Shown piece by piece: positions 1 to 64,000 of a stretch of 64,000 bases of DNA. The position numbers and the translations under genes are program-made. Source of the DNA: Sphaerosporella brunnea (taxonomy: Eukaryota > Ascomycota > Pezizomycetes > Pezizales > Pyronemataceae); assembly GCA_008704415.1 (NCBI GenBank), contig VXIS01000011.1:62001-126000 (forward strand), in the 5' to 3' direction. The notes beneath the pieces were generated by a model that worked only from the letters and a program-made list of their open reading frames with translations, was not told where the DNA came from and ran no database searches. Position 1 is the first letter of the stretch, and each line of letters begins with the position of its first letter.

Positions 1-40
1 TCGCGGCGAGCCTGCAAAGTGACCTGACACGACCGTAGCA

Positions 41-2125
41 ATGCTACCACTCAATATTCTTCTGCTCGTTCTACCTCTTACGGCCTTGGCCGCGCCCATC
101 AAGCCAATTTTTGGCAGCTGGGGCAACGCCGTCATGCCTTTCAAGACCGGCAAAGCCAGTGATAAGTGGAATCCAACACCTGAACCGGAGTTCGCTCCCG
201 CGTATCCTCCCGCGTACCCTCCTGCCTACCCTCCTGCATATCCTCCAGCGTATCCTCCCGCTCAATATCCTCCCGGTCAATACCCTTCTGATCAATATCC
301 TTCCGGTCAATATCCTTCCTATCAATATCCTCCGAGCGGATATGTTCGCCCGGCCGCCCACTATCCTCCTGGTGCTTATCCGCCCCCTCCCTATTCCCTT
401 GCTTCCTATCCTCCCACGTCCTATCCTCCAGGCGGATGCTCTCACTCGGCCACCCCCTATCCACCCAGTTCTCCTCCCTCCAGTTCCTACCAGCCTGCTC
501 CCTACGATAAAAGCCGCCTGATAAATGTTGGAGGAATCCGAGGGACTCCACTGCCACCCTCAACACCTCCGCCTCCTCCCGAGAATGAGGCGCCCACCTC
601 CGAGCCCTCTCTTGTCGCCCCGTCCGCTGAGCCCATTGAAGCTGCCGAAATCGGAAGGAAGGGACAGAAGCAAGCAAAAGAGTCCTCGGCCAGAAGCGAC
701 GTAACACGTATGGCGGCCAGCAACTCAGTGGCTCTATTCAACGGCGTTCCCGTGAATCCCACAACCGGTCGCCCCATCAACCCTCCTGCGTCTGGCTCCG
801 ATGAGCCCAGCTTACAAAAGCGCTCTGCCGACCCGGGGCTCCTTAAGAAGAAGCTGGGACTTGACTTCCTGAGCGATCCTAACATCAACGATGAAGCTAT
901 CCGCGAACACATGAGGTCCCCCGAGATTGGGAAGGGTCTTGCTGAGCCGAAGGGAACCTACGAGAAGGGGCCGATCTCGAGTCAGGAGCACCTACTGGGA
1001 CAGAACGATGTTCCCCTTCCCGCTCCTGCACCGGCTCCTGCCATTGAAGATCCTTCTCCTACCGACCAAGAGGATGCCCCGGCTGAAGCTACCGACTCGG
1101 CAGCTCTTGCAGTCACCCAGGAAGTTCAGCGCCAGCAGCGCCCATGGAGCGGTGGCTCCTACATGATCTTTAACGGTGTTGCTACTCCTGTTGGCGGTGA
1201 TATCACTAGTGCCGCTCTCGGGGCCGCCAAACTCGATCCCACCTCGGATGAAGACTCTGCTCTCAAGCTTCACAAGCGTAGTGGCGGCGTCCGGAACAAG
1301 CTTGGCCTGGGAATGTTTGATATGCCCAGCGTGGGTGGTCGGCGCAAGACGACACCACCTCCTGAGCCGCCGTGCGAAGAAGAGGCGGAAGAGGGTGAGG
1401 ATGAGGATGCAGGGAACATCAAACGGGCCGACGAAGCGCAAGAGGAGCAGGAAGCCGAGCAGGAGGTTTCTGAGGCCGAGGGCAGGGTATCGGAAGGCGT
1501 TTCTCGGGCCCGCGCAGCCCAAAAGAACCCGGAGGCTGCTGCGGCTGTTCCTGCTGCTGCTGATCCAGCCCCGGAGGCGCAGTCACAGGCGGCTTTTGAA
1601 GAGGAGCTCGGACTCGCATACGATGACCTTCCCACTGGCAAGAGCTTTGTCATCTACAACGGCCAGCCGGTCGAGTACAACAACGTCCCCATCGGCCGAC
1701 CCAAGATCAAGAAGCCCCGTCCCGCCTTCCGGGGAGAGCGCATTGGCGACGACGACGGCTGGGCGAAGAAGGCAAGGCTCGCCAAGCGCGATCCCGATCC
1801 CACTCCTGGAAGAAAGTACACCGGCATCAACCCGTTCAAGAACAACCCGCTCTCTGGATCCCACCTCGAAAAGGAGAAGAAACAGCACGAAGACTATGCT
1901 CGCGCCACCGAGTCCGCAAGTGGAGAAACTAATCAGCAGCGCCGCGAGACAAAGATCAGCGAGCTCACCCCGCACACCTCCGAGGATGAAATGGTCAATA
2001 TTAAGGTCGGTGACTCGTATGCGCTTTTCAATGGCCAGCCCATCAGTCTGGGGAGTCTCAAGGGCGAACCGGCGACGCAGCCCAACGCTATCGGCAACTT
2101 TTTTAAGGATGGCGTAATGGCTTGA
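41..2125 (+). CDS. Secreted proline-rich repeat protein with Kex2-type cleavage sites (KEP-like)
   Basis: A single-exon, 694-residue protein. It opens with a hydrophobic signal peptide (about residues 1-18, ending ALAAP). A Pro/Tyr-rich stretch follows, with five tandem PAYPP units near residues 53-77 and further YPP/QYP units to about 150. The rest contains four copies of a short motif, [SY]-x-[ILV]-[FY]-N-G-x-[PA], near residues 227, 372, 535 and 657. Lys-Arg sites follow copies 1, 2 and 3 (near residues 257, 413 and 585), with another near 460. After the first two of these sites a KLGL motif recurs. Signal peptide plus repeats separated by KR is the design of fungal Kex2-processed repeat proteins, so release of several peptides in the Golgi is inferred. 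It could instead be a cell-wall protein in which the KR sites are not used. No catalytic domain is visible. The start is the first Met and directly begins the signal peptide. Confidence 0.8.
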   Translation: MLPLNILLLVLPLTALAAPIKPIFGSWGNAVMPFKTGKASDKWNPTPEPEFAPAYPPAYPPAYPPAYPPAYPPAQYPPGQYPSDQYPSGQYPSYQYPPSGYVRPAAHYPPGAYPPPPYSLASYPPTSYPPGGCSHSATPYPPSSPPSSSYQPAPYDKSRLINVGGIRGTPLPPSTPPPPPENEAPTSEPSLVAPSAEPIEAAEIGRKGQKQAKESSARSDVTRMAASNSVALFNGVPVNPTTGRPINPPASGSDEPSLQKRSADPGLLKKKLGLDFLSDPNINDEAIREHMRSPEIGKGLAEPKGTYEKGPISSQEHLLGQNDVPLPAPAPAPAIEDPSPTDQEDAPAEATDSAALAVTQEVQRQQRPWSGGSYMIFNGVATPVGGDITSAALGAAKLDPTSDEDSALKLHKRSGGVRNKLGLGMFDMPSVGGRRKTTPPPEPPCEEEAEEGEDEDAGNIKRADEAQEEQEAEQEVSEAEGRVSEGVSRARAAQKNPEAAAAVPAAADPAPEAQSQAAFEEELGLAYDDLPTGKSFVIYNGQPVEYNNVPIGRPKIKKPRPAFRGERIGDDDGWAKKARLAKRDPDPTPGRKYTGINPFKNNPLSGSHLEKEKKQHEDYARATESASGETNQQRRETKISELTPHTSEDEMVNIKVGDSYALFNGQPISLGSLKGEPATQPNAIGNFFKDGVMA

Positions 2126-2278
2126 GGGTGTGTGCGGTTTGGTGTTTGGCTTGGTTTAATACGTGTACTTAGTTAATGTAATGTGATTTGAGCCAGATGA
2201 TTTATTCAATACCGTAATCAACTTCAGGGTATATTAGAAAAAAACGCTTATCAATTCAAATCCCATCCTCCTTCCCAT

Positions 2279-2389
2279 CTAGTTATCGCCCGAGTCCTCG
2301 GGAGGCCGACGCGGGCAGCCGCAAACAGTGCACATCGTCATCGATTCAAGATAGTGCACGAATTTGCAGCGGTGACATCTCCAGCCCAT
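2279..2389 (-). CDS. Zinc-ribbon microprotein 1 of 6 (36 aa)
   Basis: A 36-codon reading frame that starts MGWRCHRC and has a second cysteine pair, CTVCGC, 11 residues on. The pattern is W-x-C-x2-C, a spacer, then C-x2-C-G: one treble-clef or rubredoxin-like zinc knuckle and little else, apart from a short Pro/Arg/Asp tail. It is the most 3' member (lowest coordinates) of an array of six related minus-strand frames between 2.28 and 4.89 kb. Their shared W-x-C-[PH]-x-C...C-x2-C-G layout is the evidence that it is a gene. The Met sits two residues before the Trp, as in member 2. Function is unknown. Zn binding is inferred from the cysteines. Confidence 0.6.
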   Translation of the reverse strand: MGWRCHRCKFVHYLESMTMCTVCGCPRRPPEDSGDN

Positions 2390-2667
2390 GGCGGTGATTA
2401 TGTAGCTCGCAGAGAGGTTGTTGCTCGGGGGAGGGGATTGGGGTTGGGAACAGGGGATTTATATGAATTTTATTTTGCAGTTCCTTTTGCGTGGGCTTAG
2501 GCTCGAGTTGAGCGGACAACTTCGAGATGGGGGGATGTGTGTGAGGTGGAATTTGAGCCAGTTACTCTATTCCAACTCTGATCACGGCTACAGACAGCTA
2601 GTACAGCCCCACTCCCCTCCCCTTCCCTCCCCCAGATCAGATGCAGTTGCGCGTTGATGCTTCTTTG

Positions 2668-2751
2668 TTATCGCACTAGCCCGCACCAGTCGCAGGTGCT
2701 TTCTAGGTCGTTTTTGTGGATGCATTCGCAGTGGGGGCATTGCCAGGACAT
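2668..2751 (-). CDS. Zinc-ribbon microprotein 2 of 6 (27 aa)
   Basis: The smallest intact member, 27 residues. It begins MSWQCPHC and has CDWCG near its end, followed by only three residues. Layout is W-x-C-P-x-C-x11-C-x2-C-G, the core shared by the array. The frame stays open upstream to 2922, but that stretch reads through a C-homopolymer and pyrimidine tract typical of a leader. The Met at 2751, two residues before the Trp, matches member 1 and is preferred. Function unknown; a single structural zinc site is inferred. Confidence 0.6.
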   Translation of the reverse strand: MSWQCPHCECIHKNDLESTCDWCGLVR

Positions 2752-3112
2752 CTTTGCGGGCTTGATGGGTCGGTGGTGCTTATGCTGGCGGTAGTTATGG
2801 TGACGATGCGGGAGAAGGGAGAAAAAAAAAAGCCGGGGGGGGGGGGGGAATATATGGATGTATATGGATGGGTTTTCTGGTTTTGTAATTGGCGCCAAAC
2901 GATGAGGTTGGGTAGTTGGCATGCAAATTCTCTCGACCGGACATTAACCAGAGGTACAGGTACGGTGTTTGTTGTGCGTGCTGTTTGAATCAATGTCATA
3001 CGGAAATACAAACACCCCAACGCCGGTATATGGTCATATATGCAAAGTGCTGCAAACGAGCCGAACCGAACCATGGCACCGTCACCACCACCACCATAGC
3101 CCGCCCATCATC

Positions 3113-3283
3113 TCAGACTTCGTCAAAATCCGACTCGGCACAGCTCGAGTACCCTTCCAACTCGAAGTACCCACAGCACTCGCACCTCATCGTCGTGGCG
3201 AATGGGTGCGTGCGCGTGTGTTTGTGGCAGTGAGGGCATTCCCACGCGATATCCGGATCCAACTCGGCGTCGTGGTTGGGCAT
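3113..3283 (-). CDS. Zinc-ribbon microprotein 3 of 6 (56 aa)
   Basis: A 56-residue frame: an acidic 13-residue lead-in, then the zinc knuckle (AWECPHC, 14-residue spacer, CECCG), then an acidic tail ending SDFDEV. It is the longest of the six. The leader just upstream carries two copies of a CAACAAAATCAT-like motif running into CAACAATG, a good fungal start context, and a C-homopolymer of about 15 further up (3344-3358 on the plus strand reads as G). Met 3283 is chosen for that context; the frame is also open to 3439. Function unknown. Confidence 0.65.
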   Translation of the reverse strand: MPNHDAELDPDIAWECPHCHKHTRTHPFATTMRCECCGYFELEGYSSCAESDFDEV

Positions 3284-3611
3284 TGTTGATGATTTTGTTG
3301 ATGATTTTGTTGAGGGAGGTAAGGGAGTAAGGGAGGTAAAGAAGGGGGGGGGGGGGGGGTTATGAAGGAAGGGGGATGGGATGGGATGGAAGGGGTAGGG
3401 GAAACGGAATTGAATGCGGTTGTGGCCCATGACATGCAACCATCCGACACCTGCGGCGATTGCGCGTCGCTTTTCGGATTCACGATGTCACGTAGCATGT
3501 AGAAGTCCAAGATTATTAACCAGGGGAAAAAAAAAATTGATATTCAAAAAGAAAAATGCCGCTTTTCATTATCGGTGTTAAATCCGGGCAGGTGGAGGCT
3601 CGCCCACGCCG

Positions 3612-3712
3612 CACGGGAGGAATAAATCCACACCAAGGGTACTTCACCTTTTCGCCGGAATTGGGTCCGCAAAGCTGTGCTCTTCGCACTTTGGGCACTT
3701 CCAGTGTGTCAT
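3612..3712 (-). pseudogene. Zinc-ribbon microprotein 4 of 6, frameshifted remnant
   Basis: The first half is intact: MTHWKCPKC from Met 3712. The frame then stops at 3644 before a second cysteine pair is reached. In another minus-strand frame just downstream lies the expected second half, but with Tyr where the first Cys of the pair should be (Y-P-W-C-G-F-I-P). The WCGFIP part is encoded by the same 18 nt (3619-3636) as in member 5 (4211-4228). So this looks like a duplicate of member 5 that suffered an indel and lost a ligand. A spliced gene is possible (a gtgaag donor lies at the break) but would still lack that Cys. Confidence 0.55.
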
Positions 3713-4191
3713 GATAAAGCTGTCGGTTTTGTTTGTTGCCATGGTTGGTTGGTTGGTTGTACAGTTGATGGTTGTGCCCAATGCCATGGCCTTACATATA
3801 GCTTAGGACGCCGTTCTCGGGAGTTTAATTCGAAATCGTTGCTTGCAAGGTGGGATGGAAAGCGGCGTTGAAGTGTGGCCGGATGGGAGTAGGAGCAGTA
3901 GAGACCTGAAGCCGTTTGGATAATAACTTACCTTGAGTAATTGTGGAGGGAGCCAGAAACCTGTAAGATAGGAGAGGCTTTGCTCAATGGGACAAGAATA
4001 TAAACAAATGTACGGAGAATGTGTGATCTGTGCATGTGTCTAACGGAACGCCGTGCAAAGCGTGGTGGCGAAGTGCATGTGCACGTAGCAGTCAGGTTTC
4101 AACGGCTCTATGAAGTTGCTCTCTAGAATAACTACAGAATACTTAATTAGATATCCCTTCCTGATATATATATATATATATCCGGTTCCTC

Positions 4192-4314
4192 TCAGCCAGA
4201 AGAGCAAAGTGGAATAAATCCACACCAAATGCAGGCGAGTCTCTCGGCGGGCCGCAACATGTTATTTCCATCGCATTGCGGACATTTCCACAGAATTAGG
4301 TCTCTGTCAGTCAT
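4192..4314 (-). CDS. Zinc-ribbon microprotein 5 of 6 (40 aa)
   Basis: A 40-residue frame with an eight-residue lead (MTDRDLIL), then WKCPQC, a 13-residue spacer, and CIWCGFIP followed by a short tail containing one more Cys. The Trp before each half of the knuckle and the Gly after the last Cys match members 3, 4 and 6. It shares an identical 18-nt segment with broken member 4, so the two are recent duplicates. An AT dinucleotide run (about 4166-4181) lies just past the stop. Function unknown; one zinc site is inferred. Confidence 0.65.
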   Translation of the reverse strand: MTDRDLILWKCPQCDGNNMLRPAERLACIWCGFIPLCSSG

Positions 4315-4763
4315 AGCGCGGTTCGCGAGAGCTAGATATAGGTATGACTGATCTTGGATTAACTTTTTGGTCGCCTGGGGTTTGTAGATCAGAATGGTCG
4401 TTTATGTAGGGAGGAAATATCTGGAAGGAGGGAATGCATGATAACTCGGTTTTGCGGAATTGAACTGGCGTGGTTTCGAAAGCAAAATAGGAGGATTGAA
4501 AACACGTGTACACTCGCAACTCTTTCAATTGCAACAGGCAAGCAAACGCGCAAGGGGCACTGCAAATTGTGCATTCGGGAGATACAATCAAGGTGCAACG
4601 TTTAGATTCAAGGTGAGCGAGCTGATAGGCACCACATCACGCCAAGGTATGGAAAACAAAAAAAAAATATGCCACATGCCTCATGTATGCACTCAAGAAT
4701 AACCGTTCATTTAATCAACTACCGTGTAACCCGACGCCGGTGCTAAATCCACTCCAGATCCCA

Positions 4764-4889
4764 TCACTTCGAGGAATAGCCACACCACACGCAGACAAAA
4801 TAGGGACACTCAGGTTGTAGAACGGTGTAGTTGCCACATTGCGGGCATGGCCAAGTCGCCACGCTTAGGTCGATCCCTGGAACCTGCAT
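4764..4889 (-). CDS. Zinc-ribbon microprotein 6 of 6 (41 aa)
   Basis: A 41-residue frame and the most 5' member of the array. It has a 12-residue hydrophobic or polar lead, then WPCPQCG, a short spacer containing one extra Cys (PECPYF), and CVWCGYSSK at the C-terminus. The start context CATCACAATG is good for a fungus. Spacing to member 5 is about 450 bp, like the other intervals in the array. This regular spacing suggests each unit carries its own promoter and 3' end. Function unknown. Confidence 0.65.
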   Translation of the reverse strand: MQVPGIDLSVATWPCPQCGNYTVLQPECPYFVCVWCGYSSK

Positions 4890-5148
4890 TGTGATGGAGA
4901 TGGGTTTCTAGGTAGGCGGGCTACCACGTCTGCTATGGATCTTGATGTAAGGAAGGGAATATTGAGCGCAATGGCCATGATTTGTAGTTCATTATATGAG
5001 CAATTGCTTCCTTCATTGGTTCTCCCACCCCATCATGAAGCTCTGCTTCTTCTTGAAAATAGTTTCGATTCGAACGACCCTAGAAAAGTGAGGGTATAGA
5101 AGGAAAACTTTCCAATTCAACGGAAACTGCTACTGCACCTATAGCCAG

Positions 5149-5973
5149 TAGTGATGGACACGAGCCGAGCCAGCTCGAGCCAGAAGCTCGAGCTGACGAG
5201 CCGAGCCGAGCCAGCTCAAGTTTTCACCATGATCGGTGATCGGGGGTTCTGATGGGGCGGGTTGATGGGAATGGAAATTACAGCGAGTGTCGTACAATAA
5301 AAACAGACAATCAAATGTGTCATGTAGAAACCTCGAGTCGCTTGTTCCTGTCACGCAACGCAATGCTACCTACCTACCCTTCAGCGGACCATAACTATCA
5401 ACTTCCAGCGGGTGCACCACCGCCAGAAGAGCTATGGCAGACAAATCGACGGATGCACTGCCCCGGGAGAGCGTGCTTCTTATTTTAAAAAGCTATCAGG
5501 GAACTGGGGTATACTCACTGAATGCTCGCTAATATCCCTCTATACCACAAGTGTCCTGGCTGAGAATCTTTTCTCCCAACCTGGAGATCTTATTACCAAA
5601 AAGCGAAACAGACTCTTGGAAACCTCAAGTAGCGCTTGCTTGTTGCTTAAAAGCTGGTTGGGGCAGGATGATGTGGAGCAGTGGGAACGTGAAAGGTTAA
5701 GCAAGGAGGATGCAGGAGACATCGACAGTGGGAATGAGGTTCCGGTCCCCGATACCCATCAGCAATCACTGCTAGATAGTGAGAATGATGCGGATAACGA
5801 GGAATTGTAGCCAGTTTATATTTCTAGATATGTTGAATACTATTACCTATTTTTATGTGGTAAAGCGGAACAGCTCGAGCTGCAGCTCGAGCTCACCCAG
5901 AGCTCGGACGCGAGCCCGAGCCTCCACCTCTACGAGCCGAGCCAGCTCGAGCTGACCTTGGAGGATCGATTCG
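5149..5973 (+). mobile_element. hAT transposon, internally deleted copy
   Basis: The left end begins TAGTGATGGACACGAGCC and is followed by dense GAGCC/GAGCT subterminal repeats. The right side (about 5870-5960) carries the same GAGCC/CTCGAGC repeats. Between them, 5412-5810 encodes the C-terminal dimerisation part of a hAT transposase: AENLFSQPGDLI, then KKRNRLLETSSSACLLL and an acidic tail. The catalytic region is missing, so this is a non-autonomous deletion derivative. The same left end and the same C-terminal segment recur at 36.8-39.3 kb. The exact right end and target duplication could not be fixed. Confidence 0.75.
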
Positions 5974-6018
5974 ACAGGTCGTTTATAACGTTCATCACTT
6001 CGTTGAAGAAGTACATTG

Positions 6019-6055
<37 letters not shown>
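6019..6055. repeat. Poly(A) homopolymer, 37 nt
   Basis: Thirty-seven consecutive A residues lie between the hAT relic and the 3' end of the sugar transporter gene. No retroelement coding sequence is recognisable next to it. It may be a slipped homopolymer or the tail of a lost insertion. Confidence 0.9.
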
Positions 6056-6057
<2 letters not shown>

Positions 6058-6245
6058 AATGGATTACATCTCTATGTAAGTACTAGGTATGTACCTGCTA
6101 GGTAAGTAACTATATGTCCGCCAACAAGCTCGCAAGAACAGCAACAAATGCAAAAGCGTATAAAATAGTGGGGAGATCACAGTCAGCCCATCCCGTACAT
6201 ATCAAAGCACACCCACACGCATCCGTCTAGAGGATATCAAAGCAT

Positions 6246-8344
6246 CTAGTCCTCCTTCGAAACCACCTGGTGCACATCGACACCACTCTTGAGAACGCCC
6301 TCGATTTCCTCCGCAGCACGATTCGCCTCCTTCTCCGCCATCCTTGCTTTATAGTTAGTCTCCGCATCCCAATTCCACGGACTCGCAATGTTGAACAGGT
6401 ATTCGATGTCTTCCAGTTTCCGCAGGTTGGTTTCCGGGTATAACGCCCATACTTGTGGTATCGTTAAAATACTGCAGACTGCGAATACCACCAGTGTGTA
6501 TGGCCCGATGCTCTGAAACATTATTGGGCAGAGTAAGGTGAGCCAGCCGTTGCCGATTGCCCAGCCGATCACGCCGAAGGAGGCGCCTTTCACTCGGATT
6601 TCGAGAGGGAAGATCTCCGTTTGGTAGACCCAGGGGACACAGAGCTATTTTTGAGTTAGCCATTGTCGACTTCCAAAGGCGGAAGATGGGAAAAGACGTA
6701 CCCAGGTGGCTCCGAAACAGAACGTGAAGCAGAAAACAGCCGCGGTAGCCGCGTGGCCGTACCCGACACCTTGACCATTGTCGTTTGCCTTTGAACAGAA
6801 GCCTGCAACTGCCATTGCAATCGCTTGCAGCACTGCTCCCCAGTAAAGAATCGTTCGTCGACCGTATTTGTCGAGAATAAACACCGGGATTAGAGTACTT
6901 ATTGTGTATGTTATCTACACAATAGGTCAACTTTTCGTTTGTTTTTCCTCCGCGGAAATAGAGTAGACTGTCAGAGACTTACGTTGTTGATACCAGAAAT
7001 CAAATTTGCCTGGTTCGCCGACATACCAGCATTCCTAAAGATCACTGGCGCATAGACCGTGACACCAGCGACACCCACCCACTCCTGAATCACCTGCAGC
7101 CAGATTATGAGGTACGTTCTGCGGGTGATATGCATACCACCCTTTCCGGTGCCCGAAACCATGGTCCAATAATTCGTCGGTCCGTTTTTTTGGATAAACT
7201 TGACCTCGTCATCGAAGGACTCGACGATGTCACGGTATTCCTTTTGGGTCTCTTTTGAGTTGTTTCCTCGCAGCCTGGTGAGGACCCATTTGGCCTCGTC
7301 ATGTCGGCCGTCCTTCACCAGCCATCTGGGGGATTCGGGGAAGAACCAGACGACCAACAGCAGGACGATGAGGGGAATGATCTGGAAGGCGATGGGGAAC
7401 CTCCAACGGATTTGGGAGTTTCCTTCGTCGATGAAGGAAAGGCCATACTAATTTAATCCCATTTGGTCAGTCTCTTTCAGTCTTCTTCCATTGGGAAATA
7501 TCGAATAGCTTACAGCAAGCCAGTAGGCGATCACCACGCCAAAGATGTTAGACGAGAACTCGATGGCAATCATCTGCCCACGGGAGGAATGATCTGCAAC
7601 CTCTGTAGCCTGAATACTTTAGCAGATTCTCTTCGCAGAAATTGCGCAAGAGGCATACCCAAACCGGCACCACGGCATTAAGAATCCCCGTGCCGACTCC
7701 GTTGATGAGACGGGACATGCACATCCAGGGCACGTTCATGGAGCTGGCTTGAAGGGCAGCTCCGATGATTCCCCATACCGAACCGAAGGCAACGCCCCAT
7801 ATACGGCCGTACTTGTCGCCCGCCCATCCACCGAGCAAACATCCCAACAGTGCGCCTGCACGCCTGAGCGTCAGCAAACCTACCACAAAAGAGTAGAAGG
7901 AATGGGCTAACCGAAGTAGTAGATTGCCACAATTCCGCCCTCCAAAAGTCCATCGGTAACTTGTGGCTCGTTCTTCTCATCGATATATCCATAGCCCATC
8001 AGCTTGACATAATCTGCCATGAAATTGTCAGTTAGTCAAACTAGGCCACGGGGAAGTAGTCCTCACGGTTAGAAGCGTTTACACCCGCAGTCATTCCTTG
8101 GTCATAACCAAAGAAGCAGAAGCTAACACAAGCCAGGACAATAATCCTACAACCCCCACAATCAGCATTACATCCATCCTCCTAGGGAGCCCATTGACAC
8201 ATACCAAGTCCTAAGTACACGTCCCTCAAATCTCCTGGCAATATTGAATTTCGATATTGAGTCTGGACATGGAATAACCCGATCATCCCAACCTTCATCT
8301 GCACCTCCCTTCAGCTTCTCTCCATGTTCTCGTTGCGTGGTCAT
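6246..8344 (-). CDS. MFS monosaccharide (hexose-type) transporter
   Basis: Eight exons: 8205-8344, 8067-8146, 7912-8013, 7659-7855, 7514-7609, 6983-7447, 6702-6914, 6246-6644, giving 563 residues, usual for fungal sugar porters. Family signatures are visible: GYDQG at the end of TM1, GGWAGDKYGR (loop 2-3), FPESPRWL before the central loop, then DKYGRR and a PETN..LEDIEYLF motif after TM12. About twelve hydrophobic segments are spread along the chain. The product should sit in the plasma membrane and import a hexose or related sugar with protons. Substrate cannot be told from sequence. The N-terminus is hydrophilic and starts MTTQREHGEK at 8344. The C-terminus is charged (EKEANRAAEE). It could also be a quinate or pentose carrier of the same family. 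Confidence 0.93.
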
Positions 8345-9689
8345 ATTCGATTCGAGGTAGTATCAATACAGAACAAAGAAGAGTGAAGCGGGGCAGGCCT
8401 TAATTTATAAATGTCACCATTCTACCTTGGGATTTAACGTTTCCCAGGCCGGAGCACTGTCGCCCCGAAGGTTTCGAGCTTCATGGATGCGGGGGCCGAG
8501 TATGGCATCGTGAGATTCTGGGAATGATCACCAAGCGGCTACCACAGGGGAAAGGTTCAGCGCTGGGGCCCAGCACTCAATTGACCGTAGCAACAGCACT
8601 GGACAATTGGGAACCCTTTTGGCAGGGGCATGCGGCATACTCCTCAGAACGAAAGACAAAGGTAAAGTATACTCCTGTGATGGTTCTAGACCCGACACAA
8701 TCTGAGAGAATGTCGAAGCCTAAGGTTGTTTTTGCTGAATCACGTCACGAACACTAAACCAGCCCGCGTGATGAAGTAGGCCAGTTAACGTCGGGTCCTT
8801 GAGCTTCAGACATCAAAGGACGGGTAGGTACTGTATCCCTGCGTTTTTTGGCCAAAGCCACCAGAAGACCAATGCCTTTCGCATAGACAATCTTCCCCTG
8901 CGAGGTTGTTTGTCATAATGCAAAGGAAGCAGTTATGGCCATCCATGACCAATTCCAACTGCTCGAAAGAAATCTCACGATGCAGTCCCAAACAAGGAGT
9001 CAGCCATCGCCAATGTTTCTCCAGGTTCTTCCGCAGGACCAGATCCGTGCCTAGGTCTTCAACTTGGTCAAGATGTGCGAATCATCCGTACTGCTCAAGC
9101 TCATCCTTAAGCCTCCCCACCCGGGCCGGACGTCGGCACCCCAGAGAAAAGAGATCTCCCTTCGGATCCCCACATCCCCGCGCTGGTTAAGATAAATACA
9201 AACCCAATCCAACGGGCTTCTGCCCTCCGCACGCATCGGTAACTCTTGCTGACGACTACCAATGCCGGCCATGACGTACATTTCGTCCAAGCTCATCCAC
9301 GTGGGCGTGAAGGCGGCAAACAGCTCTAGATTGTTTCAGCCCTCGTAGCCCACGGCCAGAGACTGGTCCCACAACCTGCCTCCGCACCACCAGACTCATA
9401 GGAGCATGGTTTTCCCAGATGAAAGGGACATAGCAGGAACCTGCACACAGCCGATTGCAGGCATTCTTTCTATGCGCACACTCCCTCCGAAAGAAACAAA
9501 ACTCATGATTACCTTCCTAATGGACTCATCAAAGGAAAACAAAAAAGAAGCCACGATCCACCGCATCAGAAGACAAAATGGGTGGGTATAATACAGCTCG
9601 TAACCATCAGGACCGTGTAACAAAAGCCAGAGATAAAGGAAAAAGAAAAATCCCAGTTAGAGAAAGAAAAACCCATCACCCCCTCAGTA
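8345..9689. other. Intergenic region, no gene recognised
   Basis: This lies between the 5' end of the sugar transporter and the 3' end of SMC4. About 300 bp next to 8345 should hold the transporter promoter. A minus-strand open stretch at 9051-9296 (81 codons, starting MSLDEMYVMAG) looks composition-wise like coding sequence and continues in frame upstream of its Met. It matched no family I know and may be a gene fragment. Nothing else supportable is seen. Confidence 0.4.
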
Positions 9690-12600
9690 TCAAGTACTTC
9701 CCTCGATGTAGGGCTTGTTCTCAATCGTTACACTCTTGGTCTGCATGTATCGGTTAGCCCCAATCACATACAACAACCGAGTGGAGAACAAACCATGTGG
9801 TTAACCTTGTAAACGCCTACCAGCCGTGCCGCAAGTTCAAACATATTATTTCTGAGGGAAATAACGATAAACTGGGCATTCTTGGTACGTTCCTTGATGT
9901 AGCTGGCCACAATGCTAACATTTCTGAAATCGAGGGCAGCATCGATCTCATCCATGACATAGAGCGGGGTAGGCTTGTAGTGATGCAGCGCAAACACCAA
10001 AGCCAGCGATGATAGGGTCTTTTCTCCTCCGGACAAGTTGGAAATGTTTTTCCAAGATTTCTTAGGCGGCATCACCGAGAAAAGGATTCCCTCTGAAAAC
10101 GGGTCTAGGGAATCTACAAGCTCCAACTCAGCGTTACCACCCATCGTGATCATTTGGTACATCTCCTTGAGTCGTAGGGAGATCGTGTTGAAGCCTTCCA
10201 TGAACTCTTCAAGCCGCCGTTTACGGAGATCATCGAGGCGGGCCTTGACGGCGTCGCGCTCGTTGATTGCGCCTTGGAGGTCGTTATTTCTCGCGGCGTA
10301 CTCTTCAACCCTCTTCCGATAATCGGCCAGCACAGAAAGGTCGATATTGACATCCTTGATCTTCTCCTCCAAGACGGCGATATTGGACTGTAACTTGTGT
10401 TTGTCCATATCGGCCATTTCATCATCCGTATACAGCGGAAGCTTTGTGTAATCGCCGCTGTCGTCCTCGCCGCTGAGTTCCTGGATATTATGCAGCTTCA
10501 GCGTGGCTATTTGCTCCTTCCAGTGACTGCAGCGCCTCTGGTTCTCATTCAAAGCTTTTTGGTGTTCTTCAAGCTTGTTTTTCATCTCGATTTCTGCCGC
10601 ACGAGTTTTATTGAGATCTGCAACCTTTGATTCATGCTCTTCTTTGAGGACAGCGAGCTCTTCCTTTTTGGTTTCGAGGAACTGCGTGACAGTCTGTCAA
10701 TAGACATTGAGGAAAGGGAATTCAAGATGTAAACTTACAGCGTTGGCCTCATCTGCCTTCTCCTGGTTCTCCCTGGCGTTGGCAGCGAGCGTCTTGAGGT
10801 CTTCCTGGATGCCTTGGAGTTCAGTATCCATTCCTTCAAGCTCTTCCTCGGCAGAAGTGGACGTTTTTTCAGCCTTCTTCTTGGCCTTTTCGGCCTTGTT
10901 TGCTGCAAGCTCAGTACTAGAGATTTGCTCATTGATGGTTTCTAGTTGCTCTCGAATGCCGTCGACCTTGGCTTTTTGAGTACGAAGCCTCATGCCACCG
11001 ACCTTCATGATCTTATCCTGAAGAACCTTGATCTCTTCCTCAACTTCTGAAGTTTCCGCTTGAAGTTGCTCGATCTCAGCCTGGAGGCCTTCAATCTTCT
11101 TTTCAAGTGCCGTAATACGGTTTTTGTCTGTGTCAGAAGCGCCTTTACCCTGTGAAAGTTCCTTAATCCTTCGCTCGGCATCCGCTTTATGCCTAACTGA
11201 GGCATCGATTTCCAGTTCTATCTTTGAAACGGTGACATCCAACTCTGGAATCCGATCACTGATTTCCCTGACTCTAGACTGCAGCCCTCTCTGCTGGTCC
11301 AAGAACTCGGCGTATGATCGTTCCTGCGTTTCTGCCTCCCTGTCCATCTTCTGAAGGGCTTCTGGCGAAACCATCATGGGTAATTTGCTGGACATGAGTC
11401 CCCTAATCCGCTCCCTTCCACCACCGCTCATGGTTCCAGCCTTCTCGATTAGCTCTCCATCGAGTGTTACCACCCTATATCTGGTTTTCCCATAGGCAAT
11501 ACGACGAGCTTGGTTCAAATCATCGGCCACCAAAGTGTCTCCGAGGACACTGTAGAAGGCAGGCTTAAACTTGTCTGACTTGGGTTTTATTAGATCGAAG
11601 AGACGAGGGACGTTTTCGGGGGTTTTTATGGGGCTCATATCGAATTTCCTCATCTTGTCAAGACAGATAACAGTGGCTCGACCCAGCCCATTTTTGCGAA
11701 GATAATCGAAACACTGTTCACTGGTTTCCACCTTATCGAGAACGAGGTTATTGAGGGCTCCACAGGCGGTTGAGACAGCGACGTCGTACTTGATATCGAT
11801 GGTTCCTAGGTTTCCAAGACGGCCATGGAAGCCCTCGATTCTTCCTGATTCTTGCAGTCGCATGAGGGCGGTCAATACCTTGCCTTGCGACTGGACTGAG
11901 GCCGCAGAAGATCTGGCCTCCTCTGCCTTAGAACGAGCGCTGGCAAGGGTGTTCTTGATTTCCGGCTCTTTCTGCACCATCTTCTGGAGCTCCGCTTGCA
12001 CTTTTTGGGCTTCCTTTTCCAGAGCTGCCTTTTCCTTCTCGCATTCTTTGAGTTCGGCTTGTTTGGCCTTCCGAGATTCCTCAATTCGCTCGATCTTGGC
12101 TTGTGCTTCCTCAAGGGCGACCTTGCTGGAGTTGCTTTTCTCGTGGATCATGTCCAACTCACTCTGAGCAACAGCGATCTGACCCCGCTTCTCATTGATC
12201 CGTTCGTTCCAAGGCTCCAAGGTCTTTTGCTTCGCGGCGATCTGGTCCGAGAATCCTTGCGTTTTCTCCTTCAATTCGTCTGTAATCTTAGCTAGCTCTG
12301 CCTCTTCGACCTCGAGATTTTCCGTGAGTTGGGAAGCCTCCTCGCCAAGCCGCTCGATGTCGGATCGATGACGCCCAATCATAGCCGTGGCTTCTGATGC
12401 TTGAAGTTTGCTCGTCTGAATTGACTTTTGCAATTTCTTTTGTTTCTGGACGAGGAACTTTTCCTTCTCTTGAAACTTGACCTTTTCCTTCTCTGCTCGG
12501 CTTGTCTCCCTAAGGATAGCCTGCGTTTGCTCTTCGATGTCCTGGGGGCTGTCAGAACCTCCATGATTGTTGGGCCACATTGCAACAGGATATTTACCTC

Positions 12601-14298
12601 GACTTCCTTAGCCCCGATCTTGCACTTCTTCTCGAGCTTCTTGATTTCTTGCTCAGCGCCACGGAAACTCTCAAGTTCAGCGTCCAGCTCCGCTTGCACT
12701 TTCGCCTACCAATCAATCAGCATTGCGTTCTGTCTCGGGAATTCAGGTGTGCCTACTATCAGCTCTGAGGTGATGTGAATGTTCTCTTCGCTCTCCCGCA
12801 TGTTTAGCTGGAAGAGAGCATTTTTCTCCAGAGCCAGCTCATTTTCGGCCCGGATATACTCCAGGGCTACATTTGTTTTGTCTTGTAGAGCGTTCTTTTC
12901 CTTCTCTACGTGCTGTACACGCGTACTCTTCTCCATGCAGACTTCGTTGAGCTCCTCCTGTTCAGCCGCCGAATCGAGAATTGGCTGCTTGTACTTGCTT
13001 GTTCCGATGATATCCTCAAGATATTCAAGGAGGCCGTCGTCGTCTTTGGCCTGGGCCTTCGGTTTCATCTGTGCAATGGATTCGACCTCGCCCTGGAGAA
13101 TGAGGAAACGTTTGTGATCCAGATCGATACCGCGTCCTTTTAGAAGAGTTGTAACTTCCTCGTAATTACTTCGTCTGCCGTTGATGTAATATGTGTTCGT
13201 GTTGTTCTTCCACGCGCGCCTGGAAACGACCAGCTTGGAGTTGGGGACGACTTCATGGGTTCCATCCGGCAGGTCGAGAACCTCCTGGAAGTGAACCTCG
13301 ACCGAGCAAGAATCCACGTTCGAAAACGCGGCAGAGTTATGGATCAGAGCGGAGAGTTTGCCTTGTCGCATTTTACTAGCTCTAAATCCAAAAACAAACA
13401 GCAGTGAATCAATGACATTGGACTTGCCAGATCCATTGGGCCCCACCACCGATGTGAACGAAGGGTGAAACGGCCCCACCATCCTCTCTCCAGCATATGA
13501 TTTGAAATTATTGAGCACCAGATGCGTGATGACCAGTCGCTGCTTGGGGCCAGCATCTTCTGAAGGCAGCGGCTGGGATAGTAAGGCATTTGCTCGTGAC
13601 TTTATGACGATCGGATCGATTTGAGAGAACGGGGGAGCCTGCGACGATGAGGACGACTGTGGTCGGCTGCCCGATGGCGGAGCGGCCGCACTGGCACCGG
13701 GAGCCCCTAACCGCAGCGACCGTGCCGGAGACGGTTGGACTGCTGGTGAAAGTTGGGAAGGAACAGGTTGTTGCGCTGAAGAGGGGGTCACATGCTTGGG
13801 TGTCTGTGGCTGCGGTGCAGGAGTAGGAGGGACCTTGGGTGTAGCAGCGCGAGCTCTGGGCGTTAGCGTCCTTGGCTCAGGTTGGGGAGTCTGAACTGCT
13901 GGCGAATTTGGTGCAGGTGTGTCCTGGGTAGCTTCGGACGGCGATTCAGAAATGCGCGGCCCGCCCTGTGTTGCTCGAGCGCCTCTTCCTCTTCCCCTTC
14001 CTCGGTCTCTCCCTCGCGTGCTTGGTGGTGTCTGGACCTCCCCAGAGCGTGTCCGGCGCGCCCGGCTGGTGGTGGCAACCGACGCTGAGGGCGTGGCCGA
14101 TGGTGCCCGGTTAGAGCTTCGGCGCGGTGTCACAGCCTTCTTTGGGGTGTATTCCTCTTCTTCTTCGACCTGTTCCTCCTCATCATCGCTCTCTTCCTGT
14201 TCTTCCGTCTCGTCCACCACCTCTGGCTCTTCGTCGGATGAAGATTCGACTACGCGTTGGCGACGTGCAGCGGCACGTTTCGGTCTGGCTGCAGGCAT
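9690..14298 (-). CDS. SMC4: Condensin subunit SMC4
   Basis: Five exons: 12757-14298, 12598-12705, 10739-12541, 9794-10693, 9690-9740, giving 1467 residues. SMC4 is one of the two ATPase arms of condensin and compacts mitotic chromosomes. The N-terminal head has the Walker A motif GPNGSGKS near residue 284, inside VLNNFKSYAGERMVGPFHPSFT, which is typical of SMC4 rather than other SMCs. Long coiled coils flank a hinge (about 770-930, GFHGRLGNLGTID onward). The C-terminal head has LSGGEKTLSSLA near 1372 and Walker B PLYVMDEIDAALD. Residues 1-250 form an acidic, Pro-rich extension with RGRGRG, as in other fungal SMC4 proteins. The last exon adds only 17 codons including the stop. The start at 14298 is the first Met of a conserved-length N-terminus; the frame is open to 14439 but upstream sequence looks like leader. 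Confidence 0.97.
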
Positions 14299-14950
14299 AT
14301 CAAATGAAGGGTTATCGACAATTAGGACGGGGCGGCGGCTTTGTATGGTGAGGTTAACTGTACTGTAGAGGAGTCCAAGAAACGCGGCGGCGGTGCCTTG
14401 AATTAGTTCAAGAGCAAAACAAACCGTGACGTGGGGCACCGCGCTCCGCCGTGAGCTTTAGTTACACAGAGTCACGTGGAATATACTCTAGAGTCTAGAG
14501 TCTAGAGTAGTGACTTGATTACCAAAGCACAGAACAGAAATAGCGCAAGTGGGATGAGATCATGGGGGATCACGTCGAACTCCACATACATAGGACATTA
14601 AGGAGAATTCGAACATGGGCAGCTGATACTAATCGAACAGATTTCGATGTGAATCCCAACATTCGCGAATAATTATCTGCAACAACGAGCAAATAAATGG
14701 TCTGAGGAGCGAGTGTTGAAAACTCCATCATTTTCTCGCTGCGTTGTGCGTCACCTGACCTCCATTGAAGGGCGAGCGGTGACTGCTAAGCGCACAGCGC
14801 CAAGCCCCCACAACACGATCGGGGCACGCATTCCCAACCAAGCTTGCAACCCAACAAAAAAAAACGACGAGACCGACGACCGACGAACGACGCCCTCCCG
14901 AAGACCCGAAGTCTCGAGAATCCCCGTATTAACGACAACAGCCAAACAAC
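14299..14950. promoter_or_regulatory. Divergent promoter region, SMC4 / RPL23
   Basis: A 650-bp intergenic stretch between two divergently transcribed genes. It contains a short AGAGTCTAG direct repeat near 14488-14505. The RPL23 side has a purine/pyrimidine-biased leader with ACAACATG at the start codon. No binding site is assigned with confidence. Confidence 0.5.
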
Positions 14951-15611
14951 ATGTCTAAGAGAGGGTACGCTCAATTTTCGATACAGGACGGACGAGGATG
15001 GAAATTTTGGGTCGTGGGAATTGCGGAGGCTGATGGTGGCTGGATTATAGACGCGGTGGTGCCGCCGGCAACAAGCTCAAGATGACCCTCGGTCTCCCTG
15101 TGTACGTCTCCCGCTATTGCGACGAGTCAGATTGCTGCGACGCGTTTGGATTTGGAGGAGGATTAGAAACAGGGCTGATGGATATTTGCTGCTAGGGGTG
15201 CGGTCATGAACTGCTGCGACAACTCCGGTGCCCGCAACTTGTACATCATTTCCGTCACTGGAATTGGTGCCCGCCTGAACCGTCTCCCCGCCGCTGGTGT
15301 TGGTGACATGGTCATGGCCACTGTCAAGAAGGGAAAGCCTGAGCTGAGGAAGAAGGTCATGCCCGCTGTCGTCGTGCGACAGAGCAAGCCCTGGAAGCGC
15401 CCCGACGGTGCTTACCTCTACTTCGAGGACAACGCTGGTGTCATCGTCAACCCCAAGGGTGAGATGAAGGGATCCGCCATCACTGGCCCCGTCGGAAAGG
15501 AGGCTGCTGACCTGTGGCCTGTGAGTATTACCGTACTTTTTGCATTTTTTGGAGGGCAGTTCCGCTAACTATTGACAGCGTATTGCCTCCAACTCCGGTG
15601 TTGTGATGTAA
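14951..15611 (+). CDS. RPL23: 60S ribosomal protein uL14 (L23)
   Basis: Four exons: 14951-14964, 15051-15101, 15196-15520, 15579-15611, giving 140 residues, essentially the length of yeast Rpl23 (137). It encodes [19 protein letters not shown], then [19 protein letters not shown] and ends IASNSGVVM, all hallmarks of uL14. This protein sits at the subunit interface of the 60S ribosome. The tiny first exon (4 codons plus 2 nt) and introns clustered at the 5' end are usual for fungal ribosomal protein genes. Codon use is strongly C-ending, consistent with high expression. A LINE fragment was inserted less than 200 bp after the stop. Confidence 0.98.
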
Positions 15612-15791
15612 AATGGGTATTTGCGGGTGATTTCTTCTTTCTGCTTTCTCTTCGAGGGCGAGCTGTTTTGCTACATAAAGGCGCATCAAAATTCAAGGGC
15701 TTTGGGTTTCAAAACACGTGATGGTTCCATGCTATGTGAACGGGCAACAAAAATATTGCCTTGTCGTTCCAAGGCAGCTTGTCATAAAACA

Positions 15792-16514
15792 AACCCTTCC
15801 CATCCGGTCCTCGGTAACGAATTGGCCGACCGCCTCTTGAAGGAAGCCGCCGAGGGCCACGGCAACCGTGGGTCTGCGGACCTGGAAGTGCTCGACTCAG
15901 CCAAAGTCCCACGACAGAGAGGCTTGGCTAGCGCACGCCCAAGAAGTACTGCTGGCGACGCAGAAAGGCTAACCTCACCGCCGTCAAGACTAGGAAGGCG
16001 CTGGCGTCACGCTTCTTTCAGCTAATACTTGGCAAGGGCCCTTACTATCTCAAGGCTGGGCGCCGAACGGACGAGAGATGTTGGTGGTGCAACACGGGGG
16101 CGGTCCAGATCCACGATCACCTCTTTGAGTTCTGCAAGAGGTGGAAGAGCGAAAAGATGGTCCTATGGAAGGCGGTTAAAGACGCGACAAAAGAAGGGCG
16201 GCAGAAGCACTGGCCGAGTGCGTCCACCGCCGCTTTGCTAGCGGATGACAGGTGTACGGAAGCGGTGATGGATTTCCGAAGCACAACTAAGATTGGAACA
16301 TGGCCGGGAGGGGCGGTATAATCCAACGACTGGTCTCTTTTCCTAAGCGTGTTACGAATCTCCTTGGTCCGTCTATCTATTCGGTGCGATTTCCTTGATT
16401 TATTTCCTTAGAAGGACCGCAGGCCCCTAGCCTAAGGGGTAGCATTCTCTCTTGCATATGTGATGGCCGCAAGCGGCCGAATACCATATGATTAAAAAAA
16501 ACCCTCCTCATCCG
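15792..16514 (+). mobile_element. 5'-truncated LINE retrotransposon (Tad1-like)
   Basis: Conceptual translation shows the end of an RNase H domain (LGNELADRLLKEAA) and then, after frame breaks, the C-terminal zinc knuckle region: CWWCNTG, HLFEFCKRW, ending at a stop near 16321. A short 3' UTR ends in an A tract at 16494-16500. Flanks form an imperfect 15-bp duplication, 15792-15806 against 16500-16514, 13 of 15 identical with two T/C transitions. Strong 5' truncation, terminal A run and target duplication all point to target-primed reverse transcription. The copy is dead. Confidence 0.8.
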
Positions 16515-17275
16515 TGCCGTCTCAGGCTCCATTTCCGCTTTTCCTTAAGTAGTTTCCATGACTGACCATAAGATCCACACCACAGGGCTGAGCAAATCCA
16601 GACGATCTCCCATCTAGGAGAGCCCGGATTCCGGTTCTGCGACCGAATCTGACTTCCAACTCTCGCTGTGTCCTCCCCGGCGCCTATGGCCGTCCAGACG
16701 CCGTGGCGCCTCGGTATATCGGCCTTTCCCTATTGTCGCTTAACGCGAGGCGCCTCTACCCTGGCAGCTTAAGTTTTGCGGTTTACTAAGCATCTACTGG
16801 TGAGCTGACCCTCCTTGACGGCGATGACATGCAATTTTTCACATCTATATCTATAGTTATAAGAGCTGCTCAAAAATCTCCGTTTTGAGATATCTATAGA
16901 CCATCAATGCGTCCATGTGAGTGCGGCCGGCCGATCGAGTCTAGGGAGATGGGGTTGGCTTTGCTTTTTGGGTCTGGAAAATCCTGTGGGTGGGCTTGTG
17001 GTAAGTTGATTGTTTGGTATCGAGCTTTTTCATGACTCTCGTAGATGGGTTGAAGGTCTATTTGCTGCCTTGAAGAATAATGGTAAATTGTAATCATTCC
17101 ACGAGATTTGCCTTACGAGAGCTTCCAAAAGTTCCGGGGTTCCTCTAGATGCTCCCCAACCAAAAAAAGTGTTGTATGGGGATGAGGGAACTCATTGCTT
17201 CAACATGGTTGGTACTGAAAAAGTACGTAGACAAAAGGAAACTCCCACATCACTTGGAATGATGCAGGGGAAAGT
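16515..17275. other. Intergenic region, nothing recognised
   Basis: Moderately GC-rich at 16600-16800, AT-rich afterwards. No reading frame resembles a known family. The minus-strand 3' flank of the tRNA contains a TTTT run near 17233-17236 (AAAA on the plus strand) that may serve as RNA polymerase III terminator. Confidence 0.4.
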
Positions 17276-17347
17276 TGACCCCGACGCGAGTTGAACGCGC
17301 AACCTTCAGGACTGGAATCTGACGCGCTACCATTGCGCCACGGAGTC
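17276..17347 (-). tRNA. tRNA-Trp (CCA anticodon)
   Basis: A 72-nt cloverleaf without intron. The acceptor strands GACTCCG and CGGGGTC pair with one G-T wobble, and the discriminator base is A. The D arm is GCGC-loop-GCGC, the anticodon loop TTCCAGT gives CCA (reads UGG), and the T loop is TTCAACT. B-box-like GGTTCAA spacing and A-box GTGGCGCAATGGTAG fit an internal pol III promoter. The innermost anticodon-stem pair is A-C, a mismatch; the rest of the stem pairs. Overall close to vertebrate and fungal tRNA-Trp. Confidence 0.92.
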
Positions 17348-18222
17348 GCTTGACATCAGTTTCCTCACAGTTGTAATATTTGACCGCAGACAAAAGAAAT
17401 GTGTGAGAATGACATTAGAGAAGAGAGTTTGCGATTTAAATATCGGCAAAAGTTCTTATATGTACCACAGTTTTAAAGGTCTATTTCCTATATACCACAC
17501 TTTTTCCGTGTTAATCAAAAATACCACACTTTTTAGCGAGTGATATTCTGTGATCACCCGCACCGGCGCAACCTCCCACATCGGTCTGCGCGACGCCCCT
17601 GTCTGCTCATAGCTAATATCTTTTTCACCGCTCCACACCTTTACCTCGCTATCCCCCGCACTCTGCAGCTGAGGGCAAGGACCTGATAGCCTCCACCAAA
17701 CTCTTGCGGCGGGTTGTGGTGGAAATAGGGTTGGGGGCACCACCGTGACAGGAGGCTTCCTTCGGCTACTTCGAGATGACCTGGTGAGATGAACTTTCTT
17801 TGCAGGTGCATACTGCTTGCGGGGTTGCAATTGACTTTTTTATGGTTGTCAGTGTCGTGGAAATCGAATCGAAGCAAGAATCACCAGGACAGCGCGCAAT
17901 CCTCCACGACCGAATGATTGGCTTATCGATGTCGCTCTACTTCCGTGGCTGCCATATTTTGCCTAACCGATGGATGACCAGTACCTTGTCGATTGGGCTA
18001 TTGAGAAGCTTCATTGATGTGACGGCCGCGGAGACGACGAGGCATGCCAGGGTGGTGTCCGAGGAGGTGGTGACGGCGGAGGGGGCGGGGACGGCTGCGG
18101 AGTGTGGGAGGGAGACTGCGAGCAGTGAGGATCTAGAAGGCGAGGCCACTCCAGTGGACACAGACCGCAGCTGCACGGGGAAGTCGATCTGTGGCGGAGA
18201 AAGTGACAGACTGTGTGGCATC
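17348..18222. other. Intergenic region with TACCACA repeats
   Basis: Between 17461 and 17535 the motif TACCACA[CG]TTTT occurs three times. Open stretches on both strands in 17800-18220 have no recognisable domain, and their proline/serine or glycine-rich translations look like GC-rich noise. The minus-strand stretch 17937-18221 begins at the edge of the trpC fragment. Confidence 0.35.
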
Positions 18223-18450
18223 TCAAGATTGCAGGGCCGCTGCGAGGGGAGCAGCTTTTGCGCCTCGGTGGTGGGCGTAGATTTTGTCCAGGATTGAAGT
18301 CTCCTTTTTCAGACTTCTTCTGGAGCGCCTCGTTCTCCTTCCAGGTGCCTCCCTGTATCAGCAGGAAGTTCCGGAAGATGGTGCGGCCCTCCTCGGTCAG
18401 GATGCTCTCCGGGTGACATTGCACACCTTCGATCGTGTACTCCGTGCAAC
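18223..18450 (-). pseudogene. trpC-type fragment (anthranilate synthase glutaminase end)
   Basis: The minus strand encodes [18 protein letters not shown] and [18 protein letters not shown], the C-terminal end of the class I glutamine amidotransferase domain that starts fungal trifunctional TrpC. HPE is the end of its Cys-His-Glu triad. A one-base shift after EALQKK leads into [11 protein letters not shown], the linker into the indole-glycerol-phosphate synthase domain, after which similarity ends and a stop follows at 18223. Both sides are missing and there is a frameshift, so this is a partial duplicate, not a working gene. The parent gene is not in the window. Confidence 0.75.
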
Positions 18451-18480
18451 AACCTGCGTGTGGGGAGTGTTTCTGCTTCG

Positions 18481-18783
18481 AAGAAAAAAAGGAAAAGAGC
18501 AAAGTGCTGCAATAATACCCGCCGATTTGCTTGCATGGACAGCAAAGCGCGCGACTTGCTGCTTCCCTTCGCTGTCACCAAGAGGGGGCACAATCCTCGC
18601 TGTCCTACGGTTCCTGCTGGCTTGTAGATGCATTTATGTAGATCGAATAAATGCTTTATACAGTAGAGCGCTGTCTCTTCGCGTATTTTGGTGTGGCGCA
18701 GCGGGCATCGGGGCCTCGAGGGTATTTGCCCACGCTAGCAAATCGGCGGGCAGCATTGCAGCACTTTGCTCGAAAAGAAAAAG
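18481..18783. repeat. Inverted repeat, about 55-bp arms
   Basis: The left arm 18481-18538 and the reverse complement of 18729-18783 match over most of their length, sharing GAGCAAAGTGCTGCAAT and CCGCCGATTTGCT. About 190 bp lie between. The layout suits a small MITE or two opposed copies of a short repeat. No clear target duplication was found. Confidence 0.6.
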
Positions 18784-19913
18784 CAATGCGCAAAAATGTT
18801 TGGCATCTGCGCATGCAAACACCCACCGTTATGGTGATACCAGATCGATCTGCATCCTCAATCACAACACTGCACTTCGTCATTTTTATTTATTTGTTTT
18901 TGTTTTTGATGTGATGGTGAATGATGGGCATCGGTCAGAGCTGCAGGGTGGACTTGAACGAAGAGTATCTGATCGCGATGGTGATTGATTGATGGCGGCG
19001 GAGAAATTTCGCAGCAGCCAATGACAGATGCAGATGCGCAAGACTCCCTTTCGAAGTCGTGATAGTTGTCGAGGGCTGCGCTGCCAGCTGTTGTGTTTGC
19101 CCATTGGCTGTGCCGCTTATTAATATTGTGCCCGTCGCCCCCTGCGGCGACATCCATCTCGCTCTGCGCACTTGCTCCTGTGCCAAATTGCTGGGAGGTC
19201 TGTGTTGTACTGCTGCTTGCTGCTGCTGCTGTGTCCTGTGCTGGCTTGGCGCTTCGCTGCTGTGTTCGCCCGTTCCTCACTCGCTGCGCACCCCCTTTGG
19301 TTAAGTAACCAGAACTCGCTTTCTTCCATCTTCTCTTCCTTCCCTTCCTCCTCCTCTCACTCCTTCAACTCCAAAGAACTTCTCGTCCATCCCAGACAAT
19401 TCAATTCGAGTCCGCTATTTCCTCACCCACCTCCCCGTCCCGCTCCTACCTTTAGAACGAGTGCGTCTCTTCTATTCCTGCTCTTCTCGGCCAAATTCAA
19501 AGGGTATCCCTCAACTTTCTCGACCTCGACAACTAAACGGCTCCCGAACAACGCATCCCCTCAATCCTCCCGCCGCACTTAACGTTGCTCTTTCAAACGT
19601 CATAAAAAGCACCGGCGTTTCTCCATCACCTTTCTATCGTTGTATCCGCTCAAGGTAAACGAGAGAAAGCACTTTATTTCAGAAACATCAGGCAGATCTC
19701 CAACCAGGACCTACCATTCAAGTAAGTTTTTTTTTTTTTGAGCCTCCAAGCTTCCTTGCTTTCTTAACACCTTTCCTCCACCCAAAAAAAACCCCCTTCC
19801 ATACCTTACCCCCCAAAGAACTTCTCCACCGCTACCTGTCTCTGTCTCCTTCAAGCTTCATCTACCCCCATTAGCTAAGCCATCCCCCGTCTCACATCCA
19901 GAGCAACTACACG
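18784..19913 (+). promoter_or_regulatory. Promoter and spliced leader of the RRM gene
   Basis: The last 550 bp are pyrimidine-rich (CTTCC/CTCC runs), typical of strong fungal promoters. A leader intron is likely at 19722-19901: it starts GTAAGTTTTT and ends CATCCAG, leaving AGCAACTACACG before the start codon. Upstream of 19300 no gene is recognised. Confidence 0.5.
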
Positions 19914-21334
19914 ATGTCCGCAAACGCCGCTGAAACCGTTGTCGCCGCCGAGAACACAGCTCAGACTGCTGCTTCCAACACTGTTGAAGCTATCACTGAA
20001 GCTGTTAAGAACACTTCCATCAGCCCCAAGTCCGGTGAAGAGAAGGACACCAGCGAGACTGACGCTGCTCACATCGTCTCTGCTGCTGAGGGAAGGAGAC
20101 TTTACATTGGAAACCTTGCTTATTCCACCACCGACGAGCAGTTGAAGGAGTTCTTTTCCGGATACTCGGTGTAAGTTGTTGTCGTCTATCGTTTTGACTT
20201 TATTCCACATTTACAATTGTTACTGACGTCTTCGTTGCTGATCAGTGAGTCTACCTCGATCCCCACCAACCCTCGCACCGGTCGTGCCGTCGGCTATGCT
20301 TTCGTCGACCTTACCACCAAGGAGGAGGCCGATCGTGCCATCGAGGAGCTCAGTGGCAAGGAGGTTCAGGAGCGGAAGGTGAGCGTCCAGCTTGCCAGGA
20401 AACCCGGCTCTGCGGGCACTGGCAATGGATCGAAGAAGGCGGACAAGCCCACCACTGAGGAGGGTGCTGCTCCTGCCACCGAGGGTGAGCAGCCTCAGCA
20501 GCAGCAAGGTGGTCAGAAGAAGGGCAGGGGTGGATTCCGTGGTGGCCGTGGCCGCGGAAGGGGTGGACGTGGTGGTGCCAAGGTAACTACACTTTTCACA
20601 TCCAATTGTGCCGTTCTTTGGACTTCAACTGACCGTTCATAGCGTGGCAACCGTGAGCCCGCCACCAGTGGTGAAGAGGAGAAGGCGGCTGCTGTTCCTG
20701 GACAGGTCCTCCCCCTCGTTGAGTCTACCAATGTCAAGGCCGACGCCGCCGCCCAGGCTGCCCCCGCCGCTTCTCAGAACGAGGGCGCTCATCCCGCGCT
20801 CAAGCCCAAGAAGAAGAGGGGACCTCCTGAGAACGGCGTTCCCAGCTCGACCAAGATTATGGTTGCCAACTTGCCTTATGAGTTGAGCGAGGAAAAGGTG
20901 TGAAATTCCCATCCTCGCCTTGAACTTGGTGACTAACATCCTTCCAGCTCAAGGAACTCTTCCAGGACTACCAGCCCGAGTCTGCAAAGATCGCCCTCCG
21001 TCCGATCCCGCGTTACATGGTTCGCAAGCTTCAACAGCGTGGCGAGCCCCGCAAGGGCCGTGGATTTGGTTTCGTCAATTTGGCTTCTGAGGAGATGCAG
21101 AAAAAGGCTGTCGAGGAAATGAACGGCAAGGTGGTTGACGGACGCGAGATTGCTGTTAAGGTTGCCATCGATGTGAGTGTCCCCATCAAACTTGCTTGGA
21201 TGCAACATGCTAATGCTTCACAGTCTCAGGCGGAAGGTGAGGACAAGGAGAACTCGGGCGATGAGAAGAAGGCCGAGGCTTCCAAGGAGGGTCAGAATGG
21301 AGTGGCCACTGAGCCTCAGGCTGTCAATGCCTAA
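19914..21334 (+). CDS. Two-RRM, RGG-box RNA-binding protein
   Basis: Five exons: 19914-20170, 20246-20582, 20643-20897, 20948-21172, 21224-21334, giving 394 residues. RRM1 has RNP2 LYIGNLAY and RNP1-like GYAFVDL. RRM2 has MVANLPY and the RNP1 octamer GRGFGFVNL. Between them lie an acidic or glutamine-rich linker and an arginine-glycine patch (GGFRGGRGRGRGGRGG), a usual site of arginine methylation and RNA contact. The C-terminus is acidic. The layout resembles nucleolar or ribosome-biogenesis RRM proteins of filamentous fungi; the exact orthologue is not clear. RRM2 has a longer loop (ALRPIPRYMVRKLQQRG) than usual. Strong C-ending codon use and the spliced leader suggest high expression. Confidence 0.92.
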
Positions 21335-21886
21335 ATATTCGACGATTAAACGAATTGGATCGACCTTTATAGATCATTCCAAATGACACGATTGTAACGA
21401 CGAAAATAGATGGGAACTTGGTAATTTTCTTTTTTGCTGGGGAATATCCGAACCTGGCCTTGTTCTTCTCATTTGGTTGATCTTTCGGGGAGTGAATCAG
21501 TAGACGACCAAGCTCGAAAGGCTTTGTTTTCTTTTCGCATTCCTGTCATGCCATTGTTGGGAAGGAGTTTGCCGCGTTCTTGCTTCTCAGTTTTTCGATT
21601 CTTGTAACATGCGCAGGTGCTCTAGGGGACTACATAGCTACTGATTTAATTGCCAGTCAGGAATGAGAAGAACATTTCTGGCTTTGATTATATTATGCAT
21701 CGAGTAGCTACCGAGCGCAAAAAAGTGGTATTCAACGAACACACTTTCCACATCCCTTTCTCCGTCTGAAGATTTCATGCAAAAAATACAGCCAATAAGA
21801 GCATCAGACATTGTAGTGGAATCATTCCAAGCCAATCAGTGTTCTTGCGTGCAAACAGCGACGCGAATCCGCAACAGCCTCTACAA
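21335..21886. other. Convergent 3' intergenic region
   Basis: This separates the 3' ends of the RRM gene and the dienoyl-CoA reductase gene. It is AT-rich with T-tracts suited to polyadenylation. No further gene is seen. Confidence 0.5.
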
Positions 21887-22835
21887 TCACAATTTACTCT
21901 CCCCCTTCTTACCCTTCATGCCCCTGACGCCCTCGATCACGGTCCCATCGAGCAACACGTCGGGGTATTCTCCCAAGCTGCCCTGTCTGTGCCATGCTCC
22001 GCCGTCGACAACGATGATGTCACCGTTGACATAGCTGCCGGCCTCGCTGAACAGAAATATAGTCGCATCGGCGATGTTGTATGCCTCGCCCAGTCGTTGC
22101 AACGGCGTAGATTTGCGCACTGCCTCCATGTACGATTCCGTCGCAAGACGGGATATGCCTTCGGTGCCTGCGATCGGGCCGGGGGCGACAACCTACACAC
22201 ATCAGCCCGTCTTCCCTTACTCTCTCCCCGTTACAACATACATTACTGGTAATGCCCAAGGGTCCCAACTCCACCGCCAACACACGGCTGAGCGCGTCCA
22301 CCGCTGCCTTTGCGGCGGAAACATGGATCTGGAAAGGACTACCGGTGTAGTGCAGCGTAGCGCTCACGAATAAGATCCGTCCTTTGCTCCACTTCAAATA
22401 CGGCAGACACGCTTTGACGATGTTGTAGCTCCCCAGAACGTCGATATCCATAACCGACTTGAAAGCGTTGGTTGACAGCTGCTCCACGCTGGCCAAAAAG
22501 TTTCCAGCCGCACCGGCGATCAGGAAGTCGATGCGTCCCAGCTCCTTTACGGTTTGTTCGGCGGCCGCGATCAGCGAGGAGGCATCGCGGACGTCGCAGG
22601 AGATTCCGAGGACGCGTGCGCCGGGGCGTAGGGTCGCGAGCTGGGAGGCTACCTCCGAGGTGTGCGCTGCGCGTCGACCGAGAATCGCCGCGTTGGCCCC
22701 GAGCTTTATCAGTGCCGCTACTTGCACGGAACAGATTGTTCCTGCTCCGCCGGTGCAAAGCACGACTTTGTCGGCGAAGAGGTTGGGAGACCACACTGAG
22801 GAGTGAGTTTTGGCGAAGAAGGCGGGGGGCGACAT
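21887..22835 (-). CDS. SPS19: Peroxisomal 2,4-dienoyl-CoA reductase
   Basis: Two exons, 22242-22835 and 21887-22192 (49-nt intron), 299 residues. A short-chain dehydrogenase: the cofactor loop is CTGGAGTIC near residue 27, with NADPH-type GRR after it, AGAAGNF in place of the NNAG motif, and SATLHYTG...SAAKAAVDAL with the catalytic Lys. APGPIAGTEG is characteristic of dienoyl-CoA reductases rather than other SDRs. The C-terminus is SKL, a perfect PTS1 signal, so it acts in peroxisomes on unsaturated fatty acids at even double bonds. The loop has Thr-Ile-Cys where Gly-Ile-Gly is usual. The start at 22835 (ACCACCATG) gives the usual family length; the frame is open a little further upstream. 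Confidence 0.93.
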
Positions 22836-23232
22836 GGTGGTGCGGAGGTGTTGCGGAGGTGCTGCGAGAGCTGTGCAAGGGGGGATGTTATCTAAAACGC
22901 CGGTTGAGGTGAGCACGAGCTCGTAGTAACGACAGCGGGCCGAGGCATCGGCTGAGTAGTGTTGAGTGGTAAGCGCTATGTACTATTATACATATGTGGG
23001 GAGGAGCCGCGGTCGGCTGGGGGAATCGTGGGCCGGAGAGGAGGAGCAAGCGGCGGGCGTGAGGTTGCATACCATCTCGCTTCTCGTTTGTGCGAGGGGC
23101 ATGGATGGACGGACGGATGGCATGATCACTAAAACGCGGGGGCGGTGGTGTCCCGCAGGCTAAGCTTGCTTCCTTTCCCACCAGTCCCTTGTCTCTCCGT
23201 CACGGTATCACGTTTACCATACCACTACCACA
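22836..23232. promoter_or_regulatory. Divergent promoter, SPS19-like / ATG33-like
   Basis: A 400-bp region shared by two divergent genes. No oleate-response element was identified by eye. A TATTATACATA stretch near 22984-22994 is the only TATA-like element. Confidence 0.4.
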
Positions 23233-23836
23233 ATGAACCGACTGCTCGTAGCCCTTAAGATCGGCGGCACCGCCTCCCTCGGGATCCTCACCGGCGTCCA
23301 CCTTAACTTCTCCCTCGAAACGCTGCGGGCGATCACGGCGCTTCCCTCTGCTGGTATCTTCTGTGTCCATTTCCGTCGACGTCATAGCGGTCACTAACCG
23401 CATCCCACAGCACAAGCTCAGAAAGCTTTCACTATCGCGTTGGGACTCCTCCGCTCTACTGTGCGCACTCTCGAGATCGCAGCTACGGCTAGCTTGGCGA
23501 CTGCGTGGCTGCTCGCCCCGAAACATGGAAAACACCCGTACCTGTGGTTTGCTTCCGTGCCGGTGGTGCTCAGTGTCGGCATTGAACGCCTGCGACTGGC
23601 GGGAGTCGAGTATGGAATTATGAGTACGCCTACTTCTACTTCTAACGAGGTCGAGGTTAATGGAGAAGTGAGTTTGTTCCCCTATCCGGAACGGAAGGGT
23701 GCGGCGCTGATTGCGGTGATGCTAGGTGGTCCGGAAGGGGGTTGATGATTGGCGGAGGTGGGGATTGATCAGGGGAGGCATCATCGGCAGTGGCTTCTTG
23801 CTGGCGCTTGTGGGGCTGTATGGAGATTTTGCGTAG
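23233..23836 (+). CDS. Atg33-like small membrane protein (putative mitophagy factor)
   Basis: Three exons, 23233-23353, 23411-23667, 23726-23836, 162 residues. The chain starts MNRLLVALKIGGTASLGILTG and has four hydrophobic stretches: the N-terminus, an alanine-rich stretch (EIAATASLATAWLLA), YLWFASVPVVLSVG, and the C-terminal GSGFLLALVGLYGDFA. This order, with a polar NGE.VRKGVDDW segment before the last helix, is how I remember fungal Atg33-type proteins, mitochondrial outer-membrane proteins linked to selective mitophagy in yeast. Similarity in this family is weak, so the assignment is tentative while the gene model is solid (both splice junctions keep frame and the hydrophobic pattern). 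Confidence 0.7.
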
Positions 23837-24110
23837 GCCATCATTTGGCGGCGGCGGCGGTGACTGTGACGACGAGGGGCTGTATGATAGGATGGTGACG
23901 ATCTGGCTAATGATATGCTTTTCTGTTCCAGCACTGGGTGGTGAGGAGTGTTGATCCCGCGAGGAGAGAGCCTAGACCCCTGTAGGCAAGGTTAGGTTTC
24001 TGCATTTATTACCTGCCACCGCAACTTGTCCCCAGAGCACCCCGAATCCTCCGCCCACGGCTCGCTCTTGAAGCTACAGTCATCCCCTTCCTTACAACGT
24101 CGTCGCGACA

Positions 24111-25404
24111 ATGAGCAAGTCTTGGGAGATCGACCCGGACACGCGCCGCAAGGTTTGTGCGAACACACACCTGCCCCGGAAACATTTCGTGCTCACACAA
24201 CGGCATCATAGCTCCTCGAGATTCAGAAGCGCGACGGTAACAATGCGTGTTGCGACTGCGGCGCTCCAGCACCTCAATGGGCCAGTCCCAAGTTCGGAGT
24301 TCGTCTCTCCTCCAATGGCTTCCCGCCGGAGCTGACACCGGGTAGATCTTTATCTGCCTCACCTGCGCCGGAGTGCACCGGTAGTCACCCTCTGCCACCC
24401 CTTTATCTCTCCAGGCTGACGCAAATGACGAAAAACAAAGAGGGTTGGGGGTCCACATCTCCTTCGTACGTTCGGTGACAATGGACGCATTCAAGAACGA
24501 GGAGATAATACGTATGGAAAAGGGGGGCAATAAGAAGTGTCAAGAATTCTTTGAGAAGTCGCCCGAGTTCCATGATGCTATGACGATCGGAGAAAGATAC
24601 TCTTCCGAGTTCGCGGAGGACTATAAAGAGAAGGTCTCCCGCCCTCCACCTCCGGCAACTACTCTGTATATTTGCTAACGGCGGAGGGAGCGATAGTTGA
24701 CCGCCGACGTCGAAGGCAAACCCTGGACCAAGACCCCTCGCGCCCTAAAACCAAAACCAAAATCCGCCCCCACCGCCTCCGCTACCCCGCGCTCAAACAC
24801 TCCCCTCTCCAGCAACGCTTCACAAAAAGAACGCAACGAAGCGTACTTTGCGCGGCTAGGCTCTGCAAATGAGAGTCGACCTGACCATGTCCCACCCAGC
24901 CAGGGCGGTAAATACACCGGCTTCGGCTCCACGCCTCCGCCCGGCTCCTCTAATGGGGGATCTGCGCTAGAAGATCTCACACGAGACCCGGTGGCCGCAT
25001 TAACAAAAGGATGGGGCTTCTTCACCTCCCAGGCCACCCGCGCTGCGCAGATCGCAAATGAACAGGTCCTCAAACCTACCGCCGCAAAGCTCGCGGAGGC
25101 GGATCTGTCGAAAACTGCCGGATATGTACAGGGCGTCGGAAGACTGGGCTATGAGAATTTTAGTAAGTTTGTGGAAGGGCCTAACGCCACGGGAAGAAGT
25201 AGGGTAGAACCTGAGAATAAGGACTTTTGGGAGAGCTTCGGTGAACCTGCCGCTGCCACTACCGCGCCGCCGAAACCAAGTGCCCTCGGCACTAGTGCGG
25301 TTAAGAAACCGACAGGCTATAGTAGCGCTAACATTGCGAATGCGGTGGCCCCGGCGAAGAAGGAGGATGACGACTGGGGGAACGACGATTGGGATAAGTT
25401 TTGA
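24111..25404 (+). CDS. GCS1: ADP-ribosylation factor GTPase-activating protein (ArfGAP1/Gcs1 type)
   Basis: Five exons: 24111-24152, 24212-24298, 24346-24380, 24441-24633, 24697-25404, giving 354 residues. The N-terminal ArfGAP domain has the C-x2-C-x16-C-x2-C zinc finger (Cys27, 30, 47, 50) and the arginine finger Arg55 in GVHRGLGVHISFVRS. The C-terminal half holds membrane-curvature-sensor-like amphipathic stretches (GWGFFTSQATRAAQ and LGYENFSKFVEG) and ends in a DDDWGNDDWDKF-type acidic or aromatic tail seen in Gcs1/ArfGAP1. It stimulates GTP hydrolysis by Arf1 in COPI traffic at the Golgi. One intron is only 47 nt. Exon 5 begins with TTG (Leu), so the Met-less start there is just the splice boundary. 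Confidence 0.95.
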
Positions 25405-26170
25405 TTACATATAGGCGGGGGAGTGGGAGCAAGGAGGGTGTGGGAAGAGTGTATAGATGGCTTGCTTTGATTGATTCAAATTATGTCATTGTCAACTCTA
25501 GCGGAATCTTGTTTGGTTTTCTTTATTGCCCCGGAATTGAATTATACTTCACATTCACATGGAAACAAGTACATGTACTTAAAGTCGTTCCAGCTGCTGT
25601 CGGTGAATATCAATTGTGACGAATTGTGGGTTTGGGGAATTGGAGAGTGTCACTACTAGCATTGCAGCCTCATCGTCCGCGCAACCATGGAGTTCCGAGG
25701 CGGCGGCGGAATTAAGCGAGTGATATATTATGAGCGAAATGCAGAGTACGAGCAGTCGTGGCGCTTGTGGTGGATGGTCGCAAGCTCAGGGTTGATGGAA
25801 GGGTCGAGTTGCATCTGAAGTGGCGGGACAAAATGTGACAGGGGGGTTTGGGTTGCTTTCACTTCCTTCCAACTGCAAACCTCAACCTGTCACGCCGTCA
25901 CCTTCAATCCCACAATCCGTTATATACTTAGTTAAAGCAGAAACTCAATTGCATTCGATCAAGCAGTCCACGTCCCTAGAACCCTCTCAACTGCCCGCTA
26001 GAGGTGAGCAGCCAAAGCTACTCTCCCAGAGTCCAGACACCCCGGACACCTTGAGGGAACCGTGGCCTTTTCAGATACTGACAAGATATCTTTCTTCCAG
26101 CAACGCCCCAAAGAAATTGCTCAATTTCTAACCCGCACCGCGATCTATCAAACGGCCCTTTACCTACAAC
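25405..26170. other. Intergenic region, promoter side of Tudor-SN
   Basis: 3' flank of the ArfGAP gene followed by the upstream region of the Tudor-SN gene. A TATATACTTA element lies near 25921-25930. A leader intron is possible (CAGATACTGACAAG...TTCCAG ending near 26100). No separate gene is recognised. Confidence 0.4.
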
Positions 26171-29046
26171 ATGGCTATCGTCGCTATCGTCAAGTCGGTG
26201 GTACGTGTCTCTTAGTGGTGCGGTGGAACGGTGCTGAAGTTGTGAATAGCTCTCAGGCGACACAATCGTCCTCAAGTCTACTAAGTCTGGCGCCGAGAAG
26301 ACACTGACCTTGCCCTACGTTTCCGCACCGCGCATGCGTCGTGAAGGCGAAGAAGTATGATCGCTTGTCCTTCGCTTAAAGCTATTCCCTTGAGCTTGCC
26401 CGTCGTAGACGACGAAGCTAATTCCTGCTATTTCCACAGCCGCATGCTTTCGCCTCTCGCGACTTCATCCGTAAGCGTTATGTCGGCAAGGAAGTGCAAT
26501 TCACGATTACGAACTCTGCCACCGGCCGCGAGTACGGATTCATCACTTTGCCCGACGGACGGTCTCTTCTGGAACTTGTGGTCGCCGAAGGTGTTGTCAA
26601 AGTCCGTGATGATGCCGGAAGGCGCGATGACCAAGCCGAGCACGAGCACTTGATCGAGAAGCTTCGCATCTACGAGGACCAAGCCAGGAGTGCCGGCAAG
26701 GGACTCTGGAGCCGCACTGAGGATGGCCAAATTGAAACCAAATACGAGCTTGAATCGCCCAGCCAGTTCTTGGAGGAATACAAGGGAAAGGCGGTCCCTG
26801 GTAATATTTGCGTTCTGCTAATTGAGTTGTGTCAATGCTGATTGAGAACAGCCATCGTTGAGCGAGTCATCTCTGGTGACAGATTTGCTGTCCGCATGAT
26901 CCTTGAGCCCAAGTTCCATCAGCAGCTTCTTCTTCTGCTCGCAGGTGTCCGGACGCCACAATCTACTCGCGTCGACACGAACCAACTCGTCCATCCTGGA
27001 GAAGAGTTCGGTGATGAGGCCAAAGATTATGTCGAGAGCCGCCTGCTTCAGCGCACCGTCCACATTGGCCTACTTGGTACAACCCCGCAGGGATTATTGA
27101 TCGGCTCCATAGTCCACCCCGCTGGTAACATTGCAGAGCTTCTACTTTCTCGTGGCTATGCACGATGCGTGGATTTCCATAGCAGCTTCCTCGGTCCGGC
27201 TATGGGTGGACTCCGTGACGCCGAAAAGCACGCGAAGGACAACCAACTGCGGATCTTCAAGGCTCATCAGGTCAAGCCGAAGGACAGTAACAGTGATTTC
27301 GATGCAGTGGTGTCTCGCGTAATGAGCGCGGATACTATTTTTGTGCGAAACAAGGCTGGTGTTGAAAGGAAGCTCAATCTCTCCAGCATCAGACAGCCCA
27401 AGTGAGACTTTCGAAGCCCTCTTATTTAGTGATTGAAGCCTAATCTGTTAAATAGGCCTTCTGACCCTGCTCAGGCACCTTTTCTGGCTGACTCCAAAGA
27501 ATTCCTAAGAAAGAAGGTGATCGGCAAGCACGTGCATGTTCACATTGACGGAAAGCGACCTGCGCAAGATGGATATGAGGAGAAGGAGATGGCCACTGTG
27601 ACCCTTGGTGACAAGAACATCGCTCTTCTCCTAGTGGAGGCCGGATACGCGTTTGTCATCCGTCACAGGCAAGGTGATGAGGATCGTTCCCCCATCTGGG
27701 ACTCTCTTGCTGCAGCCGAGGAAGTTGCCAAGAAAGAACAAAAGGGAATGTACTCTCCCAAGACCCCGCAGACTGCCAAGATGGTCGAGGCCTCTGAGAC
27801 CCTGCAAAAGGCGAAGACTTATCTGTCTTTCCTTCAGCGTCAGAAGAGAGTCCCTGCAATCGTGGATTTCGTTACCTCTGGCTCGCGGTTCAAGGTTATT
27901 ATCCCCAAGGAGAACGCCCGGCTTACTTTCATCCTGAGCGGAATCAAGTGCCCGCGGACTGCGCGAAACCCTTCTGAGCAGTCCGAGCCCTTCGGCCCCG
28001 AGGCTCTGGAGTACACATCGAGAAAGTGCATGCAGCGCAACGTTGAGATTGACGTTGAGGACATCGACCGTGTTGGTGGTTTTATCGGCACGATGTACGT
28101 CAACCGTGAGAACGTGACTCGTGGATTGGTCGAGGAGGGACTTGCCAGCGTGCATGTCTACTCCGCCGAGAAGAGCGGCCACGCCACTGAGCTCCTGGGC
28201 GCTGAGAACCGGGCCAAGAGCGCGCGCAAGGGCATGTGGCACGACTGGAGCCCCGAGAAGGAGGCAGCCGAGCAAGCGGCCGACTACACTTCCGTTAGCG
28301 CCGATAGCAAGGCTGAGACCATTGAGCGCCGCACCGACTACCGCGACGTTGTCATCTCGCACTGTGAAGCCAACGGAAGCCTTCGTCTGCAGATGGTTGG
28401 TCCCGGCACCGCCGCTCTTGAGGATCTCATGTCGGCCTTCCGCCAATTCCATGTGCAGCCTGCCAACAACAAGCCGATTGAGGGCCCTCCTAAGGTTGGT
28501 GAGTATGTTGCCGCACGCTTCACCGAGGACGACACCTTCTACCGCGCTCGTATTCGCCACGTCGACCGTCTCGCCAAGGAAGCCGAGGTCTTCTACATCG
28601 ACTTTGGCAACTCGGAGAAGATCCCTTGGTCGCGCATACGGCCGCTCACCCAGCCCCAATTCTCGACGGAGCGACTCAAGCCACAGGCCACCGACGCCAC
28701 CTGGAGTTTCATCAAGTTCCCCACCGAACAGATGTGGGCCGATGAGGCACATGACATGGTCATTAGCATTTCTGGTGGCCGTCCCCTTGTTGCTCACGTC
28801 GACCACATCCGCCCCGATGGCCAGCTGATGGTGAGCTTGTATGAGCCCGAGAGCACTGATAACAACAAGGCTGGTCTCAACCACGAGCTCGTCGCCGAGG
28901 GCTTGGCTTACATCCCCAAGCTTGACCCTGCGCTCCGCAAGGCTTACGCAGATAAGATTGAGGTTCTGGAGCGAGCTCAGCAGGAAGCCAAGTCCCAGAG
29001 GCTGGGCATGTGGAAGTATGGAGACTCGACTCCTGATGACGAGTAA
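26171..29046 (+). CDS. SND1: Tudor-SN (staphylococcal nuclease domain protein 1)
   Basis: Five exons: 26171-26200, 26250-26354, 26440-26800, 26852-27401, 27456-29046, giving 878 residues (human SND1 is 910). Four SNase-like repeats are visible, each with VKSVLSGDTIVL-type starts (VERVISGDRFAVRM, VSRVMSADTIFV, VDFVTSGSRFKVI) and G.A...-GLGMW-type ends (SAGKGLWSR, SARKGMWHD). A Tudor domain follows near residues 697-745 (YVAARFTEDDTFYRARI, YIDFGNSEKIPW) and a partial fifth SN fold closes the protein (QRLGMWKYGD). The Tudor aromatic cage residues look intact. The family works in RNA processing, splicing and RNP granules. Codon use is C/G-ending. A long antisense open frame mirrors exon 5 but is a by-product of this codon use. 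Confidence 0.97.
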
Positions 29047-29816
29047 ACAATAGACATAAACCACCAGGAAAATTAAAGTAATCGTTTTTTTTTGTTTTTT
29101 TTTAAATTTTTTATCATATATTTCCAATCGCAACTGTATGATGAAGGGATATCATATATACTAAATAATCTGTACCTGTACAGCATTTTCTCTCTTTTTC
29201 TTTTTTTCTGTTTCTTGCTCTTCTGTTAGGGATCTTGGGACGGGTGGCGTGGGAATGGCGTTTCAAAATACCACTGGGGATTTTATCTTTGACCTTTGGC
29301 TAGCAGTTGCGAGCAGTTCAGACCGGTGAAGTGATGTTTATGTGTTTGGCCCTGCTTGGAATTTGGGGGGTGATTGATTTCCGGTGAGTATAGTAGAGAC
29401 TGTAGATGCTTATTGGGAGGAGGAGGAGGGAAGATTGTTATTCATTTCATTGGAAGATTTTGTAGCTGAGCTCTATTCGTAGCTCCCACTCGATGCCAGC
29501 CAACCGTTGCACGGGAGAACATGTAGTACCTGACTTTCGAGAAAGCTCGGAAGCCTGCCTACCCAAATATGTACATAGCACCTGTGGGGCTCTGGACTCT
29601 GCCAGCTGGATTTGGGCCGCTCAATTACTGAAGTTGCATTGCCCGAGTGTCAAGAAGATTGCCAGTCGACACGAAGTGAAGCAAACCCTCGAGATGCACT
29701 CTTTTTTTTTTTGAATTGATTCTCCATCATATCTCCATTCACCTATGCCATACATTACAGACAGACAAAGGATATCCTGCAAGAAAGAGAATTCCGCAGC
29801 CCTTTGTTGTCGGTGT
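29047..29816. other. Convergent 3' intergenic region
   Basis: The 3' flanks of Tudor-SN and SOD1. Rich in T runs (29083-29101, 29191-29210, 29702-29712). No gene is recognised. Confidence 0.5.
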
Positions 29817-30773
29817 TTAGTTGGTGATACCGATGACACCTAATACCACAAATCAGCCCAGCCCGACGCAGGTGGTAGTACCAAGCACGAATAAAATGGA
29901 AACTTACCGCAAGCAGGGCGGAGACCGGCGTTACCGGTGGTGGCAGAGAGCTCGTGGCCACCCTTTCCGAGGTCATCAGTGCCAGCGTGGACGACGACGG
30001 TGCGCTTCGAAAACCCATTAGCCATGCCATCTTTCCAGGATGGAGAGGGGGGGGGGGGGGCTCACTCCGAGAACACTGTGGGGGCCAATCAGCTTGACAA
30101 GGCTGTCCTCGATGCGGCCCTTGGCAACACCCTGGGCGTCGGTCTTGATGTTTCCCAGGTCACCGACGTGGCGGACATCGTCGGAGGGCGCACCGTGCGT
30201 CTTGCCGAAGGGGTTGAAGTGCGGGCCCGCAGAAGTGCAGCCGTTAGTGTTGTCGCCGAACTCGTGGATGTGCATGCCGCGCTCGGCATTGGCGTCCGTG
30301 TGCTGGATCTCGTACTCGATCACGGTGGGCGCGCTCTCGGACTCCTGCGAAAACTTAACGACGCCGGAAACGCCGGCATCACCGCGGACGACAGCAACTG
30401 TGCATGCGTGTGGTTAGCACCACCACCACCAATGCGGTTGCAGGAGGGAATCAATGCAGAGAGTGCTGCTGCTGCTGCTGCTGCAAGGCGGGAATGCAAT
30501 ATGATGACGACGGCACACGGGAGATCGGAGTGCCAGCAAGGTGTTCAGCAAGCAAGCAATCTGCAGCCGCGCATGGAACGAACGAACCAGTGGCGAGAGA
30601 GGGGGCGGGCTGCGGCATAAAACCCCCGCCATCTGCCCTTTGGCGTATCCTCGACTCTCGCCCCTCCAGCACCTCCCCTCCGGGCCCTCCCACCGGCAGA
30701 TCTCTCGGGCCGCAAGCGAGCAAGCGAGCGAGCGAAAGGGCAAACGGCAAACGGACTCACCAGCTTTGGCCAT
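29817..30773 (-). CDS. SOD1: Cytosolic Cu/Zn superoxide dismutase
   Basis: Four exons: 30761-30773, 30066-30397, 29908-30004, 29817-29839, giving 154 residues. Copper and zinc ligands are all present: [29 protein letters not shown] and [10 protein letters not shown]. The disulfide cysteines occur in NGCTSAG and RPACGVIG, and the active-site Arg lies just before the last Cys. It converts superoxide to oxygen and peroxide in the cytosol. The first exon is just MAKA plus one base and is followed by a 363-nt intron, far longer than the 60-70 nt of the others; it contains a CTG/CAG run and CAGCAG-type repeats. A C homopolymer sits just inside the second intron. Confidence 0.97.
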
Positions 30774-33143
30774 TTTGACGGAGAGTTAGAAAGAAGGTTG
30801 TTAGTGGATTGCTGTTGGTCGATTGGTAGTGGGGTGAGGGATGGTGGTTGAGATGGTTTGAGAGAATTACAGGCAGCGGGGGGTGGGAAGGCAATAAGAA
30901 GTGAGGGGTGGTGGGGGAGCGGAGTGAGTGAGGAACGGACACAGCAGAACCCTTGCTCAGAACGACAGACCTAAGCTGAGTAGGCACAGCACATGGAAGC
31001 TCGCGGAATTCTGCTGTGGACTTGCTCTGCTCTGCTTTGCTTGGTTTGCTTGGTTTGCTTGCTCTGCTTGCGCTGCTTGCGCTGCTGTCATATCCAATTG
31101 CTGATGCTGCTTACACGTCTCGCGGGTCTAGACGTGGCGGCATAGCGGGGATTCGGGCCGGCAGCGTCACCCGTCACCCATCAGCCATCATCCTCCTCTT
31201 CCTCCCGATATCCACAGCTTGAAGAAGCTCCGGAGGGACGAACAAACAAACAAACAAGGACAGCTCTCGCTTTGACACCCAATTGACGCCATCGCCTCTT
31301 TTTCTCTCGCTCGAAGCTTTCTCTTTTTTTTGGTGAGTTCGGGCGGGGATGTGGGGCAGGCATAAGCCTTCGGCGATAAGCCTACGGTACCTACTCTGCT
31401 AGCTATAGAAGTACCTTTCACGTCCTGTGGAAAGTCTGCAAAACAAGCCCGCGATGGAGATATAACTACTAGTCAGAGGACTGCTTGAAAGCAAGCAGAC
31501 CACTCTTCAACTAGAGGGAGTACCGAATGGGCCACAATCAACCCATACAAACTCCAACACAATCCACTGCTTCTCTGCCGCTTCCTGCTGTTCCCATTGT
31601 TCCTGGTTGCGACTGCAAAGGTATTGTGAAGTTTCCTCCTCGCAAGTTTGACGTATTGCTCCTAGTTCCCTCAGTTCACTAACATCCCCGCAGCTTCTCT
31701 CCCACCGACGGAAGCTATTTCCAATCAGCCCACCTGTCGCAGCCCCGATCGTTGACCAACCAGGTCATTGAGTGGTTAACAACCACCTGGCCAGGTGGCT
31801 GTTTGTGCTATAGAACATCGATCTATTCGGCCGACGGGAAGGCCCCCAACGGTGTCCTTGATGGAGTCTCGCAAAAGCATCGGAATACTGAGGAATTCCT
31901 TTTTCAAGGGGGGCAAAACGGTGGTATTCATGTTCATCTGGTTCATAGAGGATGCCAGCCAAGGAAGTGGTATTTATCGGCCGGAAGGAAAAACGAAGTC
32001 TTGTCAAGAAGGATGAAACGTACTGTTGGTGGGTGCTGGCTTGTGAGGCACTGTTTATCTGTTGTCGTCACCTCCGTGTCCGTACTTTGTCATATATCGC
32101 CCACACATCGCAATGTGAACCTATATTTTCTGTACAAACTCCAACACGTGCGTACTCTCCGGAATACGAGAGAAGGCACACTTCAGCAAAGAAATCGGCG
32201 ACAAGCTGGAGTAGGCGGCGAGATCGTATGTACACACTCCTCGCCCTGAGGCAATGCCCACTACGTAAGTGCAATCTCCTGTGTGATCTGTTCAAGCTTG
32301 TTCGATACTGATACCCATTCTTTGTGCTAGCTGTCGAAATGTCTCTATTCCAATAGGTCTCTATCGCCATTGACAGCGCCGTTTCGCCGCTTCGGGTATG
32401 TCGGCAGCTGAAGCGAGGGACTTCCGGTGAGGTCTCTGTCTGGTTCTCGAGCCCATCGTCACTGCAATCGTCAAGATGGACACTGCCGGTGAAGTAAGTG
32501 AGGACTGAGCTGTATTCGGTGCCGTCTCAATGAAATAGAAGCTGAGACGGTCAACCAGAGGATGGTGGAAGGTGCAGCAGATGATTAAAGTCCTGCTTGC
32601 GGAGCACTCCTCGGGGCTGTCTTTGTAGGCGTTGGGGTCATCATTCTGGAGTTCTTGGAGGCGGCGCGCAACAATTGCGATGCTGAGAAGTCGCGCGGGA
32701 AAACAACAAGCGACCGAACGGCAATCCTAAACCTTTCGATCGATCGGGATTTCTGGATTGGACCAGGCCGAGAATTGAGCGGTGGTGGACATGCACATCA
32801 ATCCGGTAAGGAGTCCACATGCACCGAGCACTGTAGAGTAGATGGAAGAAAAAACTCCATATTACGTAGCCACATATGTATAAGATAAAAATCAAAAAAA
32901 AATCAAAAAAAAATCACGGGTTTTGTTCTTTTTTTTTCATACCGTGCCTCTCTTTTGCCTTCTTGCCCTTTCCGAGCGACTTTCAATTTTTTGGGGTTGC
33001 TTGTAAATATAAACAAATCGACGGCAACACGCAAACAAAGAGACACGACGCTTCGTACACGGGTCATCATAAATCATAACGCCGCCCGCCTACTACCACC
33101 ACCACCACCACCACCACCACACCACCGCAGCTCGCCGGCAGAC
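30774..33143. other. Long intergenic region, no gene recognised
   Basis: It starts with the SOD1 promoter. At 31020-31090 there is a degenerate TTGCT/CTGCT pentamer run. From 31527 to about 32310 a plus-strand stretch has splice-like signals and codes for fragments such as NQVIEWLTTTWPGG, but frames break repeatedly and no family is recognised; it may be a decayed gene. At 33092-33123 lies a CAC/CCA microsatellite just downstream of the transaldolase stop. Confidence 0.4.
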
Positions 33144-34350
33144 TTAAGCCTGGAGCTTCGCCTTGAGGATGGCGCGCAGAGTCCTGGCGTCGGCTATACA
33201 AAATGTTAGCAACAATGAAATTGACCAAGCTAGATTATAGAAATTGTGTCACTCACCAGCAAAGCCACGGATGCCCTGGGCCAGCTTGTCGGTGGCCATA
33301 GCGTCCTCGTTGAGGGCGAAGCGGAACTTAGGCTCGTCATCAACGTACGTCTCCTTCTGGATATCGAGGGTCTTAGCAGCCTCGGCGTCGAGCTTCTTAG
33401 GAACAGGCTGCTCCGAGTTGTAGAGCTCCTCGAGGAGGCTGGGGGAGATGGTGAGGTAGTCGCAACCGCTGAGCTCGATGATCTCGCCAATGTTACGGAA
33501 CGACGCGCCCATGACGATGGTCTTGTAGCCGAACTTCTTGTAGTAGTTGAAGATGTTCTGGACGGACTTGACACCGGGGTCCTCGTGAGGAGCGTAGTCC
33601 TTTCCGGTGTTGGCCTTGTACCAATCGAGGATACGGCCGACGAAGGGGGAGATCAGGAAGGCGCCGGCCTCAGCGGCAGCGATGGCCTGGACCTGAGAGA
33701 ACATGAGGGTGAGGTTGCAGTTAACGCCGTGCTTGCCCTGCAGCTCGCGGGCAGCCTGGATTCCCTCCCAGGTCGAGGCGAGCTTGATCAGAACACGCGA
33801 CTTATCGATACCCGCGCTCTTGTACAGGTCGATGATGTGCAGCGCCTTGTCAATCGATGCCTTCTTGTCGAACGACAGGCTGGCGTCCACCTCGGTCGAC
33901 ACGCGGCCGGGAATGATGGCGAGAATCTCCTTGCCGAACTCGACCAGCAGACGGTCCATGGCCGCCTCGATCTGTCCGTCAATGCCATCTCCGTGTTTCT
34001 TGCCGTACTCGATCGCCGCGTCAACAAGCTTTGCGTACTCAGGCTTCTTGGAGGCGGCAAGGATCAGAGAGGGGTTTGTCGTAGCCTATCACGCGTTATG
34101 ACGTAAGTAAGCACTTTGGAATTTGTTGAGGTCGGTGGCGGGAGGCGGGGGAGGCGGGGGAGGACAAAGTGACGAAGGGAGGAGAGGAGGGCGCACATCT
34201 TGAGGCTTGTACTTGGCGATGGTAGCAAAGTCACCGGAGTCGCAGACGACGGTCTGTGTCAAATGTCAGGATGGGAAGACTCGAGCTGTTTGTTGGGACG
34301 AGGAAGCATACGGTGCCAGTGGCCTTAAGCTGGTCAAGAGCGGAAACCAT
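33144..34350 (-). CDS. TAL1: Transaldolase
   Basis: Four exons: 34312-34350, 34197-34253, 33257-34085, 33144-33193, giving 324 residues, the normal size. It transfers a dihydroxyacetone unit between sugar phosphates in the non-oxidative pentose phosphate pathway, in the cytosol. Visible signatures are TVVCDSGDF near the start, ATTNPSLIL (family signature 1), the Schiff-base lysine in [12 protein letters not shown], and NLTLMFS.QA. The C-terminus is [15 protein letters not shown]. The first two exons are small (39 and 57 nt). The promoter side (34351 on) carries pyrimidine tracts expected of a strongly expressed gene. Confidence 0.97.
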
Positions 34351-35576
34351 TGTGTATGCTTTTATGGGTATTATGTTGAGAAGTTTGCAGGCAATTGAGG
34401 CGGTTGTAGATGATGATGTTGAGAGAAAGTCAAGGAAAGCAGAAGGGGTCTTTCTTTATTAAAGGGTTCAAGAAATCTGGAGTAGGTTTTTGCCAGCGGG
34501 GAGGGGGGTGGGGATATGATTATGATGGGATGAGGGGTTCTCTCGCCACCACCACCACCTCCTCCTCCTCCTTCTCCTCCTCCACTTCTGCTTATACATA
34601 CCTCTGACGACACGGGGCGGCGGCGGCGGGCGGTGTCAGCAGCGCCTCATAAACAGGGCCCCACCCAAGCGCTCAATTGCAACGGCCAAACCTGGCACGT
34701 TTCGTCGTTTCATTTGGACACTCAACGGATTTATCCGGGAGATGTGTGCTCTCTCTCCTCTCGTACCTGCGCAAGCCAAACCTCACCGCACACTGTGCTG
34801 TATGCATATCTCTCTCCCCCTTCGGACACAACTTGAAGTCTTGAACCCAACGAATAATGACACACATCGCCGTTCTTTCCGTTCGGTTCTCTCTTCTCCG
34901 GTTTTTCCTCGGAGTTTGTCCTTTAGCCGGCCGAACCGCACCCCACCATCTTTCATGTATGGTATGGTATGTAAGCCGCCAAGTCTCGGCTGCACTGCAC
35001 CCACTCCCGGCCTCGATGCGATGAGTAAAACCCATCGCCGAACTTACCATATCTGCGACGTGGTTTTGCTTCCGATGTGTGGCCCTTGTCGTGCGAGTCG
35101 CCGACCGTGGAACGTTGCGTTTGCAGGCTTTGCGCATTGTTTTTCTGGTCGCGCTTGCCATCACTGGACACCAATGCTTCACCAGATGTCACTGCCGTAC
35201 TACTGGCTCTGACTCTCTGGACCCAAACAATTGCATGTTTTACCAACTACCCCCCGACGAAAAGTGACTCGGACGAAAGCCTGAAATCCTTCCTAGCAAT
35301 TTCATTTCCCTTCGTGTAAAGCAGATAGTCCTACACAAGTACCTACCTAGGTAGGTACCTTGGTATATGTACAGGTATCCATCTATCCATAGTAAAAAAG
35401 GTAGTAAAAAAGTTCATCCTCACGTCTATCGAAAAAAATATACAAAAACAAACAAGGATATCCAACCAAAAAAAAAGTTTATATTAACATGAAGAAATAG
35501 CCAGGGAGAAAATGAACAACCACGCATATACACCAATCATCAAATCATGTCTATGATATGGTCAAAAGCGTGTCCC
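34351..35576. other. Intergenic region between TAL1 promoter and PQ-loop gene
   Basis: Contains CAC/CTC microsatellite stretches at 34545-34585 next to the TAL1 promoter. A perfect 20-bp palindrome sits at 35339-35358 (GTACCTACCTAGGTAGGTAC), a kind of sequence common in fungal intergenic DNA. AT-rich from 35390. No gene is recognised. Confidence 0.45.
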
Positions 35577-36456
35577 TCAAGGTTTCGTCTGGGTGGCCTC
35601 GCCTTCGCGGATTGACAGAGAAGCAGTCGAACCGGCACCAACGGTCTTCTCATCATCCACCACCACCACCGATCCAGCGTCTTCCAGCTCCTTCCCTCCG
35701 TTTTCCCCCTTCTCTCTCCGTTCCTCCCTCCACTGCCGCCAATGCGTCGCCAACCACACCGCCTGGCACCCAAAGATCCCCGTCTCCAGCGTCATACATA
35801 TGATGTACATGATGCCAGCCAGCACGTCGAACTCGTTCTGTGCGATCAAGCTCATCAAGCTGAAGAAAGCGCCGAACCAGTCCACGGCGAGGAACACAAA
35901 GTTGATACCAACGACTCTTCCGCGACGCTTCGCGATTTCAAAGTACGGCGGGATAAGACCCGCGGCTAGCAGCACCGCCGCGATAACGCCAACGATTGTC
36001 ATGGGATAGTGGACTCCGCGATTGTACACCGGACGCAGCGTGAGAATGAGCATTGCTTCGAGGCCGCCGAAAAGGAGGAGGAGCGCCAACGAGACGATGG
36101 CGCTGGTGGGCCGCTTCCAGGAACCAGCGTAGCGCTTGCATTGGCCCCAGGAAGTCAAGGCCAGGGCCATAAATATCTGTGGCTGCACTTGTAGGGGGAT
36201 GTTAAGGTTCTGGATTATGGCGTATACGCCAAAGGGAATACCAGCTAGAAAGAGGGGTTAGCTAGGGGTTGTTGTGAAAAGGGAGAGTTTTTTTTTCTTC
36301 TTTACACACGGCCCAGATCATCATCATTGAGGCTGGAAGGCCATCGGTGCTTTTGCGGGCCCAATTGTAGTAGATCTGAGGTATCAGCTGGATACACCAG
36401 CAAATTGTGCCAATGAGACCGAGGACGGTCGAGGCGATGGGGTGGCCGTCCTGCAT
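35577..36456 (-). CDS. PQ-loop repeat membrane protein
   Basis: Two confident exons, 36306-36456 and 35577-36244, encode 272 residues with about seven hydrophobic segments. The first PQ-loop reads IGTICWCIQLIPQIYYNW; the second is AAGLIPPYFEIAKRRGRVVG, where PP replaces PQ. Such proteins include vacuolar or lysosomal amino-acid exporters (Ypq, cystinosin) and related fungal proteins; the cargo here is unknown. The C-terminal tail is charged and cytosolic (REERREKGENGGKE). A Met at 36456 is used, but the open frame continues to an acceptor near 36497, and an upstream exon beginning at Met 36631 (MDLHDFCVLNDD) is possible, so the N-terminus is uncertain. Confidence 0.75.
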
Positions 36457-36844
36457 TTGCAAAGCAGCCGATCCAAAGGAACGAGCTCTAAAGATGGATA
36501 TAACACACAAAAAAAAAAACGAGAGCAATAAAAACTACGTAGAGCGGAGTACTTAGATGGTGGTGAAGATAGATTCCCAGAAACTTTCGGGTGACGTCGT
36601 CGTTCAAAACGCAGAAATCGTGCAAGTCCATCCTTCCCAGTTATGCACGCTTAGTTAAGCCCCAGCACCACTCAACTTTGCATCAGACAACATCTCATAC
36701 TAAACTGCTTTACAGAATAGGTAACCTGCCAGGCCGCACACAGCACTCAACGAGAGTCACGAGACGAACAAAACCATCGAAAAACCTCATATTAAAAACG
36801 ATCATTCTGTTCGCGCCTGGGAACATCGTATAATTAGACAATGC

Positions 36845-37119
36845 GACCGTCGCGACAGCAACAAGCGACTCGAAGTTTCCACATGACGCAGTCAATTTTG
36901 ATTATTTGTTTTTATTCTACAACACTCGCTATGATTTTCATATTCCCATCAACCCTCCCCATCAGAACCCCCCATCATGCTGAAAAGTCGAGCTGGCGCG
37001 AGCCGATCCCCCACCCTCAGCTCAAGACAGATCGACTCGTAGAGGACGAAAGATCGGATCGGCTCGGCTCGTCAGCTCGAGTTTCTAGCTCAAGCTGTCT
37101 CGGCTCGTGTCCATCACTA
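36845..37119 (-). mobile_element. hAT left terminal fragment, inverted
   Basis: The reverse complement starts TAGTGATGGACACGAGCC at 37119 and stays alignable with the left end of the element at 5149 for about 270 bp, including GAGCTGACGAGCCGAGCC and GGTTGATGGGAAT. It lies in the opposite orientation to the transposase segment at 38.4-39.1 kb, so the copy was rearranged or these are two insertions. Confidence 0.7.
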
Positions 37120-37670
37120 AGTCCAGGATGTTTTGGTCTTTACTTGCCGTTACCGCCACCTGCTGGAAGTCAGGCAACTTCAACACCCCATTGCTTTTGG
37201 GGAAGCGTTGCAGGCGGAATTTCACAAAACGTTGGTGCAGCGGGCGAGGTGGTCTTTGAAGTGAAGTATAGCATTTCTATCACATGAAAATACGTGCGAT
37301 ACGTGCAACGCGTCTAACGCGGCTCTTGTTCATCTACAAACCTCCTCATGCAGGCAGGTTGTAACACGTTACCCAGCAGCTCCATAACAGCTTCGCCCCA
37401 TGGCACCCATCACCACAAGGCCGTGATGTTGCATGCATGGCAAGGGCCAACCTTCATCTGCTTGATTTCCCTGAACACCTTGACTCCGCACCACCACAAT
37501 ATAAAAAAGAATTAAATTTACGACCGTAGAAGTAAAGAAGCACACCTAGAGCAGTCCTACGGTCTGCTTTTTGTATTTGATGGTGGTGGTGGCGCGCTAT
37601 AGGCGATGGAACTTGACATGGTTTTTGGTGGCTCAATTCCCAAATACAGTAACACTCAGCTCAATTAGGC

Positions 37671-38280
37671 TTAGTGCCAAGTGCTAATACATGACCCTAC
37701 ACAAAAACATCGCGAGTAACCCTTCTGAGACTTATGCTGCTTCTCTGCAAAACACCGAATTGTTCTCAATTCCTCTGAGCCCATTACCTCTCGAATTGTC
37801 TTCTCCAACTCCACAAACATATATCTGCAGCTGCCTCTTGTGTACTTTTTCAATGCAGCCTAGCAGTACTCAATGCAATTAAGCTCGCAATGAAACTTGG
37901 GATAGAAGATGACTTCATGTCCTGCTGCTGTGATGATATGCTCCAGCACAGACTTTTCCCCCTTGAAATCCTTCTGGCATTCAAGGATTTATAAGGCACA
38001 GCAGGTATATCCAGCTTCACAGCGGTCAGCAGTTCGTGCTTCATAATCTTCCAAAGATTCCTCAAAGAGCCGCTCGCTGACCTGCTTGCTGTGAGATCTC
38101 TTCTTTCGACCACACTGCTTGTTAAGACCGTCCACCCACAAGCCATGTTCCTGCAGCACAAACTTGATGTCCTTTGCCTCCCCAATCAGATTCCGTGGAA
38201 TTGGACTGTTGGTACCAAACTCGGTATCGCCTGGTTGGAATACTGCACGCTCACAGACACGATGCCCGCGACCGCGCACA
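37671..38280 (-). mobile_element. DDE transposase relic (Tc1/mariner-like DDE_3 family)
   Basis: The minus strand, read across frame breaks, gives FQPGDTEFG, KDIKFVLQEHGLW, CGRKKRSHSKQ, HEVIFYPKFHCELNCIEY, and KKYTRGSCRYMF. The YPKFHCELN-IEY motif with its Glu is the last catalytic-residue region of a DDE transposase family common in fungi. A TGG-to-TAG change directly follows it, and at least two frameshifts are needed. Clearly dead. It sits between two hAT pieces, either nested or adjacent. Confidence 0.65.
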
Positions 38281-38439
38281 AAAAGACAGCATTTACAATA
38301 GCATTTTTTTTAATATTTTTTTTTGTGCATCGCTTAGAATGCATTGTCCGCCGGGGGGGTAGGCGTTCGTGTCGCGATATAATGCTCGCTGCAACACCGA
38401 TCTCCCGAATCCAGTCTCACTGCCGCACTGTTTGAAAGC

Positions 38440-39310
38440 TGGAATCTGTTGAACAAATATTGGACCGCCACCGACGATTATACTGCGCAGCGTATTGCGC
38501 TGATCCTCGATCCCCGCTGCGAGTGCCACAGTTTTACACAAATGAGTTGGCAGCCATCATGGATTTCTAACGCGCGGTGGCAGTGCCAAACAGTCTGGGA
38601 ACCGGACTACCTCAATTTTGCTCTCCCTACGGCTCCGACTGAGGACGGCTCAACAGCTTCTTCCCACGCTGTGGAGAACCTTCTAGATGAAGACTTGGAC
38701 TTTCTTTTCTCTTCGCCAGCAGCCAGAGTTGCAGAGACGGTACAAGCGTGCGAGGTCAACCCTGTGGATTGGTGAAAAGCGAATGGCCATCGTTTCCCAA
38801 CACTCGTCAGAATGGCTCGCGACTATCTCTCTATACCAGCCACAAGTTTCCCGGCTGAGAGACATTTCTCTCAAGCTGGAGATCTTATTGCCAAGAAGCG
38901 AAACAGGCTCTTGGTGACCTCAAGCAGCGCTTGCTTGTTGCTCAAAAGCTGGTTGGGGCAGGATGATTTGGAGCAGTGGGGACGTCAAAGGTTAAGCAAG
39001 GAGGATGCGGGCGAGATTGACGGTGGAGATGAGGTTCCGGTCACAGATACCCATCAGGAATCACACCTGGACGGTGAGAACGATGCGGACGCTGAGGAGT
39101 TGTAGCCAGTCATCATACGGTTTATTTTCTTAGATGAAAGACCGCGAGTTCAATACTATTACCTAGAATTAACAGAGTCCGCGAGCTTGAAGTGTGGTAA
39201 AGCGGGAACAGCTCGAGCTCACCCAAAGCTCTGATGCAATCTCGAGCCTCCGCCTCTACGAGTCGAGCCAGCTCGAGTTGACCTCGGAGGATTGATTCGA
39301 GCTGGCTCGT
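38440..39310 (+). mobile_element. hAT transposase C-terminal half and right subterminal region
   Basis: An open stretch from 38449 gives LNKYW-type start, LDPRCECHSF, a stop codon at 38773-38775 (TGG to TGA), then in the same frame KANGHRFPTLVRMARDYL, SIPATSFPAERHFSQAGDLI and KKRNRLLVTSSSACLLL. This is the hAT C-terminal dimerisation domain. It is followed by GAGC/CTCG repeats to 39310. It is about 85 percent alike the 5.5-5.9 kb copy by eye. The right end lies only about 80 bp from the VPS28 stop codon. Confidence 0.75.
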
Positions 39311-39390
39311 ACCTGGGTTGCGCATCGGAACGATACGAGACTTTGCACGTTTGTATTTTGCACACTCCACACGTTGGATTCGAATTCCAC

Positions 39391-40170
39391 TCAACCGAGT
39401 CCCTCCAAGAAGTTATTGTACCCCCTCTCCAGATCCCACAACATCTCGCGTCCCTGCCCCTCATCGATCTCATCCCCAGGCCTCATCTGATTCAACGCAA
39501 TAAGCCACTTAATAATATCCTTCCTGCCCTCAAACTCGCCCCCTCCGGTGACCACATCAACGCTCTGAATAACGCTGGCCAGGAGTGGATGCAGCTCATC
39601 CTTGGCGCGATAGCTCAGCCTGAGCGCATCCATACTGGTGATGAAGTTCTGCGTAGCCTCCGCGGCAGCTTTTGGGGAAACATTCTTCCACGCACCACCG
39701 GCGGCAGCAACAGCAGTGGCAACATCCGGCGCAGCGCGTAAAGCCACCGGCGCTTCTCCAGCGGTAGCAGTAGTAGTAGCTGCACCTCCGGTGCCGCCAG
39801 AATGCTCCACCGTAGCCGGTAAACCCGTCATCAACCGTCTAGTAGCAGCCGGACAATCGATGCCATATTTCCGCTTGAACTCGTCTAGGCTTCCAAACTC
39901 GCGCTTGACGCTTTCATTCCCGAGAAGCGTGTTGTATTGTCCCAGCAGTCGAAGACAGGTAGGCGTGTATGCAGCTGGAGGAATCGAGTCCTTCACGAAG
40001 GCCTTCTCTAGGAACTCGAGCGTCACAATTATCGCATGGATCTCCGCCAGCGACTCGTAAAACTCCCGCTGCGCCGAAGTCGTGAATAGCTTAACCTCTG
40101 CGTCCAGGTTCACTGTCGTGCTTAGCGGCCGTGGGAGATAAGAAGGCGTCGGTGCGTACGGGTAGGACAT
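39391..40170 (-). CDS. VPS28: ESCRT-I subunit VPS28
   Basis: Single exon, 259 residues (yeast Vps28 is 242). The N-terminal core reads LDAEVKLFTTSAQREFYESL, AEIHAIIVTLEFLEKAFVKD, then YTPTCLRLLGQYN and KYGIDCPAATRRL, matching the helical ESCRT-I core domain. After an Ala/Thr-rich linker comes the C-terminal four-helix domain (NFITSMDALRLSYRAKDELH, DIIKWLIALNQMRPGDEI, DLERGYNNFLEGL), which contacts ESCRT-II and -III partners. It sorts ubiquitinated membrane proteins into multivesicular endosomes. The linker is longer than in yeast. The gene ends within 100 bp of transposon debris yet is intact. Confidence 0.96.
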   Translation of the reverse strand: MSYPYAPTPSYLPRPLSTTVNLDAEVKLFTTSAQREFYESLAEIHAIIVTLEFLEKAFVKDSIPPAAYTPTCLRLLGQYNTLLGNESVKREFGSLDEFKRKYGIDCPAATRRLMTGLPATVEHSGGTGGAATTTATAGEAPVALRAAPDVATAVAAAGGAWKNVSPKAAAEATQNFITSMDALRLSYRAKDELHPLLASVIQSVDVVTGGGEFEGRKDIIKWLIALNQMRPGDEIDEGQGREMLWDLERGYNNFLEGLG

Positions 40171-40440
40171 CTTCTCGTTGCTAATCGCGGGGGGTGAGGT
40201 CGAGTTAGAGTAGGCTCGTTCATAAGCGAGTTTACCATCAAGTCACGAGGTTACCATCGCCCATCAAGCCACATTTACAAAGGCGCCAGTCAACAAATTT
40301 CTTTCCTTCGGAGTCATTAGAAAAGTCTTCCCACATCAACAAATACGCGCGCATTAACAGAGATCCCACAAATACAAATGACAAATACGAGAAACTGAAA
40401 TCAGAGACAAACAAATATCCACCATAAAACGCCACCTGAT

Positions 40441-40512
40441 CCGTAACAAATGACCTCATCCCGTAACAAATGACCTCATCCCGTAACAAATGATCTCATC
40501 CCGTAACAAATG
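40441..40512. repeat. Tandem repeat, 20-bp unit x 3.6
   Basis: Unit CCGTAACAAATGACCTCATC, copies nearly identical (one C/T change in the third). It lies between the divergent or tail regions of VPS28 and the SRA/AlkB-like gene and is not coding. Confidence 0.95.
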
Positions 40513-40604
40513 CTCACCAACTCAGAAAAAAAATCAAACAAATCAACGATACAACAAATGTCCACATATGTCCGAGGTGTATTTCCACCGCTTATTTCCA
40601 CAGA

Positions 40605-43600
40605 TCAATTCGAAATGTCCATCATAGACTCCTGGACGGCCATAGTTTCGTGGGCCATAGGCTCCTGGTCGTCATGGGCGGATGGGGGCTCCAGAAGGTC
40701 CATAGGCTCCTCCTGGACGAGCATATGCTCCTGGGGCTCTCCGATTGGCTCCTTCTTGACTTCGGTCTCTTTTGTGATGATAGAGCCATTATCAATCATA
40801 CGAGCCGTCGCGGCAATGCGGAACAAGCCTGTTGGAACCGCAGCGTGCTGTCAAACGAGTCAGCTGCTGAACTATATTTATTTGGTTTGCAGTGAAACTT
40901 ACTTCCCAGACTTGCTGGATTTTGGCACCATGCATGATCATTATATCACCATGGTTGAGGTGAAGCTCCAACCGTACACGCTTCTTGTCATCCTGGGACT
41001 CGACTGGCTCTGCCGGGGCACTGCAGTTTTTCTTGGAGACCTTTTTCCTGAAGGTCATCTTGGCAGAACATCCGAGAGATATTGAGGCTACAGTGGGACC
41101 CAATCCCTTTTCCCCATCTTGGTGGAACTATTTCGGATGATTAGCAATTCCGCTCAACAAATTAGTCAAAAAATTGTAGATAGGCTTCTTACCCCCATTT
41201 TCTGATCTTCAATGTATCCCACGTTCAAGACCTCGTTGAACTCAACACCTCCAGGATAGATTAACTGCACGTTTTTCTTGATCAAATCCAGCGCCTTAGT
41301 AACCACTTCCGGGGCTTCGGAAAACGCCACAGTGGGCTGCTCGGTCACATAGTTGTACTGCGCTCCCACGTTGTAAGTGAAGTGAGAAGTCCTAGTAACG
41401 CCTTGCATAGTGTGCATAGTGTGTCTCATGAAAGGCATGGCCGCGCTCTGGTATTCTCGAAGCAACCAATCGGCGCCGAATTGCCTCGCATTGATCGGTT
41501 GATTTGCCAACATGTGGGTGACTTGGCCGCAATCAGGAAGGGCGTATTGGATGACGGTGTATCCGTCCAAGAGCGTCTTGAAAGTCGCGATCTCAGAACC
41601 CCACCAGTCAAAAGGAAGTGCCGGTCCTTTGAATGTGACCGCATGAGGGTCAGCGAGGTCCTCTGGCCTGAACGCTATACGCCGCTCAGGAACAACCGCA
41701 AACCCACAGTCTGCGTTCGCGCATTCCAGGTGGTCCCAGTAGATCCTACAACTTAGGCGACCACACATGGGACAACAGAATCCCTTCCAAGCTCTCCTCT
41801 TGACTGACTGGAACATATAGTCCCAATCTAAATTTAGAACAGGCCGCAGGTCGTTAGGGACTATCTCCTCCAAGGGCCAAACGGTTTCCGCATGTTGGAA
41901 CTCGACAGTATAGGTGAGCGATCCCTCAGGCTGTTGAATCCCATCAATCTGGAAGCCCATATTAGTGTTTGCTCTGTTAATAAAAGATGCGAAATGCTTA
42001 GTGCTCACCTTCCACCATTGTGGACATGCCGGGTTCATGCACATCCACCCTTCCTGATAGATATTTGCCCAGGATCCTTTGCAAGATTTGCAGCTCGCAT
42101 AGCTGATTTCGCACTCCGTCGTGGGACCGGAGTTGCGCTTGGAGGCCCACCAGCCATCCGCGGAGAAATCGAATTTCTCAAATCTGAACTTCCATCTGGA
42201 GTACCCCGAAATAGGGCACTTTTCGGCCCAAGCGTGCGTGACCTTGAACCAATCGAGCACGCAGTAGCGGTGTGGGATTTTGGAAGGGGCGATCTTGTTT
42301 CGATCACCTGGTCGCTGGTGGTTAGCCACGAGAAGCCTGGGTTTGGGAACAATTCTTCTTACCAATTATGACCGCCACTGGAAAACGGTTTCTGATGTTG
42401 TTCAGAAGCGACTTCACGTTGAGATCCTGGACAGTCTGGTTATCGCGGAGCTTTCTAGCACCGGTCGCTGCGTCTTCTTCCGACTTTCCGCCACAATGGG
42501 AAACAAAGACCTTCCCATTAAGGAAGTCACGTGGGGAATCAGTGCCATCTAGAAGGTAGCCACGAACCACTCCGCCGTGACAATAACAGCCACTCTGAAA
42601 GGCACGGTAGTATGGTAGCGTTTCGCACAGCTCCTGTCGTGTCTACGGGCAACGAAAGATTAGCGAGGATACAAAGTGACTGGAGTTTGGTTAACACAAA
42701 CCTCACACCAGATTTCTGGGCGACCAATACCCTCAGGCTTTGAGTCGTTCCACGACGAGGGCAAGGGCCTCGCTATCTTTGTCTGGGCAACGACTTGCGT
42801 CACAACTGGCTTCGCTTCTGTCGAAGCGTCTTCCTCTGTCTTGATCTTTTTCGGAGGACGACCAACACGCTTTTTAACAGCGTCAACAGGGTGTGCAACT
42901 GTGGCATTGACGTTCTGGGCAACGACTTGCGTCACAACTGGCTTCGCTTCTGTCGAAACGTCTTCCTCTGTCTTGATCTTTTTCGGAGGACGACCAACAC
43001 GCTTTTTAACAGCGTCAACAGGGTGTGCAACTGTGGCAGTGACGTTCACTTCCACATCGGGGTCGTTCTCAGGTTCAGCATTGGCCACAGCATTATTAGA
43101 CCTCTTTGAAGCAGTCGGGTTGAAATTAATAGACCGCATGGCGGGTCTAGGCTGAGTTGGTTTCGCGACTTGCTGACCCGGATTACGGACACAATTGCGC
43201 TTGGCCGCAAGGCACGACGCACACGGGGAGCCGCGATCACAGAATTTCCTCTGCTCGAGGCACCTATGGGTAGCATTAGCAAGGTTTCAAAAGCATCGGC
43301 CGATAAGTATGGGCCTGTACGATTTGCACCCCTTTGGCATCAGCCAGTTTCCGTCCAGTCCAGGGACTAAAACATCTCTCAGGATCCGAGGGTCGAGTTC
43401 ATCCAGACGGAAGTTCATCTTGCGCTGAGGTTCTATTCAGATGTTAGCCTAAGTCAAGTCTTGCAATCACATGGATCTAAATTGCTTACCCTCAACCGAG
43501 TTGTCAATGTCCATGGCATCGCTGGCGCTCTGAGTCGGGATGAATTCCGGCGTATTGAGCGTCGATGGTGGCTCGGAGAGCCCAGATGAGGTATAACCAT

Positions 43601-44322
43601 CATCGTCATCTATGAGACTAGGCGTGGGTGGAACATCCAAGTTCGAAGATCCCGAATCTATATTGAATTAGCCTTTTCTCAATGCTTCTGCAGCGGAATT
43701 GTAGCAGAATATAAGCGGGCTGCTCTTGAGTGAAAAGGTACTTGAGGCTGACGGATGATGGGCGTGACGATCGAGCGGCAGCAAGAATAATCATGAAGAT
43801 CAACACAGAATAGATCAAGGGCCAAGATGAATATGACGATCAAGGTATAGGGATGGGGTATGAGATGCGCAAGTAAGGACGATGAGGGCGGGAATCGTTG
43901 ACGATGAACGTCCACAATGAATCATGCGATAATTGAGAGTGATGATCGATCAACAGCGGAAATGTAGAGGGATGGGGAATGGTGATGAAGGTCAACGATG
44001 ACAGACGTCGACGAAGAACACCAACGACGAGGGTATGGACACCAACCATCATAGAGGTTGGTGGTCAATGGTTGACATTCAACACCGAAGATGCAGAGGG
44101 TAAGAGGTATAACAAGGGTTGGAGACAAAGTTAAAGCTTAATGTTTGTTGACAAACATGAAGGATGATGACATCGACGATGATCAATGATCAAGGGAGGA
44201 CAGAGGAATAAGATAGCAGGGGAACAAAAAGAACAAAGGTACTTGCCATTGACAGGTGGAGTCATGATCAAGTGAGTCACCGTGTTGTCCTTGTCGGTGC
44301 TCAACATCATGTCCGTCAACAT
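40605..44322 (-). CDS. Zn2Cys6 / AT-hook / SRA-like / zinc-ribbon / AlkB-like dioxygenase protein
   Basis: Eight exons: 44247-44322 (tentative), 43490-43657, 43321-43432, 42702-43263, 42363-42642, 41193-42307, 40903-41127, 40605-40847, giving 926 residues. Domains in order: an acidic N-terminus; a perfect Zn2Cys6 cluster, C-x2-C-x6-C-x5-C-x2-C-x6-C, at 117-143; two AT-hooks (KKRVGRPPKKIK) inside a 44-residue duplication at about 192-279; an SRA/YDG-like domain at about 300-440 (CETLPYYRAFQSGCYCHGG, DNQTVQDLN, FPVAVIIGD, FKVTHAWAE); two cysteine clusters (CKSC...CMNPAC and CCPMC...CANADC); and a C-terminal AlkB-like 2-oxoglutarate/Fe(II) dioxygenase with His773-x-Asp775, His847 and the R-x5-R motif (FRIAATAR). 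Ligands are all present. Oxidation of a modified DNA base, guided by the SRA-like part, is inferred. Exon 1 relies on a GC-AG intron of about 590 nt; a later Met near 43510 is possible. Confidence 0.8.
42782..43045. repeat. 132-bp tandem duplication inside the SRA/AlkB-like gene
   Basis: Segments 42782-42913 and 42914-43045 are almost identical. The unit is a whole number of codons (44), so the frame is kept and the AT-hook is doubled. Few differences imply a recent event. Confidence 0.9.
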
Positions 44323-45394
44323 GTTGAAGAGAGCTCGGTGTGATAGGCAGCAAGCGAAATTATGCAGGGCAGGATCGCGTAGAGAAAGTCCGGTAAAAAG
44401 CAAAGGAAGTGCAAAGAAAAAAGTTTTTGGAAGGTGGTGAGCGCCGCTGATGTAAATAGGTCAAGGAAAGAACGCGCGCTTATATACCCAGAGAACGAAA
44501 GGACGTAAGGCTCGGGTCGGCAGGGGCTATTTTGAACGTGTTGCGGGTCAACGCTTGAATGCACAAGAGAATTGGGTCGCGAGCTGCGATGTGAAGTCGG
44601 CAATAGCTTGCTGGTTTTCTCTTGTATTTTATTTTGAACGGCCAGCCCACTTGGGCTTCAGCACCTTTGCAGTGTAAGCAGCCAGCCACAGACGCTGCGA
44701 TGCAGCCCTACGCCTTGAGAACGGCTATGCAGTGCCCTCTCTACCAGTCTCGCAGGCTTGAATCTAGAACTCGGTCAGGGTTCCTGTGCACTGCGCTGAT
44801 CAATTGAATTGAGCTTGAGAGTGAGATGGAAAATCGGTGTCTCGATTGTTTTTTTTTGTTTTTTTGGGGACTTTTCTTCCTTTTTAAAAATCTGAGCGTT
44901 TCTCACGAGGAGAAGCAGCGACGCCTCCGCACGTCGAATACTCCTCGCACAACAAATCAACAGAGGCAAAGAGAGCTGTCGTGATTGATATATAAGAAAA
45001 TAAATTCAACAAAAACGGGCATTCGTTCCTTCGTGCGGACCGCACCTCGAACTCGTCCAGCAACCAGCGGCAACACCTGTAGATATAGCCAGTTCCCGTC
45101 TGACGGATGGCTGCAACTCATTGTTTCATTTTTCACTGCGTCCTGCAAAATGACGGAGGCTCGCATCAAAGATACACACAAAAAAATCCCTGTACCTGTC
45201 GGCAATGGTCACCTTCCGTTCCGCGTCTTTTCCCGACATCTTCATCGCCTCACGATCGCAGAAAAGGTGCGAATTATGTTTTACCCGATCGCCAGTCTAT
45301 GGAATGAAAAAAGCCGACCGTTTTTCACCAAGGCACCTGCCTTGTAGATAATCCGTGATAGCACCCCGCCTGCGCCACCCCCGCCGTCCCCGCG
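44323..45394. other. Intergenic region
   Basis: Upstream of the SRA/AlkB-like gene and downstream of PET191. A short frame continues in phase above the chosen start up to 44403. Beyond that no coding sequence is recognised. T run at 44850-44866. Confidence 0.4.
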
Positions 45395-45875
45395 TTACTT
45401 CTCCTCCGCACCCGCCGGTGTCGGATCCGTAAATGCCGGCTTTCCTGCATACAACTGACCGGTGCTCTTCAGCGCTTCTCCCTCTTTCGTGCCCTCGATG
45501 ACAGCAACCGGACGGTTCCCTCTGAATCGTTTGCGCATATCGACCATGCCACGTCTGCCAAAGAAAAAAAATAAACAAACATTCCGCGTCAGCTCCGAAA
45601 CCGAGCTTCCCCGGCACAGTCAACGTACTTGCACTCTCCGTAGCCCTTCTTGAGTTGCTGGCATCTCGTCGGCAGCGTGCTCAGCAACGGTTCTCGTAAA
45701 CAGTCCGCAGGCTTGTTCCGTTGAACCAGGATGCAGTCGGAGTGCTGGAGGCACGCGGCCAATGCGGCGCCTAGAGAATTGCTTGCGTTAGCATAGGAGT
45801 GCCGCCTGTGTGTGCTATGAAAGATCGAGGCGCAGGGCGAGGGGGCATACGGATGTCTTTGCAAGAGGAGGGCAT
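45395..45875 (-). CDS. PET191: Cytochrome c oxidase assembly protein PET191 (COA5)
   Basis: Three exons, 45851-45875, 45629-45770, 45395-45554, giving 108 residues as in yeast. A small twin-cysteine protein of the mitochondrial intermembrane space needed for complex IV assembly. It reads MPSSCKDIRAALAACLQHSD with the first C-x9-C, then CILVQRNKPADCLREP, CQQLKKGYGECKRGM and RKRFRGNRP, all hallmark parts of the family. The phases of both introns (after base 1 and base 2 of codons) were needed to join these motifs. The C-terminus, FTDPTPAGAEEK, is poorly conserved. There is no cleavable targeting signal, as expected for Mia40-imported proteins. Confidence 0.95.
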
Positions 45876-48636
45876 AGCGTTTGTTTGTCGGTCGTGAGTC
45901 GTCGGATGGTGTGGCGTGAACAACCTGGGGTTCGCCTCAGAGCATGTGTAACACGATTGCTGCCGGGATCCGAAGCGAGATCTACCGGCATTTTGGGATC
46001 CCGATTGGAGTGCTGGTCGTGGCTTGCGCATGTGCAGGGTTGCGCAGTTTTCCCATATTTTCTGTTCTTATTCAAATTGGAATCACCACGAAGATGGCAA
46101 TTGGGATGCGGATATGGGTGAGAGACGACCTGTTTCCCCAGAAGCTAAAAGACCCAAGGAGGCTTGTATCTCGAACAACGCGAGACACTCAATACACTGT
46201 AAATTCCAGAAACCTGAGTTTTCATGCCTCGTTCCCACGCCTCATCGCCCAAAGACTTGGCTCTCTCAAATCTCTTCGCAGATATCTTCGAATTTCGAAC
46301 CCTTCTCGATTCCACGTGCAGGGTCATCCTTCCTAGCTCGACTGAGAGGGCTGACCCCATATTCCAAAAGCCAAGATAATTTTCAACCGTATTCCAAACA
46401 AACATAGCCCCAGAGCTCCATGGCAACATAACTGTTGCCCATGAGTCGCCATCTGTGAACATCGGATCTCTTCTCCTGTCATGCAAGTTAAGTTAGACTC
46501 TCATTACATAACAGCCAAAACCCGAGATGATGAGCAGAAATCGAAATCAGATCGCTGGTAGAGTCTTTTCACCACTTGCTGGCCAGCTGGCAAAGCAATT
46601 CGAGGCTTCCAAAGAAACTAAATAACGGAAATGTGTAAGTCCTCGGAATTTTGCAGTTGTATTCCAAGATGTAGCCGCGGGGCGCTGCTCAAGTGTGATA
46701 TCGCGAACTTCGCTTTCCCTCCCTTACCCCTCAATAGCCGGTTCGACTGTCCCTCAGTTAGAATGGCTCTCCTTACAGTAGAAGGGTTGGTTTTTGTGGC
46801 AGTTATACCCTTATAGTCTTCAATTGCACCCAGTTTTAGCGTTTAGAATAGTTTTTAGAATGGGGTTTAGAATCTGTCATCTGTGTGCAGGCCTTTTTTT
46901 TGCCTTGAAAGGTGTTGGAAGTTGAGTTGGAAGTCGTGAATTGCGAGTCGTTGGGTGAAAATCTCGCTTGTGCGCCACAACATGTCAAAACCACCACAAC
47001 CACGGCTTCCTAACCACGGCTTCCTAACGTGTTAAAGGTTTGAGCTCTGAGCATGAGAAAATTGATGCAAAACTAACTTCACCGTAGGGCGGTTGTTATC
47101 CCCCGCAGTGCCGAATACACCACGCTAAAGTCTTATAATGAAGACTCCATTGGCCCATCACCCTTATTGTATATAATCTCTTTCCACATAACTAGTATGA
47201 TGTATCTAGGTATATTCGGCACTTTAACACTGCAGGGGATAGGATGATCATGAACACCTTTCGGAGGAAAGTGTAGGCGCGCCTACAACCTTTCCAGACC
47301 GGCGGCAAGGCGCGGTTATCTCGCATCCCGACCACATCCCATGCATTCCGGGGCCTTGTTTCAGACTCCAGGCTTATGCAGGTACCCGCGCAACGCCAAA
47401 AGAAAAGAACATTTCGCATTGAACATCTACAAAAGGCAAGGCAAAGAGCCTACAAGTCCTAGAAGGAGGAATGTCGAGGTGGGAGTTGAAATTTGGGCTT
47501 GCTTTTCACGCACCTTCTCTTTCCCGGTTGATGGCTCTCTTGGTTAGTTGTTGGTCAATAATGAGGCCGCCAGAGCTCGAGTGATTTTGTTTGTTAGTTT
47601 GTAATCAAGTATGCAACCGCGAACGATCATGACAGACCCACTACTCATCCCCACCCTTATCCTGTCCGCCCCTTATTGATGCTATCTCATGGGTCAACTG
47701 CGGCAACCCAAAATACCAGACGCACCTAAACAAAAGAAAAGGTATAAACAAGGTGACAAAAGGAAGAAACAGGCCCGTAACAGCGTGAAAATGCCATGGC
47801 CTCCAGGGCCGGGCCACTTCTCCTCCTCCCCCCCGAGCGACCGCCACACTCCTTGAAAAGTTGTTCCCGGCTTTGCCGTTTGCCCCCGAGAAAAAATCAG
47901 CACTCGTCTGAGTCTCTCTTACGAAGCTTGTCCTTGAGATAGGGCACCGTAATCGCATGCCCAGTGATAGAGTTGTCCCTGATCGTGCTCCGGGCCAATG
48001 GTCCTCGCAGACAGCATCTGTCCATCCTCACTCTTTGATTATATCGATGTTCTGGTGCTCTTCGCCCATATGCTTACTAGATTTCATACTGGATGGCTCT
48101 CAAGGTTTGATTTTCGGGCATGGCCTTTATGCACCTAGGTAATAGGAAGGATAGAGACTAGGTTAGTGGTTTTCTTTCTCTATATAAACGGGGTTATTTA
48201 TATATTTATATTTGCTGCCTCTGTTCCATGTGGATTGATTGCCCTGGCTTGTGAGTAATCAAGAACGCTTCGAGGCAAGTGCGATCAATGGGATTTTGGA
48301 TTAACAGGCTTTAAGGTAAAATACCTTTAAGCGCTTCATCACCAAAAAACTTCCTGTCAGCCATTTTTTGATCCAAAACTCCTGCAAGAAACGGCGGCGA
48401 GTCCACCTGGCCTGCACGGAAAGGGACCAACCCATGAATGTCCTTAGGCCCCACAAAAAGTGATATACAGTGATTCTCGGACGATACTCGCCGCGCCCAC
48501 ACCATCATTTTCCAGTCCCTTCCTTATAAGCTTGCCACACCAAACATCAACAGGAAAAAAAAATTTCCCCTTTTCGTGCCATCTTCATTTTCGTCTCCCC
48601 TCTTCGCGCCGACAAACCTCATCACCGACAAGCTTC
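45876..48636. other. Long intergenic region, no gene recognised
   Basis: 2.8 kb. Short frames (for example minus strand 46145-46486, 113 codons; 47641-47958, 105 codons; 48311-48508, 65 codons) show no domain I know and no convincing splice partners. A small inverted-repeat element lies at 47097-47241. TATATAAA occurs near 48181. The last 150 bp are a pyrimidine-rich promoter and leader for the TFIIA gene. Confidence 0.4.
47097..47241. mobile_element. Small MITE-like inverted-repeat element
   Basis: The left end TATCCCCCGCAGTGCCGAAT (47097 on) pairs with the reverse complement of 47208-47241, which reads TATCCCCTGCAG, then a 7-base insertion, then AGTGCCGAATATACC. The interior is AT-rich and non-coding. 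Size about 145 bp. Class uncertain. Confidence 0.5.
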
Positions 48637-49299
48637 ATGAACACCCTGTCCAAGCCCGTCAAGCCGCTGCCCCTCGCCATCAGCGAGCTCTATCGCGGCT
48701 CCTCGTATGTACTACCCTATCACATACGACATGCGTAAACTCTAACCAGGGTGGGGTGCGGTGCAGCATGGGCAGGACCCTGATAGATGCGGTTGACGAG
48801 TTGGTGATCGCCGGAAAGATCCCGCCTGCTCTCGCGGCCAAGGTGCTCCAGCACTTTGATGAGCAGATGGCCAAAGTCCTACGCGAGCAGGTTGGCTCCC
48901 ATGTCAACCTCAAGGTATATATATCCCCCTCCCTCCCTCCCCTCCACCTCGTAATTGGAATCTAAAAAAACAAAAAAACAGGGCACGATGAAGCGCTTCA
49001 ACAACATCAGTGACGTCTGGCTTTGGAACGTGGAGGACGCCTTGATTTCGGTAGACCGCCAGAAGCCGATGCGCGTTGACAGGCTCAAGATCGTCGCCAT
49101 GGCCAGCAAGGTCGTTGGTCGCCCTGCGTCCCCCGAGAACGACTCCGAGAAGAACCCGAGAGCCATCGACCCCTTCTTCCGTAAGCGCCGTATCAAGAAG
49201 AACGGAGTTGAGTGGAAGAAGGCGCAGAAGAAGCTAGTGAAGAAGGAGGAGCTCGAGAAGAACTCCAAGCTCGAGGCGGGGATGGAGTTGGAGTTGTGA
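48637..49299 (+). CDS. TOA2: Transcription factor TFIIA small (gamma) subunit
   Basis: Three exons, 48637-48704, 48767-48914, 48982-49299, giving 177 residues. The core matches TFIIA gamma: ISELYRGSSMGRTLIDAVDE, LVIAGKIPPALAAKVLQHFD, then the beta-barrel half (GTMKRFNNISDVWLWNVEDA, then VDRLKIVAM). With TFIIA alpha/beta it stabilises TBP on promoters in the nucleus. Two things differ from the usual 105-125 residue protein: about 14 extra residues at the N-terminus, and a basic C-terminal extension of some 60 residues rich in KKR/EK (FFRKRRIKKNGVEWKKAQKK). The extension is in frame in the last exon and ends at a clean stop, so it appears real. Confidence 0.93.
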
Positions 49300-52238
49300 G
49301 ACACGGCGGGATGGAAAAACTCAAATCAACCCAAGATGAAAATGAAAAAATGAAAATGAAAAAAAAATGAAAAACGGGTCATATGGATTTTCTGGGACTG
49401 CTGCGTTCGGCGAGGACGGATACCCGGTTACCTTGACGCTTGCACAACATACATAGAACCAAGTGTCAGCCAAAATCAACTCAATCTGTGATGTTGATTC
49501 CCCGTGACGGCCATAGCCACGTACAGAAAACACAACGACCGGTTTTTGCGTGTGTGTGTGATCGTTTTTATATTTTCCATATACAACCTAAAGATTATCT
49601 CTATTGTGTAAGGGTTTATTTGTTAACGTTTAACTTTGCAGCTTAAATGATTGTCGATTCCATCGAATGATACGGCGGGCCATCCATTGGCTTATGATTC
49701 TGGCATCTCTCGAGGACGGCTTGGGCGTCAGCGAAGATGGTATACTCCTGGTCGTTCTAGATCTCCTGGCGCTGAGCAAAGCGATGCACTGCGCGAAAAA
49801 TCGCTTACACCTCCGCGTCAAAGATCAAGGAATAGTTGTACAAGGTGGTTCACAGGTTTCTAAGAGCCCAGGACTCCTCGGCCTCAAGCACCTACGTGGC
49901 AATCACTTTGACCAATATTTTCATGCCATAACGTTGAGCAAAGGCCTGCAAAAAAATTTCAAGTGGGATATATTTTTAAAATTCGTGGAGTTAGCTTTGC
50001 CTCCTATTTTTATGGAAGGGATTCTGAGGGCCCGAACATGGCTATCTACTTTGGCTGCGTTTTTGGCGAAACTTTCCCACGAAGCCTCGTGCCTGGGTAG
50101 TTGGTGCCGCTGAGAGAATTGAAAACATTCGATGCCTGCCCGTCAGGACTAACTGAGTCCCCAAACCCCGCCAGTCCATCCGTCTCTTCCAAAGCACCCG
50201 ACCTCTGTGGTACATGATATTATTGTTTAGCACCGCAAAAAGCCAAACGCCCGATGCACGGTAGTTCTAGGTCCAACTAAGCATCGGGAGGAAACGACTT
50301 CGTGCGAAGGGCGGCGGGAAGGGAGCGGTGGCCGAGTTACCGTTGGGCGGCTGTTTCGCGGATAGTCATAGCCGCAGGCGCCTGTTCCGATGGTCACCCA
50401 CCAAGCTTGTGTCCGGGAGATTCCGGTAGCCCACAGGTGAGCGTGAAGGGTCTCGATGGCGATCTCTGACTGACCAGTGGGTTGCGCATGCATACGCACA
50501 TTCCCACGCACGGGAGAGGTCGGATCCTGCTTCTATGATACAATTTAGTTAACCCCCAACACCGTGAACCTGCCACGATAGAATGCTTCCAAAGCCTCAC
50601 CTTCGTGGGGTCTGTATTCGCGCTGGTATCGCGAGATCGAGTTCATGGAGTTGAGCCAGATAAGTACCAGTGTCGTCATTCCACGGGCAAAACTTCATCC
50701 TCCAGCCCCGCCAGCCTCTTAACAGACCATAGCTGTCGCCTACCTAGTGGGATATCTCCGCGTCTAACGATAACCCAACGTGAACTCGCCGCACGGCGCG
50801 CGGCTGCTTATGTAGATCGTGCGCCGTTCAAATGGAATGTGTTTTTTTTTTCTTCGTGTTCTGTTTGAAGTGATCTCAGTCCCCGACAAAAAAGAAAAAG
50901 AAAAAAAAGGAAGCTCTACTTCGAAGAAAGAGCGAAGGAATGAAGGAATAAAGGAAGGAAAGAAAGAAAGAAAGAAATATGGCCTCCGTTCCCATGCATA
51001 TGCCATTGTCGCTATCCACCGCCTCTGATCGAGTCAGCGTCTTGCAAGTTTGCTTGTGTGAACTTTTCTAAGCCGGAATCGCAGGTGTTTGGCCGAATCT
51101 GGATGCAAATATGATGAAAACCAAAAAAAAAATTGTGAAAAATGGGGGAAGGTGGGGGGGGGGGAATGGGAGTTGGAATGGAGAGAAAAGCCACCTGAGT
51201 TCTCTCCGACAGAGACGCGGAATCTGAGGTACCGCTCTTATTCTGTAAAGAGGTGCTCCAGAGATTTCATCGTAGAACCAGCACCGGTTGGACTCCTGCT
51301 TCTTCAAAGACAATCGTGAATGCCAGCGCCTCGACGTGAGACAGTCACTGGAGTGTTAAAGCGAAAAGCACCCACAACTTGGTCATACAGCAACACATTC
51401 AAGTAGTCCACACAGATCTCACTCGCTCTGAGGAGGTTGCGAGAAAGATGTACCGCTCAAAGGGACCCGCAGGTCTGGGGTTTGATGGACGAAAACGCAT
51501 CCGAGAGGGTGAAGCGGTAGATGAAGAGCTCCGATCTTCGGGGGTTGATGGTTGCTCGCAGGATGGCTTTGAGATCCAGAATTATGCTGCGCTCGAAGCT
51601 GATTATCTTGAAGCGGAAGATATTGGCATGGACGCTGAGAGGTTCCCCGGCTCCGGCGGCATATAAAAGCTTTCCTTCAAGTAATAAAGAACAAATTTTG
51701 CCTCCCGCAACATAGGATGTATTTTGCAACTGACAACATATTGGGCGGGTTCGGCAACAGCGACATCAATGGCGCAAGCCATCATGGCCTGTGAGGACTG
51801 GTAGTATTCGTGACGCTAGGTCCTTGTGCTTCTTCTTCTTATCTTGTAAGACGCGCGCTTTATGGTATTTCTCGCAAATCCAGATTCAAAGGGAGGTTTC
51901 TTTGCAATTTCCTCCGCGCTTGAGGTGCAGGACTTTCAAGTTTGCGATCATCGTTGCCCACTCGGCGACTTTGAGGGTTGACATATCGCTCAAAAACGAT
52001 GCTAGCGCTCAAAAAACGCATGAGTGTGCTCAGAAACGCTGAACGGTGGGATCGAGTGAGAAGCAGTGAGGCAACAATGAACAAAACCCCCAAACGATTT
52101 GACCTCTAAGCACCGTTCCCGCCATCCATCCCAACGATCCTACCTGACCGGCCCCATCGTTACGACACAAACGGTACCAATCCTCCAAACGTCACTCGCT
52201 CCTTCAGCAAAAATCCCAACGTTCGAAAACGACAAGAC
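49300..52238. other. Long intergenic region, no gene recognised
   Basis: 2.9 kb. Simple-sequence stretches: GAAAAATGAAA repeats at 49336-49375, GAAA/GGAA run at 50930-50975, G run at 51155-51163. Plus-strand frames at 49667-50113 (148 codons) and 51379-51666 (95 codons) and a minus-strand frame at 50227-50511 have no recognised domain. They are recorded as possible orphan or decayed coding sequence only. Confidence 0.35.
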
Positions 52239-52634
52239 ATGTCTAAAGCATTCGTTGACGCCAAGAAGCCTGTCCCCAAGGTCTGCACTCGGGCGTTCTA
52301 CATGAAGAAGAGGATTGTCCTCAAAGCGACCAAGACCATGTCTGAAGCGTTCGTTCGCTTCAAGAAACCTGTCCCCAAGGTCTGCACTCGGGCTTTCTAC
52401 ATGAAGAAGAGTATCGTCCTCAAGGCGACCAAGACCATGTCTGAAGCGTTCGTTCGCTTCAAGAAACCTGTCCTCAAGGTCTGCACTCGGGCTTTCTACA
52501 TGCAGAAGAGTATTGTCCTCAAGGCGACCAAGACCATGTCTGAAGCGTTCATTCGCTTCAAGAAACCTGTCCCTAAGGTCCGCACTCGGGCGTTCTACAT
52601 GAAGAAGAGGATTGTCCTCAAGGCGATGAAGATC
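52239..52634. repeat. 99-bp tandem repeat x 4 (coding)
   Basis: Units start at 52239, 52338, 52437 and 52536. Units 2 and 3 are most alike. All differences are substitutions; no indels break the frame. Confidence 0.95.
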
Positions 52635-53060
52635 AACAAGAGGAAGCATGAGGCGGCCAATCGTATCCTTGTTCCTCAGCTCGTCACCAAGACGGAAAAC
52701 GCCCTTGTTGACAACTCCATGGACGTCGACAAGAAGGATGACGACCAGAAGCTTCCTCAATCGTCTTCTTTAGGAACTACTAAGAGTCAGGAAGCCGGTA
52801 CCTCTACCATCACTACCGTCAGTTCTTTCACTTCCAGCGACAAGATTGAGAAGCCTGTCACCTCTATTCTGGGCAAGGACATTTCGAACCAGATCGCCAG
52901 GCCGTCCACTCCCTGCCCCAAGGGTCCGTCGGTCGTGGAGCCTACAACTCCGAAAGGCCGAGTTGGAGGGCAGCTGGTCTGCCCTGGAGCCCCTAGGGCC
53001 AACAAAGTGTACCAGTACACTCCGTTCCGGTACCTGACTTTCGAGGAGGAGTTGCGTTAG
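52239..53060 (+). CDS. Orphan protein with four 33-residue tandem repeats
   Basis: Single exon, 273 residues. Residues 1-132 are four copies of a basic 33-residue unit beginning MS[KE]AF[VI]...KKPV, with KVCTRAFYMKK and IVLKATKT; each unit starts with Met. The Cys is replaced by Arg in copy 4. The remainder is Ser/Thr/Lys-rich and low in structure, with SMDVDKKDDD and a C-terminal YQYTPFRYLTFEEELR block that looks ordered. No signal peptide or membrane segment. The upstream region has a normal fungal leader. The opposite strand is also open through the repeats for 206 codons, but the plus frame is longer and continues past the repeats with C-ending codons, so plus is preferred. Function unknown. 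Confidence 0.65.
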   Translation: MSKAFVDAKKPVPKVCTRAFYMKKRIVLKATKTMSEAFVRFKKPVPKVCTRAFYMKKSIVLKATKTMSEAFVRFKKPVLKVCTRAFYMQKSIVLKATKTMSEAFIRFKKPVPKVRTRAFYMKKRIVLKAMKINKRKHEAANRILVPQLVTKTENALVDNSMDVDKKDDDQKLPQSSSLGTTKSQEAGTSTITTVSSFTSSDKIEKPVTSILGKDISNQIARPSTPCPKGPSVVEPTTPKGRVGGQLVCPGAPRANKVYQYTPFRYLTFEEELR

Positions 53061-54036
53061 AGTGTGGTTGTCGACCGTACTCATGGCAAAGGAGGAATCT
53101 GGGTGCTGTTAGAGGGGATTGTCGTTGCATCCAGCAGCAGCTTCACACTCATTGTCATTTTTTCCTTGTGTGCCTCCTCACTCTCCTTGTCTTGTGTTCG
53201 CAGGCCGTCCGCAGTTTGTTCTGTTTCTGAGTTTTCTGATTTTCTGTCTTTTTTTTCCTACTGTGTGCTTTTAACTCGTTTCTGCTTTTCTTTTGTTCTG
53301 CGTCGTTTGTTCTGTCTGCACTGCACGGTGGAAGCATGAGGGGAAATTCGGCCTCAGCTTTTTTCTTTCGCAAGAAAAAACTCAAAGGCTCAATTCGAAT
53401 CGTTCTGTTCTGTCATGATTGGTTTTTTTTTTTTTGTTCTTGTGAATGTAACTCCATATACTGTATATAGATCTCTGCCCACGAGCGAGACTGTGAGAAG
53501 TCGAAAGCCCGCTCTCAAGACCAGAGCCCAAGAACCAGCCAAATTCTCTTCGCCATCATCTCACCGGAAGGGGAATACTGAATTGGGAAGAAGAGATGGA
53601 GCGCCGTGAGTTGTCGAGGTCTTGCTTGAAGAGCAAGAGAGAGATGTAAATTGTAAATACTCGTTTTGCTCTCATTATGACCTCCCTTATTTGCAATTGA
53701 CACACATACCTAGCTGCACGTTCCCGAGCTGTTTGGACCAAGCTTTCCAGGGCTTTCCTTTTGGTACCAAAAGCTGGAAGAGGGGGGTTTTTTTTTTTGG
53801 GGGGGGGGGGTGGGGGCACGGGAACTTGCATATTTATGTGCAGTTTTATAGGGCCATATGTCCATACTTTCCAGAATTACAGCAATCCGCGATGTTCCAC
53901 GGCCGCACATTAAAAATGACGGATGATTGCCCGTGTGATTGCTGCTCTTTCCTTTAAGTACCCCCTTTCCCCCTCTCTTTCCTCTGGCAAAATCCACCGC
54001 CTTTTCCTCCTCCTCCTCCTCCTCGTCAGCCTCAAA
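53061..54036. other. Intergenic region with homopolymers
   Basis: T-rich downstream of the repeat-protein gene (53200-53260), then a T13/G12 homopolymer pair at about 53790-53812 (TTTTTTTTTTTGG followed by Gs). The pyrimidine-rich run CCTCCTCCTCCTCC at 54008-54023 is the leader of the next gene. No gene recognised. Confidence 0.45.
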
Positions 54037-55155
54037 ATGCCCGCACAAAACCGACTCTCGCGCGGCTATGCCAAAGCCATAGTCCGCAACCCACTGCAGC
54101 GCCGCAAGGATCCGAAATCCACAGCTCCAAAGTCTCCCGCCAAACCGGCCACCACACCTGCAAAGCCACGAGTCCCCAGCCCTCCCAAATCAAAACCCGT
54201 AGCAGCAGCAGTGGCCACCACCACCACCACCACCACCACCGCCCCCGGAAGCCGTCAGGGTCCCATCGAGCTTTCGGGCTCGGAATACGTGCCGTCGGAC
54301 TGCTCCCAACCCAGCGAGTCGCCGCCGCTGCTCCTCAAAGACCGGAAGCCGCGCGCAACCATTCCTGTAAACCCGGAGGGGTATCTACGCGCCGTGGAGG
54401 CTGCGGTGCCGATGTCATGGTGGGTTCCTAGCGATAATGGTAGTGATTGTGGTGAGGATGAGGATGAGGATGAGGATGAAGAGACTAGGGCGGGGGCTGC
54501 TGGTGAGTTGCGGTTACGCCGGGGGGTTGCCGCTTGGTGCTGATAAGTACAAGGCTCTGTGAGAGCAGCAAGAGGTAGTACTCCAGCTCCAGCTTCTGCT
54601 CCACCAGGCACCACCGCGCTGGAAACAGACCACCGCCAGCTCCAGCTGCACCAACTCCTCTTCGACGCCTCACAGCACGAAGCGCTAGGGCGGCTAGCAC
54701 GAGCACAGTTTTCGCTCCTGCAAACGCAAGAAGCCGCAGACACCCAGCTCGCATCATGCCTCGCTCTCCAGCGCGCCAGCATGCTCCTCGTGCAAGAGCT
54801 AAAAGCCTGCATATCGATGCAGCAGGCGGCCGCCCAACGCGAGAAAGAGCTTCGTTCTGAGATCGAGGAGCTAAAATCGGAGCTGATGGTTTCCAACGCG
54901 CGCAGGAACGCGTTGGAGGCCAGAGTGGAGCGCGATAAGGACCTGAACGACAAGTTGAGGGGCGTCGTTAAGGACTGTCAGGGCTTGAACAACAAACTGG
55001 GGGAGGCGGTGGAGGGGGAGAGGCTGGCGACTGAGAGGGCCGAGCGCTATAAGGCGGATATAGACCGCTTGCTTGCACAGATTGCGGCGACGGTTCCGCC
55101 GGCGGGGAATGAGGACTCATCCTCCTCCCTGCCAATTCCTCAGGTTCAGTCATGA
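54037..55155 (+). CDS. Uncharacterised coiled-coil protein
   Basis: Two exons, 54037-54502 and 54569-55155 (66-nt intron, phase 1), giving 350 residues. The N-terminal 155 residues are basic, Pro/Ala/Lys-rich, with a Thr run (about 69-76), a PIELSGSEYVPSD segment and a GEDEDEDEDEE acidic tract. The C-terminal half is a long predicted coiled coil (DHRQLQLHQLLFDASQHEAL to AERYKADIDRLLAQI). A Met further upstream (53923) exists in frame, but Met 54037 follows the pyrimidine leader AGCCTCAAAATG and is preferred. No enzymatic domain or targeting signal is seen. Function unknown. Confidence 0.7.
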
Positions 55156-55240
55156 GATATCACTTCGTCTCCTAGTATCAAGTATCTACAGTTGAGGTTT
55201 TGGGTTTGGTTGATCCCTTCGTTCTTATACATTTGGCGAG

Positions 55241-55620
55241 TACCGTATTATCCCGGTAATAAGGCAATTTCGCCGGCGCCGAAGTATACTGACACGTTCC
55301 GTTCAGTGGGCAGGGAAGCTGTGTGAGAGGCGGTCGGAAGCGACGTGCTTGGACAGTGCTCGACCGGTGGTGGTCAGTAAAACCTTAAACAGAGCGGGGA
55401 GATGGAGACCGCGGCGACAGCCTGAGCGCTCGCTCTTCCCCGTCTCCACCTTGTCTCCAGCTTCTTCGTCGCATTGACGTCTCTTTGACTTTTCATGTTG
55501 CGTCTTCCCACTTGAGCTCGCGTCGAAACACTTCCCATCCAGCTTCACTGCCCGCTGAACGGTACGTGTCAGTATACTTCGGCGCCTGAGAAATTGCTTT
55601 ATTACCGGGATAATACGGTA
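55241..55620. mobile_element. MITE of Tc1/mariner type with about 80-bp terminal inverted repeats
   Basis: The left end TACCGTATTATCCCGGTAAT and the reverse complement of the right end are identical for the first 22 nt and about 90 percent alike over some 80 bp (55241-55320 against 55540-55620). The element is bounded by TA on both sides, the mariner target duplication. The 220-bp interior encodes nothing recognisable. Size about 380 bp. High arm similarity suggests a fairly young insertion. Confidence 0.85.
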
Positions 55621-56128
55621 GATCACGGCATGTTTCAATAGCAGTCAGTAGACGTCACACTTTTAGTAGGTATACGTACATTAGGTGCTTAAGCGGTCAG
55701 CTTAACCTAAGTATGTGTTGGATCAAGTTGCAAGTCACTCCATTTTCGATTGCGGCCGTAAGATACACCCATTTCCTCACCTTATCCCATAAGGAAAAAA
55801 AAACACTCTTTTTCCGCCGTGGAACCCCTCACCTGATCTCGGGACCCTGCATACCCAGTTGCAGAAAAGCAGCTGCACGTGCACAAGCATGCACAAACTT
55901 AAATTGCCATGTCTGCGCTGCAAGTACATACCAACAAACCCCATCACTCACAAGAAAACCTTCGAATTCCTCACATCAAGTATGTAGAACCCATCGGATC
56001 CAACCATGCATGGGCAGATGCAATCCCCAACAGCAACAGCAATCGAAAGAGGTTTCATCGCAACTGAGCAAAACGCCAAAGCAAAAGGCAACAAAAAAAA
56101 AAGCACGTCCCCCCACCCCACCCCCAAA

Positions 56129-59100
56129 CTACCGCTTCGGCACAGGACTCCTAGCCCTCTGAACAATCTGACAGTCCCACTCATACTATGCCGCCCCCAA
56201 CAGCAATCAGCCACCACCCCTCCCCGCCTCAGGAAAAAGAAAACTTACCACCCTCCCCGCATCATCGCCGGTATACACAGCCGCCGGCATGGGCAGCACC
56301 TCAGTGATCGCCGCATGCACGACGATTTCACTTTGGAACTGGTTGACATGCTGCAGCCGTTTGAGTCTAGTCAGTTCCCACCCTTCCATCCCAACCCGTT
56401 TTTGCCATATATTGACGATCCCCCTCTTGTGGCCTGTAAACACCAGTTCCCGCTCCAACCACTCGTTTCCTGCGCCCTCATAGAACGCGCAGGAGGCCAC
56501 TATGTCGTCGGAGGCGGAGGAGTCCTCGCAAACGTTTTGACGGAGTATCACTTCGCCGTTGATGGTGAAGAGTGTGACCGTTGGTCCCGCGCATAGCAAG
56601 ATATCGCCGTTAATGTCGTTGACGGCTGCGCAGGAGACCGGGTATGGCGAGGACCATGTGAGGCGCCGGACGAAGCGGAGACGGTTCAGGTCCCAGACAA
56701 TGACTGTCCCATCGGTAGATGCAGTGAGGATAGTGCTGAAGGATCGGGAGAGGGCCATGACGATTATGGGAGTGAGGTGCCCAAACATCGTCATTCTATG
56801 TGACAGTTCGACAGATTTGCTGGCGTGGGCGAGCAGCCACACCGAGACGGCGCCGTCAGTTCCAGCGGTGATGAGAGTTTTCGAGTCTGCAAATTTCGCA
56901 CACGAAACTTGTCCCTGGTGTAAGTGCTCGTGATGCCCAAGCAGCTTCTTGCTCTCGGTGTGGAAGAAGCGAACGCTAGCATCTGAAAAGCCCCATTCCA
57001 TGTATTTGTCGTAGGCCGGTGGGATGTTGAGTCTGAAGGCGCCCGAGCAGAAGACCTTTTCAAATTTGGAGGAATAGACAAGCGAACACACTTTTTCATG
57101 GCTATCCAACAGCGGAAACGGTAGGCGGATCAGACTCTCAGTACCAACATCCAGCCTTGCCCCATGCTGCACGTTGACATCTTTCTGTGCGTGGCTGCGT
57201 GAAAACACTTGGTGCGGCGTCTGGCCAAAGTTATGAATAATCCCAATTGTAGCTAGCCGTTCCACGGGATCCTCGATGTTGTCCAAATCGATTGCGCCGG
57301 AGTAGCTGAGATAGTGGAAGACGTTTGTAGCCTCAACAGCAGCCTCTCCACGCTGCTTGAACCCAAAGACCAGGTCGATCCACTGGTGCAAATGCTGACT
57401 AACGTACGGGCTCTCGAGTGCTTCTCTATGTTTGGCGATGAAGATCTTTGGATCGCCCTTTGCCCACGGCGGCAACACCACGTCGTTAATCGGCTCGTCG
57501 GTACCCTGCTTCATGCCGAAGTTGTACCCGTTTGAGTTCACCAGAAACTCAGGCAGGAAAAAGAACTCAGGGATCAGTTCTCGCACATCGGTCATGTTGT
57601 CCCTAGACGCAGAAGACCATGCCTTTTCGATCGAGTAGAACAACCTGTCGGCGTGGTCGAACTGGCCACCTTGTAGCAATAGATACGACTGCACAAATGG
57701 CTGTAGCCGGATCAAATATGAGCACACAATCATGGCTGACGAAAAGTGCGTGCCATAGTGGAACGGAGGCGACGCTTGATCATTAATCTCGCCAAAAGTC
57801 CGATATCGTTCTCTAAACTCGTTCTGACGTTCGGGAGTTTGGGCACCCATCGGCTTTGAGAAATCTCTAAACGTGCGCGGGTTTGTGAGATCGAGCTCCT
57901 CGCTTGTATAGTCCGCCAACACCCAAGGGAAGACGGGATATTGCGTCAGATCGTTGAAAGTCCTTCCAGCCATAGTGTTGATCAACATGAGGTAGTGGAA
58001 GTTTGAGATCTCTCCCTTGATCCATTTCTTTGTAGCAGGATTCTGGGTCGCCGAACTAAACACATTCGCCAGCTTTGACCCAAAGTTTGACGGATTTTCC
58101 AGATTTCTGAGTGATTCGGCTTTCCACAGGTCACCTGCCCATAGTGTGTTGGGGTTTTCTCTGTTGATCCCGGTAGCCTTAGACAAGAGCTTTGTGTAGA
58201 CAAAGTCCCGTTCCTTCACCGACACTGTCGTCAAGAGATAGCTCCTGCCATCAGAAAAGAACAACTCCAAAGCCACATCTCGGAACAAGAACCGCCGTTT
58301 ACTGATACTGATCAACTCTTCAAACGGCCAATGTCGTGCCTCATGTTCACCCGAGGCCGGCTTACGGTCCTCCGATTCGCGGCCAGAGATCATTTGTAGA
58401 TACTGGTCCCTTTCATCCTTGGGAGCCTGCCAAACGTTGACGATCTCTCCATCGGAGCGCTGGAAAAAGTTGTCGATGAGATAGAGGCAGTTCTTTCCGA
58501 TGATCAAAAGACCCTCGACAGCATCCAGCCCAATCAGCCGCGAGACATTATTGACAAACTCCACGGCATCGCCATGTTGAATACTTCTCAAGACCTTCCG
58601 GTTCTTGTCCTCCCAGCCGTCGTCGTCTTCTTTAGGATCATCAACCAGCTCATAGTCATCATCCATGTCGTCCTCTCCACCATCTCTGCCAGTAGCGTAG
58701 CGACCCTCCTGGTCCATAATAGACTCCGTGTCTTTGGTTGTCAGAATACTAATCTCATCGCCATCCACCGAGAGTGCATGTGGTCGATTGGTGGGAATAT
58801 TTGGGCCGCTGCCGCTGGCAGTGAGCCTTCGTTTCGGCTGGTAGTTGTGAAGATGGCCGCTTCTGTCTGGAAGCATACGTTTCCGCATGCGGTTTCTGCC
58901 TTCTGTCAAGTCCAAACGCCACTTTGTGTCCTCCCCATCATCCAGCAACCCACATGGCCTAGACAGGTCAGCCTCGAGCCTCGCATACTGAGAGATAATA
59001 AAGTTGAGGCTATCCTGCTGATCCTGACAGGCGCGTTGAAACTTGAGGTGTTCCGAGGCAAAGATATTTGCCGACCAGTTTGTGGACACAGACTCATGCC

Positions 59101-62100
59101 TTCCATAAACATCCTCATTATTCAAATCTTCTGTGATCCACTGTCTGAGCTTTTCCTTGCGCTTGGCGATACGAGTCTTGGCTAGCTCTTCAGTCTTGCG
59201 GTTCTCCTCGGTCACGAACGCTTCCCAGGATTTTGACAAGGCGCCGTAAAAGAAAGCATCGAGTTCGGTCCTGTGATCGTCGATCCAATACAGCCACGTG
59301 TCATTGTCCTAGCTCCGTCAGTCTTGCATTGCTATCAACACAGATCCCTTACCAGTTCCATCAGCTTTCTGAATCCCGTGGAGAGCTGTTTATGGTCGAT
59401 ACTCTTGGCTTGGTTCAACAAGACTGCTGTCTCCGCCGGCTTTTGAACCAAGACTATCCGAAGCATCTAGCCAATGAATCAACAAACGTTCGTGGACGAA
59501 GGGCGGATAAAGTACATCTGCTGCAGCGATCTTGAGGTCATGTCTCTGGTCAATGAGTCTAGTATAGAGCAGATAACATATCAACCTCGTAAATTCGCCA
59601 TCCGTATTTTCTGGAGAGAGAATAACGGTCTGCCAATACATCATCTTGTTCAGGAACTCCACAATGTGCTTGGGATCCGTCTTCGAGTCGTCGAGCTCAG
59701 AAAGCCGGAACATTACAATCCTAGAGACGACAGATCGCAGATTGTTGACGCTCTGAGCACATAGCCGCACGCTTTTGAGCTTCGAAACATCCGGACGTTG
59801 CAAATACTCCAGGATAGTTCCCACAAAGTCCAACAAGATCTCGGCCCCGTTTAAGAACCAGCCCTCATAGATGCAGTCTGTAATGTGCAGCGCAAAGCGT
59901 GCAATATTAGTCAACACCCTCGTCTCCGTCAACTTCTTCATGTCGAAGCTGATGAGGTTCTTGATATGTGTGATCGTGTTCCGTAACAGATATGTCTCGA
60001 AATATATCTGGTGCTCTTGGAATCCTGGTGGAATCTTTGTGTTCAATCCGAATCCGGTGAAATCCCGCCTCTCTAACACCATATCCTCAAAAACCGACAT
60101 CACCAGTTCCATCACGCTCTCGACAAGGCTGTTGTACCCAACCAACCCGGCCCCAACAACTTTCATATTCAGTCCAGATCCTATTCCGGGCGTCAATCGT
60201 GCAGAAGAGGGCCCATATTCCGTTGGCTCCTGAGTGACAAGTATAAAAGAGGAACCCCTTCTTAGCCGTTCCGATGTAGAGCGTCCACTAGTCGGCGTAA
60301 GTGGCCGATCCTCAACAGTGACAGTCCTCACTATCGGAGGTGCCGTAGTAGACACGAGCGGGCGAATAACGACGTCGCCACCATCAAACGTCAAGGCCGA
60401 GTCCCGCGAGTTCAGTTCCGTCTCGGCACTGACATGATCCGAGCTGCAAATGACCGGGAACAGAATCCCGAAGAGCTCTTGAATGAACGTCGAAGAGACG
60501 CAGAATTCACGAAACTGTGGACACGTAGAGTGCAAGTGCGAGACAAACTGTATTATTGTTTGCAACATCTTTGTCAATTCGACCATGCGTTTCTCCGAGG
60601 TTTTGCTGCCTACAAGTGGAATGAAATTGGAATCAATGCATGAACAGATACTGGTGATTGGCTTGAGCTCACCTTGAGCTAAGCCTGCTGTGGCTTGGTC
60701 ATTGAGAGATAGCGATCTCTTTCTCAAGGACTTCGGGACTTCCAATGCAGCCTTCTCTTTCCCTGTTCCACTGTCTTTGTTTTCATCTTCCGAGAGCCCC
60801 GCGACCACCGTTCCGATTCCGGCTTTGAGCATGGCAGCTATCACAGGCAGAACTTCCGGATACACTACCTTCGCCTTGTCGCCATCTGAAAACGCTTCCA
60901 GCAACGCAAAGAGATCCACGGGCCCATCCACGTCTACCTTCGCTACGTCTTTGCCGAACAGGATACAGAAGCATATCGACCACAAGGGCGCAACATTCCA
61001 CCATCTCTTCAGTCGGTGTTTCATGATGACAAATCCGCCCGTCTTGCTGGCGAATTTGGACACGTAGCTGCTGCCGTGGATGACTAATAGTCTAGCTAGG
61101 ATCTTTGCGCCTAGAAGTACCACCTTGGGCTCGCTCTCCGCCAGGAGGTACAGGAGCCACTATTTATCTGCAGTCAGCCACATGTTCACGCTTGTGCACA
61201 CTCCAGACGCCACGACAAAGTGTAGACTTGCCTTATTTGTCACTGTCTTCGCGAACTTCTTCAGATTGGCAGTTCCATTTCCATCCTCGCATAACAGGTT
61301 GTGATACATCTCTAAAACCATGACTCCGATTTGCTGTCTGGTAAAGCTCTCATCTTTGAGATCTCCCGACACGCCGACTGGCGTCAAGTATCCAGATTTG
61401 GGACCTGCTCCAGACATGGAAGTGAGCCCACCAACCCGGCTTCGAAGCTGTCCATTGCTCTTCTTAACCCTAAGGGGACGAGATGGATTGTGCTTATGGA
61501 GTGAATAAGTGATGAAAAGTGATAAAGACCGCAACACATCGGCAGACATATTTGACTTGACAAGAACCGTGAAAGCTGCCAGGAAATCTGGGAGAATCTC
61601 TCGACTGAAAACCTCTGCCTTCAAGGCATAGAGAAGCTTCTTCACAATACGCATCCGGACAAGTCGTTTCGAGTTGAAGTGGTGATATTTGCTGCCACTC
61701 GTAAACATCAGAAACTGCGCAAAGTATTCCCGCTGAGTCTCGATATCAGCCGTCCTCCAGACGTCGAAGTCGACCAAAAGTATTCGATATGCCAAGGGGT
61801 TTATTATGAAGCTCTCCTCTGGAGCATCGTGTCTGTAGCCAACGAAGTCCAGCACAAGTCTGAGCAGGTCGCGTCCAACAACTCCATTTGCATCCTTCTG
61901 CCTGATGAGATGGCTCAGGATGGCAAACCCGTTCTCGCGCTCCATTGCCTCGCTATTTCTCCAAGAACCCTTGATCATCTCAAAGAGAATTGCCACTGCG
62001 CGGCATACTTGGCTTGGTGTGCTAGCTACTTCAACCATCTTTAGGCCTATCGCAGCAGCCCCTCCGATTTTCCATGCCGCGTCGTCGAGAGATTGTGGGA

Positions 62101-64000
62101 CGACCACTATCGGCTCGCCAGTCATTATTGCAACTCCATTGGACGAGACGAGCGCTTCGTTGATGGAGGGAACCGCTCCATTGATGGCCACGGCACCGCC
62201 ACGCGTCAATCCTTGAAGGTTCTTGGCCGCATGTTTCGTGAGTGATTGTACAAGCAGAGACTCGTCGATGTTGTTGTCGTCCCGATCGTCGATAACCTGA
62301 GTGGCTGAAATACTCAATACCACCTTACTTTCAGGTATGATGGTGGAAGCCTTTTGCCTGATAGCGGCGACAATATCGCTCTTCTCTTCCCGACCAGGGT
62401 GCATCAACTCGTTCCGCATGTTCAATGCCGCAGATGCCTCGTATGTCTGAAAAGAACCAAGGCAGTCTTGAAAGTTCCCATGATATCGTGGCCCTAGCCG
62501 GTAGAATACTGCTATCAGGTCATCGGAAAGCACATCCTCGAAAAGATGCGTAGTTCCCAAACTCCACTGCGAAGAAACAACGCCTCTACCGAGCCTTGGT
62601 GATAGATCCAGCGGTGTCCCGAAGAATACCTGAACCGGTGTAGCTGCGGAAGGTGGAGATTGAGGATAATTGGCCTTTTGCTGCTCGACGAACTCGCCGT
62701 CTACGTAGAGCGCCGCCTTCGCCGCAGAAGTAGCTCGGCCCTTCTTGTGGACAACAGTGAGGTGGTACCACTTCTTCGGTTCAAATACCGCGGTTTTAAA
62801 GCGCACTGAAGCCCGTGGTGATGACACAGAGGTTTGAAGAATGAACTTTCGAGTATCCTGCTCGATGTATGCAAGGACGAAACAGCGCTGCGAAGAATCA
62901 AAAACGCCGAAAATTGTAGTGTGCATCGAAGGATCAAATGTTTCCACATATATCCACGTAGAAAAGCTATAGCCAGAGGCATTTTGGGGAGGGAAGATGC
63001 GGCCCAGAGACGATATCTCCATTGAGGCATATCCGTGGAGGGACAGGTCGAATTGTATGTGCGGAGGCTCTCTTGAGGTTTTGATAGCCTCTAACAGGAA
63101 TGAGGAAGCATTTTCATCCGACATAGCCCTGCGATACACCTCTCGGGCATCATTCATGTTATTCACCCCAAGCTGTATAAGGTGCCCCGCAAGATCATTC
63201 AAGACCGCCTTTTCACCCGCAGGAACAGCTGGATCCCATAGACGCGGCAGTATCGAGCTCAGAACACCGGTCGAATGCATGGCCACCAGGTTAAACTTGC
63301 TGGCCGAAGCGATGGAGTGCAAGGACTGCAAGACGGCGACTGCAGTAACCTCCGAGTCTTCTGTCCTCGGCATCGCTATTTGGAAGCTGACGAGGAGCGG
63401 CACGATTTCAGCATTCATCAGAACATCCTTGGGACCAAAATGGACATCAATCTTTTCTCGAAGATAATCAAGCACGGCACTGTCACCAGTCAATCGTTTG
63501 TCTGCCACTTCTTTGGCGAGGCCGCGTTTAGTGGACACGACGAGACTCGAAAGCGTGGGATCATCCATGCCGAAGGCCAGCAACACGCCGAAGAGCTGAT
63601 CGGGAGCTTCTGTAGGTAGACCGGTAGCCGCGAGGCCCTGTTGCAGACTGTCCCATCCGATCCGCCGAGCGAAGAAGCGCCGGTTGCCTGGGTGGTTCGA
63701 TAAGGCTTCGGATACGACGCCGATGAGGCATTTGGTCAATTCGATGAAATGGCTCTTCTCCTCGTCGGAGCGGTTGGCAGAGCTGTAGAAACCAGCGAGG
63801 GAATGGAGCGTGGAAAGCAACTGTTCAAATCCCTTCAGCACCCGGAAGGAATCTACCCCGCGTGAGCACAAGAACCGGCAGATGACCACCACCACCACCG
63901 CCACCACCACCACCATAAACACCGCGCACCGACCCATACCTTTAGCTTCCGGCGAATCGACGAGGGTACGCTTCAGCAGTGACAGCCACCGCAAGCGCAC
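56129..64000 (-). CDS. Giant BEACH / WD40 protein (Bph1/LYST/neurobeachin family), 5' part beyond window
   Basis: Seven exons in view: 63940-64000 (continues beyond 64000), 61232-63852, 60673-61159, 59516-60609, 59353-59466, 56249-59308, 56129-56185, giving 2497 residues of C-terminal sequence. Parts in order: armadillo-like helical region; a concanavalin-like lectin fold near 62.65-63.05 kb (FPPQNASGYSFSTWIYVE); further helical repeats; a DUF-type segment (LVQKPAETAVLL, DNDTWLYWIDDHR); a PH-like domain (58.2-58.6 kb); the BEACH domain (57.2-58.1 kb; GEISNFHYLMLINTMAGRTF, DLTQYPVFPWVLADY, YGTHFSSAMIVCSYLIRL); and C-terminal WD40 repeats. Such proteins scaffold vesicle fusion and fission. One intron uses GC-AG (61160-61231) and one is 63 nt with no stop (60610-60672). 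The last exon, only 19 codons, restores the WD-repeat end YEWDCQIVQRARSPVPKR. Confidence 0.93.

Follow-up and report, generated by a model that had tools for sequence, protein, structure and literature searches.

What six very short reading frames on one strand might encode, and whether they belong together at all, is the question raised by positions 2279 to 4889 of the window, the 64-kb stretch of Sphaerosporella brunnea DNA analysed here. The original prediction saw a tandem array of zinc-ribbon microproteins, and its six minus-strand frames are confirmed at their coordinates, each running from an ATG to a stop codon. Five of the six carry the full motif, W-x-C-[PH]-x-C, a spacer and C-x2-C-G, as had been claimed for the intact frames, and their spacers of 11, 11, 14, 13 and 14 residues (members 1, 2, 3, 5 and 6) replace the range of 5 to 15 first proposed. 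The five intact members are 27 to 56 amino acids long and contain five or six cysteines each. A spacing of about 280 to 550 bp had been predicted; the coordinates give a similar range, with inter-frame gaps of 278 to 479 bp. The label "one-knuckle" is a misnomer, because two knuckles form one ribbon.

The members vary on this plan. Member 1 (2279–2389, 36 aa) reads WRCHRC, 11 residues and CTVCG, with a first knuckle of the form C-H-x-C. Member 2 (2668–2751, 27 aa) reads WQCPHC, 11 residues and CDWCG, and its frame is open upstream of the ATG (2668–2922), as is that of member 3 (3113–3283, 56 aa; open over 3113–3439), which reads WECPHC, 14 residues and CECCG. Member 5 (4192–4314, 40 aa) combines WKCPQC with CIWCG across 13 residues, and member 6 (4764–4889, 41 aa) combines WPCPQC with CVWCG across 14. 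Member 4 (3644–3742) is broken and has WKCPKC only, with a stop before the second knuckle; its start at 3742 (32 aa) has a better context than the one at 3712 (22 aa).

Chance is an unlikely origin for this arrangement, in agreement with the original prediction. Across all six frames of the 64 kb, the pattern W-x-C-x2-C-x(5-15)-C-x2-C-G has five matches, all of them in the array and all on the minus strand, while it is absent from 2000 dinucleotide shuffles of positions 2201–4950 and from 250 shuffles of the window (16 Mb).

The DNA of neighbouring units carries traces of how the array was built. Members 1 and 2 align from 2409–2176 against 2772–2539, a stretch that spans the start and the 3' flank (z 6.4), and a repeat behind member 1 (2186–2207) is 82% like its partner behind member 2 (2551–2572). 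Member 4 aligns with member 5 at the DNA level (z 4.4), and its second knuckle persists as an out-of-frame, minus-strand remnant at 3619–3636, 18 nt identical to 4211–4228 in member 5 and spanning the W-C-G-F-I-P codons; a TAC (Tyr) codon in member 4 is aligned to the third Cys codon. For many array pairs the DNA alignment is no better than shuffles. The similarity of neighbouring units, which for members 1 and 2 extends beyond the frame, shows that the array arose by tandem duplication.

Relatives of the array lie elsewhere in the same genome. They include a same-strand pair on C116 (76 and 51 aa, about 860 bp apart), of which the shorter finds the longer at E 2e-4, one frame each on C70 and C322, and dispersed repeat copies on C82, C188 and C290 that are without the final Gly; two-ribbon microproteins of about 57–59 aa are also present. 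Counted from the ATG, 25 of the first 27 nt are identical in member 2 and its C70 relative (92.6%), an identity whose chance we estimate at about 2e-4 even allowing for motif selection. A profile built from five outside members ranked window members 2, 5, 4, 1 and 3 first among 1908 fragments (E 1e-6 to 0.14) and member 6 only 13th, a test that is partly circular because a motif search had supplied the outside members. Protein searches of the fungus's own genome link few members: member 5 retrieves member 6 (E 0.001), and members 2, 3 and C322 match only themselves. Three other matches were discarded: that of C169 to member 1 (E 0.034), the only one that member 1 gave, which has no W-x-C-x2-C frame, that of C479 to C116b (E 0.27), which has no four-Cys frame, and that of C390 to window positions 4421–4500, for which the stretch read contains no frame with four Cys.

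Counts of the half motif are weak evidence by themselves. W-x-C-P-x-C has 169 matches in the genome, and the permuted control W-x-C-x-P-C is commoner, with 220; a narrower form has 19 against 11 for its permuted form. Reversed-pattern controls give 169 versus 62, 90 versus 20 (a pattern compared with its reversed control only) and, for the narrower form, 19 versus 1. This enrichment was rejected as proof of a genome-wide family because the permuted pattern, of the same composition, reaches 220, against 96 for its own reversed control. Dinucleotide shuffles predict about 82 (W-x-C-P-x-C) and 79 (W-x-C-x-P-C) matches per genome, and repeats inflate the half-motif counts, since the same words recur in the match list of W-x-C-x-P-C. 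The evidence used here is restricted to the full four-Cys pattern and to similarity of the DNA.

Signals of coding are mixed. At the invariant residues, third codon positions vary (TGC/TGT; CCC/CCT/CCA/CCG; GGC/GGG/GGA) and the residues stay unchanged, a pattern that is no clean test of selection because the motif partly fixes the choice of columns. Codon usage does not place the array frames higher than the region's other ORFs, an outcome between uninformative and negative. A purine occupies −3 at all six starts (member 4 taken at 3742), but also at 33 of 51 regional ATGs, which makes it a weak signal. The mean pyrimidine fraction upstream is 0.60 against 0.54 (p ~0.04), a difference that comes from members 2 and 3 and was not relied on.

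A comparison of the array with the CPxCG-related small zinc finger proteins points to a resemblance. As described in the available portion of PMC2253796, these proteins have fewer than 100 residues, two Cys/His patterns 7–40 residues apart and at least one CPxCG-like pattern (CPxCG, CPxCx or CxxCG). All six array frames fall within this size, and five of the six have two patterns, separated by 11–14 residues; member 4 is without an in-frame second one. Like the predicted array proteins, the archaeal and bacterial examples Brz, HVO_2753 and HVO_0758 are small and single-domain, and many of their class are unannotated (available portions of PMC2253796, PMC10716476 and PMC11241148). In contrast, the array is fungal and tandem and has an invariant Trp two residues before the first Cys, and the likeness comes with no demonstrated sequence relationship. 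Member 2 has 27 residues, whereas the portion of PMC11241148 at hand gives no C(P)XCG protein of fewer than 30 residues in H. volcanii; it also records that 5 of 14 purifiable archaeal Cys4 micro-proteins of similar look are zinc-free.

No Pfam or NCBIfam cut-off was reached by the array frames or by the genome relatives searched. The UPF0547, Zn_ribbon_3 and DZR ribbons (PF10571, PF13248 and PF12773) share with the array family the order CxxC, about 10 residues and CxxCG-[YF]; they are usually parts of larger proteins. Membership of UPF0547 was rejected, since the best PF10571 score is 21.5 bits (C322; 12 for C116b) against a cut-off of 29, and PF10571 is unlisted for every window frame. Rubredoxin and the rubrerythrin rubredoxin-like domain (PF21349) have a similarly short CxxC/CxxCG ribbon and were rejected because profile scores stay below cut-off: member 1 reaches 11.4 of 26.5 bits with PF21349 (E 0.23), and PDB profile matches to rubredoxin have E 0.007 at best, over just 11–14 positions.

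Protein-database searches with queries A2 and A4 returned no homologue from a database that includes Pezizales proteins (VPS28 control), a weak negative because frames so short are, to our knowledge, seldom annotated and because the search requires three shared 5-residue words. A literature search found no description of such a family. In the part of PMC7394265 that was available, a study of fungal small ORFs, 22 predicted small ORFs are classed under zinc ion binding, and a word search of that part for cysteine and tandem gave nothing; the set may include kin of the array family. AF2 models are of low confidence (pLDDT 68; 68.6 for member 6) and have no significant Foldseek match, with HVO_2753 listed second for member 6 (6ydh, E 0.69, not significant), and models and profiles together hint weakly at zinc ribbons, including HVO_2753.

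The six frames of the array are thus related; one is broken, and each of the five intact ones spells a predicted stand-alone, four-Cys, ribbon-like protein with relatives in the genome. The favoured reading, to which we give a probability of about 0.6, is that together they form an unannotated CPxCG-type zinc-ribbon microprotein family. The undescribed gene family of the original prediction is supported in part, as a gene-like, tandem, tiny family with retained Trp, Cys and Gly, genome relatives and no Pfam or NCBIfam name. By analogy, the array proteins are probably stand-alone binding modules. Each unit would be its own short intronless gene, whose four cysteines would bind a single zinc ion while the invariant Trp packs near the site. 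With the core kept while tails and loops diverge, each copy would show a different surface on one scaffold, and tandem duplication would generate these variants. Such a module would most likely dock on its partner, either a protein or a nucleic acid, and modulate it, like archaeal CPxCG micro-proteins, for example Brz. Net charges from −9 (member 3) to +6 (C116a) argue that the partners differ and against a single nucleic-acid target shared by all. The RNA or ubiquitin binding, metal buffering and effector roles first suggested for the array are guesses.

Could these frames instead be decaying relics of a single microgene that was duplicated in tandem long ago, with most copies disused and the cysteines left over? 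One of the six copies is visibly broken, the C267 dispersed copy is interrupted by a hAT-like element, codon usage in the array is not gene-like and a transposon remnant adjoins it. Yet five of the six members retain W, four C and G, even where DNA alignments between pairs have sunk to the level of shuffles, and the codons at these residues differ only synonymously (in columns that the motif partly fixes), so that relics appear unlikely. That the frames are exons of one spliced gene encoding a multi-ribbon protein would suit their common strand, their one ribbon apiece and the two-ribbon microproteins of the same genome, but it is very improbable: every intact unit begins at an ATG of its own and stops 3–18 residues past C-x2-C-G, the duplication of members 1 and 2 takes in the 3' flank with the stop, and the gaps are long for fungal introns.

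Two functional alternatives are likewise improbable. Metal buffering, in which Cys-rich micro-proteins would store zinc or another metal like metallothioneins and copy number would raise the dose, is consistent with the cysteine content of such small proteins, with tandem amplification and with the non-zinc metal of some related archaeal-type proteins (available portion of PMC11241148). Still, one four-Cys site with invariant Trp and Gly resembles a structural ribbon, and copies that diverge outside the site are not dose copies. Metallothioneins, in contrast, are dense Cys clusters. The other alternative makes the proteins minimal fingers of RanBP2/NZF type, with ubiquitin or single-stranded RNA as their ligand; the array members share with such fingers the order W-x-C-x2-C ... 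C-x2-C. The consensus RanBP2/NZF spacing, C-x3-N-x6-C, is found in relatives C116a, which also has an Arg/Ser/Gly-rich tail, and C110, but in none of the five intact window members, and the RanBP fingers of YAF2 and MDM4 are among the non-significant Foldseek matches. Membership was nevertheless rejected on profile scores and on the array spacing, which is 11–14 and not 10. PF00641 is unlisted at E up to 10 for all six window frames and for C116a, C70, C110, C82, C322 and C116b (HMMER filters drop most matches above 0.1), whereas its cut-off is passed by two of the three RanBP-like fingers of this genome that were chosen by eye as a positive control.

The microprotein-family reading lends itself to a wider proposal, offered tentatively and as possible rather than probable: CPxCG-type zinc-ribbon microproteins may form an unrecognised superfamily in Pezizomycete fungi, with one-ribbon (27–76 aa) and two-ribbon (about 57–59 aa) forms that tandem duplication and dispersed repeats have spread and that gene callers have overlooked. 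It would be the eukaryotic equivalent of the zinc-finger micro-proteins of archaea, and its 27-residue member would rank with the smallest ribbons that stand alone. The descriptions that we found of stand-alone zinc-ribbon micro-proteins concern archaea and bacteria; if true, a tandem, diverging fungal family would suggest that gene catalogues of fungi miss a class of folded proteins. The array would also provide five natural variants of one minimal scaffold, useful for questions of zinc-ribbon minimum size and binding.

The transposon remnant beside the array, which is outside the family, belongs to the hAT group and occupies positions 5149–5974. It includes PF05699 in the frame 5412–5810, and the same element family is present in L188.

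Six minus-strand frames lie in the window where the original prediction had placed them, at 2279-2389, 2668-2751, 3113-3283, 3644-3712, 4192-4314 and 4764-4889 (members 1 to 6, in that order). The cysteine pattern attributed to them, W-x-C-[PH]-x-C followed by C-x2-C-G, stands for five, with a spacer of 11-14 residues; the sixth frame, member 4, is broken. The full pattern occurs five times in the six reading frames of the whole 64 kb, always within the array and on one strand. It never arises in 2000 dinucleotide shuffles of 2201-4950 or in the 16 Mb that 250 shuffles of the whole window provide, which excludes chance, as had been claimed. Identity to member 5 is 29-42% among the array frames compared, and the columns invariant across the intact five are the initial Met, the Trp, the four Cys and the Gly.

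Judged from the alignments, tandem duplication is the origin of the array. Each unit was aligned with its flanks to every other (15 pairs), and each pair was set against 200 single-base shuffles. Four pairs (members 1/2, 3/4, 3/5 and 4/5) beat all 200, with simple repeats raising some pair scores, most of all that of 3/4. The real score was reached by one shuffle for members 3/6, two for 5/6, four for 2/3 and 8 to 150 for the other eight pairs. The similarity is therefore clear among neighbours and worn for other pairs. The alignment of members 1 and 2 (2409-2176 against 2772-2539) starts upstream of the ATG and extends past the stop by more than 100 bases; entire units were therefore duplicated. 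Upstream of members 2 and 3, at 2835-2848 and 3344-3359, lie long runs of G, read as C on the minus strand, in similar stretches about 510 bp apart.

The protein of member 4 reads WKCPKC and then meets a stop, and its DNA can be aligned to that of member 5. The two share 18 identical bases (3619-3636 and 4211-4228), the codons for W-C-G-F-I-P, which in member 4 fall in a different frame; a TAC in member 4 stands opposite the third Cys codon of member 5. ATGGC at 3742, upstream of the originally proposed ATG, offers member 4 a better start context.

The array frames are likely candidate genes. The Trp, four Cys and Gly are kept across the duplicated units while their codons vary synonymously, which was counted for gene status. 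A purine occupies −3 at all six ATGs, a further point in favour. Neutral or unfavourable are the same purine at 33 of 51 ATGs regionally and a codon usage of the array frames no better than that of other ORFs. In a partly circular profile test of 1908 fragments, five window members (2, 5, 4, 1 and 3) rank first, three of them with E < 0.01; member 6 comes only 13th.

Relatives were found in the 50.6 Mb assembly (640 contigs) by reading sites with W-x-C-P-x-C or M-x-W-x-C-x2-C. Contig C116 carries a second pair, on one strand and about 860 bp apart: a frame of 76 aa (MAWKCPHC..CECCGY) and one of 51 aa (..WKCPHC..CICGY), whose second knuckle is one residue shorter. A protein search with the shorter retrieves the longer (E 2e-4). 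Contig C70 holds a relative of 48 aa, which agrees with member 2 at 25 of the first 27 bases (estimated chance about 2e-4, given motif selection); C322 holds two inverted copies, 99.7% alike, of a frame of about 51 aa, and C110 a looser form. In protein searches of the same genome, a query with member 5 retrieves member 6 (E 0.001), while members 2, 3 and the C322 frame find only themselves; the sole match of member 1 was rejected after inspection. A family within this genome is well supported for the array neighbours, C70 and C116, and less so for the remaining relatives.

Counts of the half motif were dropped as evidence. W-x-C-P-x-C occurs 169 times in the genome against 62 for its reversed control, but a permuted pattern of equal composition is commoner (220), and the enrichment was withdrawn for this reason; a narrower form gives 19 against 11 for its permuted control. 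Among the matches listed (part of the 169), 101 distinct contexts were examined, and a second Cys pair lies within reach in at least 21, several of which are other proteins: RanBP2-type fingers, a two-ribbon family and chance-looking frames. This census left out loci L009-L011, L034 and L035, repeats of the window, so that members 5 and 6 are uncounted; member 1 lacks the Pro. The two-ribbon family is a second group of microproteins, about 57-59 aa, at four loci (two on C130, one each on C29 and C83), with the pattern M..E-[ILM]-CPxC..CxxCG..[LV]VWxCPxC..CxxC. Its second ribbon is similar to the window family, and scans of three of its four loci gave no Pfam match above cut-off.

Neither the six window frames nor six frames from elsewhere (both of C116 and those of C70, C110, C82 and C322) score above the cut-off of any Pfam family. 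For NCBIfam, no cut-off was reached by the intact five, judged from scores for member 5 and best E-values for the others (lowest 0.0027). A RanBP2/NZF identity was ruled out: PF00641 does not match the family, and the profile works in this genome, passing two of three RanBP2-like fingers chosen by eye. A PDB profile search with an E-value limit of 10 gave 193 sequences, the top one at 0.007; the best 60 of the 193 are rubredoxins, ribosomal S27ae, TFIIB, RPB12 and similar proteins. Searches with two of the frames found no match among 5.8 billion database proteins. The VPS28 of the window has named matches including Trichophaea hybrida (73%), Tricharina, Pyronema, Geopyxis, Wilcoxina, Morchella and Tuber; the fungus probably belongs to Pezizales, perhaps to Pyronemataceae.

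AlphaFold2, given the five window members only, returned models with pLDDT of 68.3 and 68.6 (the latter for member 6), pTM of 0.42 and 0.39, and a short strand pair around the first knuckle. Foldseek found nothing at E 0.001 with the models of members 5 and 6. Among the non-significant hits, the list for member 5 is headed by RNA polymerase I chain I, TFIIB and S27ae together with unrelated entries, and that for member 6 by large-subunit ribosomal chains, HVO_2753 and RNA polymerase I chain I; the chains named here are zinc ribbons. AlphaFold2 is reported to be unable to tell the metal occupancy of such sites (PMC11241148).

The ribbon spans some 20-25 residues, and member 2 is scarcely longer. 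Loops and tails vary between copies, and net charge ranges from −9 in member 3 to +6 in C116a, one of the C116 pair. Differing surfaces on one shared scaffold would suit stand-alone binding modules more than a storage role. As functional precedent, Brz and related small CPxCG proteins come closest, by a likeness of design. Loss of Brz is reported to lower bop mRNA (PMC2253796), and loss of HVO_0758 or HVO_2753 to impair swarming (PMC10716476).

Several other features accompany these frames. A 694-aa proline-rich protein at 41-2125 on the plus strand starts with hydrophobic residues and contains repeats resembling F-N-G-x-P, with no Pfam match at E 0.001. The stretch 4421-4500, upstream of member 5 and outside every family frame, is 73% like C390:195672-195769 and could be a shared repeat or a regulatory piece. 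Further relatives from the motif sites, MGWKCPKC frames without the final Gly, lie on C82, C188, C290 and C267 inside a dispersed repeat about 1.2 kb long; its four copies at L182, L187, L188 and L189 are 88-98% alike, L182 has a 39-nt inverted repeat near the frame, and the microprotein frame may travel with the repeat. The C267 copy is interrupted by an element resembling all three hAT transposon remnants of the window, at 5149-5974 (PF05699 in 5412-5810), 36953-37119 and 38490-39310.
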